Part shown: positions 1 through 64,000 of the stretch, in pieces
Layout of the letters: every line of letters starts with the position of its first letter
How positions within the stretch are numbered: position 1 is the first letter of the stretch
Assembly (NCBI GenBank): GCA_018715085.1
Contig: DVMI01000128.1
Span: forward strand, 1-64,000
Length of the DNA stretch: 64,000 nt
Source: Candidatus Avidesulfovibrio excrementigallinarum
GTDB lineage: Bacteria > Desulfobacterota > Desulfovibrionia > Desulfovibrionales > Desulfovibrionaceae
Direction: 5' to 3'
Position numbers and translations under genes: made by a program
Notes under the pieces: generated by a model
What the model was told of the DNA's origin: nothing
Database searches by the model: none
Seen by the model: the letters and a program-made list of their open reading frames with translations, nothing else

Positions 1-183
1 GTGTGAAAGAATTCTCAATTCAATGAGATGCATGACCTACTTTTAAAAATCTATTGACCTTCCTTGTAGAATCCGCCATGTCAATTAAAGCGAAGTCGGT
101 ATGAAATCTAACAAAAACCGACATGTTTCCAGCGTGAACCGCAGGGAATGGCTACCCGCTCCCGTCTGCAAAGCGAGGTTTAC

Positions 184-2133
184 ATGCTACACATTCTGCT
201 TTGGGGTTGTATTGTGCTCCCGGTGCTTGCCGCACTGGTCACTCTGGTCTGTGCCAACGATGCGCTGCGTAACAAAATCGTTTTTGGAGGGGTGGGGCTG
301 ACGGCGCTGTCTGCCGTAGGACTTGCGCTGTACGGCAGCTTTACGCTGCCTGTCCCGGCAAGCAGCATGCTTGGCAGCCTGATCACCCTGCTGGACTTCG
401 TTCTGCTGCTGATCATCCTGTCCATTGTGATCAGGCGGCGGCATAAGCTGGGGCTGGCCTTTGCCCTGGCCCAGCTTGCCGGGCTTCTGTGTCTGGATTT
501 CTGGCTTCTGGACGGGCACGCGCCGGCAGCCTTCATTGCCGACACGCTTTCCATCGCCATGGTGCTCATCATCTCCCTTGTCGGGGGCGTCATCTGCATC
601 TACGCCATCGGCTACATGAAAGAACATGAAGAGCACCTGCGCCTGCCCAAAACGCGTCAGCCGCGCTTCTTCTTTGTTCTGCTGCTGTTCCTCGGAGCCA
701 TGAACGGGCTTGTTCTTTCTGACAGCCTGGCCTGGATGTTCTTTTTCTGGGAAGTGACCACACTCTGCTCCTTCCTCCTGATCGGCCACGACCAGACGGC
801 CATTGCACGGGCCAACGCCATGCGGGCCTTGTGGATGAACCTGCTTGGCGGCGTTGCCTTCATGGCGGCCATGCTGTTCCTGCAAAGCACTGTGGGCACG
901 CTGTCGGTTCAGGAACTGCTGGCCATGGGCACCAATCCTGCCGTGCAGGCCGGCGCACCGCTGCTGCCGCTGGCGCTGCTCTGCCTTGCCGGGTTCACCA
1001 AGTCGGCCCAGCTGCCTTTCCAGAGCTGGCTGTGCGGCGCCATGGTGGCCCCCACGCCCGTGTCGGCCCTGCTGCACTCCTCGACCATGGTCAAGGCCGG
1101 CGTCTACCTTGTGATTCGCCTGGCCCCGGCGTATGTGGGCACCATGCTCTCGCCCATGGTTGCGCTGGCCGGCCTGTTCACCTTTGTGGCCACTTCGGCG
1201 CTGGCCGTCGGCCAGAGTAACGGCAAAAAGATTCTTGCCTACTCCACCATTGCCAATCTCGGCCTGATCATCGGCTGCGCCGGCATAGGCACCCCGGCCG
1301 CCATCACGGCCGCCACGCTGCTGCTGATTTTCCACGCCATTTCCAAGGGGCTCATGTTCCTTTGCGTGGGCAGCATTGAACAACACATCGGTTCGCGCGA
1401 CATCGAAGACATGCGCGGGCTGTATCAGGTCATGCCGCGCACGGCGATCATCACCCTCATTGGCATCGTGACGCTGATGCTGCCCCCCTTTGGCGCGCTG
1501 CTTGCCAAGTGGATGGCCATCGAAGCGGCGGCGGCCAGTTCGATTTTCATGCCCGTCTTTGTGGTGCTGATTGCCTTTGGCAGCGCGCTGACCGTGCTGT
1601 TCTGGGCGCGCTGGGCCGGTCTGATTCTGGGCGTCAATCCGCTGCTGAAGCACCCGCCCGTTGTGGAAAAGCAGGATGACACCGTCCGGTTTGCCCTGAC
1701 CTCGCTGGTGCTGGCTGCGGTGCTTCTCTCGCTGCTGTCGCCCTTTGTGTATGCGGGGCTTGCGCCCAACATTGCCGCACAGTTCGGGCTGCTTGGCCTC
1801 TATACGGTCCGCTGGGGACTGTTTGAAAACGGCATCGGCCTGTTTGCGGTCTATCCGATCTTTGTCCTGCTGGGCATAGGCATCTGGCTTGCCGTGCGGG
1901 CCGCGCGCAAGGCGGCCGGCGCCGCGCGCACCGACGCCTGTCTGCCCTACCTGTCGGGCATTCAGATGGTCGAGGGCGAAACCATCGGCATCAACGGGCC
2001 GATGAGCAACCTCGTCCAACCCACCCTGTCCAACTACTATCTGGCCGAATGGTTTGGTGAAGCGACACTCACGCGAACCTGCAACACCATTGCGCTGGTC
2101 CTGCTGACGCTTATGCTGGGAGGTTTGATCTGA
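184..2133 (+). CDS. echA: Ech hydrogenase subunit A, NuoL/MrpA-like proton-translocating membrane subunit
   Basis: Multi-TM antiporter-like protein (FFFWEVTTLCSFLLIG, KSAQLPFQSWLCGAMVAPTPVSALLHSSTMVKAGVYL); first gene of an ech-type operon; internal ATG at 184 chosen (MLHILLWGCIVLP). Confidence 0.9.
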   Translation: MLHILLWGCIVLPVLAALVTLVCANDALRNKIVFGGVGLTALSAVGLALYGSFTLPVPASSMLGSLITLLDFVLLLIILSIVIRRRHKLGLAFALAQLAGLLCLDFWLLDGHAPAAFIADTLSIAMVLIISLVGGVICIYAIGYMKEHEEHLRLPKTRQPRFFFVLLLFLGAMNGLVLSDSLAWMFFFWEVTTLCSFLLIGHDQTAIARANAMRALWMNLLGGVAFMAAMLFLQSTVGTLSVQELLAMGTNPAVQAGAPLLPLALLCLAGFTKSAQLPFQSWLCGAMVAPTPVSALLHSSTMVKAGVYLVIRLAPAYVGTMLSPMVALAGLFTFVATSALAVGQSNGKKILAYSTIANLGLIIGCAGIGTPAAITAATLLLIFHAISKGLMFLCVGSIEQHIGSRDIEDMRGLYQVMPRTAIITLIGIVTLMLPPFGALLAKWMAIEAAAASSIFMPVFVVLIAFGSALTVLFWARWAGLILGVNPLLKHPPVVEKQDDTVRFALTSLVLAAVLLSLLSPFVYAGLAPNIAAQFGLLGLYTVRWGLFENGIGLFAVYPIFVLLGIGIWLAVRAARKAAGAARTDACLPYLSGIQMVEGETIGINGPMSNLVQPTLSNYYLAEWFGEATLTRTCNTIALVLLTLMLGGLI

Positions 2134-2981
2134 TGCTCAAGTTCCTGTTTGCCCTTGTGGCGCTCGCGCTGTCCATCCCGGCTGGCGGCCTGCTTGCCGG
2201 CCTTGACAGAAAGCTCACCGCCCGTTTGCAGTCCCGTATTGGCCCGCCGCTGCTCCAGCCCTTCTATGACGTGCTGAAACTGTTTGGCAAAGCGCCCTGT
2301 GTGAGCAACCCCTGGCTGGTTTTCTGCTCGTTTGTGTGTGTGACCTGTTCGGCGCTGGCCCTGTTTTTGTTCTTCATGCAGGGCGATCTCCTGCTGCTCT
2401 TCTTTGTCATGACAATCAGCGCCGTGTTCAAGGTGGCAGGCGCGTTGAGCATCCCCTCGCCCTTCAGCAACGTGGGCGCACAGCGCGAACTGTTGCAGAT
2501 GCTGGCCTATGAGCCGCTGATCACGCTGGTGTTTGTGGCCATCTCGGCCGTGACGGGCAGCTTCATGATTGGCGACGTGTACGCGTCTGAAACGCCGCTG
2601 CTGCTGCAGCTGCCTTTCCTGTATCTCGCACTGGGCTATGCCCTGACCATCAAGCTGGGCAAGTCTCCCTTTGACATTTCGGCCTGCCATCACGGGCATC
2701 AGGAAATCGTCAGAGGCGTATTGACCGAGTACAGCGGCCCGCAGCTGGCGCTGCTTGAACTTTCCCACTGGCTCGACACCATCCTGATCCTCGGTCTCTG
2801 CGCGCTGTTCTGGCACACTTCGTTCACGGGTATGGTCATCCTGCTGGTGATAACCTATCTGGCAGAAATTCTTGTGGACAACATCACCGCGCGCATGACG
2901 TGGCAGTGGATGCTGAAAAACGCCTTCGGGCCGACCCTGGTCCTGGCAGTCTTCAACATTCTCTGGCTCTACGTCCGTTAG
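2133..2981 (+). CDS. echB: Ech hydrogenase subunit B, NuoH-like membrane protein
   Basis: NuoH/HycD-like sequence (GLDRKLTARLQSRIGPPLLQPFYDVLKLFGK); overlaps the echA stop. Confidence 0.9.
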   Translation: MLKFLFALVALALSIPAGGLLAGLDRKLTARLQSRIGPPLLQPFYDVLKLFGKAPCVSNPWLVFCSFVCVTCSALALFLFFMQGDLLLLFFVMTISAVFKVAGALSIPSPFSNVGAQRELLQMLAYEPLITLVFVAISAVTGSFMIGDVYASETPLLLQLPFLYLALGYALTIKLGKSPFDISACHHGHQEIVRGVLTEYSGPQLALLELSHWLDTILILGLCALFWHTSFTGMVILLVITYLAEILVDNITARMTWQWMLKNAFGPTLVLAVFNILWLYVR

Positions 2982-2992
2982 GAGTTTGCCTT

Positions 2993-3487
2993 ATGGATAT
3001 CGCAAAAAAGCTGACCGAAGCCCTGGGCGGGTATATCAACAAGGGACGCGTCAAGTCGCCCTGGGTCATCCACTACGACTGCGGCTCCTGTAACGGCTGC
3101 GACATTGAAGTTCTGGCCTGTCTGACACCGATGTTTGACATCGAACGCTTTGGCATTCTGAACATCGGCGATCCCAAACACGCTGACGTGCTGCTTGTCA
3201 CCGGCACCGTCAACCACCGCAACAAGGTTGTCCTGCGCAACATCTACGACCAGATGCCCGATCCCAAGGCCGTGATCGCCGTAGGCACCTGCGCCTGTTC
3301 CGGCGGCGTGTTTCAGGACTGTTACAACGTGGTCGGCGGGGTCGATCAAATCATCCCTGTCGACGTCTATATCCCCGGTTGCGCCGCCAAGCCCGAAGCC
3401 ATCATCGACGGGGTCGTGCTGGCGCTTGAGGTTGTCAAAGGCAAGCTCGGCCTGCAGCCTCTCCCGCAAACCACCGTCTTTGAATAA
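2993..3487 (+). CDS. echC: Ech hydrogenase subunit C, NuoB-like small subunit
   Basis: CGSCNGCDIEVLACLTP and GTCACSGGVFQDCYNVVGGVDQIIPVDVYIPGC motifs; ATG at 2993. Confidence 0.9.
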   Translation: MDIAKKLTEALGGYINKGRVKSPWVIHYDCGSCNGCDIEVLACLTPMFDIERFGILNIGDPKHADVLLVTGTVNHRNKVVLRNIYDQMPDPKAVIAVGTCACSGGVFQDCYNVVGGVDQIIPVDVYIPGCAAKPEAIIDGVVLALEVVKGKLGLQPLPQTTVFE

Positions 3488-3501
3488 TCTGGAGAACCGC
3501 C

Positions 3502-3891
3502 ATGCCCAACCATGTGGATATCCTGGAAGCCGAACCGCTGTCGCTTGACCGTGTGCGCGAGGTGGCCCGGGCCAACTTTGAGGCCGGGTTCCGGCTGGTC
3601 ACTCTGTCGGTGGTCAACCTCGGCGACGGCAATCTGGACATCATCTACCATTACGACAAAAACCTTGAGATGCGTCACTACAGACTCACGGTGCCCATCG
3701 GCGTCACAGTGCCGAGCATCTCGGACATCTACTTCTGCGCCATGCTGATTGAAAACGAAAGCCGCGACCATTACGGCATCACCTGGGACGGTCTTGTCAT
3801 TGACTTCCAGGGCTGCCTGTATCTGGAAAAGGACACGCCGCCGCCGCTTCTGCGCGGTCCTTCGTGCACCATTTCCACCATTGGCCGCTAG
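3502..3891 (+). CDS. echD: Ech hydrogenase subunit D, NuoC-like
   Basis: Position in operon; NuoC-like C-terminus (AMLIENESRDHYGITWDGLVIDFQGCLYLE). Confidence 0.8.
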   Translation: MPNHVDILEAEPLSLDRVREVARANFEAGFRLVTLSVVNLGDGNLDIIYHYDKNLEMRHYRLTVPIGVTVPSISDIYFCAMLIENESRDHYGITWDGLVIDFQGCLYLEKDTPPPLLRGPSCTISTIGR

Positions 3892-4110
3892 GGCGACGGT
3901 TCCAGCGCGTTCCCCAAAGCGCCGCATGACGCGCGCCGGACATGGGGCGCACATGGAACAGCCCAGGGCGCAGCAAGCGCCGTCCCCGGTCACTGTGCCG
4001 GCGCCTCCGACGCCGGCGGCACACGGCCTTATGGCCGCCTGTCCGGGCAACCGATTGTCTCAACGCTGCGGAAACAGGCCTCCGGCCCCGGTTTCCAGCA
4101 AGGAGTCACC

Positions 4111-5187
4111 ATGTCTCGCACACTCATCCCCTTTGGCCCCCAGCACCCGGTGCTTCCCGAGCCGCTGCACCTTTCGCTCGTGCTGGAGAACGAAACCGTC
4201 GTCGAAGCCATACCCAAACTGGGATACATCCATCGCGGGCTTGAAAACCTTACCGCCCTGCGCGACTACAACCAGATGATTTATATTGTCGAGCGCGTTT
4301 GCGGCATCTGCTCGTGCATCCACGCCATGTGCTTCTGCCACGCCGTGGAGCACCTCATGCAGGTCGAAGTGCCCCGCCGCGCCAAGTATCTGCGGATCAT
4401 CTGGTCTGAACTGCACCGTATGCACAGCCATCTGCTCTGGCTGGGGCTGCTGGCTGACGCCATCGGCTTTGAAAGCCTGTTCATGCAGTTCTGGAAAATC
4501 CGCGAGCGCGTCATGGACATCAACGAAGCGACGGCCGGCAACCGCGTCATCATTTCCACCAACGTGATCGGCGGGGTGCGCAAGGACCTCTCCCGCGAGC
4601 ATCAGCGCTGGATTGTTGACGAGCTCAATATCCTCGAGACCGAAATGCACCGTCTTGAAAAGATCTGCACCGACGACTACACGCTGCGCAAGCGTACTGT
4701 GGGCGTCGGCGTGCTGACCGCCGAGCAGGTCATTCAGCTGGGCGCGGTAGGCCCCACCATGCGCGCCAGCGGCGTGGCCCAGGACGCCCGCATGCTGCAC
4801 TACGAAGCCTTCAAGGAGCTGGGATTCACCCCGGTCACGGCGCTTGACGGCGACAGCTGGGCCAGGACGATCGTGCGCTTTAAGGAAGTCTATCAATCCA
4901 TGGATATCGTCCGGCAGGCCATCAACCACCTGCCGGAAGGCGAAATCAACGTCAAGGTTCGTGGCAATCCCACTGGGGAGGCCGTAGCCCGTGTGGAACA
5001 GCCCCGTGGCGAACTGTTCTACTACGTCAAGGGCAACGGCTCAAAGTACCTGGACCGGGTACGCATCCGCACGCCAACTTTTTCAAACATCCCGCCGATG
5101 CTGGCCATGCTCAAGGGGATCCAGCTTGCCGACGTGCCTGTGGCCGTTTTGAGCATTGACCCCTGCATCAGCTGCACTGAGCGCTAG
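4111..5187 (+). CDS. echE: Ech hydrogenase subunit E, [NiFe] catalytic large subunit
   Basis: Both [NiFe]-site motifs present: RVCGICSCIH and C-terminal DPCISCTER. Confidence 0.93.
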   Translation: MSRTLIPFGPQHPVLPEPLHLSLVLENETVVEAIPKLGYIHRGLENLTALRDYNQMIYIVERVCGICSCIHAMCFCHAVEHLMQVEVPRRAKYLRIIWSELHRMHSHLLWLGLLADAIGFESLFMQFWKIRERVMDINEATAGNRVIISTNVIGGVRKDLSREHQRWIVDELNILETEMHRLEKICTDDYTLRKRTVGVGVLTAEQVIQLGAVGPTMRASGVAQDARMLHYEAFKELGFTPVTALDGDSWARTIVRFKEVYQSMDIVRQAINHLPEGEINVKVRGNPTGEAVARVEQPRGELFYYVKGNGSKYLDRVRIRTPTFSNIPPMLAMLKGIQLADVPVAVLSIDPCISCTER

Positions 5188-5442
5188 AGCGGCGTCAGGG
5201 GGTCATGGCACCCATGGGGCGCGCCGGCAAACAAAAACGAACGGCGCGCCAGGCGCGGAGCACACCGCGCGTGTTGCCTCATGCGGGCAACGCGGCTTTT
5301 GAACCGGGCCTTTTGCGAACACGCTGCCCCAGGACTCCGTCACGGACGCCAGGGGTGAGGCCTGACCGGCACCGTCTGCCGAGGGCCCTGCCACATGCAG
5401 GGCAGCCGCCGGGCTGCATCCCGGCTTTACCGGAGGTTCAAC

Positions 5443-5940
5443 ATGTTGATGATCAATACGGTACTGCGCAATTTCCTCAAGCGTCCAGCCACGCGCAAAT
5501 ACCCCTTTGCCAAGCGGGACCCGTTCCCTCTCTACCGGGGACGCCTCATCAACTCCGTGGGATCGTGCATCTTCTGCCGCGCCTGTTCCAACAAATGCCC
5601 TGCGCAGTGCATTTCCACCGACCCTAAGGAAGCCTTCTGGGGATACGACCCCTTCAGCTGTGTGTACTGCGGCATCTGCGTGGACAGCTGCCCCACGCAC
5701 AGCCTGTTCATGCTCAGCTCGCACCGCGCGCCTGTGCCCACCAAGTTTGTTGTGTACCATAAGGGGGTGGCGCGTGTGGAGAGAACCCGGAACAAGTCTG
5801 TGCCGACAGCGCCGCACCGCTCCGAAACGCCTTCGGCCGTGCCGACCATCAACGCGCCCGTGGAAGAGCCTCCCCGCCCCGTCAGCGCTGCCATGCCTGA
5901 CCTCAAGGCAGCAGACAAGCGCATCAAGAACAAGAAGTAA
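5443..5940 (+). CDS. echF: Ech hydrogenase subunit F, NuoI-like 2x[4Fe-4S] ferredoxin subunit
   Basis: CIFCRACSNKCP and CVYCGICVDSCP; ATG at 5443; ~50-aa Pro/Ala/Lys-rich C-terminal extension. Confidence 0.88.
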   Translation: MLMINTVLRNFLKRPATRKYPFAKRDPFPLYRGRLINSVGSCIFCRACSNKCPAQCISTDPKEAFWGYDPFSCVYCGICVDSCPTHSLFMLSSHRAPVPTKFVVYHKGVARVERTRNKSVPTAPHRSETPSAVPTINAPVEEPPRPVSAAMPDLKAADKRIKNKK

Positions 5941-6008
5941 ACGCCGCACAGCAGGCGTTGCTCTCTGACTTGCGGCCATGGTCACTTCACCGCCATGGCC
6001 GCGCCCCC

Positions 6009-6038
6009 ACACGCCGTGCGTCAGCACGGCGTGTTTTT
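6009..6038 (+). terminator. Intrinsic terminator downstream of echF
   Basis: ACACGCCGTGC-gtca-GCACGGCGTGT followed by a T-run. Confidence 0.85.
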
Positions 6039-6253
6039 TGCGCCTGCGGCAAAAAAACGCCAAAACGCGCTCTTCCATCGCGCCTTGCGGCCTGCTGCCG
6101 GCCGGCAGCAGAGCCGCGCGCGTCTGTCTGGAAATTTTGGGGAGCGCTCTCCCTGGGGAACGGGGGGCGCACCTGCGCGTGCAGCACGGGATCTGCTCCG
6201 GGCTTCTCCAGGCCTTCAGCGCCGGACATCTGCCGGAGCGGGCAGGGAGGCGC

Positions 6254-7780
6254 TCACGCGCGATCTCTGTCCAACACGCGGCAGCTGACCGCCTCGGCCA
6301 GATGACGCAGTTCCACATGCTCGCAGCCGTCCAGATCTGCGACGGTCCGTGCAATGCGCAGAATCCGGGTGTAGGCCCGGGCAGACAGCGCCAGCGTGCG
6401 CACGGCTTCGCGCAGGAAGGCCTGTCCCTCCCTGTCCGGGGTGCACCAGGCCGCCAGGGCCTGCCCCGAAAGATCGGCGTTGGTGCGGCAGCCGGGCATG
6501 TCTGCGTAGCGTTCCCGCTGCACAGCCCGCGCCGCAGCAATGCGCGCCCGCATGGCCGCAGAACCGGTTCCCGGCGCTGTGGACTGCAATTCGTCATAGG
6601 GGACAGCCGGCACGGTGACGTGCATGTCAATCCGGTCAAGGAGCGGACCGGAAATCCGGCTCTGATAGCGCCGGATTTGCGCGGGCGAGCACACACACTC
6701 GTGCCCCGGATCGCCCAGATAGCCGCAGGGGCACGGGTTCATGGCCGCAACGAGCATGCAGTCAGCCGGAAAAGTGACAATCTGGGCTGAGCGGGAAATG
6801 GTCACTTCGCCTGTCTCCAGCGGCTGCCGCAGCACTTCGAGCGCGCCGCGCGGATACTCGGGCAGTTCGTCCAAAAACAGCACGCCCCTGTGCGCCAGGG
6901 ACACCGCTCCCGGCCTGGGCACGGCGCCGCCACCGACAAGGGCAATCTCCGAAGCGGTGGGATGCTGTTCCAAAAAAGGTCGTTCGCGAATCAGCCCCCT
7001 GCCGGCAAGCCTCCCGGCCACGCTGTAAATTTTGGTCACTTCCAGCGACTCTTCAAAGGCAAGGGGCGGCAGCACACTGGGGATGCAGCGGGCCAGCATG
7101 CTCTTGCCACTGCCAGGGGGACCCACAAACAGCAGGTTGTGCCCGCCGGCGGCGGCGATTTCGATGGCCCGTTTGGCGTGTTCCTGGCCTTTGACGTCGG
7201 CAAAGTCCGCCAGATAGGCCGGATGATCGAGCTCAGGCTGCACAAAGGGCACGGGCGACGCCTGGCGTGCGCCGGCAAGGAACGCGGCCACCTCGTTGAG
7301 CGAGGTCATGCCGTATACGGCCAGCCCCTGCACCGCCGCAGCTTCCGCCGCATTGTCCAAAGGGACGATCATTCCCTTTGCGCCCTCCTTTCTGGCCAGC
7401 AGCGCCAGAGGGAGCACGCCGGGCACGGCGCGCAGCTCGCCCGTCAAAGACAACTCTCCTGCCAGAAACCAGCCCTGCGCACAGCCTTCCGGCAGCGCCT
7501 CCGCCGCGCACAGCAGGCCCACGGCCAGGGGCAGATCGTAGGCGCTGCCTTCCTTGCGGCGATCGGCCGGGGCAAAGTTGACGGTGACGCGGGCCGGAGG
7601 CAGCCGGAATCCGCCTGCCCGGACAGCGGCAAGGACGCGCTCCCTGGCCTCGCGTACTGCGCCTTCAGCAAGCCCCACCATGACAAAGGCGGGCAGGCCC
7701 TTGCGGACCAGCTCCACTTCAAGGTCAACCCGAAAGCCTTCTACGCCTTGTACGCCACCGCAGCACAGCCGCGCGATCAT
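6254..7780 (-). CDS. comM: YifB/ComM family Mg-chelatase-like AAA+ ATPase
   Basis: VGPPGSGKSMLARCIPSVLPPL Walker A, AAMNPCPCGYLGD; start at 7780 has GGAGG upstream (MIARLCCGGVQG). Confidence 0.9.
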   Translation of the reverse strand: MIARLCCGGVQGVEGFRVDLEVELVRKGLPAFVMVGLAEGAVREARERVLAAVRAGGFRLPPARVTVNFAPADRRKEGSAYDLPLAVGLLCAAEALPEGCAQGWFLAGELSLTGELRAVPGVLPLALLARKEGAKGMIVPLDNAAEAAAVQGLAVYGMTSLNEVAAFLAGARQASPVPFVQPELDHPAYLADFADVKGQEHAKRAIEIAAAGGHNLLFVGPPGSGKSMLARCIPSVLPPLAFEESLEVTKIYSVAGRLAGRGLIRERPFLEQHPTASEIALVGGGAVPRPGAVSLAHRGVLFLDELPEYPRGALEVLRQPLETGEVTISRSAQIVTFPADCMLVAAMNPCPCGYLGDPGHECVCSPAQIRRYQSRISGPLLDRIDMHVTVPAVPYDELQSTAPGTGSAAMRARIAAARAVQRERYADMPGCRTNADLSGQALAAWCTPDREGQAFLREAVRTLALSARAYTRILRIARTVADLDGCEHVELRHLAEAVSCRVLDRDRA

Positions 7781-7991
7781 ATCCGCCTCCAGCGGTCCCG
7801 GGTTGTGCGCCGGATCCGCTCCTGAATTTTTTGCACAAACCAAAAATTTGCCGTGCCTTCTGCCTCCTTGTCAAGGCAGCCGCTCACACCTTGCCAAGCC
7901 AACTTTGAGTGGGTATAGTAAAAAAGAGTATGCGTCGCATGGCATGGCTGTACGCCGCCAGGACGCCACACACAAACCAAGCGGGAATATC

Positions 7992-8927
7992 ATGTCCAAA
8001 CTTGCCATTTTTCTCTGTAGCATTCTTGCGTTGATCATGCTTGCCGTCACGGTCGACACCGCTGACGCCGCCCGCTTCGGCGGCGGCCGCTCCTTTGGCG
8101 GGCGTTCGTTCATGTCGCGGCCGGCCACGCCGCCTGCCTCTACCTTCAATCAGACACGCGCCACCCGTGAAACGCCGAAGGCTACGGCCACGGCCCAGCG
8201 GCCCGGCATGGGCGGCATTCTGGGCGGCCTTCTGGCCGGCACCCTGCTCGGTTCGCTGTTTGGCGGCATGGGCGGCGGCTTCATCGGCGGCATTTTGAAC
8301 CTCCTCATCCTTGGCGGCCTGATTTACCTCGTCTTCCGGCTGTTTGCCCGGTTGCGCGGCTCGCGCCAGCGTGCAGAACAGTCCTCGGCAGGCCCCGCCT
8401 TCGGCAACCTGCGCTATCAGACCCAGTCGCCGGGCGCGGGAGGTCCCGGCGCGCCACAGGCAGGACCGGGATGGGATCTGCTGACGGGCGGCGGATCCTC
8501 CACGGCAGCCCAGGAAGAGGCTCCTACGGTTGAAACGTCCGGCGTCCATGTCCCGGCGGGCTTTGACACCGAAGAATTCATCAAGGGCGCCAAGGCTGCC
8601 TACAACCGGCTCAACGCGTCGTGGGATCGCCGTGACCTTGACGACATCGCCCAGTTCACCACACCGGCCATGTTCAAGCTCCTTCAGGAACAGGCTGCCG
8701 AAGACTCCACTCCCGGCAAGACCGAAATCCTGCTCATCGACGCCCAGCTTGTGGACGTGCGGGAAGATCAGGGCGAACAGATGGCCTCGGTGTTCTTCAA
8801 CGTCGTGCTCCGCGAAGACGCCCGGCAGTCTGCGCCGACAGACGTGCGCGAAATCTGGCATTTCGTGCGCCATGCCGACGGCACGGGCATGTGGCGGCTG
8901 GACGGCATCCAGCAGGTCCAGATGTAA
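7992..8927 (+). CDS. Tim44-like domain membrane protein
   Basis: Signal/TM start MSKLAIFLCSILALIMLAV, glycine-zipper segment, C-terminal Tim44-like domain. Confidence 0.75.
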   Translation: MSKLAIFLCSILALIMLAVTVDTADAARFGGGRSFGGRSFMSRPATPPASTFNQTRATRETPKATATAQRPGMGGILGGLLAGTLLGSLFGGMGGGFIGGILNLLILGGLIYLVFRLFARLRGSRQRAEQSSAGPAFGNLRYQTQSPGAGGPGAPQAGPGWDLLTGGGSSTAAQEEAPTVETSGVHVPAGFDTEEFIKGAKAAYNRLNASWDRRDLDDIAQFTTPAMFKLLQEQAAEDSTPGKTEILLIDAQLVDVREDQGEQMASVFFNVVLREDARQSAPTDVREIWHFVRHADGTGMWRLDGIQQVQM

Positions 8928-9156
8928 CGCCGGCGCCTTATTTTCAGGGACGGCCGCCCGGCCGTCCCGTCCTTACAGACGCCGCGTCATGCGGCGTCTG
9001 CCGTTTCTGCCAGGCGTGCAGTCCGGGCCGTGCGCGGCAGGCGTGTTTTTTGCGCTTGCATCCGGCGTGAAATAAGCGTACACACCGCCGCATGCGGCCT
9101 TACTGTCTGGCGCCGCACTCCCTCAAAAGCTCTTACCTCACAAATGGATAGCTGAC

Positions 9157-11031
9157 ATGAACGACGCAAAGACCCCGCGCGAGCCACGCCCTCCTTTCAA
9201 AAACCGAGAAGACCATGCGCCACGCCGGGACGCGCCGGCTCGTGACGGCTTCCGCCCCGCTCGGGGAGAACGCCCCGACCGCCGTGCCGGCGGCAATCAC
9301 GACGACGCGTCGTCCCGCTCCCGCCGCGACGGCAAACGCCCCTTCTCCCGTCCTGAAAACGACGCCCAGGGCGCACCCCGCGCCCCGCGCAAAGGCGACA
9401 GCCTCGGCCCCCTGCGCGACGTGGACGAAGACATCCTCAAGCTGATTGTCCGGCGTGCGCGCCTGCTGGCCAGAATGCCGGAAAACGCTTCGCGCGAGCG
9501 CGCCCTGCGCACCCACTGGGAAGAACACGCCTCCCGCGTCAGCCGCGATCCACGGCTGATCCGCCAGCTGTTTGCCCTGCTGCAGGAAGTCAATGTTGCG
9601 GCGGAAGATTTGACCACAGGCGCATTCAACCTTGCCCCGTCCTCCTCCCCCGTACAGGCCGATCTTGCACTGCCCGGCTCTTCCCGTCAGGCGCGCCTGT
9701 ACGCGGCCCTGGCCGCCGCATCGGGCGCAGAGACGACGATCAACAACGTTCTGCTCAACACGCCCCTTGTGGAATGCGTGAAGATGCTCGGCCAGCTCGG
9801 CGCGAGCGCCCGCTGGGATGAAATCGGCACTCCGCGGGTCCGCATTGCCGCTGGCAAAGGCTTTGCCGGCACCGAACAAAGCGGCGCTGTGCGCTCCGTC
9901 CTGGACAAAGTCCTGCATGCCGGGGAAGATCCGCTCAACCTCTATCTGCTCCTCTTTTTGATGCTCACCCGGCCGACCCGGGTCAAGATCCTGGGCGAAA
10001 GCAATCTGCGCTTTCTCGATCTGTCGCCGGTGCGTCATTTTCTGCCGCGCCTGGGGGCGCGCCTGTCCAGCGTGGTTCCGGGACAGGACGGCCTGCCTGT
10101 ACGCCTTGAAGCCTCGGCGCTGCTGCCCTCTGCGGTGAACGTGCCCGGTGAGCTGCCCGACGACGCTGTCACCGCGCTGCTGCTGGCAACCCCGTTCTGG
10201 CACAAGCCGGTCACGGTGGATCTGGGCGCGTGCGCCCATGCCGGCGCGCTGCTGGACGAAGCAGAAGCCATCCTGCGCAGCTGCGGCTGTGAAATGACCC
10301 GTCAGGGCTTCACGCTGCGCGTGACGCCGGGGACGCTGCGCATGCCCGCTGCGCCGGCGCTTGCCATGACGCTGCCGCTGGCCTTTGCGCTGCTGGCCAT
10401 GCCTGGCCTGAACGGCGGCCGGGTTGTCCTGCACGGGCAGTGGCCCGCCAGCGAACGGCTGGCAGCGCCGGCTGAAGCCCTGCTGCGCCGCGTTGTGGAC
10501 CTGCGCATCGACGGCGGCACGGTGGAAAGCGCCCCTCTCGGGGATACGCCCCCGGCCTGGAGCTTTGACGATCTGCCTGTGGAACTGGCCGGACCGGCTC
10601 TGGCCCTGTTTGCCCATCAGCTGCCGGGCTCCGGCACAAAGACCTTGCCCTGCCTGCCCGAAGGCACCGACATGCTCCTTGCCGACGAGTTTTTGCTCCA
10701 TCTGGGCTACACCCGCAACGGCCGCACGCTGGAGCCCGCGCCAGAAGCCGAACGGCTCCCCTGGGCCGCGCCGGACGTCTGGTGGGGCATCGGCTTTGCG
10801 CTGGCCGCCTTTACCCGGCGCGATCTGCGCCTGAGCAATCCCGGCAGCCTTACGGCGCTCATTCCGCCTTTCTGGACGGCTTACAACTCGTTGCCTGAAC
10901 CGACGCTCGAACGGTCGCTTCCTGCCGTCTCCGACGAAGAGGCTCCCAGCGCTCCCGTGCGCCGGCGCATCCATTCCAAGGAGTTCCTGGCGGAAGAGGA
11001 TCTGCCTCCTGCACTGGAGTACGACGACTAG
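9157..11031 (+). CDS. EPSP-synthase-fold protein (AroA-like, catalytic motifs degenerate) with disordered N-terminus and possible chorismate-mutase-like segment
   Basis: LALPGSSRQARLYAALAAASGAETTINNVLL...VECVKMLGQLGA aligns by eye with AroA N-terminus; later blocks also align but without catalytic residues. Confidence 0.65.
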   Translation: MNDAKTPREPRPPFKNREDHAPRRDAPARDGFRPARGERPDRRAGGNHDDASSRSRRDGKRPFSRPENDAQGAPRAPRKGDSLGPLRDVDEDILKLIVRRARLLARMPENASRERALRTHWEEHASRVSRDPRLIRQLFALLQEVNVAAEDLTTGAFNLAPSSSPVQADLALPGSSRQARLYAALAAASGAETTINNVLLNTPLVECVKMLGQLGASARWDEIGTPRVRIAAGKGFAGTEQSGAVRSVLDKVLHAGEDPLNLYLLLFLMLTRPTRVKILGESNLRFLDLSPVRHFLPRLGARLSSVVPGQDGLPVRLEASALLPSAVNVPGELPDDAVTALLLATPFWHKPVTVDLGACAHAGALLDEAEAILRSCGCEMTRQGFTLRVTPGTLRMPAAPALAMTLPLAFALLAMPGLNGGRVVLHGQWPASERLAAPAEALLRRVVDLRIDGGTVESAPLGDTPPAWSFDDLPVELAGPALALFAHQLPGSGTKTLPCLPEGTDMLLADEFLLHLGYTRNGRTLEPAPEAERLPWAAPDVWWGIGFALAAFTRRDLRLSNPGSLTALIPPFWTAYNSLPEPTLERSLPAVSDEEAPSAPVRRRIHSKEFLAEEDLPPALEYDD

Positions 11032-11281
11032 CGCCAAACGGAGCGGTTTTGCGTCCGAACGGAACCGCTCCGGCAGGCACGACTTATCCCCGGCGCCGTG
11101 CGCACCGCGGCCTATGCGGCGCGCACAGCCAGCGGACCTGCTTGCAGTTTCTGCCCGGACATCGACGCGCTCAGGCCGCGCGGCAACAACGCGGCCCCAT
11201 GCCGGGCATATTCAACCCGGGGCTTCCCCGGCCGGGAACGGACGCGCCGCAGGCGCTCCCGTTCCGCCAGGAGCGATACCC

Positions 11282-12100
11282 ATGCGCACTCATCCCTGTA
11301 TCCTGACGGTGGCTGGTTCAGACTCCGGCGGTGGCGCCGGCATTCAGGCCGATCTCAAGACCATGACCGTACTTGGCGGCTTTGGCATGAGCGTCATCAC
11401 GGCGCTGACCGCTCAGAACGGACTTGGCGTCACAGGCATCCACGCTCCGGACACAGGCTTTTTGCGGACCCAGCTGCGGGCCGTGCTGGACGGCTTTCCT
11501 GTCAGAGCCGCCAAAACCGGCATGCTGTTTTCGGCTCCCATCATCGAAACGGTGTGCGCCGAGCTGCACGATCGGCCCTTTCCCCTGGTGGTTGACCCCG
11601 TCTGCGTCAGCCAGAGCGGCCACAAGCTGCTGCGCGACGACGCCGTGGCGGCCCTGCGGGAAGTCATGATCCGGGAAGCGGATCTGCTGACTCCAAACAA
11701 GCCCGAAGCAGAACTGCTGTCAGGGGTGGAAATCCGTTCCCTGGACGATCTGCGCAGCGCCGCAAAGACGTTGCTTGATCTTGGGGCACGGGCCGTCCTC
11801 ATCAAAGGCGGCCACTTTGACGGCGAAGCCGGCAGCGACAAGACCACGCTGACCGACTGGCTGGCCCTGCCGGGACAGGACGTGATGGCCCTGTCGCACC
11901 CCAGAGTCGACACCATCAACAACCACGGGACGGGCTGCACGCTGTCGGCGGCCATCGCCACGTTCCTCGGGCAGGGTCTGGACCTTGCCGATGCCGTGCG
12001 CCGGGCCCAGGCCTATCTGGATATCTGCCTGAAACATTCCTATACGCCAGGCAAAGGCGTCGGCCCCGTCAACCACGCTGCGCCCTGGGAAGCAGACTGA
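11282..12100 (+). CDS. thiD: Hydroxymethylpyrimidine/phosphomethylpyrimidine kinase
   Basis: ILTVAGSDSGGGAGIQADLKTM; NHGTGCTLSAAIA. Confidence 0.93.
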   Translation: MRTHPCILTVAGSDSGGGAGIQADLKTMTVLGGFGMSVITALTAQNGLGVTGIHAPDTGFLRTQLRAVLDGFPVRAAKTGMLFSAPIIETVCAELHDRPFPLVVDPVCVSQSGHKLLRDDAVAALREVMIREADLLTPNKPEAELLSGVEIRSLDDLRSAAKTLLDLGARAVLIKGGHFDGEAGSDKTTLTDWLALPGQDVMALSHPRVDTINNHGTGCTLSAAIATFLGQGLDLADAVRRAQAYLDICLKHSYTPGKGVGPVNHAAPWEAD

Positions 12101-12103
12101 GAC

Positions 12104-13030
12104 ATGAGCGTCTCTTTTCGGGTCAGCGAGGCCGAAGCCGGCCAAAAACTGCTGCAATGCCTTGTGCGGCGCGTAGAAGCCGCACAAGGCGAGCTGCACC
12201 GCTGGATCCGGACCGGCCAGGTCCGGGTGAACGGCGGCCGGCGCGGGCCTTTTGACAGACTGGAGGCAGGCGACGAACTGCGCCTGCCGCCCTTTGCCCG
12301 CCTGCTGCAGCCGTCCCAGCCCGCCCGGGACGGCGCGAAGCCGGATCTGCCCGTTGTCTGGGAGTCGCCTGATCTGCTGGTCGTCAACAAACCGGCGGGG
12401 CTGCCCACCCATCCGGGGACCGGTCACGACGACAGTGTCGTCACCCGGCTGCATGCCGCCATGCCGCCAGGCACGGCCTTTGCCCCCACCCCGGCCCACA
12501 GGCTTGACCGCGATACGTCAGGCGTGCTCCTCGTAGCCCGCAGCTATGCGGTCCTGCGCCGCCTGAACGACGCCTTTGCCCGGCACGACACCCTCAGCAA
12601 GGAGTATCTGGCCTGGTGCGCCGGACGCTGGGAACTGCCCTCCCCCCTGCGCCTTGAAGACCGCCTCGAAAAACGCGCAGACACGCCGGCCGGCCCGGAG
12701 AAAATGCATGCCTCCGACACAGGCCGGCACGCCGCCATGGATGTTGCTGTGCTGCGCGCCACCCGCCAGGCAACCCTGCTCAAAATACGCCTGCTGACCG
12801 GGCGCACCCATCAAATCCGCGTACAGCTGGCCTTGCGCGGGCATCCCATTCTTGGCGACGCCAAATACGGCAAGGCCCGGGCCTTCCCCCAGGGCTGCGC
12901 CATTCCCGGCCTGCTGCTGCACGCCTTCCGCCTGACGCTCGCGCCGGGATCCCCCGACGCCCAGACCTTCCTTGCCCTGCCGTCATGGCCTGAACCGTGG
13001 CGCGTCACGCCCGGCGACATTGCCGGCTGA
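12104..13030 (+). CDS. RluC/RluD family 23S rRNA pseudouridine synthase with S4-like N-terminus
   Basis: HRLDRDTSGVLLVARS catalytic motif; TGRTHQIRVQLALRGHPILGD. Confidence 0.92.
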   Translation: MSVSFRVSEAEAGQKLLQCLVRRVEAAQGELHRWIRTGQVRVNGGRRGPFDRLEAGDELRLPPFARLLQPSQPARDGAKPDLPVVWESPDLLVVNKPAGLPTHPGTGHDDSVVTRLHAAMPPGTAFAPTPAHRLDRDTSGVLLVARSYAVLRRLNDAFARHDTLSKEYLAWCAGRWELPSPLRLEDRLEKRADTPAGPEKMHASDTGRHAAMDVAVLRATRQATLLKIRLLTGRTHQIRVQLALRGHPILGDAKYGKARAFPQGCAIPGLLLHAFRLTLAPGSPDAQTFLALPSWPEPWRVTPGDIAG

Positions 13031-13424
13031 GCCTTTTCCGCCTGCAACGGGCCCTGTCTGAAAACGCGCGGGCAAAAAGCCGCCCCCTGTGCAGCAAGCC
13101 GGCCTGTTCCTCCGGCCGTGCTCTTTTGAACGCTGTGCGCCGCTTGCGGGCGGCGTTCCGGTGCGTCCGGCCGCCCCCTCTGCCGGCGTTGTAAAGCGCC
13201 CGGAAGACCCGGCGTGCCGGACAGTGCCCGCCGCGGCATGACCGCAAAACCGGCTTTGCAACAGCCCCAACAGGGTGCGGACTGTTGCGGCCTCCTGCCA
13301 GTGCTGCACGCCTGCAACGCTGGCCGCACGCCCCCCCGCCGCCGTGCTCTGCCCGCAACAAGCCGCCTGCGTGGACGCAAGGCAGGACCGTGTTGCCCTG
13401 CTGGCGGCCATGGTTCTCATGGTC

Positions 13425-13451
13425 TTGACAATATGCCGGATTCATTATAGT
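13425..13451 (+). promoter_or_regulatory. Candidate sigma70 promoter upstream of exporter operon
   Basis: TTGACA (13425-13430), 15-nt spacer, TATAGT (13446-13451). Confidence 0.5.
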
Positions 13452-13475
13452 TAAAATTCAAATTTGAATTTTAAC
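13450..13475. promoter_or_regulatory. Perfect 26-bp palindrome, candidate operator
   Basis: GTTAAAATTCAAATTTGAATTTTAAC is identical to its reverse complement and overlaps the -10 box. Confidence 0.75.
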
Positions 13476-13789
13476 ACAACAGCGGACAAGGCACTGCCCC
13501 GGCTGCCGGGGAAATATGCCCGGTTTCTCAACCGGCGTCCGGCAGCAAGACGCCAGAGCGCGTCCGCGCGGTGCGGCGCCTGGCGCTCCTGCCGGCCCGT
13601 CCGCAGGAGTGCTGCCAAGGCAACACGCTGGAAAAGCGACTTCCGGCTCCGGCAGCGCGGGCCGCTGCCGGACCGGGCCGCTGCACCGCACGTTTCCCGC
13701 GTGGCGCAACAGACCACAACGACATGCCGCACCACGCGCAAAACGCCCCGGGCACGGGACAAGCCCCTGCACGAGGCACGAGGTATCGT

Positions 13790-14803
13790 ATGAAAAAATG
13801 GCTGATTATCCTGCTTGTGCTCGTCGTGGCCGGCGCAGGCGGCTGGTACGGCTTCCTCTACCTGCATGGCGGCGCAGAGCCGTTTGTGCTTTACGGCAAT
13901 GTGGACATCCGTCAGGTCTCGCTGGCCTTCAACAGCAGCGGCCGCATACGGGCCATGACCGTGGAAGAAGGCGATCAGATACATGCAGGCCAGGTGCTGG
14001 CCCGGCTTGACGACACCTCCCTGCGCCTGCAGGCCGACAAGGCCAGGGCCGACATCGCCGCGCTGGATCAGGCGCTGCTGCGCCTGCTGAACGGCACGCG
14101 GCCGGAAGAACTGGCCCAGGCCAGAGCCAGCGTGGCCGCCGCCCAGGCAGAAGCCACCTTTACCGCCCAGCAGCGCAGGCGCATGCAGGCGCTGTTTTCC
14201 GGCGGCAGCGGGCACGCCGTCAGCCGCCAGGAACTTGACAACGCCATTTCGGCTGACGACATGGCCACCGCCAAGCTGCGCTCTGCCCGCGAAGCCCTGC
14301 GCCTGGCAGAAATTGGCCCGCGTGACGAAGACATTGCGCAGGCCCGCGCTCAGCTGGAGAGCGCCAAGGCACAGCTGGCCATTCTGGAACACGACATTGC
14401 CGAAACCGTGCTGCTTTCTCCCTGTGACGGCGTCATCCGCTCCCGGCTTCTTGAGCCGGGCGACATGGCTTCGCCCCAGCGCGCCGTCTACCTGGTCGCG
14501 CTGACCAGCCCCAAATGGATCCGGGCCTATGTGTCAGAACCACAGCTCGGCCTCATCCATGAGGGCATGCGCCTGAGCGTAACCACTGACAGCTGGCCGG
14601 ACGACCCTGTAACCGGCACTGTGGGCTTTATCGCCTCCGTTGCGGAGTTCACGCCCAAGACCGTGCAGACAGAAGAACTGCGCAGTGCGCTGCTCTATGA
14701 AGTGCGGGTTCTGGTGGACGATCCCGACAACCGGCTGCGCCTGGGCATGCCGGCCACCGTCCGCCTGGCAGACGAAGGGAGCGGCACCGCCCGGCGTCCC
14801 TAG
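13790..14803 (+). CDS. HlyD/YbhG-like periplasmic adaptor (membrane fusion) protein
   Basis: MKKWLIILLVLVVAGAGG TM; YGNVDIRQVSLAFNSSGRI; coiled coil. Confidence 0.88.
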   Translation: MKKWLIILLVLVVAGAGGWYGFLYLHGGAEPFVLYGNVDIRQVSLAFNSSGRIRAMTVEEGDQIHAGQVLARLDDTSLRLQADKARADIAALDQALLRLLNGTRPEELAQARASVAAAQAEATFTAQQRRRMQALFSGGSGHAVSRQELDNAISADDMATAKLRSAREALRLAEIGPRDEDIAQARAQLESAKAQLAILEHDIAETVLLSPCDGVIRSRLLEPGDMASPQRAVYLVALTSPKWIRAYVSEPQLGLIHEGMRLSVTTDSWPDDPVTGTVGFIASVAEFTPKTVQTEELRSALLYEVRVLVDDPDNRLRLGMPATVRLADEGSGTARRP

Positions 14804-14929
14804 CCGGTCCGGCTGCGGCGCGCCTGCAGGCCCGGACGTCATGCAGACAGAACAACAAGGCTGCCGCGCCCTGCAGACAGAGGCACCTTCCGGTGACAGG
14901 CCCGGGACTTGCACCACAAAGGAAACGAC

Positions 14930-16822
14930 ATGAAAGAACTGGCGATTCAGGCCCGCGACGTGCACAAGTCGTTCCGGATTAAGGAATCCGGACGGATCGT
15001 GCGGGCTGTGGACGGCGTGACGCTTGACGTGCCCACCGGCATGATCTCCGCTCTGGTGGGGCCGGACGGCGCGGGCAAGACAACGCTGCTGCGGATGATC
15101 TGCGGTCTGACGTCGCCAGAAAGCGGAACGCTTGCCGTGCTTGGCACCGACACGGCCGCGCACCCGCAGGCTGTCCAGGATCGCATCAGCTACATGCCCC
15201 AGCGCTTTGGGCTGTACGAGGATCTGACTGTCCGCGAAAACATGGAGCTGTATGCCGATCTGCACTGCGTCCCCCGGGAGCGGCGCGAGCAGCGCAACGC
15301 CCGGCTCCTGGCCATGATGGATCTCGACCGTTTTACAGAACGCCTGGCAGGGCGTCTTTCCGGAGGCATGAAGCAAAAGCTCGGGCTGGCCTGCACCCTT
15401 GTCCGTCCGCCGGATCTGCTGCTGCTGGACGAGCCCACCGCCGGCGTGGATCCGCTGTCGCGCCGGGAGCTGTGGAGCATCCTCAGGCAGCTTGAGAAGG
15501 AAGAGTCGCTGACGGTGCTGGTCAGCACCGCCTACCTGGATGAAGCAGCCCTCTGCAAGCAGGTTTTCATCATGCACGAAGGGCAGCTGATCGCGCAGGG
15601 CACGCCTGACGAGCTGGCGTCGCTGGCCGCAGGACGCTGCTTTGACGTAACCCTGCCGCCCGGGATGGCGGCCCGCACAGTACAGGCTGCGCTGCTTGAC
15701 GATACCGCAACCGTGGCCGACGCCGTCCCGGCGGGCGGCCTTGTGCACTGCATGCTGCGCCGGAATGCCGACGCCGGCGCGCTGCACGCGCGCTTCGGGC
15801 TGACCGCGCACCCTGTGCCGCCCACGCTGGAAGACGGTTTCATGCTGCTGCTGCGCGAACGGCAGAAAGAGGCGGCGCAAGCCCATGGCCCTGCTGAAGA
15901 AGACGGCCGCGCCGCAGTCCAAGGCACCCTGCCGGGCAGTCCCGCGCGCGGCTCCGGCGCGCCCGGCAGCACCGCCTTTTCCCGTCATGTGGGCGCTTCC
16001 GTGCAGGACGGACAACAGGCCGCTCCGGCAGACAACGCTGCCGGAGCCACAGACGGCGCGGCAGGCGACGTGGTGATCGAGGTGCGCGACCTCGTCAAGC
16101 GCTTTGGCTCGTTCACGGCTGTGGACAGCACGTCCTTCTGCGTCCGCAGGGGCGAAATTTTCGGCCTGCTCGGGCCCAACGGCGCAGGCAAGACCACCAC
16201 CTTCCGGATGCTGTGCGGGCTGTTGCCCGCCACCAGCGGCCTGTTGCGGGTTGCCGGCAACGACCTGCGCACGGCCAGGGCCCAGGCCCGCGCCAATATC
16301 GGCTATGTGGCCCAGAAGTTTTCTCTGTACGGCACGCTGACCGTCGAGGAAAACCTGCAGTTTTTTGGCGGCATCTACAACCTGCACGGCCGGCGGCTGC
16401 GCGAGCGGATCGCCACCGTGCGCCGGCAGTTTGATCTGCGCGAAGAAAACGGCCTGCCGTGCAACGCCATGCCCGGCGGATTCCGCCAGCGCCTGGCCAT
16501 GGCCGCCGGACTGCTCCACGAGCCGCAAATCCTGTTCCTTGACGAACCCACAAGCGGCATTGACGCACTGGCCCGGCGCGCCTTCTGGCGGCAGATTACC
16601 GAGCTTGCAGCCGGCAGCACCACCATCATCATCACCACCCATTTTATGGAAGAAGCCGAATACTGCGATCGCATGGTCATCCAGGACGCCGGGAAAATCC
16701 TGGCCCTGGGCACGCCCGGCGACGTGCGGCGTCAGGCCGGTCCGGACGTGAACAGCATGGAAGAAGCCTTCATCCGCATTGTCGAGCGGCATCGGGCCGC
16801 CCGGGCAGGAGCTGAACAATGA
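14930..16822 (+). CDS. YbhF-like ABC exporter ATP-binding protein with two fused ABC domains
   Basis: Two Walker A motifs (GPDGAGKTT, GPNGAGKTT), LSGGMKQK signature and LLLLDEPT/LFLDEPT. Confidence 0.92.
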   Translation: MKELAIQARDVHKSFRIKESGRIVRAVDGVTLDVPTGMISALVGPDGAGKTTLLRMICGLTSPESGTLAVLGTDTAAHPQAVQDRISYMPQRFGLYEDLTVRENMELYADLHCVPRERREQRNARLLAMMDLDRFTERLAGRLSGGMKQKLGLACTLVRPPDLLLLDEPTAGVDPLSRRELWSILRQLEKEESLTVLVSTAYLDEAALCKQVFIMHEGQLIAQGTPDELASLAAGRCFDVTLPPGMAARTVQAALLDDTATVADAVPAGGLVHCMLRRNADAGALHARFGLTAHPVPPTLEDGFMLLLRERQKEAAQAHGPAEEDGRAAVQGTLPGSPARGSGAPGSTAFSRHVGASVQDGQQAAPADNAAGATDGAAGDVVIEVRDLVKRFGSFTAVDSTSFCVRRGEIFGLLGPNGAGKTTTFRMLCGLLPATSGLLRVAGNDLRTARAQARANIGYVAQKFSLYGTLTVEENLQFFGGIYNLHGRRLRERIATVRRQFDLREENGLPCNAMPGGFRQRLAMAAGLLHEPQILFLDEPTSGIDALARRAFWRQITELAAGSTTIIITTHFMEEAEYCDRMVIQDAGKILALGTPGDVRRQAGPDVNSMEEAFIRIVERHRAARAGAEQ

Positions 16823-17979
16823 ACGCCACCGCTTCCGTCAACGCCTTCCTTGTCCGCCTCGGCGCGCTGACGCGCAAGGAATTCCGTCAGCTCTGGCGGG
16901 ACAACAGCAACATCCTGATCGGCATCGTCCTGCCCATCATCCTGATTCTGCTGTTTGGCTATGCCATTTCCCTTGACGTGAAGCACGCGCCCATCGCCCT
17001 CGTCATGGACGACGATTCTCCGCTGGCGCGGGACGTGCTCAGCGGCCTGCACGGCGAATATCTGTCCCCGCGTCCGGTGCCGTCCATGCGGGAGGCGGAA
17101 CGCCTTCTCAGAAACCGCGAAGTGGACGGCATTGTCCGCCTGCCTGCCAATTTTGCCGAACAGCTTGCCGCCGGTTCCGCCCAGGTGCAGCTTGTGTTGT
17201 ACGGGACGGATCCCACCAGCGCCACGGCCATCCGGGGTTATGTCAGCAGTGCGCTCAACCTCTGGGTGCTGCGCAACAGCGACCGCGGCGGCCCCGCGCC
17301 CGGCGTCTTTGCAGACAGCACGTCCACAGGCCGCGTTGAAGTTCTCGATCGCCTGTGGTTCAACGCGGCCAACTCCAGCATGTGGTACCTTGTGCCGGGC
17401 CTTGTGGTCATCATCATGACCCTTGTCGGCGCGTTCATGACCGCGCTGGTCATGGCGCGCGAATGGGAACGGGGCACGCTTGAATCGCTGTTTGTCACGC
17501 CTGTGCACAGGACGGAAATCCTGCTTTCCAAAATCATTCCCTATTTTCTGGTCGGCATGATCGGCTTTTTCCTGTGTCTGCTTGCTGCGCGCTTTTTGTT
17601 CCGGGTGCCTTTGTACGGTTCGCTTGCCGTGCTGCTGCTGACGTCCATGCTGTATCTTATTGTCTCTCTGGCGCTGGGCCTTGTGCTTTCCGCTCTGACA
17701 AAAAAACAGTTTCTTGCCAGTCAGCTCGCCCTGTTTGCCACCTTTCTGCCGGCAGTCATGCTTTCGGGCTTTCTGTTCGACCTGCGCTGCGTGCCGCCTC
17801 TGGTCCGCTATGTGGGGCAAATCCTCCCCGCCACCTACTACATGGAACTCATCAGGACCCTGTTTCTTGCCGGCAACATCTGGCCGCTCATTCTCAAAAA
17901 CAACTGCGTGCTGCTGGGCTACGCCGTCCTTTTTTTGATCCTGGCATACGCAGGCACGCCCAAGAGGCTTTTCCGATGA
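16819..17979 (+). CDS. ABC-2 type permease (YbhS/YbhR-like)
   Basis: ABC-2 membrane protein; overlaps upstream stop. Confidence 0.9.
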   Translation: MNATASVNAFLVRLGALTRKEFRQLWRDNSNILIGIVLPIILILLFGYAISLDVKHAPIALVMDDDSPLARDVLSGLHGEYLSPRPVPSMREAERLLRNREVDGIVRLPANFAEQLAAGSAQVQLVLYGTDPTSATAIRGYVSSALNLWVLRNSDRGGPAPGVFADSTSTGRVEVLDRLWFNAANSSMWYLVPGLVVIIMTLVGAFMTALVMAREWERGTLESLFVTPVHRTEILLSKIIPYFLVGMIGFFLCLLAARFLFRVPLYGSLAVLLLTSMLYLIVSLALGLVLSALTKKQFLASQLALFATFLPAVMLSGFLFDLRCVPPLVRYVGQILPATYYMELIRTLFLAGNIWPLILKNNCVLLGYAVLFLILAYAGTPKRLFR

Positions 17980-19085
17980 TCATGCTGCTCAACTGGCTCC
18001 GGCGCCTGCGGGTTCTGTGCCGCAAGGAACTGCTGGCCATCCTCAAGGATCCGGCCAGCCGCATCGTGCTTGTGCTGCCCGTCATCGCCCAGACCATTCT
18101 GTTTGGCTATGCCGCGACCTTTGATCTGGACGAAGTCCCCTACGCCGTCCTTGACGACAGCCATGGCGCCACCTCAACGCGCATCCTGGCCAAGATGGAC
18201 GGCTCGGGCATTTTCCGGCGCGTGTCCACGCTGCGCGTTCCGGCCGACATTGCCGACTGCGTCAGCGCGGGCGAGGCGCTGCTTGTGCTGCATATTCCCT
18301 CCGATCTGGAATCGCGGCTTGCCACAGGCAACACCGCACCTGTCCAGGCCATCCTTGACGGACGCAACTCCACCACTGCCAGCGTCGCCCTGACGTATCT
18401 GAACGGCATTGTCGAAAGCGTCAACAGCGAGCGGGGAGCCGGCCAGTCTCTGCGTCTGGAAACCCGCGCCTGGTTCAATCCCAATCTGGAAACGCGCTGG
18501 AACATCGTCCCCGGGCTCGTTGCCACGCTCAGCATGATGCAGGTCATCATGCTTGCCGGGCTGAGCGTCACCCGCGAACGCGAACAGGGCACCTTTGATC
18601 AGCTGCTGGTGACCCCCCTGTCGCCGCCGGAAATCCTGATTGGCAAGGCGCTGCCGCCCATGTTTGTGGGACTGGTACAGGCCACCCTCATCCTGATTGT
18701 CTGCCGGTTCTGGTTTGGCATTCCCTTTGCCGGATCTCTAAAGACACTGTACGCCTGTCTGACGCTGTTCATCCTCAGCTGTGTGGGCATCGGCCTGTCC
18801 ATCTCGGCCGTGTCGCGCTCCATGCAGCAGGCGCTGGTCTACACCTTTGTGCTTATCATGCCGCTGATCCTGCTCTCGGGGCTGGCCACTCCCATTGCCA
18901 ACATGCCCAAAGCGCTTCAGCTGCTCACCTGGATCAACCCGCTGCGCTTCATGCTGGACTGCGTGCGGCGCATTTATCTGGAAGGCGCCGTCATGGCCGA
19001 TTTGGTTGTGAACTGCGTCCCCATGGCCGTGGTGGCTGCCCTGACGCTGCCGCTGGCCGCCTGGCTGTTCCGCAACCTGGACTGA
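17976..19085 (+). CDS. ABC-2 type permease (YbhR-like)
   Basis: Second ABC-2 permease; ATGA overlap with previous gene (MIMLLNWLRRLRVLCRKELLAILKDP). Confidence 0.9.
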   Translation: MIMLLNWLRRLRVLCRKELLAILKDPASRIVLVLPVIAQTILFGYAATFDLDEVPYAVLDDSHGATSTRILAKMDGSGIFRRVSTLRVPADIADCVSAGEALLVLHIPSDLESRLATGNTAPVQAILDGRNSTTASVALTYLNGIVESVNSERGAGQSLRLETRAWFNPNLETRWNIVPGLVATLSMMQVIMLAGLSVTREREQGTFDQLLVTPLSPPEILIGKALPPMFVGLVQATLILIVCRFWFGIPFAGSLKTLYACLTLFILSCVGIGLSISAVSRSMQQALVYTFVLIMPLILLSGLATPIANMPKALQLLTWINPLRFMLDCVRRIYLEGAVMADLVVNCVPMAVVAALTLPLAAWLFRNLD

Positions 19086-19095
19086 GGTATACGTC

Positions 19096-19794
19096 ATGCC
19101 TACCCTGAACGCCCGCCGCACCGGCCGTGCCCCCCGTGACGACGGCGACACCACCAGAGCCCGCATTCTGGAGGCCGCCGGACAACTGTTTGCCGAACGG
19201 GGCTACGCCGACACCACAAGCAAGGCCATCTGCCTGCGCGCCAAAAGCAACCCGGCCGCCGTCAACTACCATTTCGGCAGCCGCGACGCCCTGTATATGG
19301 CCGTTCTGGAAATCGCCCATACGCACATGATGAGCCTGGATTTTCTCATCCATCTGGCTGACTCGCCCGTCTCCCCGCGCGAAAAAATCGAGCAGCTCAT
19401 CGACGGGCTGATTCTGAACCTGCGCAACCCGCGCGGCTGGCAACTGCGGCTCTGGGCCAGAGAAATCATCTTTCCCACGCCGCTGTTTGCCGCCTGCGTG
19501 GCGCGCAACGTCATGCCCAAGGTCGGCATTGTCCACGCACTGCTCGGCCAGTACATGGGACTGCCCGCCGACAGCCCCGCCGTGCACTGTGGCGTGGTCA
19601 GCCTCATGGCGCCCTGCATGGGGCTGCTCATTGCCGACAGAGATTTGAAAGATTCGCTGATCCCGGCCCTGCGCCTGCCGCCCAAGGAACTGGCGCGGCA
19701 TATCAAAATCTTTCTGTTCGCAGGACTTCAGGGCTGTATCGAGGCCGCAGCCGCGCAAAAAAACGGCCCGGCGCGTCCGACGGACGCCGCATAG
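19096..19794 (+). CDS. TetR family regulator, CecR-like
   Basis: TRARILEAAGQLFAERGYADTTSKAICLRAKSNPAAVNYHFGSRDALYMAVLE HTH. Confidence 0.88.
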   Translation: MPTLNARRTGRAPRDDGDTTRARILEAAGQLFAERGYADTTSKAICLRAKSNPAAVNYHFGSRDALYMAVLEIAHTHMMSLDFLIHLADSPVSPREKIEQLIDGLILNLRNPRGWQLRLWAREIIFPTPLFAACVARNVMPKVGIVHALLGQYMGLPADSPAVHCGVVSLMAPCMGLLIADRDLKDSLIPALRLPPKELARHIKIFLFAGLQGCIEAAAAQKNGPARPTDAA

Positions 19795-20251
19795 CCGTTA
19801 CTATCCAGAGGCGTGTGCTCCGGCGTGCCCGCTCAGGCCGGACTCAGACACGCCAGTGCGTCATTTCCGCCTCAGCGCACAACACCACGCGTTCGATGCC
19901 GGTCCGGCTTTCTCCGCGCGGGCAGCGGTGTACAGGTCCGCCCCAAAACGCCTTTCAGGCAGCCCGCATCCTGACCTGCGCAGATCATTGCGGCTGTCCG
20001 GCGTGTTCTGCCTGCCCCGCAGAAAAGCGTCTTCCAGCCTGCAGAGATTTGGAATGGCGCCCCCGGCCGGCATTGCCGCAGCACGCCTGCCCGCCCTTTT
20101 CCACAAGAAAAACCGCGTCAGGCACACGCGCCGGCACGGCCCCGAAGAAAAACGCTCCCGCAGCCGCCGTGCCTCTGGTTGTCCGGTGCAGCCGCCGCTG
20201 CCTCAGGAAGCGGCAGGCCTTCACGCCGCTGCCGGCCGTCTGCGGCCCATA

Positions 20252-20301
20252 CAAAAAAACGGGGCACCGTCCCGGCAGCAGCCCGCCGGTATCCGTGCCC
20301 C
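20252..20301 (-). terminator. Intrinsic terminator downstream of RlmI-like gene
   Basis: GGGGCAC...GTGCCCC stem; on the minus strand followed by G and T7. Confidence 0.65.
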
Positions 20302-20333
20302 CCATTCTCCCGCCCGGCAGCGGCAGCGCCGCG

Positions 20334-21527
20334 CTACGCCCGCCGGACGCGCAGCGTCAGCGCCTTCAGGTAGGCAGTCTCGGGCATGGCCGGATGCACC
20401 GGGTGATCCGGTCCCTGATAGCCCTTGCGCACAAGCTGTCCGAACAGGCCCCGCCGGGCCAGGCTCTGTGTCAGCAGGTGTTGCAGGGTGTCGGTTTCCA
20501 GATGGTGCGAACAGGAGCAGGTGATCAGCGTGCCCCCGTCTTCCAAAAGCTGCAGGCCCAGATCGTTGACCCGGCGGTAGGCCGCAAGCCCCTGCGCGGC
20601 GTCCTTGCGGCGCTTGATGAAGGCCGGCGGATCAAGACACACAAGATCAAAACGCCGGCCCGCGTCGCGCAGTTCGGCAAGCAGCGTGAGCGCGTCGCCA
20701 TGCAGGCGCTCCACGCCAGCCTCAGGCGCTGTGCGGTGCAGGTTGGCCCCGGCGGCATCCAGCGCGGCGGAGGAAGCGTCAAGGAACGTGACTTCCCGCG
20801 CCCCGCCTCGCGCGGCCATGACGCCAAACCCGCCGGCATAGCAGAAGGCGTCAAGCACACGCGGGCCGGCGTGCCGTGCGGCTTCAAGCCGGTTGAACCG
20901 CTGGTCGTAAAACCAGCCTGTCTTTTGCCCTCCCTGCTCCGGGGCCATGGGCGCGCGGAAGGTCACGCCGTTTTCCACAAGCTCCACCTCGTCGGGAAGC
21001 GTCCCCAGCACGGTTTCCGTCTCGCGCGGCAGGCCCTCAAGGCTGCGGGAAGCGGTGTCGTTGCGCAGCACAATGACTGACGGACGCACCAGATCCGTCA
21101 AAACCTCCAGCACGGTCTGACGAAGGCGTTCCATGCCCGCGGTGTTGAGCTGGACACTCAGAATATCGCCAAAGCGATCAACCACCAGTCCGGGCACAAA
21201 GTCGCCCTCGCTGTGGCAGAGCCGGTAGCAGGGCGCGTCAAACAGGCGCTTGCGCAGATCCAGCGCGTCCGTCAGCCGCTTGCGGAGCAGATCCGCGCCC
21301 GGCTCTTCGCCCGGCGTGCGGATCAGCAGGCGAACGGCAATCAGCGAGGCGGGATTGACGCAGCCTGTGCCCAAGGGCGTCCCCGACGCGTCGCACAGCG
21401 TCACAGGCTCGCCAGGTTCAAAAGAGGTCAGGGGCGCGCGGGCAACGTCGACTTCGTTGCTGAACACCCACAGGTGTCCGGCGCGGATCCGGCGGTCTTC
21501 ACGCTTTTTCAAAAACAGTTGACGCAT
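20334..21527 (-). CDS. Class I SAM-dependent rRNA methyltransferase, RlmI-like
   Basis: PUA-like start LKKREDRRIRAGHLWVFSNEVD; VLDAFCYAGGFGVMAARGGAREVTFLD; LDPPAFIKRRKD. Confidence 0.9.
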   Translation of the reverse strand: MRQLFLKKREDRRIRAGHLWVFSNEVDVARAPLTSFEPGEPVTLCDASGTPLGTGCVNPASLIAVRLLIRTPGEEPGADLLRKRLTDALDLRKRLFDAPCYRLCHSEGDFVPGLVVDRFGDILSVQLNTAGMERLRQTVLEVLTDLVRPSVIVLRNDTASRSLEGLPRETETVLGTLPDEVELVENGVTFRAPMAPEQGGQKTGWFYDQRFNRLEAARHAGPRVLDAFCYAGGFGVMAARGGAREVTFLDASSAALDAAGANLHRTAPEAGVERLHGDALTLLAELRDAGRRFDLVCLDPPAFIKRRKDAAQGLAAYRRVNDLGLQLLEDGGTLITCSCSHHLETDTLQHLLTQSLARRGLFGQLVRKGYQGPDHPVHPAMPETAYLKALTLRVRRA

Positions 21528-21588
21528 CGCGATCTCCGTGGTGCGGGGCGGCAGGTCGTGCGGCCTCCCCGGTTGCGGGGCCTGAGGC

Positions 21589-21954
21589 TCAACGGCCCAG
21601 AAGGAAAACGTAAACCCAGACAGCCGTGTTGATCAGCATGGAAAGCAATATGGCGGCCGAAGCCATGTCCTTGGCCGCCTTGATCAGCGGCCGGAATTCC
21701 GTAGTGACCAGATCGCAGGTCTTTTCGACGGCGCTGTTCAGCAGCTCCACAATCATGGTGCCGCACCACAGCCCCAGCACCAGCAGCCACCGGCCAAAAC
21801 CTGCCCCGGTCACAGCCAGCGCAACAACAAGCACTGCAAAAACAAGGCATTCCTGCCGGAAGGCGCGTTCGCCGCGCCAGGCAATGGCCAGGCCCGAAAG
21901 CGAATGCCGCAGCGCTGCCGCCAGCGGACCGAACTGAAAATCAATGGATTGCAT
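21589..21954 (-). CDS. dgkA: Diacylglycerol kinase
   Basis: ELLNSAVEKTCDLVTTEFRPLIKAAKDMASAAILLS. Confidence 0.88.
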   Translation of the reverse strand: MQSIDFQFGPLAAALRHSLSGLAIAWRGERAFRQECLVFAVLVVALAVTGAGFGRWLLVLGLWCGTMIVELLNSAVEKTCDLVTTEFRPLIKAAKDMASAAILLSMLINTAVWVYVFLLGR

Positions 21955-22467
21955 GGCGTATCCTGAAACTGAGTTAAGCAAACGGCAGCAAAGGAACAGA
22001 CGGGAGGCGCCCCGTTGCAAAGGAACTGCCCTTCTTTTTCTCCGGCCCCGGCGGCCTTCCTGGAACGTTGGCCGTTAAGGGAGAATGACGGGGAGGCTCC
22101 GGCCGGGATGTTCAGCCTGTCGCTTCCGGTTGTGCAACGGCTGTTTTCTGCCGCTGCCGTGCTGTGCGTCCATGGCCTTGGCGCCTGCAGCGGTGCAGGC
22201 TCCGTGCCGGAACCCGGCGCAGGGGCCTGTGCTCCGCGTCCGGACAGCCAGCGGACAGGCTTTGCCGGACGGCACGTTGTTGCCGCGGCGGTCAGGCTGC
22301 ACAGCCCGCCACGTCACGGCAGGAGGGCTGTCCCGCTTGTCCGCGCGGCTTCTGTCCCAGGCGTTGCGGAAAAAAGAGGAGCGGCCCGGGGGAAAGGGGG
22401 AGAGGAGGCCCCCCTTTGCAAAGAGACTTCTCCCCTCCCCCCTGGTTGCCGTCTGTCCGCCCCGGCC

Positions 22468-25113
22468 TTACGCGCCAAGCGCCTGGCGCAACAGCGCAAA
22501 GGCCTCGTCAATGCCCGCGGGGTTGGAGCCGCCGGCCTGGGCCTGATCCGGACGCCCGCCGCCCGAGCCGCCCATGGGGACGGCCACGGTCTTGATGAGC
22601 GCGGGCGCGGTGAAGCGGCCGTGCAGAGCCTTGGGGACATACAGGATGAGCGCCGCTTTGCCGTCGGGGTTGTCCGCATCGGGCGCGGCCAGGCAGACCA
22701 CGCCGTTCACATGCTTGGAACGCACGTCGTCCATGACTTCGCGCAGGGTCTTGACCGGCATGGGTGCAAGTTTGGCCGTGACCAGCTCAATGCCATTGAC
22801 GGTTTCTTCGTTCATGGCGTTGCCCTGGCTGGAGGCGGCCACGGCCTTGTCAAGGTCGCGCCGGAGCTGCCTGTTTTCCTTGAGCAGCCCGTCAACGCGG
22901 TTCAGCACGTCGTCGGGGCGGCTTTTCAACAGTCCCGAAAGCGCATGCAGCTGCGAACGCTGGGCGGCCATATACCGGAACGCGTTCCAGCCCGTCAGCG
23001 CTTCAATGCGCCGCACTCCTGCGGAAATGCCCGACTCCGAAAGAATGACAAACAGTCCGGCCTGACCGGTGGAAGTCAGGTGCGTGCCGCCGCAAAGCTC
23101 CACGGATTCGGTGTGTCCTTCCCTGCCCACGGTCAGCACGCGGACTTCGTCGCCGTATTTTTCGCCAAACAGGGCCATGGCTCCGGAGTCCAGCGCCTTT
23201 TCGCGCGGCATGAGCTGCGCGGTCACCGGATAGTCGGCCATGATGGCGGCGTTGACTTCGTGCTCCACCCTGGCCACTTCCTCGGGCGTCATGGGAGCGA
23301 TGTGCGAAAAGTCAAAACGCAGCCGTTCGGGCGAAACGAGCGAACCGGCCTGCCGGACGTGATCGCCAAGCACCCGGCGCAGCGCCGCGTGCAGAAGGTG
23401 CGTGCAGGTGTGCGAACGGGCCGAGGCCTGCCTGCTTTCGGCGTCGACATGCAGGCCAACTTCCTGATCGGGGAGGAGTTCGCCTTCTTCAACGCGGATC
23501 TTAAGCACAGTCAGCTCTGCCGAAGGCTTGAGGCTGTCGAGAATGGCCGCCTTGCCGGCAGGGGCGTCAATACGGCCGGTGTCGCCCGTCTGGCCGCCGG
23601 ACGCGCCATAGAAGGGGGTGCGCTCCGTCACCACATAGCCTTCTGCACCGGCGGGCAGGCTGTCTGCCGGCAGGGCGTCGGCATCGAGCAGCGCCACGAC
23701 CCTGGCGGTGGCGTTCAGTTCCGTGTAGCCGACAAATTCGCTCTTCAGTCCGTCAGCCAGCAAAGAGGCAAAGCGCGCCCCCAGATCCTTTTCTCCGGAG
23801 CCTTTCCAGTTGGCCCGAGCGCGCCGGCGCTGTTCGAGCATGGCGGCGGTAAAGCCGGCCTCGTCCACGGCAAAGCCGCGCTTGCCGGCAATGTCGTTGA
23901 CGATGTCGATGGGGAACCCGTAGGTGTCATAGAGCTTGAACAGCACGTCGCCAGGCAGGGTCTTGTCCGCCTCGCGCGCGCTCATTTCGCTTTCCAGCAG
24001 GGCCAGGCCCTTGTCGAGGGTCTGGCTGAAGCGCTCTTCCTCCTCGCGGATCACGCGGGCCATGAACTCGGCACGCCCGGTCAGTTCGGGGTACTGGCCG
24101 CCCATGACTTCCGCAACCTTGAGCGCCGTCTTGTACAAAAACGGTTCCTGCATGCCGATCAGCCGGCCAAAACGGAACGCCCGGCGGATGAGCCGGCGCA
24201 GGATATAGCTGCGGCCTTCGTTGGAAGGCAGAATGCCGTCAGCAATCATGAAGGCGATGGCCCGGCTGTGGTCGGCAATGACGCGCAGGGCAGTGTCGGT
24301 GTCTGGATCCTCGTGGTAGCGCACGCCGGCAAGCGAGGCCATGTACTGAATAAACGTCTGGAACAGATCCGTATCGTAGTTGGAGCGCACACCCTGGCAG
24401 ACGGCGGCAATGCGTTCGAGGCCCATGCCCGTGTCAATGGAAGGATGAGGCAGGGGCGTGCGGGTGCCGTCCGCCGCCTGGTCATACTGCATGAACACAA
24501 GGTTCCAGATTTCCAAAAACCGGTCACAGTCGCAGGTGCCTATGCCGCAGTTGGGGCCGCAGGCCATGTCCGCACCCTGATCCACATGAATTTCGGAACA
24601 GGGACCGCAGGGCCCTGTGTCGCCCATGGACCAGAAGTTGTCCTTTTCGCCCAGCCGGTAAATGCGCGACGGATCGACGCCGGCCACGCGAACCCAGAGA
24701 TCAAAGGCTTCGTCGTCGTCCTTGTACACGGTAATATACAGCTTTTCACGCGGGATGCCGAGTTCCTTGGTCACAAAGTCCCAGGCCATGCGGATGGCGT
24801 CTTCCTTGAAATAATCGCCAAACGAAAAGTTGCCGAGCATTTCAAAGAAGGTGTGATGGCGGGCGGTGCGGCCCACGTTGTCAAGGTCGTTGTGCTTGCC
24901 CCCGACGCGAAGGCACTTCTGCGCAGTGGTGGCGCGGCTGTAGTCGCGTTTTTCCTGACCAAGAAAAACCTTCTTGAACTGCACCATGCCCGCGTTGGTG
25001 AACAGCAGGGACGGATCGTCGCGCGGGATGAGCGAAGAGGACGCCACTTCACGGTGATTGTATTTTTTAAAATGATCCAGAAATTTACGCCTGATATCCT
25101 GGGCTGTAAGCAT
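22468..25113 (-). CDS. alaS: Alanyl-tRNA synthetase
   Basis: [52 protein letters not shown]; full length. Confidence 0.97.
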
Positions 25114-25244
25114 GCTGGTTCCTGTCGTGTGCTGTGTGTTGGCCCGTCCGGCCGCGCCAGCAGCATGGCGGGGCAGAACGGGCGTGGGTTGTCTGGCAGA
25201 CGCTGCTGCCTGCCAAAAAAATGCGGCCGGGCGCGGACGCGATT

Positions 25245-25271
25245 GCCCCTGAAAAACGTCTTTTCAGGGGC
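25245..25271. terminator. Symmetric hairpin between recA and alaS
   Basis: GCCCCTGAAAA-acgtc-TTTTCAGGGGC, 11-bp perfect stem. Confidence 0.55.
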
Positions 25272-25367
25272 AACGCGGACCGGGTCGGATGCCGTTGCAG
25301 GGCCGCCACGCCGAAGGCGTCGCCCCGGCCGGCCGCAGAGCGGGCGGCAAGGGGCGTTCGGGCGGCG

Positions 25368-26480
<1,113 letters not shown>

Positions 26481-26567
26481 GTCAGTCTCCATAAGGGCCA
26501 AAAGCGCGTTCGTCCGGCCCTGCTGTGGGAAGCGGAGTCCAACCTCCGCAGGTTGAAAAAATTCCGG

Positions 26568-27611
26568 TCATTCAAGCAGTCCCTGCTCCGCCATGCCGCC
26601 GGGCATGCGCAGATGCCGGTATGCACGGGCGGTGGCCATGCGGCCGCGCGGCGTGCGCTTGAGAAAACCGCACTGGATCAAGTAGGGTTCGTAAATTTCT
26701 TCCACCGTGCGGACCTCTTCGGCCACGGCGGCCGCCAGGGTCTTCACGCCAACAGGACCGCCATTGTAATATTCAATGAGCACCCTGAGGAGCTTGCGAT
26801 CCATCTGGTCCAGGCCGAACTCGTCCACGTCCATCCGGTTGAGCGCGTTTCTGGCCTGTTCGGTGTCAACAATTCCCTTGCCGAACACGGCGGCAAAATC
26901 CCGCACCCGGCGCAGCAGGCGGTTGGCAATGCGCGGCGTCCCCCGGGAACGGCGGCCGATTTCCAGCGCGCCATCCTCGGTAACGGGCACGTCAAGAATC
27001 CGCGCCGAACGCAGCACCACGCGGGCGAGCTCTTCCGGAGTGTAATATTCAAGCCGGCTGATGATCCCGAAACGATCGCGCAGCGGCGACGAAATCAGGC
27101 CGATGCGCGTGGTCGCGCCCACCAGCGTAAACGGCTCGAGATCAATTTTGACCGTCCTGGCCGCCGGCCCCTGGCCGATGACCAGATCGAGCTTGAAATC
27201 CTCCATGGCGGGATAGAGAATTTCTTCCACCGCAATGGGCATGCGGTGTATTTCGTCCACAAACAAAATGTCGTGCCGGGACAAATTGGTCAGGATGGCC
27301 GCCAGATCGCCGCTGCGCTCCAGCACAGGGCCGGACGTGCAGACCAGGTTGACGCCCAGTTCCGCTGCCATAATCTGGGCAAGCGTGGTTTTGCCAAGCC
27401 CCGGATTGCCGTGGAACAGCGTGTGATCCATGGCCTGACCGCGCTCGCGCGCGGCATTGAGGTACACGCGCAGGTTGGCGCGCAGCTCCTCCTGCCCGAT
27501 GAAGTCTTCAAGCCGCGTGGGGCGGATGGACTCTTCTGCCGCGACGCGGCCGGGTGCAGACGGCGCCTCGCTGCCGCCAGCCCCGCCGAACAAATCCTGA
27601 GCGTCGCTCAT
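26568..27611 (-). CDS. ruvB: Holliday junction helicase RuvB
   Basis: [60 protein letters not shown]. Confidence 0.97.
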
Positions 27612-28234
27612 CGGGATTCTCCCTGCCGGATGCGGGCCATGGCTTTCAACGCGGCCCGCAGGGCTCCGCTGACGTCAAGATCCGGCTCGTCGTGCAGGAT
27701 CTGCTTGATGACCGGCCCGGCTTCAATTTCGCTGTAGCCAAGCCCCTCAAGGCCCGTCAGCGTGTCGCGGTAAACGCTTCCCGGACGCGGACCGGCACCG
27801 GCAGGCGCAGCCAGCGCCGGACAGTCTTCGACCTTGAGCTTGTATTTCAGCTCCAAAAAAATATGCTGCGCGGTCTTTTTGCCAATGCCCGAAACCCGCG
27901 TCAAAGGCGTGGGGTCGTCGTCAAGCACGATACGCCGCAGATCGTCCGGGCGAAAAACCGACAGAATGCCCAGCGCCGTGCGCGCGCCCACCTTGGACAA
28001 CGAAATGAGCGTTACAAACGTTTCGCGCTCGTCCCACGTCTCAAAGCCAAACAGCTCCTGCGCGTCCTCGCGCACGATAAACGAGGTATAAAACGCCACC
28101 TGCGCGCCTTTTTGCGGCAGGCGCGACACCGTATGCAGCGGCAGCGACACTTCATAGCCGACGCCTGTGGCAGTGATCACCACCGCAGTGTTTGCCCCTG
28201 TTTGGTCAAGGCGACCTTCAAGATATGCGATCAT
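27608..28234 (-). CDS. ruvA: Holliday junction branch migration protein RuvA
   Basis: [33 protein letters not shown]; overlaps ruvB start. Confidence 0.95.
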
Positions 28235-28381
28235 GGCCGAACCATAGCCGATTTCAGGTTGGTATGGAAGAGCGCTGCGCGCCCGGCTCCGGCGCTTAAA
28301 ACGGCGCTCCCCGCGCATTCCGCCATGCCCCGGCGGCTGCCGTGCCCGCATCCGCGCCAGCCGCGCCACAAAAACTGGCGT

Positions 28382-28969
28382 TTAGGCAAACACTCCGTGT
28401 TCCCAGAGGATTTTCAACCCTATGCCAATCAGGACCACGCCGCCGGCCACGCCTGCGTACCGTCCGAACAGCGCCGCCCGGGACAGGCGCTGCCCCAAAA
28501 ACAGCCCCAGCGCAGTCAGCCCGGCACAAACCAGCCCGATGACGACGGACGGCATCCAGATCGGCACGCGGATCAGCGCAAACGACAACCCCACGGCCAG
28601 CGCGTCAATGCTGGTAGCCACAGCCAGCAGCAGCAGGCTCGTGCCCCGGGAAGGATCCTTTTTGGGCGGCGCGCAGGGTCCGTCGTCATCCGGATTGTGC
28701 TGCAGCCCTTCGCGCAGCATGGATCCTCCAATCCAGGCCAGCAGCACAAAGGCAACCCAGTGATCCCAGTTTTCGATGAAACTGCGCACCGAAAGCCCCA
28801 GCGCCCAGCCTATCACCGGCATAAGAAACTGAAACAGGCCAAACGCCAGCGACATGCGGAAGTAATGCCCGGCGTCCGGCCGGCGCAGGGCGCAGCCGGC
28901 CCCCACGGACACGGCAAACGCGTCCATGGCCAGTGCCAGGGCCAGCATCAGAACCGCCACGGCGCTCAT
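28382..28969 (-). CDS. mntP: Putative manganese efflux pump, MntP family
   Basis: LALAMDAFAVSVGAG and ATSIDALAVGLSFAL repeats. Confidence 0.88.
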   Translation of the reverse strand: MSAVAVLMLALALAMDAFAVSVGAGCALRRPDAGHYFRMSLAFGLFQFLMPVIGWALGLSVRSFIENWDHWVAFVLLAWIGGSMLREGLQHNPDDDGPCAPPKKDPSRGTSLLLLAVATSIDALAVGLSFALIRVPIWMPSVVIGLVCAGLTALGLFLGQRLSRAALFGRYAGVAGGVVLIGIGLKILWEHGVFA

Positions 28970-30459
28970 GCCAAAAGCTCCGCAGGACAGGGACCGCGCC
29001 AGGTGACCCGCCCGTGATCCAGCCGCAGCAAATGCGTGATGGTCGGGATAAGATCTTCGCGACGGTGAGAGACCAGCACGATCTGCACCCCCTGATCCAT
29101 CAGGGCGTCAATCAGTTCCAGCACGTGGTCGCGCGCAGCGGGATCCAGGCCCGAACACGGCTCGTCCAGCAGCAGCAGATCCGGCGAGCCAATCAGAGCT
29201 CTGGCCAGCAGAAGCCGGCGCATTTCGCCTGTGGAACAGCGCCGGATGGAACGCCGGGCCAGATGCTCGACGCCCAGCAGGCGCATACAGAAATGGGCTT
29301 CGTCAAGTTCGTCGGAGGCAATGGCGCGATACACGCCCACGCTGTTGTCAAGCCCCGAAAAAACCAGCTCCTCACCTGTGATGTCGTAGGTATAGGTGGC
29401 CTGCTGCAAGTCCGAAACAAGCCGGATCCCCTTGCGGATGCACTCGAGCTTGACCTGCTCGCCGCCCTGTCTGGGCAGCCAGCGGCGGACGCTGCCGCCC
29501 ACAGCGGCAAATTCGTCGCCAGCCACAAGGCGCATGAGTGTGGACTTGCCCGCGCCGTTGTCGCCCAGCACGGCCCAGTTCTGGCCGGGCTCGATGGTCC
29601 AGTCGATGTTGTGCAGCACGGGCGTTCCGCTGAGATATACGGTGGCGTTGAGGATTTCGATCCGCGCGCCTTCGCCGTGCTTGACGCCGGACAGCTGGGG
29701 CGTGAGGTCAATGCCGCAGTCGGAAGAAACCGCAAGCCGGACGCCGGGTTTGCCGGGCAACACGCGATCCGAAACGATGCGGCCGTGCTCCATGCAGATT
29801 TCGCGGTGCATCCAGTCGGGGAGCGTTTCGGGACGGTGCGTGCTGATCAGCAGGGTGGTCATCTCCGCAGCCTTTTCCAGCATGGCCAGCAGGCGCAGGC
29901 GCGAATCGGCGTCAAGGCCGTCGGTCACTTCGTCAAGCAACAGCGCCCTGGGCCGGCGGATGAGCCCCCGGGCCACCAGCAGGCGGCGCAGCTCGCCCTG
30001 CGACAGTTCGGGAACCCTCCGCGCCAAAAGCGGTTCGGCATCCAGCTGGGCTGCCAGATCATGGATGCGCGCCTTGTCTTCGCCTTCCGCGTGCCGCAAC
30101 ACATAAATGGCTTCCGAAATCCCTCCGAAAACCAGATCCTCCCCGGTGATGTCCCAGCCCTGCAGCAAAATGCGCTCCTGCTGGGCCGGCGCAATCAGCG
30201 AGACCATGCTCCGGCCAGCCAGCGGGGACGTTTCGGGTCCGCTGGCCGTATGCCAGACAATGCGGCTTTGGCTGTCCTGATCCGGCCATTGTTCGCCGCG
30301 CAGCAGGCGCAGCAGCGTGGACTTGCCCGCGCCGTTGCCGCCGCGCAGGGCAAGGTGCTCCCCGACACGCAGGGACAACGTCACGTCATCAAGGGCGCGC
30401 AGGCCCTGATAGGTCACCCGGGCGTCGGTGACATCGATGAGAGGAGAACAAAATTCCAT
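28966..30459 (-). CDS. ModF-like ABC ATP-binding protein with two ABC domains and no TM region
   Basis: GGNGAGKSTLLRLLRG and GDNGAGKSTLMRLVAG; LSQGELRRLLVARGL, CSTGEMRRLLLARAL; ATG at 30459. Confidence 0.85.
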   Translation of the reverse strand: MEFCSPLIDVTDARVTYQGLRALDDVTLSLRVGEHLALRGGNGAGKSTLLRLLRGEQWPDQDSQSRIVWHTASGPETSPLAGRSMVSLIAPAQQERILLQGWDITGEDLVFGGISEAIYVLRHAEGEDKARIHDLAAQLDAEPLLARRVPELSQGELRRLLVARGLIRRPRALLLDEVTDGLDADSRLRLLAMLEKAAEMTTLLISTHRPETLPDWMHREICMEHGRIVSDRVLPGKPGVRLAVSSDCGIDLTPQLSGVKHGEGARIEILNATVYLSGTPVLHNIDWTIEPGQNWAVLGDNGAGKSTLMRLVAGDEFAAVGGSVRRWLPRQGGEQVKLECIRKGIRLVSDLQQATYTYDITGEELVFSGLDNSVGVYRAIASDELDEAHFCMRLLGVEHLARRSIRRCSTGEMRRLLLARALIGSPDLLLLDEPCSGLDPAARDHVLELIDALMDQGVQIVLVSHRREDLIPTITHLLRLDHGRVTWRGPCPAELLA

Positions 30460-30672
30460 ACCGGTAAACTCCAAAGACAGTCGTTGCAGAAAGTCTGAAT
30501 CGCACGCCAGCGCCGTGGCGCTGCACAAAAAACGCCATCCTGCCGGGGCCGTGCCGTGGCGTTGCCGGCAACGCGCCATGCCCCAAGGCCTTACCGGCCG
30601 CCAAACGCGGCAGCGGGGCCCGTGCGCTGTGCAGGACCGGACGCGCCTGAACCCGGCTCCGGCAGCGGCTTG

Positions 30673-31512
30673 CTAAAAGGCCTGATCGTATGCCTTGCGG
30701 CACACAAAATACCGGCTGGTGGCATACCCGTAACTGCGCGCGTACTCAGCCAGCCGGTCAAAATTCCAGCCCAGCTGTTTGACGTTGTGGGCGTCAGAGG
30801 CAAAGGTAATGGGCAGCTCCAGATCGGCGGCCAGGCGCATGATGCGGGGTCCCGGATAGATTTCGGCGCAGGGCTTGCGCAGCCCGGCTGCCGAGATTTC
30901 CATGGCCATGCCCGAGGCCTTCATGGCCATGAGCGCGCGCCGGACCTTTTCCATATTGCCGGCGTCGTCAAGCCAGGCGTTGAAGCGGTCCACGCTGAAA
31001 ATCTTGATGATGTCCGGATGGGCCGCCACATTCATGATCCGGCTGCCGGCCATGTCGGCCAGGGCCCGGAAATAGGCGTCATAGCGCTCGTAGCAGACCT
31101 CGTCCGACACGTCCCAGTCGCCGGCGCTGGCGTCAAAGCCCCAGTGCCCGAGAAAATGGACGCTGCCGATCAGATAGTCCCAGGGTTCCGAGGCGGCCAC
31201 CCGCTCAATGAACGGCCGTTCGGCCGAAAACCAGTCCATTTCCAGTCCCAGCAGCACACGCAGCGGCTTGGCGTTGTCGGGTGCGTTTTCCCAGCGCTCA
31301 CGCAGCGCGCGGACTTCAGACAGGTACGCGGGAAAACCGGCCTTGAGCTGTTCGCGGTATTCCTGCGGATAGTCGTAGCCGTTGGGACGCGGCGAGTGCT
31401 CGGAAAAACCCAGGATGCGCATGCCTGCCGCGGCTGCGGCCGCAGCCATGTCGGACACGCTGTCCTTGCCGTGGGAATAATGGGTGTGACTGTGCAGATC
31501 GACGGTAATCAT
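30673..31512 (-). CDS. PHP-domain phosphatase (histidinol-phosphatase HisK-like)
   Basis: MITVDLHSHTHYSHGKDSVSDMAAAAAAAGMRILGFSEHSP; ASDAHNVKQLG. Confidence 0.8.
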   Translation of the reverse strand: MITVDLHSHTHYSHGKDSVSDMAAAAAAAGMRILGFSEHSPRPNGYDYPQEYREQLKAGFPAYLSEVRALRERWENAPDNAKPLRVLLGLEMDWFSAERPFIERVAASEPWDYLIGSVHFLGHWGFDASAGDWDVSDEVCYERYDAYFRALADMAGSRIMNVAAHPDIIKIFSVDRFNAWLDDAGNMEKVRRALMAMKASGMAMEISAAGLRKPCAEIYPGPRIMRLAADLELPITFASDAHNVKQLGWNFDRLAEYARSYGYATSRYFVCRKAYDQAF

Positions 31513-31881
31513 GGGGCAATATCCACAATGGTGAAAGGTGGTTCCAGAATCGAACTGTCAATAATGAACCAGAGTTCCGTCAAGGTCAAGAAGGGGCTGA
31601 CCGCGCCGTGCCTCCGCCGGAAAAACCGGCCCCGGCACACTGCGGCAGGCCCGCGTGTCCCGGGGCGGACACAAAGCGCCTCGTCTTGCGGGCAGGAGCC
31701 CGGATCCTGCGCGGCATTGGCGCAGGCAGCGGCGCAGAATGTGACACACGTTCCGCAGCATGCCGGTAACGCCGGGCATAACGTGAAAAAAATGTCAAGC
31801 CCTTGCCAGCCCTCTGCAACGTTGTATTGTCAAAACAGGCAGACCGCGTTGTGCACCGGCACACCGCGGCGCCGTAACTTC

Positions 31882-31927
31882 AAAAAGTGCCGAGGCACGG
31901 CCTGGTCCACCGGGCCACGGCCTTGGC
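31882..31927 (-). terminator. Terminator-like hairpin with no adjacent upstream CDS
   Basis: GCCGAGGCacGGCCTGGtccaCCGGGCCacgGCCTTGGC (31889-31927); minus strand continues GCACTTTTTG. Confidence 0.5.
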
Positions 31928-32560
31928 GGTGTTAAGACCTTTCAAAAAAAGCTGCCTGGGAAACGGCAGGCGTCAGACTGACCGCGACGTCCGCCGGAAG
32001 TGAGGACCCGGGCCGGCCTGCGGGCCGTATGGCCTGGCCTTGCCGCCTTGTTTGCCGCAGGCGCGGCCGGTTCCGTCCTGTCCGCCCCCTCTGAAAAAGG
32101 TTCTGCGCCTGCAACAGCCTGGTACGCCAGCGCCTCCACGCCATCTCTGGGCGGCGCAGGACTGACGGCGGCACAGGCTGCCATGACAGCGCCGTTTGGC
32201 CGGCACAAGGCAGACCGGGCGGTGCGGCAAACAGGAGCGCCCCCGGGAGCCAGACAGCCCGACGCCGGGCCGGACGACGGGTTTTGTAAAAGAAAAGGGC
32301 TCTGTAACGTCCGGGATCTCCCGTAGTAAAAACGGTTTGACGTCTGGCCTGATTCAAGACATACTTGTCGTTTACGCCAGATAGTTTCGGCTTGCAAAGT
32401 CTCCTGGCATGAAAAACACGTTCTGCGCGTGTCTTTCATATATAATATATTGATATTTTGCCAGGAATAAAGTTTTCTTTTTGGAAACATGGCGGCATTT
32501 TTCTTATCAAACCGAGAGAAAATCCCTCTCTCTTCAGCCTGAACCCGAGGTAGTTATCTC

Positions 32561-35500
32561 ATGCCACGCAAGGGGCCTCATATTTCCATTTCGCCGGAAG
32601 CGGTCGTCAACCGCATCCTTCGTATCGAGCCGCAGGAGTTCGCCAAGTGGCCGCAGTCGGTGCGCGACCTGGCCGTGGATCTGTCCGAGGAACTGTTCCT
32701 TGTCATCTGCAACCCGTTTGTGGATCCGGACATGGTGCGCCAGAGCGTTGCCGAACGTTTCAAGCGGGAACTGTACGCGCTGGCCAACCATTACGCCAAC
32801 ACGCTTGACGAAGGCATCACGCTGTTCTGGACGGCGCACGAGGCCGAGATGGATTTCCGTGAGGAGCTGTGCCGCCGTCTGGACGGCATCCTGCCGGCAA
32901 ACGCGATCATCACCGCGCCAGGCGATCTGGTCAGTTGCGCGACCGACGCCACCGACCTGCGCCTTGAACTGCCGCTGCTCATTGTGGAGCCAGCGTCGGC
33001 CGAAGAAGTCAGCGCGCTCATCCGGCTGGCCAACGAGATGAAATTTGCCATCGTCCCCATGGGCGGCGCTTCCGGCATGACCGGCGGCGCGGTGCCTGTG
33101 CGGCGGCGTACGGTTGTGGCCCGGCTGACCCGCCTGACCAAAATCGACGACGTGGATCTTGTGCACAACACCATGACCGTCCAGGCGGGCGTGATCACAC
33201 AAAGCGCCGTGGACAAGGCCGCCTGGCAGGGCCGGCTGTTTACGGTAGACCCCGCCTCGCGCACCTCGTCGAGCATTGGCGGCAACATTGCCGAAAACTC
33301 CGGCGGCCCCTATGCCTTTGAATACGGCACCACGCTTGACAACCTCCTAAGCTGGCGGATGGTCACGCCCACGGGCGAAATCATCGAGGTCAAGCGCGTC
33401 GATCATCCCCGGCACAAGATTCTGCCTGAAGAAACGGCCGTTTTTGAAGTGCGCGACGTGCCAAGCGGCGGACTGCGTTCGGTCATTGAACTGCGCGGCG
33501 ACGAAATCCGTCTGCCGGGCCTTGGCAAGGACGTGACCAACAAGGCGCTGGGCGGACTGCCTGGCGTGCAGAAAGAAGGTGTGGACGGCATCATCATCGA
33601 CGCCACCTTCATCGTGCACCATATTCCGGCGCTGTCGCGGGTCATGCTGCTTGAGTTCTTCGGCCGCTCCATGCACGAAGCCTCGGTGGTCATTGGCGAA
33701 ATTGTGGCTTTGCGCAACCGGATCCGCCAGAACGGCGACTACGCCAAGCTGTCGGCGCTGGAAGAGTTCAACGCCAAGTACATTCAGGCCATCGACTACA
33801 AGTGCAAATCCGGCCGCAGCGAACAACCCATTTCGGTGGTGGTTCTGCAGGCCGACGGCGACGACAAGGCTCTGCTTGACCGCGCGGTGAGCGAAATCGG
33901 CGAAATCGTGTCCGGGCATGAAAACGTGGCCTTTCTTGTGGCCCGGGACGCCCGCGAAGCCGAACTGTTCTGGGAAGACCGGCACCGCCTGTCGGCCATC
34001 GCGCGCAAGACGTCCGGATTCAAGGTCAACGAGGACGTCGTGATCCCCATGCAGAACATTCCGGATTTTGCGCTGTTCCTCGAGCGCCTCAACCTGCGCT
34101 GCGCAGCCTGGGCCTATCGCCGGGCGCTGCAGGACGTAGGGCGGCTCCCCGGCCTGCCGCCCACGCCGCCAGGCTTAAACCGCGAATTCAGTTTTGCCAC
34201 GCACATCATCGAAATGGGCGACGACGAACAGGCGCCCTGTTCGGACGAAGAGCTGATGGGCCGCGCCAGGGGCTACCTGAACGAACTGGCCGGCGCACTG
34301 CCGGATCTGATCAAAAAAATCGCCGTCATCCAGGAACGGATGGAGTCCAAGCGCCTGATTGTGGCCAGCCACATGCACGCCGGCGACGGCAACTGCCATG
34401 TCAACATCCCCGTCAACTCCAACGACGCAGAAATGCTGCGCCTGGCCGAAAAGGTCGTGGACAAGGTCATGGCCAAAGCCAAGGCCATGGGCGGCGCGGT
34501 GTCCGGCGAGCATGGCATAGGCATCACCAAGCTGGCCTATCTGGACGAAAACAAGATGGCGGCCATCCGCCGGTTCAAGGAACAGGTGGACCCGCGCGAG
34601 GTGTGCAACCCGGCCAAGCTCATTCAGCGGGAACTGCCCGCCCGGCCCTACACCTTCTCGTTCAACCGGCTGATCACCGACATTCACGAAAGCGGCCTTC
34701 CCGAAAAGGAACGGCTGATCAACATGTTGCAGCTGGTCCAGAACTGCACGCGCTGCGGCAAGTGCAAGCAGGTCTGCCCCATGCTCTATCCCGAGCGCGG
34801 CATGCAGTACCACCCGCGCAACAAGAACATGATCCTGGGCGCGGTGGTCGAGGCCATCACCTACAGCCAGTTCACCACCGGGGCCCCTTCGCCGGCGGCC
34901 ATGGCCGAACTGCGCTGCATGGTCGAACACTGTACAGGCTGCGGGCGCTGCGAAGCCGTGTGCCCTGTGCACATTCCCTCTGCAGAAGTGGCCCTTGTCC
35001 TGCGCGCGTTCTTAGAGCGCGAGGGCGCCGGAGGGCATCCGCTCAAGTCGCAGATCCTGTCCTGGCTGGTGCGCAAGCCCGCCAAGCGCGTGCCGCGCGT
35101 CGCCAAGGTCGCGGCCATTGGTCAAAAGGCGCAGAACCAGATGCTCAACTTTGTTCCGGCCTCCCTGCGGAGCAAGATGTCCAGCCCCCTGTTTGCCAGC
35201 AAGGGACCGACCACCAACTATACCAACCTCTATGACGCGCTGCATATCCGGCACGGGCATATCTTTGCGCCGGCCGACGCCAAAAGCGATCTGAGCGTGT
35301 TGTATTTCCCCGGCTGCGGCGGCAGCCTGTTCCATCGGGCCATCGGCCTTTCGTCCCTGGCCCTGCTGCTCAAGGCGGGCGTGACGGTTGTGGTGCCGCC
35401 GCGCCATCTGTGCTGCGGCTATCCTCTGCTCAGCTCCGGCGCCGACGAGGAATTTGAACGCAACCGGGCCAGCAATATCGAGGTGCTGCGTCAGACGCTC

Positions 35501-36133
35501 CAGCGGGCCGCCGACGCAGGACTGCACATCCATCAGGTGGTCACGGCGTGCGGCTCGTGCCGCGAAGGCCTGAGCAAGCACCAGCTTTCTGAAGAACTCG
35601 GGCTGCCCGAAATGCCGTTCATCGACGTCTCTCAGCTGATCATTCCCCGGCTGGAGTCCGATCCGCAGCGCTGGCCGTCGACAGTCATTTTCCATGCCGC
35701 CTGTCACACGGCCTGGGCGGGCGTGCACAGAGTCAAGGGCCCGCAAATTCAAAGCAACGCGCTGTCGGACTTCACCGGTGCGGACGTGCGCATCAGCCAG
35801 CGCTGCTGCGGCGAATCCGGCATGGGCGCCATGACCTCGCCGCGCATCTACAACCTGTTGCGCGAACGCAAGATGGAAACTCTGGCCAAAGACCTGGACG
35901 GTTATGATCCGCGCGGCCCCGTGCTGGTCAGCTGCCCCTCCTGCAAAATCGGCATTGCCCGCAGCCTGATCCGCATGGGACAGCGCCGCCCGGTATTGCA
36001 TACGTCTGAATGGCTGGCGCGGCTCCTGTTCACGCCCGAGTGGGGCCCCAACTGGCTCCGGGTGTTCAGCCGCCGGATCATGGCCGTCACCGCAGACGAT
36101 CGCGGCGTGCGCAGGGTGAACATGGAACGGTAG
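32561..36133 (+). CDS. FAD-linked oxidase / Fe-S oxidoreductase fusion (GlcD-GlcF-like, lactate/glycolate dehydrogenase type)
   Basis: FAD-binding region GASGMTGGAVPV, GGNIAENSGGPYAFEYGTTLDNLL; 4Fe-4S CTRCGKCKQVCP and CTGCGRCEAVCP; CCG-type C-terminal motifs (CCGYPLLSSG, CCGESGMG); 1190 aa. Confidence 0.9.
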   Translation: MPRKGPHISISPEAVVNRILRIEPQEFAKWPQSVRDLAVDLSEELFLVICNPFVDPDMVRQSVAERFKRELYALANHYANTLDEGITLFWTAHEAEMDFREELCRRLDGILPANAIITAPGDLVSCATDATDLRLELPLLIVEPASAEEVSALIRLANEMKFAIVPMGGASGMTGGAVPVRRRTVVARLTRLTKIDDVDLVHNTMTVQAGVITQSAVDKAAWQGRLFTVDPASRTSSSIGGNIAENSGGPYAFEYGTTLDNLLSWRMVTPTGEIIEVKRVDHPRHKILPEETAVFEVRDVPSGGLRSVIELRGDEIRLPGLGKDVTNKALGGLPGVQKEGVDGIIIDATFIVHHIPALSRVMLLEFFGRSMHEASVVIGEIVALRNRIRQNGDYAKLSALEEFNAKYIQAIDYKCKSGRSEQPISVVVLQADGDDKALLDRAVSEIGEIVSGHENVAFLVARDAREAELFWEDRHRLSAIARKTSGFKVNEDVVIPMQNIPDFALFLERLNLRCAAWAYRRALQDVGRLPGLPPTPPGLNREFSFATHIIEMGDDEQAPCSDEELMGRARGYLNELAGALPDLIKKIAVIQERMESKRLIVASHMHAGDGNCHVNIPVNSNDAEMLRLAEKVVDKVMAKAKAMGGAVSGEHGIGITKLAYLDENKMAAIRRFKEQVDPREVCNPAKLIQRELPARPYTFSFNRLITDIHESGLPEKERLINMLQLVQNCTRCGKCKQVCPMLYPERGMQYHPRNKNMILGAVVEAITYSQFTTGAPSPAAMAELRCMVEHCTGCGRCEAVCPVHIPSAEVALVLRAFLEREGAGGHPLKSQILSWLVRKPAKRVPRVAKVAAIGQKAQNQMLNFVPASLRSKMSSPLFASKGPTTNYTNLYDALHIRHGHIFAPADAKSDLSVLYFPGCGGSLFHRAIGLSSLALLLKAGVTVVVPPRHLCCGYPLLSSGADEEFERNRASNIEVLRQTLQRAADAGLHIHQVVTACGSCREGLSKHQLSEELGLPEMPFIDVSQLIIPRLESDPQRWPSTVIFHAACHTAWAGVHRVKGPQIQSNALSDFTGADVRISQRCCGESGMGAMTSPRIYNLLRERKMETLAKDLDGYDPRGPVLVSCPSCKIGIARSLIRMGQRRPVLHTSEWLARLLFTPEWGPNWLRVFSRRIMAVTADDRGVRRVNMER

Positions 36134-36166
36134 ACAGCGCCGTTTTTCCCTGAAGCCCGCCCAAAA

Positions 36167-36213
36167 GGCACGGCTTTTTCAGACCCGCAGGTCTGGATTG
36201 CCGTGCCGTTTTT
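36167..36213 (+). terminator. Intrinsic terminator after FAD/Fe-S oxidoreductase
   Basis: GGCACGGC...GCCGTGCC stem enclosing CAGACCCGCAGGTCTG, followed by GTTTTT. Confidence 0.7.
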
Positions 36214-36652
36214 CGTTATGCAGGGGCGTTGGGCCGGGCGCGCCGCCTTTACTGCAAAAAAGAGCCGGTGCGCTGCGAACTTTTTGGAAAAACGCCAGAC
36301 GCCCCCGGATCCGCGGCAGGAAGAACCTCCCTGGCGTTTTGAGGGGAAAAAGGAGTGCCGCCCGGGCAGAGGCGGGCGAGGCTGTGCCTGAAAAGCACCG
36401 TGCCATACAACGCCGGACGGCCGCAGTCCGGAAAAAGACCGCACAGCGCCGGCGTCCAGGCAGCCACGCCTTTCATTGCCGCACGGCCACGCGGCGGCCG
36501 GCCTGCCATGCTTGCCGTTACGCGCCTGCCTCGGGCTGTACCACTGTACGATTGCCCCCTGAAGGAAGGCGGTTCCCCTGTGGGCAGCCGCGCGCCCCTT
36601 TCCCCGGACTGCGGGCTGCCTTGTCCTGATTTTACTTTACAGGAGCGTTTCC

Positions 36653-37591
36653 GTGAGTTTCTTTTCCGTCCGTCCCGTACTGACCGGGAGTCTGCTGGCC
36701 TTGCTGGCCACGGTCATCTGGTCCGGGAATTTTGTGCTGTCCCGCGCCATGGCCAACGACGTGCCTCCCATGACGCTGTCACTGCTGCGCTGGGGCACGG
36801 CGTTTGTCATCCTGCTGCCGTTTGGCGCGCGCAATGTCTGGGCGGCCAGGCGTCACATTGCGGCGCGCCCGGGGTACTTTTTTTTCACGGGGCTGCTCGG
36901 GGTAACCCTGTTTAACGCGTTCATCTATGAGGCAGGCAGGACGACGCCGGCCATGAACATGGCGCTGCTGGCAGCCAGTTCGCCCCTGTTTGCGCTGATT
37001 TTGTCGTGGATGGTCAAGCTGGGGCAGCCCAATGTGCGCCACGGTCTGGCCGTGGTGTGCGCGCTGACAGGCGCCCTGATCATCATCGCCCGCGGGGATC
37101 CCCATGTGCTGCTCAATCTCGAATTCAGCGCCGGCGACCTGTGGACGCTGGCCGGGGCGGCGTGCTTTGCAGCCTATTCCATCCTGGTGCGCTGGGCGCC
37201 TGCGGCGCTTTCGGCCATTGGCTATCTGCTGGCGGTGGTGGGCGTGGGCGTGCTGCTGCTTGTGCCCATGGCGGCTGTGGAGCTGGCCCTCGGGGCGTCG
37301 ATCGCGTGGAGTCCGCTGCTTGTGCTGCAGGTGTTGCACCTGGGACTTGGCATGAGCGTGGTGGCGTTTTTGTGCTGGAACGCGGCCATTGCCCGCATCG
37401 GCGCCGCCAGCGCCTCCATGAACTACTACTCGCTGCCGGTCTTCAGCGCCGCACAGGCCATGTGGCTTCTGGGCGAACGGCTGACGGGCGCGTTTTTGAT
37501 TGGTGCGGCGTTTGTGCTGTGCGGCATCCTCCTTGGACGGCCCATCAGCAGGCCGGCAGACGGATCCGGCGCGCCTGCCCCCAAAAAATAA
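36653..37591 (+). CDS. EamA/DMT family transporter
   Basis: LLATVIWSGNFVLSRAMANDVPPMTLSLLRWG; two EamA-like repeats. Confidence 0.88.
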   Translation: MSFFSVRPVLTGSLLALLATVIWSGNFVLSRAMANDVPPMTLSLLRWGTAFVILLPFGARNVWAARRHIAARPGYFFFTGLLGVTLFNAFIYEAGRTTPAMNMALLAASSPLFALILSWMVKLGQPNVRHGLAVVCALTGALIIIARGDPHVLLNLEFSAGDLWTLAGAACFAAYSILVRWAPAALSAIGYLLAVVGVGVLLLVPMAAVELALGASIAWSPLLVLQVLHLGLGMSVVAFLCWNAAIARIGAASASMNYYSLPVFSAAQAMWLLGERLTGAFLIGAAFVLCGILLGRPISRPADGSGAPAPKK

Positions 37592-37885
37592 GGCGGCTGC
37601 CACACTGCTTTTATATAAAAAATACATACAGCGTAAAAATACGCCGCCGCTTCTGCGGCCTGCGCCCGCCACACCTGCCACCCCGCACAGAGCGCCCGCC
37701 CAAAAAACAGCCGCCATGGCCTGTGCCTCCGCCGTGGTGCTGCGCCATGGAGTGGGGGCGCTCCCTGCGCACGCCACACTGCGCTGATCCGGCGCGGACA
37801 CGACGCAGGCCAGTAGACAGATCGCCCTTACGGCACTATCATGCTTTTTGTTTCAACGTCATGCTGCCATGCTGCGAGGATTGCC

Positions 37886-38194
37886 ATGCAAATCGAACAT
37901 TCTGATTCCGCCGCCCAGGCTTTCGACAAGCAGGACGACACGCACGCCCTTCCGGAAGTGACCTTTTCCACCTTTGTCATGTCGCTGGCCTCTTCGGCCT
38001 TGGTGCAACTTGGCGAAGTGCCCAACCCGGAGACGGGCAAAATCCAGGACAACCTGCTGATGGCCAAGCATTCCATCGACATTCTGACCATGCTCCAGGA
38101 CAAGACCCGTGCCTGCCTCGAGCCGGACGAAGCCCAGCTTCTGGAGGCCCTGCTTTACGAACTGCGCCTGAAATATGTGATGCATAAAGGATAA
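37886..38194 (+). CDS. DUF1844 domain protein
   Basis: VTFSTFVMSLASSALVQLGEVPNPETGKIQDNLLMAKHSIDILTMLQDKT; ATG at 37886, just upstream of argC. Confidence 0.82.
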   Translation: MQIEHSDSAAQAFDKQDDTHALPEVTFSTFVMSLASSALVQLGEVPNPETGKIQDNLLMAKHSIDILTMLQDKTRACLEPDEAQLLEALLYELRLKYVMHKG

Positions 38195-38201
38195 TTCTGC
38201 C

Positions 38202-39272
38202 ATGTCAAACACAGAACACGTCATTCGCGCCGGGCTGGTGGGCGTTACCGGCTATACCGGCATGGAGCTGGCCCGACTGCTGGCCGGCCATCCGCACATC
38301 CGCCTGACCACCGCCACTTCGCGCACCGAAGCCGGACGCCGCCTTGGCGAGCTGTATCCCTTTCTTGAGCATCTGCCCGGCTCCGACGTCGTGCTGATCG
38401 AGCCCGATCCCGACGCCATTGCCGCCCAGTGCGACGTTGCCTTTTTGGCGGTGCCCCACGGCACGGCGGCCGAAATGGGCAAGGCCCTGCTTGAACGCGG
38501 CGTCAAAACAGTCGACCTTTCTGCCGACTTCCGCCTGCACGACGCCGGCACCTACGCAGCCTGGTACGCGCCCCATCCGTGTCCGGAACTGCTGGCCGAA
38601 GCGGTGTACGGCCTGCCCGAGCTCAATATGGACGCGCTGCGCACCGCGCGCCTTGTGGCCAACCCCGGATGCTACCCCACCTCTGTCATCCTGGGGCTTG
38701 CCGCCGCACTGAAAAACAACCTCATCCAGACCGACAGCGTGATCATCGACAGCAAATCCGGCACCACGGGCGCGGGCCGCAAGGCCGTTGTGCCTTCGCT
38801 GTTCTGCGAAGTGTCCGACACGTTCCGCGCCTATGGCGTAGGCGGCAAGCACCGCCATACCCCGGAAATAGAGCAGGAACTCAGCGCGCTTGCCGGCGTT
38901 CCGATGACCGTGTCGTTCACCCCGCATCTTGTGCCCATGAACCGCGGCATCCTGAGCACCATTTACGCTTCGCTTGCCACAGACACCGATACAGAAAGCG
39001 TGCAACGCCTGTATGCCGACTTCTGGAAGGACGCGCCCACTCCCTGGGTCCGCGTGCTGCCTGCCGGCAAGCTCCCCGAAACCCGCAACGTGCGCGGCAG
39101 CATGTTCTGCGACATGAGCGTCGTTGTGGACAAGCGCACCAGACGGCTGATCGTCGTCTCGGTCATTGACAATATCTGCCGCGGCGCTTCCGGACAGGCT
39201 GTGGCCAACGCCAACCTGATCTTCGGCCTGCCCGTGACGGAAGGGCTCATGGCCGCACCGCTTCTGCCGTAA
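38202..39272 (+). CDS. argC: N-acetyl-gamma-glutamyl-phosphate reductase
   Basis: GVTGYTGMELARLLAGHP; VANPGCYPTSVILGL. Confidence 0.96.
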   Translation: MSNTEHVIRAGLVGVTGYTGMELARLLAGHPHIRLTTATSRTEAGRRLGELYPFLEHLPGSDVVLIEPDPDAIAAQCDVAFLAVPHGTAAEMGKALLERGVKTVDLSADFRLHDAGTYAAWYAPHPCPELLAEAVYGLPELNMDALRTARLVANPGCYPTSVILGLAAALKNNLIQTDSVIIDSKSGTTGAGRKAVVPSLFCEVSDTFRAYGVGGKHRHTPEIEQELSALAGVPMTVSFTPHLVPMNRGILSTIYASLATDTDTESVQRLYADFWKDAPTPWVRVLPAGKLPETRNVRGSMFCDMSVVVDKRTRRLIVVSVIDNICRGASGQAVANANLIFGLPVTEGLMAAPLLP

Positions 39273-39801
39273 TCCTGACGGGCGTCGTGCCATCCCTGGT
39301 ACGGCGCCCGCGCCTTCATATCCTGTTTTGCCGCCTTGCTCCGGCGTCTGCTCCCCTGCTCTGCACACGAGGCGCTTTGTTTGCCTGCATAACGCGTCCA
39401 AACCTGCCTGAACGGCCGCCGGACGCCGCCTGCCGTCATCGCGGCCGCCCATAACGGCGCCGGTTCCTTCTGCGGCAGCTGCGTCATGCCCAACCACGCG
39501 GCACGCCTGCCCCTCTGCCCTGCAAAAACCTGGCGCAGCCGTCCTCAAGGGCCGGCGTCCGCGCCACAGCCGCGCGCCACAGCCGGAGCAAGGCCGTATG
39601 CTCCCGGCCCTTCCGTCCTGTGCTGCCGGGAATCCCGGCCGCATCTGCCAAGAAGCGCAGAAAACGCGCTGCCACACGGCAATCCGCAACGAAACGAAAA
39701 ACGGACAAAAAAGGCTTGCTTTTCTGTCAGCAAAAGAATAACGTCAGCTTCTTAGTGCAACACGCTTTGCACGAAGTCCCGACCCGAGGGGGTGATTCTC
39801 A

Positions 39802-40005
39802 ATGCCCGGCGTCTACTTGAACGAAGACGATTACAACTTCGACATCGCGCTGCGCCGCTTCAAGAAGCAGGTGGAAAAGGCTGGCATTCTTTCTGAAATG
39901 AAGAAGCGTCAGCACTTTGAAAAGCCCAGCGTCATGCGCAAGAAGAAAAAGGCTGCTGCCCGCAAGCGCCTGATGAAGAAAATGCGGAAAGGCAACGCGG
40001 CCTAA
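39802..40005 (+). CDS. rpsU: 30S ribosomal protein S21
   Basis: [57 protein letters not shown]. Confidence 0.96.
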
Positions 40006-40040
40006 CCGGCGCGCTGTTTGTTCGCCCCAAAAGTGAGTCC

Positions 40041-40071
40041 GACACGGGAGGCCCCCATGGTCTCCCGTGTC
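40041..40071 (+). promoter_or_regulatory. Operon-internal hairpin between rpsU and yqeY, attenuator candidate
   Basis: GACACGGGAG-gcccccatggt-CTCCCGTGTC, 10-bp perfect stem. Confidence 0.55.
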
Positions 40072-40125
40072 TATCCGTGTCTTTTCTGGATAGCTGTTTC
40101 ACCTCTTCACCTCCCGGATGACGCC

Positions 40126-40575
40126 ATGAGTTTGATCGCCCAAGTGGAACAGGACTATATTGCTGCATACAAAGCCAAGGAAGACGTCCGCGTTGCCGTG
40201 CTGCGGCTGTTGAAAACCGCGGCCAAGAACCGCCAGGTCGAGCTCATGCGCCCGCTGACGGATGAAGAAATGCTGGATGTCATCCAAAAGCAGGCCAAGC
40301 AGCGGCAGGATTCCATCGAACAATACACCGCCGCCGGCCGTGCAGATCTGGCCGGCAGAGAAGCGGCTGAACTGGAAATCCTGCACGGCTATCTGCCCAC
40401 ACCGCTGACCGCAGAGGAACTTGCCGCGGCCATCGAGGCCGCCATTGCCGAAACCGGCGTGACCTCCATGGCCGGCATGGGGAAAGTGATGACCGCCGTA
40501 CTTGCGGCCCACAAGGGCCGCGTCGATGGAAAAACAGCCAGTGCCGCTGTACGTGCACGCCTCCAGCATGGATAA
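40126..40575 (+). CDS. yqeY: GatB/YqeY domain protein
   Basis: MSLIAQVEQDYIAAYKAKEDVRVAVLRLLKTAAKN; TSMAGMGKVM. Confidence 0.92.
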   Translation: MSLIAQVEQDYIAAYKAKEDVRVAVLRLLKTAAKNRQVELMRPLTDEEMLDVIQKQAKQRQDSIEQYTAAGRADLAGREAAELEILHGYLPTPLTAEELAAAIEAAIAETGVTSMAGMGKVMTAVLAAHKGRVDGKTASAAVRARLQHG

Positions 40576-42934
40576 ACGTACCCTCAAGGCTCTGGAATTC
40601 TCAAAAATTCTTGAGCTGCTTGCCGCACAATGCGTTTCCGAGGCAGGCCGGACGGCCTGCCTTGCCCTCGCGCCCTGCGAAACACTTGCCGCCGTACACG
40701 CCGAACAGGCGCTGTTCGAACAGGCCGGTCTCTGGCTTGCTCACTGCGCCGCCGAAGGCGACGGCGGCTTTTCGCTTGTGGATTTTCCGGATTGTGCAGG
40801 TCTTTTCGATCATCTTTCGCACCCTTCTGCCACGCTGGATGCCGATGCGCTGTTTGCCCTGCGCATGGTGCTCACGCTGGCCCGCCGGGCTGTGCTCTCC
40901 ATCCGCGAAGGCGAAACCCGCTGGCCGGATCTGTACGCTCTGGCCCATACGCAGCCGCTGCCCGAGCTGCTGACCGCCGCACTCAACCGCTGCATCAACG
41001 ACGACGGCCTCGTGCGCGACGGCGCCTCGCCGGAACTGCTGCTCGTCCGCAGCGAAATGCGCTCCCTCCATCAAAGCTGCCTGCGCAAGGTCAAAGACTT
41101 TGCCGTACAGTACAACATCGCCCACTACCTCCAGGACGAGTTCATGACTCTGGCCTCGGATCGCTATGTGTTGCCGCTCAAAAGCAACTTCAAAGGGCGT
41201 ATCCAGGGGATCATTCACGACTATTCCAACACGGGCGAGACCTGCTATTTTGAACCCATGTTCCTGGTTGCGCACAACAACCGCCTCCAGGAGCTCAAGC
41301 GCGAAGAGCGCGAGGAAGAGCGCAAAGTCTTTGCCATGCTTTCGGGCATGGTGCGGGCAGATCTGCCGCTGGTGCGCGAAGCCTGGTCCTTTATGGTCCG
41401 GCTCGATGTGCTGCTGGCCAGACGCCGCCTGGGCGAACTTTATGACGGCGTCATGGTGACCGTGACGCCCGCGTCCGGTCCTGACGCCGCGCCGCTTACC
41501 CTGCGTCAGGCCCGCCATCCTCTGCTTGTCCTTGATCCGCAGATGCGCCGCCAGGGCGGTCCTCAGCCCATTGATCTGCATCTGCGGCCGCAGGATCAGG
41601 CGCTCATTGTCAGCGGCGGCAACGCCGGCGGCAAAACTGTGTGCCTCAAGACTCTCGGGTTGCTTGCAGCCATGAGCTTCACAGGGCTCCCCGTCCCGGC
41701 GGCCAGTGGTTCTGTCATTCCCTGGTGGCCCTCCATCCATGCGCTGATCGGCGACGAACAGAGCCTTGATGATCATGTGTCCACCTTTACGGCCCAGATT
41801 GCCTCGCTGGCCTCGATCTGGCCGACGCTGGGCCCCGGTTCGCTGGTGCTGCTCGACGAATTCGGCGCCGGCACCGATCCTGCCCAGGGGGCGGCGCTGG
41901 CCCAGGCGCTGCTTGACGAACTGATTGCCAACGGCGCTTACACTGTGGCGGCCACCCATTTCCCTGCGCTCAAAACCTATGCCCTGACCCACGAGCATGT
42001 GCGCGCGGCCTCGGTGCTGTTTGACCCGGCGACCAAGCGCCCGTTGTTCCGCCTGGCGTATGATCAGGTCGGCGCGAGCCTTGCGCTTGACGTGGCCCGC
42101 GAGCACGGCCTGCCCGAGTCGGTACTCAGACGGGCAGAACACTATCTGCTGCTGGACGGACAGGACATGACAGCCATCATGGACCGCCTCAACGCGCTGG
42201 CCGCCAGCAGGGAACAGCAGCTGGACGCGCTGCGTGAAGAAGAGCGCCGGACCCGCGAAAAGCGCACGCAGTACAAGGAGCGGTTCGAGCGCGAACGCGA
42301 ACGGCTGCACACCGAAGTGCGCGGCATGGCCGGCGAACTGATGCGCGCATGGAAGGCCGGCAAAATCACTGCCAAACAGGCGCTCAAAGACATGTCGCGC
42401 CTGCGGGCTTCCCTGGCGGAAAACGCGCCTGCACACAAGGACGAAACGCCGCCTGCGCCGGAGCTGGATTTGACCGCCCTGAAACAGGGGCAGCAGGTCA
42501 TTCACCGCCCCTGGGGCAAAAAGGCCGTTGTGCAGTCTGTCGATCTGCGGCAAAAGCGCGTCAAGCTGGACATGAACGGCGTCAGCCTGTGGGTTGATCC
42601 CTCGCTCATCGATCTGACCGGGCAGCCGGAGGCAAAGGCACGCCCCGGCGTGTCGCGCGGCGTCATTGTGCAGACCAGCGGAGAACAAATGCCGCTTTTG
42701 CGTCTTGACTTGCGGGGAAAACGTGCTGATTTGGCTCTTACTGAGCTTGAGAAATTTCTTGATCGGGCCCTGCTCTCAGGGATGGATGGCGTCGAAATTC
42801 TGCACGGCCGGGGGACCGGCGTGCTGCGCCGGCAGGTGCATGAACGGCTGCGGACGTTCCCCGGCGTGGGACATTTTGCGCTTGCCCCCGAAGATCAGGG
42901 CGGAGACGGCGTCACACTGGTGACGTTCAAATAA
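40568..42934 (+). CDS. mutS2: MutS2 family endonuclease with C-terminal Smr domain
   Basis: Walker A GGNAGGKTVCLKTLGL; LLDEFGAGTDP; Smr LDLRGKRADLALTELEKFLD, ILHGRGTGVLR. Confidence 0.93.
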   Translation: MDKRTLKALEFSKILELLAAQCVSEAGRTACLALAPCETLAAVHAEQALFEQAGLWLAHCAAEGDGGFSLVDFPDCAGLFDHLSHPSATLDADALFALRMVLTLARRAVLSIREGETRWPDLYALAHTQPLPELLTAALNRCINDDGLVRDGASPELLLVRSEMRSLHQSCLRKVKDFAVQYNIAHYLQDEFMTLASDRYVLPLKSNFKGRIQGIIHDYSNTGETCYFEPMFLVAHNNRLQELKREEREEERKVFAMLSGMVRADLPLVREAWSFMVRLDVLLARRRLGELYDGVMVTVTPASGPDAAPLTLRQARHPLLVLDPQMRRQGGPQPIDLHLRPQDQALIVSGGNAGGKTVCLKTLGLLAAMSFTGLPVPAASGSVIPWWPSIHALIGDEQSLDDHVSTFTAQIASLASIWPTLGPGSLVLLDEFGAGTDPAQGAALAQALLDELIANGAYTVAATHFPALKTYALTHEHVRAASVLFDPATKRPLFRLAYDQVGASLALDVAREHGLPESVLRRAEHYLLLDGQDMTAIMDRLNALAASREQQLDALREEERRTREKRTQYKERFERERERLHTEVRGMAGELMRAWKAGKITAKQALKDMSRLRASLAENAPAHKDETPPAPELDLTALKQGQQVIHRPWGKKAVVQSVDLRQKRVKLDMNGVSLWVDPSLIDLTGQPEAKARPGVSRGVIVQTSGEQMPLLRLDLRGKRADLALTELEKFLDRALLSGMDGVEILHGRGTGVLRRQVHERLRTFPGVGHFALAPEDQGGDGVTLVTFK

Positions 42935-43099
42935 GCGGCGTTTGCTGACGGCAAGAAGCCTGCCCCGCGCAGACGGGGCAAGGCCCTTGTCTCTTACGCC
43001 ATTTCAGGGGTGCCTGCCACAAGGACGGGGCAGCGCCCCGCAGGGATTGCAGCTGGAAGACAGCACCGCCCCGGCATTTTTTGAGGAGCTTGCAGCACC

Positions 43100-44822
43100 A
43101 TGTCGCAGCGCAGAGCCATACAGGAAATCAAGGCCAGGTTGAGCCTTGTCGACGTGGTGCGCCGCTATGTGGAACTGAAACGCAACGGCGCGCGCTGGGT
43201 GGCCCCCTGCCCGTTCCATCAGGAGACGAAACCCTCGTTTTCCGTCAACGAGGAAGAAGGCTTCTTCTACTGTTTCGGCTGCCACGCTTCAGGCGATTTG
43301 TTTGATTTTTACGGCCGCATCAACGGCCTTGACTTCCGCGAAACGCTGGAAGCCCTGGCCGAAGAAACAGGGGTTGTGCTCGATGGTTACGACGACGGCC
43401 CTGCAACAGCGGCCAGACGCCAGGGGTTGTCGGAAAAGCAGCAGATGTTGCGCCTGCACGATCTGGCGGCAAACCACTTTGCCAGCAACCTTGGTGGCAG
43501 CGCCGGGGAAGAGTGCCGCGACTATATGCGCCGGCGCGGCCTCTCGGAAGAAATTGCCAGGAGCTTCGGGCTCGGCTGGAGCCTGCGCGACTGGCAGTCG
43601 CTGACCGACGTGTTCCGGCGCGCCGGCTTTGCACCCGAGCTGGGCGTCAAGGCCGCCCTGCTCAGCCAGAACGGCCGGGGCAGAATCTACGACCGCTTCC
43701 GCGGCCGGTTCATGTTCCCCATCCGGAGTCTTTCCGGACGGGTTGTGGCGTTTGGCGGGCGCATCATTGCCAATGAGGAAGACGAGGCCAAATATATCAA
43801 CAGCAGCGACTCGCCGCTGTACAAAAAAGGCGAACACCTCTACGGCCTCTATCAGGCGCGGCGAGCCATCGCTGCAGGCGCTCCGGCCATGCTGACTGAA
43901 GGCTACATGGACGTGGTGACGCTGCATCAGTTTGGCTACACGGGCGCTGTGGGCGTGCTTGGCACAGCGCTGACGCCGGAACAGGTCAAGCGGCTTTCGG
44001 GCTTCACCTCAACCGTCGAACTCATGTTCGACGGCGACCGCGCCGGACGCAAGGCCGCGCTGCGCTCGGCAGAAATGCTGCTGGTGCGTGGCCTGCGTTG
44101 CCGTGTGGTGTTGTTTCCTGAAGGCGAGGACATTGACAGCCTGCTGCGCGGCCAGGGCCAAGAAGTGTTTGAATCCCTGCGCGCCAGCGCGCCGGAGGGG
44201 CTGGCTTTTTGCATCCGGACGCTGCGGGACATGGCCCCGCGCGACGCCGTGGACTGGGCAAGGACGTTTCTTAAGCAGGTGGAACAGCCCGAGCTGGTCA
44301 GCGGATACGCTTCCGCTCTGGCCAACGGGCTTGGCCTTGCAGAAACTGAACTGCGCGAGCAGGCAGTCAACGCAAGACGCCTGTCGTCCCGCCCGGCCTC
44401 TGTGGCCCAGGTTTCGCCTGTTTCGCGTCCCAGGCAGACCTGTGATCGGGAACTGATGACGTTTGCGGTGCGCTATCCGCACGCACTGCCGCGCCTGCGC
44501 GATCTGGGCGCGCACCTTTGCCTGTCGGCTCCATGGAGTCGCAGGTTATGGGAAAAGCTGGAAAAGACGCCACCCGAGGACGTGTTCCATCTTCTTGACG
44601 AGCGGGAAAAAACCTTCTGGGTACGCTGCCGGACAGGCAACGTCCCCCCGCTTGACAACGAAGAGGGCGAATTTGCCGCACTCCGATCCATGCTCGACAG
44701 GATGCAGCTTGCCGGGCAGAAGGCATCCGTGACCGCTGCACTGCGTCAAGGCGCTGGCACGGGCGACTTTGAAATGGATCTCGAATACTTGCGTGCGCTT
44801 CAGGAAACCTTGGAGAGAACCC

Positions 44823-44839
<17 letters not shown>
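43100..44839 (+). CDS. dnaG: DNA primase
   Basis: CHC2 zinc finger [26 protein letters not shown]; Toprim region. Confidence 0.96.
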
Positions 44840-46595
<1,756 letters not shown>

Positions 46596-46630
46596 ACAGG
46601 GCCCCGTACCGGCATCCCCTGCATGAACGC

Positions 46631-46688
46631 ACCGGGGGGAACGGGGACAGCCTTTGAAGAGGTTGTCCCCGTTCCCCCCGGTTTTTTT
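46631..46688 (+). terminator. Strong intrinsic terminator after rpoD
   Basis: ACCGGGGGGAACGGGGACA...TGTCCCCGTTCCCCCCGGT (19-bp perfect stem) plus T7. Confidence 0.95.
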
Positions 46689-46689
46689 G

Positions 46690-46885
46690 TGCCTGCGGAG
46701 CCGGACTGCGCAACGTTCAGGCACGAAAGACGCAGAGCGCTTTGCAGGCCGCCGGAACGGGCACCAGGCAGTTTTTTGTGCAGGCCGTTCCAACCTGCTC
46801 CTGCGTCTCCTCAGGCGTACAACGCAGCACTCCCTGCAAAGGCAAAGCCCCTGCCGCACGATTGGCGGCAGGGGCTTTGTTTTTG
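46690..46885 (+). ncRNA. Candidate structured noncoding RNA ending in an intrinsic terminator
   Basis: Nested stems 46729-46807 and terminator CAAAGCCCCTGCCGC...GCGGCAGGGGCTTTGTTTTT (46843-46885); no CDS on the plus strand and no promoter recognised. Confidence 0.3.
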
Positions 46886-47020
46886 GGCTGTTCCGCTCTG
46901 GCTCAGTCGCCTTCAGAACAGCCGCGCCGGCATGGCCCCTATGCGTCTGCCAGGCTGGCGGCCCGGGAGGCTTGCGCCCACCAAAACCGGCCCGGTCATC
47001 CGCATTTTCAGAAGGCTCCC

Positions 47021-47587
47021 TCAAGCATTGTCTGCTGCATCGGCAAGCATTTGCCGCACGCTTTCAAAGTGGAGCAAATCCACCTTGTTGACAATCTGCG
47101 CCTCAACCGTTCTGGGGTTGGCGCTTCCTTCACGGGCATGGACGGCGATGATGTGCGTAACCGTATCGGGCAGACCGCACTGCGCTGCCAGGATTGCGCC
47201 GGAGAACGGATGCCGCAGCAGCAACCCTTTCTGAGAAAAGGCATAGGTTCCTTCTGGCGTGCGCGTATACTCAAGCAGCTTGCCCACATCGTGCAGCAGC
47301 GCGCCGGCCATCAGCGTCGGGTAGTCCGGCAGCAGGCGCGGATTGTTGCCGTGTATCGCCACGAGTGTCGCATAGGTCTGGTGGGCAAGGCAGGCCACCG
47401 CGCGAATATGCGTACGAAGACTTGGCGCGTAAGCAAATCCAAGGGTCATGGGGATGTTGTCCAAATCCTCCGGCGTCCATCCCCCTTCCCGGCACGCCTT
47501 TGCAAACGCGGCCTCACAACAGGCGCGCAAAGTCCGATCTTCAAGCCATCCCAGTTCGGGAAGGCGCTCCATCCAGTTTTCCGCCAT
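47021..47587 (-). CDS. HD-domain phosphohydrolase family protein
   Basis: LMAGALLHDVGKLLEYTRT HD motif. Confidence 0.8.
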   Translation of the reverse strand: MAENWMERLPELGWLEDRTLRACCEAAFAKACREGGWTPEDLDNIPMTLGFAYAPSLRTHIRAVACLAHQTYATLVAIHGNNPRLLPDYPTLMAGALLHDVGKLLEYTRTPEGTYAFSQKGLLLRHPFSGAILAAQCGLPDTVTHIIAVHAREGSANPRTVEAQIVNKVDLLHFESVRQMLADAADNA

Positions 47588-47710
47588 CGCTGTATTCCTA
47601 CAAATCATTAGGCCAAAACGGGCATTCCCCGGCTCTGGCCGGATTGGCTGCCATGTGCACGCCGTGCGGGCAGGACCACACTGCCTGACCGCACGGCACC
47701 ATGCGTTGCC

Positions 47711-49711
47711 TTAGATAAACAGACCTGTTGGCGCAGGGACCTGGACAAGCAGGCCAAAGCAGAGCCATTCAACCAACACAATCAGGCCGGCAATCAGTAC
47801 GGCCTTAAGCAGGTTGTGGGCCGTCATTCCTTCGTGCCGGATATAGCGCAGGCCAAACAGAATCATGGCCACAACGCACAGGAACAGCGCGCTGTAGAAT
47901 CCCATAAATTCAATGAGGGCGTAGGTCGCCATCGACAGCACAAAATACACGCCCACATTGCCCAGCGCCGACCACGAATTCCACAGGGGCTTTCTGGGAG
48001 CGCCGTCAAAGAAGTCCATGACAAGCACCATGACGCCAAGCACAATCATCAGCCCAAAGATGGCCGTCGGGAAAATGCCGGCCTGACCGTCCAGCAGCTG
48101 ACTCTGGAAGAGGAAAAACACGCTGACGAGCGTCAGCACCACAACAACCCAGAAATCATACCGGCCAAGGCAGGCCACAGAGAACCCGGACGACGCGGCA
48201 GCCTGCACCTGTCCGCCCTTTTTCATGCGCTGCATGATCGTAGGCAAAACCAGTGCAATGACGCTCAGCACGATGAACGTCATGGACAGCGGCGAAAAGA
48301 CGAACAGTTCAAGCGGCGAACTGTCGGAGCGCGCCCGCACCAGCGTATTGATCAGGTTTTCCTCGACAATGGGGCCGAGCACCACGCCAAGCGCCACGCA
48401 GGCCGGCTGGATTTTGGCCTTGAGCAAAAGATAGGAAACGCCGCCCGCCACAATCAGCACCAGCACGTCAAACATGCTGTTGCGCAGCGAATAGGAGCCA
48501 ATGATCGACAGCGTGATGATGGCCGGAATGACGTACAGCTTGGGGACGTCAAGAATCTTGGTGCATCCTCTGGCCAGGACATAGCCCACAGGGAGCATAA
48601 GAATGTTGGCAAAAATCAGGCTGTAAATGAACCCGTAAGCGATGTCCGGGTGCATTTCCATAAGCTGCGGTCCCGGGGCCAGCCCCTGCGCCAGAAGTCC
48701 GCCCATCAGCACGGCCGCAGCGGCGCTGCCGGGAATCCCCAGCGACAAAAGCGGAACAAGCGCTCCACCCACGCTGGCGTTGTTGGCGCTTTCGGGCACC
48801 ATCACCCCTTCGGGAATCCCCGAACCGTATCTTTCGGGATTCTTGTCCCAGCGCTTGGCTTCGTTGTATGTAATGATGGCGGCCACGCTGCCGCCCGCTC
48901 CAGGCAGCCCGCCGATGAACGCGCCGGCAATGGACGAAACGCTTGCCAGCAGCTTGTTGCGCACAAACAGCGTTCTGACCGAGGTCATGAACGCGCCGGG
49001 CTGCGGCTTGTACTTGGCAATATACTCGTCCCGGCTTTCCAAGAGCAGCAGCATCTGCGAGAACGAGAACAGGCTGGTCATGAGCACGATCATGTCAAAG
49101 CCCTGCAACAGATCGAAATAGTCGAACGTGAAGCGAGGAATGCCTTCAGAAGGATCAAGGCCGATGGTGCTCAGCCCCAGTCCCAGCACGCCGCCAAGAA
49201 GGCTGCGCGTCACCATGCCGGGCGACATGGCCGCCAGTGTGGACAGGCCAAAAATGGCCATCCAGAAAAAGGCTTCAGAGCCAAAATGCAACGCCAGCGA
49301 GGCCAGCGGCTCAAAAAAGGCCAGCAGCATCACAGCGCCGACAAATCCGCCAAAGCACGAGGCCAGCAGCGCCATGAACAGGGCTTCGGGCGCCCGCCCC
49401 TTCAGGGTCATGGGGTACCCGTCAAGCGCTGTGGCAATGGAGCCCGGCGCTCCCGGCGTGTTGATGAGAATGGCGGCGTTGGCTCCGCCGTACATGGCCC
49501 CGCAGTATACAGCCCCCAGCGCGGCCAGCGCCAGGGTCGGAGGCATGCTGAAGGTGAAGGGAATGAACAGTGCAATGGCCGTAACCGTGGTGATCCCGGG
49601 GATCATGCCGCCGATAATGCCGACGACCAGTCCGACGACCATGATGATGAGCGTCGTCGGATGAAACACGAACGACAGGCTCGAAATAAAGACTGCAAGC
49701 ATGGATTCCAT
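47711..49711 (-). CDS. Tripartite tricarboxylate transporter, fused TctA-TctB membrane protein
   Basis: TctA family GIIGGMIPGITTVTAIALFIPFTF, GLPGAGGSVAAIITYNEAKRW; C-terminal ~150 aa TctB-like; SD-like GAAGGA upstream of 49711. Confidence 0.9.
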   Translation of the reverse strand: MESMLAVFISSLSFVFHPTTLIIMVVGLVVGIIGGMIPGITTVTAIALFIPFTFSMPPTLALAALGAVYCGAMYGGANAAILINTPGAPGSIATALDGYPMTLKGRAPEALFMALLASCFGGFVGAVMLLAFFEPLASLALHFGSEAFFWMAIFGLSTLAAMSPGMVTRSLLGGVLGLGLSTIGLDPSEGIPRFTFDYFDLLQGFDMIVLMTSLFSFSQMLLLLESRDEYIAKYKPQPGAFMTSVRTLFVRNKLLASVSSIAGAFIGGLPGAGGSVAAIITYNEAKRWDKNPERYGSGIPEGVMVPESANNASVGGALVPLLSLGIPGSAAAAVLMGGLLAQGLAPGPQLMEMHPDIAYGFIYSLIFANILMLPVGYVLARGCTKILDVPKLYVIPAIITLSIIGSYSLRNSMFDVLVLIVAGGVSYLLLKAKIQPACVALGVVLGPIVEENLINTLVRARSDSSPLELFVFSPLSMTFIVLSVIALVLPTIMQRMKKGGQVQAAASSGFSVACLGRYDFWVVVVLTLVSVFFLFQSQLLDGQAGIFPTAIFGLMIVLGVMVLVMDFFDGAPRKPLWNSWSALGNVGVYFVLSMATYALIEFMGFYSALFLCVVAMILFGLRYIRHEGMTAHNLLKAVLIAGLIVLVEWLCFGLLVQVPAPTGLFI

Positions 49712-49801
49712 AAACGCATCCTTCAAAACGGTGCCGCGCGTCTTTCGAATCACCGCGGCAAAGAGCCGGCCTTGTGGCCGGCCCCTTTGTCAGCACTTCT
49801 G

Positions 49802-50758
49802 TTAATCAGCTTTCTGCTGGTTATACATTTCCACAAGCTGTTTTGCTTCGGGCAGGAAGTCGTTGATCCACTGCTTGAGAACTTCGCCTTCTTCAAACCG
49901 CACAGGAATGCCCGCCACATCGTGGCGCTGCTTGACGTCTTCGCGGGCATAGATTTCCTTCAGGCCGGCGCTCAGGCGCTCCCGCACGTCAGCAGGCAGG
50001 CCCTTGGGGGCAAGCCACACACGGGCAAAAGCCGACACGATGTTATAGCCCTTGTCCTTGAAGGTCGGCACGCCGGGCAGGAGCGGTTCGGGACCGTCGC
50101 TGGCCACGGCAAGGAAGTTCAGCTTGCTGGCCGAATTGAGCGAAGCGCCGGTCACGGCAAGCAGCGCGTCGATATGGCCGCCAAGCACGGCCACCATGGC
50201 CTTGGAGCCACCGGCATGGGGAACAATGTTCATGGGCACGCCCTGCTGCTGCAGCTTCAGCGCGGTGATGTGCGTGGGCCCAAGGATTTCGACCACGCCC
50301 ACACGCATCTTGCCGGGTTCGGCCTTCGCTTTGGCGACAAAATCTTCAAAGCTCTTGATGGGGCTGTCCTTGGGCACCACCAGCACCGCCACGTCCTTGC
50401 ACGAAATACCAAGGAAATCAAAGCTGTCCGGCGTATATCTGCCCTTGCCGAGGAGCGGTCCCATGACCATCAGCGGGAAGGCATACACCCCGATGGTGTA
50501 CCCGTCCGGGCGGGAATTGGCCAGTTCCGTCGCGCCAATGGCGCCGTCAGCACCCGGCTTGTAGATAAAGTTGAGCGGCTGGCCAAACACTTCCTTGAAT
50601 TCCTTTTCGACCAGACGCCCCTGCTGGTCCGTTCCCGCACCAGGATTGAAAGGCACAATGATCCGGACAGCCCGATCCGGCCAGGCCGCCGCCGCAGGTG
50701 AGACGACGATGCCAAACGCGAACAGCGCCGCGCAGATCAAAGAAAACATCTTCCGCAT
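49802..50758 (-). CDS. TctC/BUG family tripartite tricarboxylate transporter substrate-binding protein
   Basis: AAWPDRAVRIIVPFNPGAGTDQQGRLVEKEFKEVFG after signal peptide. Confidence 0.93.
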   Translation of the reverse strand: MRKMFSLICAALFAFGIVVSPAAAAWPDRAVRIIVPFNPGAGTDQQGRLVEKEFKEVFGQPLNFIYKPGADGAIGATELANSRPDGYTIGVYAFPLMVMGPLLGKGRYTPDSFDFLGISCKDVAVLVVPKDSPIKSFEDFVAKAKAEPGKMRVGVVEILGPTHITALKLQQQGVPMNIVPHAGGSKAMVAVLGGHIDALLAVTGASLNSASKLNFLAVASDGPEPLLPGVPTFKDKGYNIVSAFARVWLAPKGLPADVRERLSAGLKEIYAREDVKQRHDVAGIPVRFEEGEVLKQWINDFLPEAKQLVEMYNQQKAD

Positions 50759-50790
50759 ACCGACACTCCCTCAGGATAATGGTTATGAAT

Positions 50791-51531
50791 CTACCGGGAC
50801 GCCGGCAGCTGCCTGTCGTCTTCTGACTTCAGCAGCGCCGAACGGCCCAGCGCCTTTTCCAGATTGGCGCGAATGGTCCGCAGATGGGCAAGCAGGTTTC
50901 TGCGGGCGCCTTCGCGATCCCGTTTCAACAACATCTCAATGATCGCCAGGTGCTCGTTATGCACCGCTTTCTTACGCTGGGGCGTGGAGGAAAGCGCCAG
51001 CATGGCCAGCCGGATATTTTCCAGGTGCATGCGCTTCCACAACCCCAGAATGAGCGAGTTGTGATCAATGGTGCTCAAATAGGCATGAAACTTTTGATTG
51101 ACGAGAATATAATTGAAATCGTCAACATGCATGTTGGCCATGGTATCATGAACCAGCGTCAGATTGACAAAGGAGGCGTGAATGGCGTCATCGCTGATCA
51201 CCCGATCCACTCCCCGCAGCTCCAGCATCTCGCGAACCTCAAACACCTCGCGCACCGTCGTGAGGGTCACAGGTCTGACAACAACATTCCGACGGGAATT
51301 GATCGTCAGCCAGGATTCATGACACAATCGTGTCAAAGCCTCCCGCAACGGCGTCCGGCTCATGTTCAGCGAGTCCGCAAGCTGCCGCTCCTGCAGCAGT
51401 GAACCTGGTCGTATTTCAAGCGAAATAAACATGTTAATGAGTTTATTGTAGGCCGTTGTCGCAAGTGTCAGCTCCTTTTCTCCACTTTCTTCTGACGCCC
51501 AGCCAAACTCTGACCAATACAATTCAGGCAT
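50791..51531 (-). CDS. GntR family regulator (FCD subfamily)
   Basis: SLLQERQLADSLNMSRTPLREALTRLCHESWL winged HTH; start at 51531 with GGAGG upstream. Confidence 0.88.
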   Translation of the reverse strand: MPELYWSEFGWASEESGEKELTLATTAYNKLINMFISLEIRPGSLLQERQLADSLNMSRTPLREALTRLCHESWLTINSRRNVVVRPVTLTTVREVFEVREMLELRGVDRVISDDAIHASFVNLTLVHDTMANMHVDDFNYILVNQKFHAYLSTIDHNSLILGLWKRMHLENIRLAMLALSSTPQRKKAVHNEHLAIIEMLLKRDREGARRNLLAHLRTIRANLEKALGRSALLKSEDDRQLPASR

Positions 51532-51544
51532 ACCAACCTCCAAC

Positions 51545-51554
51545 TGGTATACCA
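51545..51554. promoter_or_regulatory. Candidate GntR operator (TGGTATACCA)
   Basis: Perfect palindrome 5' of the GntR Shine-Dalgarno. Confidence 0.5.
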
Positions 51555-52009
51555 ACTACACAGAAAAAATAAGGGCGTCAACCCCCCATGATAAATCAAA
51601 AGATGGTAAAAAAGACAGACTGTTAGCACGCCTTTGGTCTGAAAAAGACACTGCGTCTCACTGCCTGCCGCGTTCTTTCAATCACAAAAAGCAGGCAGCA
51701 GAACGGAACGGCTGTTTCTTTTTCTTTAAAACACCCCCGGGATCCCCGGCAAATCACGCGGGCAGCGCCCGTCACACATACCGCCAGACGGCAAAGCGCC
51801 TTGCCGTTACGCACCGTCCGCAGTGCTGTTACAGAGACATAAAGGTCATGGCACACCGAAGCGGAATGGCGCATGCCCTCACCGGCATGCACGATGAGTG
51901 CCGCAGCGCACTTCATAAAATGATGCCCGCCGCAGCCGGATTCTGACTCTGCCGGGAACAGCCTGTATCCGGGGGCGGCGGACGGACGGCGCAGACACCC
52001 GCCGGACAT

Positions 52010-52042
52010 AAAAAAAGCCGGATCCTCCACAAAGGATCCGGC
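52010..52042 (-). terminator. Intrinsic terminator downstream of YitT-like gene
   Basis: GCCGGATCC-tccacaaa-GGATCCGGC, followed on the minus strand by T7. Confidence 0.9.
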
Positions 52043-52191
52043 CATGGGGATGCACTCCGGCGGCACAGGGGTTTGCCTGAAAGGCGCTCTGCCGCCCGCT
52101 GCGGCACTCGCTCCCGGACCTGTTGCCGGACACGCTGCCGCGCGGGCAGGAACGCTGGTGACGGCCTGCGCCCAGAAACCAGCGCCTGCCG

Positions 52192-53064
52192 TCAGATGAC
52201 AGATTTCCTCGGATACCTCGACCCTGAGACGTAGAAGGAGCTTTCTACGATGAACAGGGCGTGATTGTCGATTTCGTAGACCAGGTTTTCCAGCTTGCGC
52301 AGGAGGATATTGTTGGTGACCGTAAGAATGATCTCGCGCGGGTCCCCGCTGTAGGCGCCGCGGCCCTTGAGCACCGTCGCCCCGGCATAGCCTTCGGCCA
52401 AAATGGCTTCGCACAGCTCCTCGCCGCGCTCTGTAATGATGTACACCAGCTTGCGCTGGTTGAACATGCGCAGCACATGTTCCATGGTGTACGCCGCAAT
52501 GAAGACCTGAATAAAGGAAATGATGACCATATCGAGCGAAATGGTCCATCCGGCCAGGATGAACTGCACGGTATTGTAGCAGACCGAGAAGCGCCCGACC
52601 CCGATGTTCCACTTGCGGTTGAGGATGACGCCCACGACGTCAAGTCCCCCGCCGCTGCCCAGCGTGCGCAGCTGAATCCCCGTGCCGATGCCGCAGACGA
52701 TCCCCGCGGCTATGGCCGCATACAGCGGATCCTTTACAGGCAGCTGCACCGTGATGAATTCACTGAACACCGTCGTTGCCGTTGCCGCATACAGGCTGTA
52801 CAGCAGGAACTTGCGTCCTACATGCACCCAGGACAAGATGAACAGCGGGATGTTGATGATGGCATACCAGATGGACGGCGACAGCCAGCCCGACGCATAC
52901 CAGATCAGCAGCGCGCTCCCGAACACGCCGCCGGTAAGAAAGCCATGGCTCGCGGCAATTCCCTGCGCGCCAAAGGCAAACAGGAAACTTCCGATAGTGA
53001 GCAGCAGGAGGTTCCACACTGGGGACTGAGCCAGTTTCTGCTGAGAAGCCAGCGACAGCGCCAT
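52192..53064 (-). CDS. YitT family membrane protein (DUF161/DUF2179)
   Basis: SFLFAFGAQGIAASHGFLTGGVFGSALLIWYASG; C-terminal RKLVYIITERGEELCEAILAEGYAGATVLKGRGAYSGDPREIILTVTN. Confidence 0.88.
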   Translation of the reverse strand: MALSLASQQKLAQSPVWNLLLLTIGSFLFAFGAQGIAASHGFLTGGVFGSALLIWYASGWLSPSIWYAIINIPLFILSWVHVGRKFLLYSLYAATATTVFSEFITVQLPVKDPLYAAIAAGIVCGIGTGIQLRTLGSGGGLDVVGVILNRKWNIGVGRFSVCYNTVQFILAGWTISLDMVIISFIQVFIAAYTMEHVLRMFNQRKLVYIITERGEELCEAILAEGYAGATVLKGRGAYSGDPREIILTVTNNILLRKLENLVYEIDNHALFIVESSFYVSGSRYPRKSVI

Positions 53065-53692
53065 AAGCCGTCTCCCAAACAATGTTGAAGGGTTCTTTCT
53101 CTGACAAGAAGCCGCACCCGGCGTTTGTGCTGCAACCGGGCCGGCAGGCCGCCACACCCGACACGTGCGGGGCAGCCCCGGATCGGCCGCGCCGGCGCAC
53201 CGGCCACCGCTCCACATCAAAAACAATCTGATCTTTCCGGCCGTCCGCTCTGTTCCGGAACTTCCCCCGGCAAGGAGACGCAGCGGGAAAAACCGCTTCA
53301 CAGGACCATTTTTCTGCCGGCGGTGCCGCCGCAGCGGCTACTGCGCGGCGGCACCATTCCCCCCTGCTCACGCCGGTGCACAAAGAGGACCCGCAGCGCC
53401 ACGCCCGCGCGCCCACAGCAACCTGCTCCGACGGACACAGCGCCCGCCAGCGCGGCGACCCTGTCTGGGCTGCCGTCCTGCCATGGCAGGGCCTTCCAGA
53501 CTTCTGCCTGCACGCCGCCGGAAGGGGTCAGAAAGGCCTCTGTCCACAAAGGCCGTTGGAACGGCGCACAGAGACATCGCCCGACAATGCCTGAAGAGCC
53601 TTTTTGATATCATCAAAAGGCCTGGAACAACAATAACACTATTTTATAAATAAAATTGATGTGTTAATATATCAAAAAACGCTCTCCAGGTT

Positions 53693-56600
53693 CTAGGCGT
53701 CCCGGCGCAGCGCGCCGTGCTCCATGACAAACAGCGCCGCCCGGGGCATGCGCTCGAGCAGGAGGCTGGCAATATGCGGATGACAGGTGAAAAAGAGCGT
53801 CTGGTGTCCCTGTCCGCCGTCTGAGGGTGTGACCATCTCTTCCAGCACGCCGGCTGTCCGCTTGGCGCGCTCCGGATCAAAATTGACAAGGATGTCGTCC
53901 ATGATCAGGGGCAGGAAAACACCGCCAAGCCGCGCCTGCTGACGCACATGCGCCAGGCGCAACGCCAAATACAACTGCTCCTGCGTCCCCCGGCTGAGCA
54001 GCTCCGGGGTGACGCCTTCGCCAACAGGAGGCAACACCGTAAGCGAACCGCCGTCCAGCGCCATGCTGACCGTATTCCATGCGCCGTCGGTCATGATCCC
54101 CAGCAACCGCGACGCCATGCGGATGACTTCGGGCTGGCGTTCACGCTCAAAACGCTCCTTGGCCTTTTCCAGCATGTGCCGCGCCAGCGCCAGACGCGCC
54201 CAGTCAAACGCGTGGCGGCGCAACTGGTCGGACGCCGCCTCCTGATGGCCATGCAGCACGGCCAGCTCGTCAGAGGCAGACAGCTGCCGGAGCGCATACT
54301 CCTGCTCGCGCAGCGTTTCTTCATCCCGCTGGCGCGCCTCGCCAAGCAGGGCCAGATTCTCCACCGTCTGTTGCAAGCGCGTTTCCAGACTGTCGCGATC
54401 GACCGACAAAAACCCGTCAAGATAGGCGGCAAAGTCCTCCTCTGCAAACGGCGCGCCCGGCCGTTCCAGCCGCGCGGCGTCGCTGCCGGCAATCCAGAGC
54501 TCGGCCCGCAGGGCCTCGCGCCGTCCGGCCAGCTCGATCGTTTCTGCCCGAATCGCGGCCCGGCGCAAAAATTCTTCCGGATCGTCCGTCTCTGCCAGGC
54601 GCAGAAGCGAGGACAGTTCGCCCTGTGCTTCAGTACTGACAGCGCTGGCGGCATAAAACTCCTGCGTCTGCCGGGCGAGCTGCTCCCGCAGGCGGTCGCG
54701 CTCCTCGCAGGCTGCCATGGCGAGGGTCGCTTCCTTGAGAAGCGGCTCAAACGACGCCACTGCCGTCTCAGGCGACGCGCACGGCGCGCGCCCCAACCTT
54801 TCCTCAACCGCCCGCAACGGCTCCCAGAAGGCGGCAATGGTCGCCTGACCGGCTGCCAACGCTTCTTTGATCCGCGCAATGTTTTCTGTCTGCCGGATCG
54901 CCTGCCCGACATGCTGCAGAGCCTCGCGGACGGTAGAAGGCGACAGCGACGGCGCAAACCCCAGTGCTGTCAGCGCCTGCCGCCAGGCCCCGGTCCGCGC
55001 CTGACATTCCTCGTCGGCGCGGTCGCACGCTGCCGCGGCCTGCTGCGCCGCCTCTCTGGCCCGGGCAAGGCGTCTGTCGCGCTCTTCATGCAGCGTCTTG
55101 ACGGCCTGCCAGCGCCGTTCCATCTCAATCCCGCGCTCTTTTTCCCGGTTCAGCGCCGTCTCCAGAGCATCCACCCGGGTCGTGTCCGGCTCTTCCAGCC
55201 CCAGCGTTTCGGCCAGCTCCATGGTGCGGCCGCGCAACGCTTCCAGCTTATGCAGCGTTTCTTCCGCTCTGGTCCGCAGTGTTGCCGCGGTTTCGTCATG
55301 CCTTTGGGTCCGCTGTCTGTGTCCGGACAGTCCCAGAGCCAGCAGGACGGCCCCGCCCAGAAGGCCTGCGCCCCCCTGCCAGAGCTCGAGCGGCACGATT
55401 TGGCCAGAAGGCAGCGTCAGGCCGGGCCAGCCCAGTCCTGCCGTCACTGTTGCCACACCGGCCCCCGCCAGCAGCAGCAACGCGCCGCTCCCCAGCAGAA
55501 CAGGACCGGCCGCCGTGTCCGGCCGCCTGGCCATATGAACTTCCAGCCGCTCGCGCTGTTCGCCAAAACGGCTTTCCTCAACAGGATACAACAGCAGCAA
55601 TCCACGCAGCTCGCGCAGTGCCGACAGCTTCGTTTCCAGCGCATCCCGGTGCGGAAGCGGTTCCCGGGCCAGGCTGGCGGCCCGGGCCTGCACCTCGCGC
55701 ATGGCTTCTGTGGCCAGGGCCAGTTCCCTGGCCGCAAGCTTTTCCTCGCTGTGGGCGACGTCGCGCGCTTTTTCGGCAGACAGCATGGACGAAGCCAGAC
55801 GCGCCAGACGCTCGCTGGCCTCCACACCCGGCCGGCGCTGCCTGACGGTGTCTGCCGTCCAGCCCGGACCGAGCGCAGACAGTTCGCTCTCAAGCGCCAC
55901 GCCGGCCCGCGTCAGTTCGCCGGACAGCGTGGCAACTTCGCGCAGGGCGTTGCGGCAGGCGCCCCTGAGCTCACCAAGCGATCGCAGCGCGTCAAGCTCG
56001 CCAGCCAGGCGTTCTTCCGGGTGCAGCGCGTCAAGCTTTGCCTGCAGCTGCTCGCACCGGGCCCGTTCGCGATCGGCCTGACGCTGCGCAGCCTCCGTGC
56101 GCGCGCAAAGCTCTCGCAGGCGCGCAGGCGCGTCGGAAGGAACGGTTTCAGGGACGGCGGGCATCCGTTCAAGCCGGACGCCGAGCACGCGCCATTCGTC
56201 CCAGCGCTGCCAGACCGAAAGCCGCCTTTCAATCCGCCGGCGCTCCTGCTCCAGCGCGGCCAGTTCGGCGTTGCGCTGCTTGCATGCCTGGCGCAGTTCT
56301 TCTTGCGCCACGGCCATGCGGTCGTACGCCTCCAGCCGCACCCGCGCGTCGCGGATCTGCTGCCCAAGTTCTTCCCAGTTCCGCAGCGCCTGCGCCACAG
56401 GCTGACGGGAACCGCTCGGTTTGAACAGCGCCCCCATCATGTCGGTCAGCTTTTTCAGCGCCTCGCCAGGGGAATGCAGCCCCACGCCAAACCCTGCGCC
56501 ATACAGCGCGTTACGGATCTGGCTGTCGTTGAGTGTCGCCAGGTTTTGCAGCTCGCCCAGGCCAAACCCGTATATGCGGCTGTAAATTTCGCGGGTGACG

Positions 56601-56944
56601 CCCCCAAGGAGCGTTTGCCACACGCCGGCTTCCAACGGCTGACCGTCCGCGTCGCAAAGCGCAAGCGTCCCGCCGCCCGGACCGGATCGCCTGGTCAGCC
56701 GGACAAGCCCCTGCGGCGTGTCGAGCGTCAGGCTGCCCGAGGCCCTGCCCCGTTGCAGATAGGCGGCGTCCCGGCCCTGGGGGCGCACCGGATACCCCGT
56801 CAGCGTGGCCCGGAAAAAATCCAGCAGCGTTGATTTGCCCGCTTCGTTACGGCCAAGCACAACGGTCAGCCCGTCGGGCAACTCGCTCATGCGCGCATCG
56901 CGCAGCAGACCAAACTGTTCGATATGCGCGTCACGAATCCGCAT
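53693..56944 (-). CDS. SMC/SbcC-like ATPase (YhaN-like)
   Basis: MRIRDAHIEQFGLLRDARMSELPDGLTVVLGRNEAGKSTLLDFFRATLTGYP; coiled coils; LSRGTQEQLYLALRLAHVRQQ signature; LPLIMDDILVNFD. Confidence 0.87.
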   Translation of the reverse strand: MRIRDAHIEQFGLLRDARMSELPDGLTVVLGRNEAGKSTLLDFFRATLTGYPVRPQGRDAAYLQRGRASGSLTLDTPQGLVRLTRRSGPGGGTLALCDADGQPLEAGVWQTLLGGVTREIYSRIYGFGLGELQNLATLNDSQIRNALYGAGFGVGLHSPGEALKKLTDMMGALFKPSGSRQPVAQALRNWEELGQQIRDARVRLEAYDRMAVAQEELRQACKQRNAELAALEQERRRIERRLSVWQRWDEWRVLGVRLERMPAVPETVPSDAPARLRELCARTEAAQRQADRERARCEQLQAKLDALHPEERLAGELDALRSLGELRGACRNALREVATLSGELTRAGVALESELSALGPGWTADTVRQRRPGVEASERLARLASSMLSAEKARDVAHSEEKLAARELALATEAMREVQARAASLAREPLPHRDALETKLSALRELRGLLLLYPVEESRFGEQRERLEVHMARRPDTAAGPVLLGSGALLLLAGAGVATVTAGLGWPGLTLPSGQIVPLELWQGGAGLLGGAVLLALGLSGHRQRTQRHDETAATLRTRAEETLHKLEALRGRTMELAETLGLEEPDTTRVDALETALNREKERGIEMERRWQAVKTLHEERDRRLARAREAAQQAAAACDRADEECQARTGAWRQALTALGFAPSLSPSTVREALQHVGQAIRQTENIARIKEALAAGQATIAAFWEPLRAVEERLGRAPCASPETAVASFEPLLKEATLAMAACEERDRLREQLARQTQEFYAASAVSTEAQGELSSLLRLAETDDPEEFLRRAAIRAETIELAGRREALRAELWIAGSDAARLERPGAPFAEEDFAAYLDGFLSVDRDSLETRLQQTVENLALLGEARQRDEETLREQEYALRQLSASDELAVLHGHQEAASDQLRRHAFDWARLALARHMLEKAKERFERERQPEVIRMASRLLGIMTDGAWNTVSMALDGGSLTVLPPVGEGVTPELLSRGTQEQLYLALRLAHVRQQARLGGVFLPLIMDDILVNFDPERAKRTAGVLEEMVTPSDGGQGHQTLFFTCHPHIASLLLERMPRAALFVMEHGALRRDA

Positions 56945-58217
56945 TGCGCTTCTCCAGCAGCTCAAGACACAGGGTTTCGGCGCTGGCAATCAGCTCCTCC
57001 AGTTCGCCGGCGGTGGGCGCGCTCAGCGCACGCCGGGCCCGGCTGTGCCCGAACAACGGCCGTAACGCTTCGCGCATCGTGTCTTCCAACAGGCCGCTTT
57101 CGCGCAACCGGTCGTTGTCCCGCAGCAGTTCGCCCACCAAATCCTCCCGCCGCAGCAAATCATTCCGATCCAGCGTTGGACGCGTGCGCACATCCAGATC
57201 CTTGATCCAGACCGGCGTTCCCGCCAGAGGGACGGCACGCAAGGCAGCCAGCAGAGCCTCTTTTGTGTTCGGATCGCGCAAGGCCGCGTCAAGCGGCGTG
57301 CGCCCCTCCAGTATCAGCCGGATCACCAGCAGGGAACAGTCCGGCCTGGCGGCTTCGGAAATCTGGGTCAGCCGCTGCTGCAGCGTTTCTTCCAGCGCGC
57401 CGGCATCCGTGTCGTCCGCGCCAAGCTCCACACGCGCGCAATCCCAGACCACCGGGCCCAGCGTCACGCCGGACAGGCGGAACGAAGCCTGACTTCCGGA
57501 TGTCTCGACATGCACCAGCAGGCAGCCCTTGTCGCCGGTTTCGTTGATATGGCAGCCCTGCGTCGTGCCGGGATAGACCGCCAGCGGCGCTTCGCACAGT
57601 GTACAGGCCTCGTGAACATGCCCCAGCGCCCAGTAATCCAGACCGGACGCAACAAGATCCTGCACAGTGCAGGGCGCATACCGATCGCCGCTTTCCACAT
57701 CGCCCCGCGACGTGTGCAAAAGCCCGATCTGCGGACAGTCGTCCTGCGTGCGCCGGAACTGCGCGGCAAGGTTGCGCGTCTCCTTTGCCGAGGCATGGCT
57801 TGCCCCATGGATGATCGCCACAAGCCGGCCGCCGGCATCTTTGACCTCGCAGTGTTCATAGTCCGGCCCAAACACCTTTACGTTGGCCGGATAACGGATT
57901 GACGTAAACTGCGAACCGAGCGGATCGTGATTGCCGTGCACCATAAAAACAGGAATTCCGGCAGTCTGAAGCCGTCTGAACGCCTCGAGCAGGCGCAACT
58001 GGGCGCGGGCGCTGTGTTCTTCCTGATTGAGAATGTCCCCGGCAAGCAGCAAAAATGCGGGTTTTTCCTTCTCACACAGCGTGATCAGCCGATCCAGGGC
58101 AACAAACGAGGCTTCCCTGAGCGTTTTGACAACCCCCTCGGGCGCTTCCTGGCTGATCCCCCTGAACGGGGCGTCAAGGTGCAAATCTGCGGCGTGGACA
58201 AAACAAAATGTGGACAT
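56931..58217 (-). CDS. Metallophosphoesterase DNA repair exonuclease (SbcD/YhaO-like)
   Basis: MSTFCFVHAADLHLDAPFRG; LLLAGDILNQEEHSARAQL; VHGNHDPLG; overlaps the YhaN-like gene. Confidence 0.9.
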   Translation of the reverse strand: MSTFCFVHAADLHLDAPFRGISQEAPEGVVKTLREASFVALDRLITLCEKEKPAFLLLAGDILNQEEHSARAQLRLLEAFRRLQTAGIPVFMVHGNHDPLGSQFTSIRYPANVKVFGPDYEHCEVKDAGGRLVAIIHGASHASAKETRNLAAQFRRTQDDCPQIGLLHTSRGDVESGDRYAPCTVQDLVASGLDYWALGHVHEACTLCEAPLAVYPGTTQGCHINETGDKGCLLVHVETSGSQASFRLSGVTLGPVVWDCARVELGADDTDAGALEETLQQRLTQISEAARPDCSLLVIRLILEGRTPLDAALRDPNTKEALLAALRAVPLAGTPVWIKDLDVRTRPTLDRNDLLRREDLVGELLRDNDRLRESGLLEDTMREALRPLFGHSRARRALSAPTAGELEELIASAETLCLELLEKRNADS

Positions 58218-58480
58218 AGGGTCCTCATGCAATTGAAACTGAAGCGCCTTTCCCCAAAGGGCAAAGGCACGCCCGTGCGTTCCGGGAGCCGGCAGCCGCC
58301 TGCTCCGTCCGGCCCGGCACTGCGGCCTGCCGTATCCCCAAAAACGCGCACAACAAAAAAATCTGCCGCATTCCCACAAGTTTCGCAAGGGCGGCGCAAT
58401 GCCGCCACAATCTTTTTCTTTTTTTCGTCAAAAAAGGCTTGCGTTTTTTCAAGAGGTCGAGTACTAATTCTCTCCAGCTT

Positions 58481-58557
58481 GGCAAGGTAGCTCAGTTGGT
58501 CAGAGCATGCGGTTCATACCCGCAGTGTCGAGAGTTCAAATCTCCCCCTTGCTACCA
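58481..58557 (+). tRNA. tRNA-Met (anticodon CAT), CCA encoded
   Basis: Cloverleaf: acceptor GGCAAGG/CCTTGCT, anticodon loop TTCATAC, T-loop GTTCAAATC; 77 nt. Confidence 0.93.
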
Positions 58558-58565
58558 TTTTTCCG

Positions 58566-58599
58566 GGAGTTGCAGCAATGTGCCGCAACTCCTTTTTTT
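58566..58599 (+). terminator. Intrinsic terminator after tRNA-Met
   Basis: GGAGTTGC...GCAACTCC then T7. Confidence 0.9.
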
Positions 58600-58783
58600 G
58601 TGCCCGCTGATCACTGGCGGCATGCCATGGCAGCTCTCCTGCCGGGCGGACGCACACCCTGCACTTTTATCAGGAAGAACTCTTGAAAAACAACCTTCCT
58701 GTCAATCTCCGATCCCCGGCACAGCATCGCGTTTTTCATTGATTACGGAATGTTCCGGAATGTGCTCTGCTGAGGATCCGATC

Positions 58784-59040
58784 ATGTCACACGTCGAAAT
58801 TCTTGAAGAACGCTGCAAGGAGGGCGCCTGCTGTGCGCAACAGTCTGCCCCAAGAACCTGCTGCGCCCTTCCTCACGGTTCAACCGGCAGGGGTATCTGG
58901 TGATCGGGCCGGCCGGCACCACAGGCGGAGCCTGCACAGGCTGCACGTCCTGTGCCGTCGTGTGCCCGGACGGCGCTATCCGGGTATACAGCGCGCCCAG
59001 ACGCGCCGGAGGCCGCGCATGCACAGCGGACGCGTTCTGA
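58784..59040 (+). pseudogene. Frameshifted ferredoxin-type subunit of a 2-oxoacid:ferredoxin oxidoreductase
   Basis: MSHVEILEERCKEG in one frame, then VCPKNLLRPSSRFNRQGYLVIGPAGTTGGACTGCTSCAVVCPDGAIRVY in another; stop at 59040. Confidence 0.75.
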
Positions 59041-59353
59041 TCAAAGGCAACAAGACGGTGTCCTGTGCCGCCGCAGCGGCCGGCCGCAAACGCTTTTCCG
59101 GCTACCCTGCCGCGCCGCGAGGCCGCATTGCGGAAGATGCCTTCAGGGAGCCTGCCTGCAAACAGAGGCAACTTTGCCCAGAGGCGGAACCCGGCGTTGG
59201 CGCTGCCGGCATGATCGCCCTGAGGGCCTCTCTGAAAGCCGCTGCATGCCTGCCTTCTGAAACCGTCATCGCGGCGCTGGATTGTATGCTGCCCGTCCAC
59301 TACAGGCATCTCATTTCCTCAAAGGCCGCGGCGCTGCACGCCGGATGCGCCTT
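59019..59353 (+). pseudogene. Truncated 2-oxoacid:ferredoxin oxidoreductase alpha-subunit start joined to a possible gamma-subunit C-terminal remnant
   Basis: MHSGRVLIKGNKTVSCAAAAAGRKRFSGYPAAPRGRIAED resembles the alpha N-terminus; MIALRASLKAAACLPSETVIAALDCMLPVHYRHLISSKAAALHAGCAF resembles a gamma C-terminus. Confidence 0.6.
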
Positions 59354-59590
59354 CAGCACCTGCGCGGACTGCCGCGGCGCACAGCGTTACGCTGCCAGGC
59401 GCCAACGCGCCGCACCAGCCTCCCCGCAAGCGCAACCGCCGCGTTACCGCATGGTCTTGCGGCCGCATCCTCCGGCTCTGCTTTCGGAATATCACGCCAT
59501 AAACACCAGGGGGAAGAAGGACATCTTTAAAAAAGAGCATCCCCCTTCCCCCGGCTGCCGGCACAGGCACAAAATCGATCCGGCCCGCCC

Positions 59591-59881
59591 CTAGGACATC
59601 TTGGAAAAGCGTTCCACCGCCTTGGCAAATTCGGCAATCGTCTTGTCGGCGTCGCCGTGCTCAATGCCCTCTCGCACACAGTGGCTGAGGTGGCTTTCCA
59701 GCATGATCTGCCCCACCTTGTGCAGCGCGCCCTTGGCCGCGCTGACCTGGACAAGAATGTCCTCACAGGGGGTGTTCTGATCATCAATCATTTTTTCAAT
59801 CGCCTTGATCTGGCCGACGATCTTTCTAAGCCGCCGGTGCAGGCTCTCAGCGTCCATACATTCGTGCATACGCTCCTCCAT
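59591..59881 (-). CDS. CsoR/FrmR family metal-sensing repressor
   Basis: LHRRLRKIVGQIKAIEKMIDDQNTPCEDILVQVSAAKGALHKVGQIMLESHLSHCVREG; C-H-C ligand pattern. Confidence 0.88.
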   Translation of the reverse strand: MEERMHECMDAESLHRRLRKIVGQIKAIEKMIDDQNTPCEDILVQVSAAKGALHKVGQIMLESHLSHCVREGIEHGDADKTIAEFAKAVERFSKMS

Positions 59882-59962
59882 CAGCGCGCCAGCCCCCGCG
59901 CGCCGGGAAATACAACGCGGGCAGATCCGGCACGGGACCGGCCTGCGGGCGATCGGGCACGC

Positions 59963-61231
59963 TCAGTCCTCGTCCTTTTCGCGGCGGATCCGCGCCCCCA
60001 CGGCGTTGAGCTTGGCTTCAATCCGCGAATAACCCCGATCAAGATGGTAAATCCGCTGCACCGTGGTTGTGCCGCGGGCTGCCAGACCCGCAAGAACAAG
60101 ACTGGCGCTGGCCCGCAGATCCGAGGCCATCACCGGCGCGCCGTTCAGACGCCGCACCCCGCGCACCACGGCCGTATGGCCGGACAGACGGATATCCGCA
60201 CCAAGGCGAACCAGCTCCTGCACATGCATGAAGCGGTTTTCAAAAATATTTTCGGTGATGATGCCCGAGCCTTCGGCAAGACACATCAGCGCCATGATCT
60301 GCGCCTGCATGTCGGTGGGAAAACCGGGATACGGGCGCGTGACCACGTCGACGCAGCTCAGCGGCCTGTCGGGATTGCAGCGCGCCAGCACGCCTTCGGG
60401 CGTGGGGGTAAGGCTCATTCCCATCTGCTCGAGTTTGCCGATGACCGTTTCCAGCTCGTCCCACGGACAGTTTCTGAGCAGCAGCTCGCCGCCGGTAATG
60501 CCCGCCGCCACCATGAACGTGCCGGCTTCGATGCGGTCCGGCATGACGGCATGGGTGCAGCCGTGCAGCAGCGGGACGCCCTGAATGTGGATGATACCCG
60601 AATCCTCGCCTTCGATCCGCGCCCCGCAACTGCGCAGAAACTGCGCCAGCTCCACAATTTCGGGTTCGCGCGCCGCGTTTTCAAGCACAGTCTCCCCTTC
60701 GGCAAGGGCAGCCGCCATCATGACGTTTTCGGTACCGCCCACCGTCGGGAAGTCAAAATGAATCCGCGCACCATGGAGCCTGCGGCAGCGGCCCAGAATA
60801 TACCCGTCCTCAAGCTCGAAACGGGCTCCCATTTTTTCAAGCGCAGACAGATGCAGATCAACCGGACGGGCGCCGATGGCGCAGCCTCCCGGCATGGCCA
60901 CGCGCGCCTGCCCCAGCCGCGCCAGCAGCGGCCCGAGGCACAGCACCGACGCACGCATGGTTTTGACCAGCTCATAGGGCGCTTCGGGACGCAGCTCCGC
61001 CGCCCGCCGGACAACCACGCCCTGCTCGGGCGCAAAGCTGCCGGGACATCCCAGCAGATCAAGCAGCATGACCGACGTGCGGATGTCGCGCAAATCGGGC
61101 ACTGAAGTGAAGGTCACCTCGTCGTCAATCAGAATGGCCGCCATCAGCAACGGCAGCGCCGCGTTCTTGGAGCCGCTGATCTCAATACTGCCAACCAGGG
61201 GCACGCCCCCTTCAATAACCAGTTTGTCCAT
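59963..61231 (-). CDS. murA: UDP-N-acetylglucosamine 1-carboxyvinyltransferase
   Basis: [50 protein letters not shown] with catalytic Cys. Confidence 0.96.
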
Positions 61232-61392
61232 AGTGTCCCCGTTCGTGTCCCCGTTCAAAAGACGATCGCAACGGCCATGCCGCCCGTCACCGTGCTTGCT
61301 GCCGTCAGCTCCGCGGCCCAGTGCCGCATTGAACAGCTCAGAAAAAAGGCTTGACTTCTTTTTTTAAGCGGGCTAGTGTTCCCCTTCGTTAT

Positions 61393-61469
61393 GGCGGATG
61401 TAGCTCAGTTGGGAGAGCACCTGATTGTGGCTCAGGTGGCCGAGGGTTCGACCCCCTTCATTCGCCCCA
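61393..61469 (+). tRNA. tRNA-His (anticodon GTG), CCA encoded
   Basis: Extra G-1 pairing with C73; acceptor GCGGATG/CATTCGC; anticodon loop TTGTGGC. Confidence 0.95.
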
Positions 61470-61474
61470 TTTTC

Positions 61475-61500
61475 AGCCCCGCGTTTGCGGGGCTTTTTTT
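61475..61500 (+). terminator. Intrinsic terminator after tRNA-His
   Basis: AGCCCCGC-gttt-GCGGGGCT then T-run. Confidence 0.92.
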
Positions 61501-61530
61501 ATGTCCGCTGCAGCCCGTTGCAGCGCGCAT

Positions 61531-62307
61531 TCAGTCTTCCTTGCGCAGGCAGAGAATATACTCCTGATTCCCCTTGGGCCCCTTGATGGCCGAGGGGACT
61601 ACCCCCAGTTCGCGCAGGCCCAGCGTCTGACAGCACAGACGTACCTTGTCCACGGCGGCCTGGCGCAGAGCCTCGTCACGGACCACGCCGCGATCGGTCT
61701 GCTGCGGGCCAAGCTCAAACTGAGGCTTGACCAGCACCGCCACAAGGCCTCCCTTTTTCAGCCAGCGGACACAGGGCGGCAAAATCAACGTCAGAGAGAT
61801 GAAAGAGACATCGGCGACAAGGATGTCCACCGGTTCAGGCAGCAGATCCTCAGGCGCGGTCCGCAGGTTGACCCCTTCCATGCTGACAACACGCGGATCC
61901 GCGCGCAGACGCTCGTGCAGCTGATCGTGCCCCACATCCACGGCATACACACGGCGGGCGCCGTGCTGCAGCAGGCAGTCGGTAAAGCCCCCTGTGGACG
62001 CGCCGGCATCAAGGCCGACCAAATCTGTCACATCAAGATGGAACGTCTCTATGGCTGTGAGGAGCTTGTAAGCCCCGCGGCTGACAAACCGCTCAACACC
62101 CACCAGCCGGAACCGCGTTTCGACCGGCACCTTGTGCCCTGGCTTGTCCACTTTGACAACAGGCCTGTCGGGCACGGCCGCAGCCCCTCCCGACGGGGGT
62201 GTGTTGTCAAAGGCCACTTTGCCGGCCATGATCAGTCGCTTGGCCATTTCGCGACTTTCAGCCAGCCCCTGCCGGAAAACAAGTTCGTCAGCGCGCTCTT
62301 TTGCCAT
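61531..62307 (-). CDS. TlyA family rRNA 2'-O-methyltransferase
   Basis: MAKERADELVFRQGLAESREMAKRLIMAGKV (S4); GLDAGASTGGFTDCLLQHGARRVYAVDVGHDQL; LVKPQFELG. Confidence 0.93.
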   Translation of the reverse strand: MAKERADELVFRQGLAESREMAKRLIMAGKVAFDNTPPSGGAAAVPDRPVVKVDKPGHKVPVETRFRLVGVERFVSRGAYKLLTAIETFHLDVTDLVGLDAGASTGGFTDCLLQHGARRVYAVDVGHDQLHERLRADPRVVSMEGVNLRTAPEDLLPEPVDILVADVSFISLTLILPPCVRWLKKGGLVAVLVKPQFELGPQQTDRGVVRDEALRQAAVDKVRLCCQTLGLRELGVVPSAIKGPKGNQEYILCLRKED

Positions 62308-62854
62308 GGGCGCACGATAGCCTGTCCTCCTCCGCAGGGCAAGAGACAAAACGCCGCCGCGCCGGTCACAGTCCCGCGTCCTGCCCGGCCGGCAGCACCG
62401 CGCACGGTGCCTGTCCCGAGCGGTGAAAAAACCTTTTCCGGATAAAGCGTGGCGTTGCAGCCTGCTCTCTGCAGACGCGGGGCTCCATCGACGCGGACGG
62501 CAAGGCCCCTGCCCCGTCTGCCTGCTCTGCACAGACGGTAGCTCCATCGGACAAGACGATCAATAACCGCTCCGGGCAGAACGCAAACCACCCCCGGCAA
62601 GGCTGTCTGGCCCGCGGCGCAGGGGCCTGCCTCGCGGACGCGTCGCACCGCCTGTGCGGCGAGATACCCCAGCCATGCCCGTGTGTACGGCCTGGAGATC
62701 TTTTCCGGCGGCGCTGGCGCCCGAATCTTCAACGCCTGCTCCGGCTGCCGCTGGCGCGTATGAACGCGCGCGCCGCCCTGGCCGCGCTCCCCCAAAAGCC
62801 GGAACGCCACAGGGCGATCCGGCTTGCCAAACCAGGTCCGCCGCCAATTTGCGC

Positions 62855-63340
62855 TCAGTCTGCGCTGCCGGCCATGCGGGCCAGAAAACTGGTTCCCAGT
62901 GTCCGCACATGACGGTCAATATCTTCAAACCGGTTGAAATGCGCCTGCTCTTCAAGAATCAGACGCTCAAACAGCGCCGCGCTCACCTTGTCACGACACT
63001 CCAGGCACAGCGCCAGCCATTCGTTATACCGCGCCAGCGTGTCTTCTTCCAGGCCGGCGTTGAAGGCAAAGGCCTCATCAACGCCCTGTCCGTGGACCAC
63101 CGGCCCGGCCAGCCGGCTTTCCGGTTCGCCGCCAAGCTCCTTAATCCGTTCGGCCAGCGCCTCGGCATGGCGCATTTCGTCGATGGCAGCCGTGCGCACA
63201 GCGCCGGCCAGCGGCCTGTAATCCAGATCCTCAAGGGTATAGTGCTGCACCATATACTGCTGGATGGCCCGCAGTTCCATGCTCCGCGCGGTATGCAGCG
63301 CATCCAGGACCAGTTCCTGCTGTCTTGCCGTTTCGTTCAT
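62855..63340 (-). CDS. bfr: Bacterioferritin
   Basis: 162 aa; RSMELRAIQQYMVQHY, IDEMRHAEALAERIKELGGEP, LILEEQAHFNRFEDIDRHV. Confidence 0.9.
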   Translation of the reverse strand: MNETARQQELVLDALHTARSMELRAIQQYMVQHYTLEDLDYRPLAGAVRTAAIDEMRHAEALAERIKELGGEPESRLAGPVVHGQGVDEAFAFNAGLEEDTLARYNEWLALCLECRDKVSAALFERLILEEQAHFNRFEDIDRHVRTLGTSFLARMAGSAD

Positions 63341-63494
63341 GCGACCTCCTTTTTTCTGGCACTGTGCCCTGCAAACAGAGGCCGCGCCAGAGCATGATTG
63401 ACGCTGACAGGACACTCTGCCTTTACATTTGCTCTGCAGGCCGCTAAAATGTTCTTTTTGAAAAGTTCCCGCCTGTGAGCAGAGGAGTACGACT

Positions 63495-64000
63495 ATGGCG
63501 AAACATTTCATGCGGATTCGGGATCTCGGTGTAGACGGCGCATGGCAGATGCTCCGTCGTGCCAAGGAAATGAAGGATACCCGGTTCCGCGGGCACTGCA
63601 TGGATGGCAAGGTGGCTGCGCTTATTTTTGAAAAAGCCTCCACCCGGACCCGGATGTCCTTTGAACTGGCTGTACGCCACCTTGGCGGCACCACGGTGTT
63701 CATGACGCCCAACGAAAGCCAGCTCGGCCGTTCCGAGCCCCTGCGCGATACCGCAAGGGTGCTTTCGCGCTATGTGGACTGCCTCATCGTGCGCACCTTC
63801 GGCCAGGAACGTCTGGACGAACTGGCCGCCTACGGCAGCATTCCCGTGGTCAACGCGCTGACCGATCAGGGCCATCCCTGCCAGATCATGGCGGACCTGC
63901 TGACCATTTACGAACGCACGCCCGACTTTTCCAAGCTGCGCATTGCCTGGATCGGCGACGGCAACAACATGGCCGACTCGTGGATTGAAGCAGCGGGCGT
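63495..64000 (+). CDS. argF: Ornithine carbamoyltransferase, 5' part, runs off window end
   Basis: MAKHFMRIRDLG...AALIFEKASTRTRMSFELAVRHLGG carbamoyl phosphate motif STRTR; open to 64000. Confidence 0.92.
   Translation, partial: MAKHFMRIRDLGVDGAWQMLRRAKEMKDTRFRGHCMDGKVAALIFEKASTRTRMSFELAVRHLGGTTVFMTPNESQLGRSEPLRDTARVLSRYVDCLIVRTFGQERLDELAAYGSIPVVNALTDQGHPCQIMADLLTIYERTPDFSKLRIAWIGDGNNMADSWIEAAG

Follow-up and report, generated by a model that had tools for sequence, protein, structure and literature searches.

The gene at positions 9157–11031 (forward strand) of the window, the 64,000-nucleotide stretch of Candidatus Avidesulfovibrio excrementigallinarum DNA analysed here, encodes a fusion of an AroQ-type chorismate-mutase-like domain to an EPSP-synthase-fold domain, and judged from its sequence the protein is, with high probability, non-catalytic for both reactions. 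The open reading frame runs from an ATG start to a TAG stop and yields a product of 624 residues; conservation across a family and a whole-gene dN/dS of 0.166, described below, support the gene call. The product comprises a disordered, charged N-terminal tail (residues 1–82, positions 9157–9402), a three-helix chorismate-mutase-like domain (residues 83–144, positions 9403–9588), an EPSP-synthase-fold domain without catalytic residues (residues 157–580, positions 9625–10896) and, after a disordered charged linker, a conserved RRRI motif (residues 602–605, positions 10960–10971), all on the forward strand. The AlphaFold2 model of the whole protein has a mean pLDDT of 82.6. An opposite-strand ORF (9133–11037, 634 residues) has no family support and was ruled out as a real gene; it looks like a high-GC shadow ORF. 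A scan for promoters and terminators returned nothing beyond chance level.

Taken alone, the window protein matches the relevant profiles weakly (Pfam EPSP_synthase at E=1e-3, under the gathering cut-off; NCBIfam aroA at 31.6 bits, against an equivalog cut-off of 287) or, with Pfam CM_2, not at all, so both domain assignments are secured by the family members and their profiles. The EPSP-synthase-fold body is modelled with pLDDT mostly above 90, and Foldseek ranks EPSP synthase first, with a probability of 1.00 and a TM score of 0.80 to the E. coli enzyme. EPSP_synthase is matched by 22 of 37 family members, some above gathering cut-offs, and over positions ~110–520 the family profile matches PDB entries for EPSP synthases (9e-30), in agreement with the AroA-like body that a first-pass annotation had read from the sequence. 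That annotation had also seen a segment resembling an AroQ first helix, which is borne out by CM_2 matches in 24 of the 37 members (some above gathering cut-offs) and by a family-profile match at 1.3e-5 to 1ecm, the chorismate mutase of E. coli, over positions 15–92. The profile of the chorismate-mutase-like part aligns with the chorismate mutase domain of PheA from the organisms that carry the family (hhalign, 90%). Its predicted fold in isolation consists of three helices, for which the top Foldseek match is a DAHP synthase/chorismate mutase, a weak one (E 2.3).

Residues at the EPSP synthase site were compared in an alignment that combined 41 family members and 20 canonical AroA sequences from the order, using the established E. 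coli numbering of the catalytic positions. The 22 canonical substrate-binding or catalytic columns are invariant in the 20 canonical proteins. In the family, K22, S23, R27, G96, T97, R100, R124, S169–Q171, S197, Y200, D313, K340, R344, H385, R386 and K411 are replaced, mostly by variable residues, and E341 is likewise replaced across the 41 members. Asp242 is the only canonical catalytic residue kept (36/41), and it is absent from the window copy. The mean entropy of the 20 scorable catalytic columns within the family is 2.57, compared with 2.32 elsewhere (one-sided p=0.84); these columns are thus no better conserved than others, which indicates that constraint at the old EPSP synthase site has gone. 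The residues that are conserved in this part are mostly fold residues common to canonical AroA (R302, P314, E318, P570, W573 and N561). By sequence criteria, the family protein is not an EPSP synthase.

The motif placements made by eye in the first-pass annotation were right in part. LPGSSRQAR does correspond to the SKS motif, VPGELPDDAVTALL to SSQ and DVWWGIGFAL to the DHR block, whereas the counterparts of PDAAM and KETDR were misregistered: MPAAPALAMTL is the Asp242 block, with the Asp313 position falling at PVELAGPAL (as Glu), and the segment equivalent to KETDR lies not at ASERL but near LPEGTDM. The latter is in a loosely aligned loop; the family evolves fast (mean column identity 28%), and for that reason some loop motif columns, such as those of the K340 region, are aligned only loosely. 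The conclusion drawn from these motifs, that essentially all substrate-contacting residues are lost, survives both misplacements. The replacement is family-wide, and the Lys/Asp/Glu/Arg catalytic set does not reappear once the sequences are aligned.

In the chorismate-mutase-like domain, Arg28 (R100 in the window protein) and Glu52 (E114) are invariant in 37/37 members, and the Lys39 equivalent, which is deleted in the window copy, is Arg in 26/37 and Arg or Lys in 32/37. Arg11, Arg51 and Gln88 are lost in nearly all of the 37, so that the family lacks the full AroQ active-site set (R11, R28, K39, R51, E52, Q88), which is complete in the PheA domains of these organisms. The family protein is very probably not a chorismate mutase, although the invariance of Arg28 and Glu52 could mark a retained ligand site or even weak activity. 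These two residues and the preserved fold are also what would speak for a divergent yet active EPSP synthase or chorismate mutase, a reading that the missing catalytic residues and the presence of canonical copies make very improbable. A newly acquired reaction, for which either the EPSP synthase cleft or the chorismate-mutase-like pocket would supply novel catalytic residues, is unlikely but deserves more weight. It would account for the invariant Arg28 and Glu52, for the substitution of Lys39 by Arg in most members and for the Asp242 equivalent kept across most of the family, though not in the window protein; against it, the cleft columns contain no new conserved polar set, and conserved positions are mostly structural.

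A separate, complete canonical aroA is present elsewhere in the same genome (367.6 bits, over the cut-off, all motifs present), directly downstream of pheA, which encodes the chorismate mutase/prephenate dehydratase. Absence of any other aroA, which had been named as grounds for abandoning the pseudoenzyme reading, is therefore not the situation in this organism. Across the relatives, canonical aroA is present as well (over the cut-off in 52/59), also in the genera that have no family gene. The common descent of both domains from the aromatic pathway, together with the adjacency of pheA and aroA in the source genome, would suit a regulatory subunit of that pathway, either in a heteromer with AroA or PheA or as a chorismate or prephenate sensor. 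We regard this as improbable, slightly more so than a new enzyme, since no aromatic-pathway cluster recurs beside the gene in 41 loci and canonical aroA is kept where the family gene is missing. A weak match to the aroA model (40 bits) at 60035–60724 on the reverse strand, inside a 431-residue ORF, is most likely murA, judged by size and score.

The family protein was found in 51 of 59 relatives by protein search and, with a profile built from 37 members, in 131 of the 149 class genomes sampled (a hand count from the result table). True members scored E < 1e-110 and canonical AroA ~1e-30 or weaker. A search of the phylum outside the class gave no member: all matches were at or below 165 bits, covered the AroA part only, and came mostly from ORFs of ~420–480 residues, that is, canonical AroA. 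The family thus spans the sulfur-respiring order Desulfovibrionales and is absent beyond the class within the searched sample. Its members form one clade (SH-aLRT 100%) whose branching broadly mirrors that of the host families. Long branches separate this clade from all canonical AroA copies, and descent from the order's own canonical AroA is only one possible origin; the distribution is class-wide and largely vertical. An aconitase scan gave carriers in Desulfomicrobium, Pseudodesulfovibrio, Humidesulfovibrio, Desulfocurvus and Desulfonatronospira. DVU1063, guessed as the family gene of D. vulgaris Hildenborough from its position before the aconitase DVU1064, proved to be a flagellar regulator.

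The ORF is intact in 41/41 loci, and the same holds for nearly every genome of the class that gave a match. Against a genome of the same genus (G002), the whole-gene dN/dS is 0.166, with the chorismate-mutase-like part at 0.057, the EPSP synthase part at 0.131 and the N-terminal tail at 0.58, and both folded domains are kept by purifying selection. The intact frames and the low dN/dS contradict a decaying pseudogene, an interpretation that fast sequence drift and loss from a group of genera might have invited and to which we give almost no credence. The expectation of a conserved, undescribed family was also upheld: the profile libraries and literature searched hold no description of it, no chorismate mutase–EPSP synthase model in NCBIfam is matched by it, and the open-access literature returned no EPSP-synthase-fold pseudoenzyme and nothing relevant on the locus. 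Fold, residue loss, a separate aroA and family conservation together favour the pseudoenzyme reading.

In the commonest arrangement, qmo/apr and sat lie upstream of the family gene, which is followed on the same strand by aconitase (acn) and a PpiD-like isomerase. Neighbours were identified from sequence, and sat was placed at matching coordinates by a PF01747 search. Aconitase is a neighbour in 25/41 loci and the PpiD-like gene in 26/41, and the order sat-[gene]-acn-ppiD, with apr/qmo alongside, appears to be ancestral in the Desulfovibrionales. The family gene alone has been cleanly lost from two genomes in which sat-acn-ppiD are still together (G011, G032), and it is absent beside a still adjacent acn-ppiD pair in G026, G007 and one Solidesulfovibrio contig. 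A PLP-dependent aminotransferase-like gene follows the family gene in five loci (L084, L086, L088, L089, L090), and a PAS sensor-kinase-like gene separates it from aconitase/PpiD in four (L040, L042, L050, L097). The window copy lies outside the sat-acn-ppiD locus, between Tim44-like and phosphomethylpyrimidine-kinase-like genes. Elsewhere in the window are a Complex I/hydrogenase-like cluster (148–5187; antiporter-type, NuoH-type and 49-kDa/NiFe-type subunits) and an HlyD-type adaptor followed by an RbbA-like ABC transporter split across two ORFs (13571–17979).

ATP sulfurylase was not detected in the source genome or in G002, whose assemblies are only 79–83% complete (79% for the source genome), nor in G003, G008, G010 and G013, and all six carry the family gene. 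Aconitase of the locus type was not detected in G010 and G013. An obligatory link to sulfate activation was accordingly rejected, and, with the gene kept where sat or acn went undetected, neither neighbour is an obligatory partner. The source genome does contain dsrA (657 bits, C25:39127–40386), and the organism may respire sulfite or sulfonates, not sulfate.

The two termini differ in their conservation. The Arg/Asp/Pro/Gly-rich N-terminus noted at the outset is an 82-residue tail (pLDDT ~40, 27% R+K, with many acidic residues as well) that is lineage-specific, missing or short in most relatives and weakly constrained; Arg-rich tails occur in several lineages, with RGER repeats in L086. The C-terminal motif, of the type [RK]RR[IV]x[IV] (RRRIxI), stands at or near the protein end, and a simple pattern for it in the last 35 residues is matched by 37/41 members, compared with 9/216 neighbouring proteins. 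The motif, the conserved locus, the clean gene loss and the retention without detected sat or acn are new relative to the first-pass annotation. The EPSP synthase fold is related to that of RNA 3'-phosphate cyclase (EPT/RTPC-like fold), and this kinship, the basic, disordered termini, the conserved RRRIxI and the recurring Arg-rich tails might suggest RNA or nucleic-acid binding. The N-terminal tails, however, are unconserved and rich in acidic residues too, and family scans gave no recurrent nucleic-acid-binding family; this role is about as unlikely as a new catalytic one.

The data are explained most economically if the protein is a double pseudoenzyme turned to binding, whose most probable point of contact is the C-terminal motif. 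An ancient AroA paralogue would have been joined with a chorismate mutase domain of the AroQ type, both sites now apparently unequipped for their ancestral chemistry, and we consider it fairly probable that the product is today a dispensable binding or regulatory protein. The folded body may serve as a rigid binding module and the flexible RRRIxI may dock on a partner, while the reduced charged pocket of the chorismate-mutase-like half (Arg28, Arg/Lys39, Glu52) could be a binding site for an anionic metabolite, or may do no more than stabilise the fold or a dimer. The chances that this putative binding or regulatory protein acts through the C-terminal motif seem to us evenly balanced. The protein may have a regulatory, scaffold or nucleic-acid role, as first proposed; in the reading preferred here it would be a dispensable regulator or scaffold of central or sulfur-linked metabolism. 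More tentatively, and with somewhat less than even confidence, the order-wide family might represent two shikimate-pathway folds turned into a metabolite-sensing or docking regulator, born in the sulfate-reduction/aconitase locus and acting via RRRIxI. Automatic annotation may label the family EPSP synthase or chorismate mutase, which misleads surveys of glyphosate targets as well as the reconstruction of pathways. A conserved EPSP-synthase-fold pseudoenzyme, if true, would mean that the fold can persist for a non-catalytic role, and the sat-acn position beside apr/qmo makes the protein a candidate component of sulfate-reducer physiology, for which genera with natural loss of the gene offer a ready comparison.

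With EPSP synthase AroA (PF00275, TIGR01356; E. coli 1g6s, 1mi4) the family shares fold and homology over ~420 residues, but it lacks the substrate-binding and catalytic residues, carries an N-terminal chorismate-mutase-like fusion and a disordered C-terminal motif, and is encoded by an extra copy alongside canonical aroA. With AroQ chorismate mutase (PF01817; 1ecm; the PheA N-terminal domain) it shares the three-helix domain, Arg28, Glu52 and, in most members, Lys39 as Arg or Lys, whereas Arg11, Arg51 and Gln88 are missing and the first helix is shortened. Known AroA fusions (TyrA-AroA, NF011381; AroA-cytidylate kinase, NF008816; AROM) also join EPSP synthase to another domain, but their partner domains are different and their names are those of active enzymes with two or more functions. 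In its conserved fold, lost catalytic residues and purifying selection, the family resembles pseudoenzymes in general, the regulatory dead paralogues of active enzymes.
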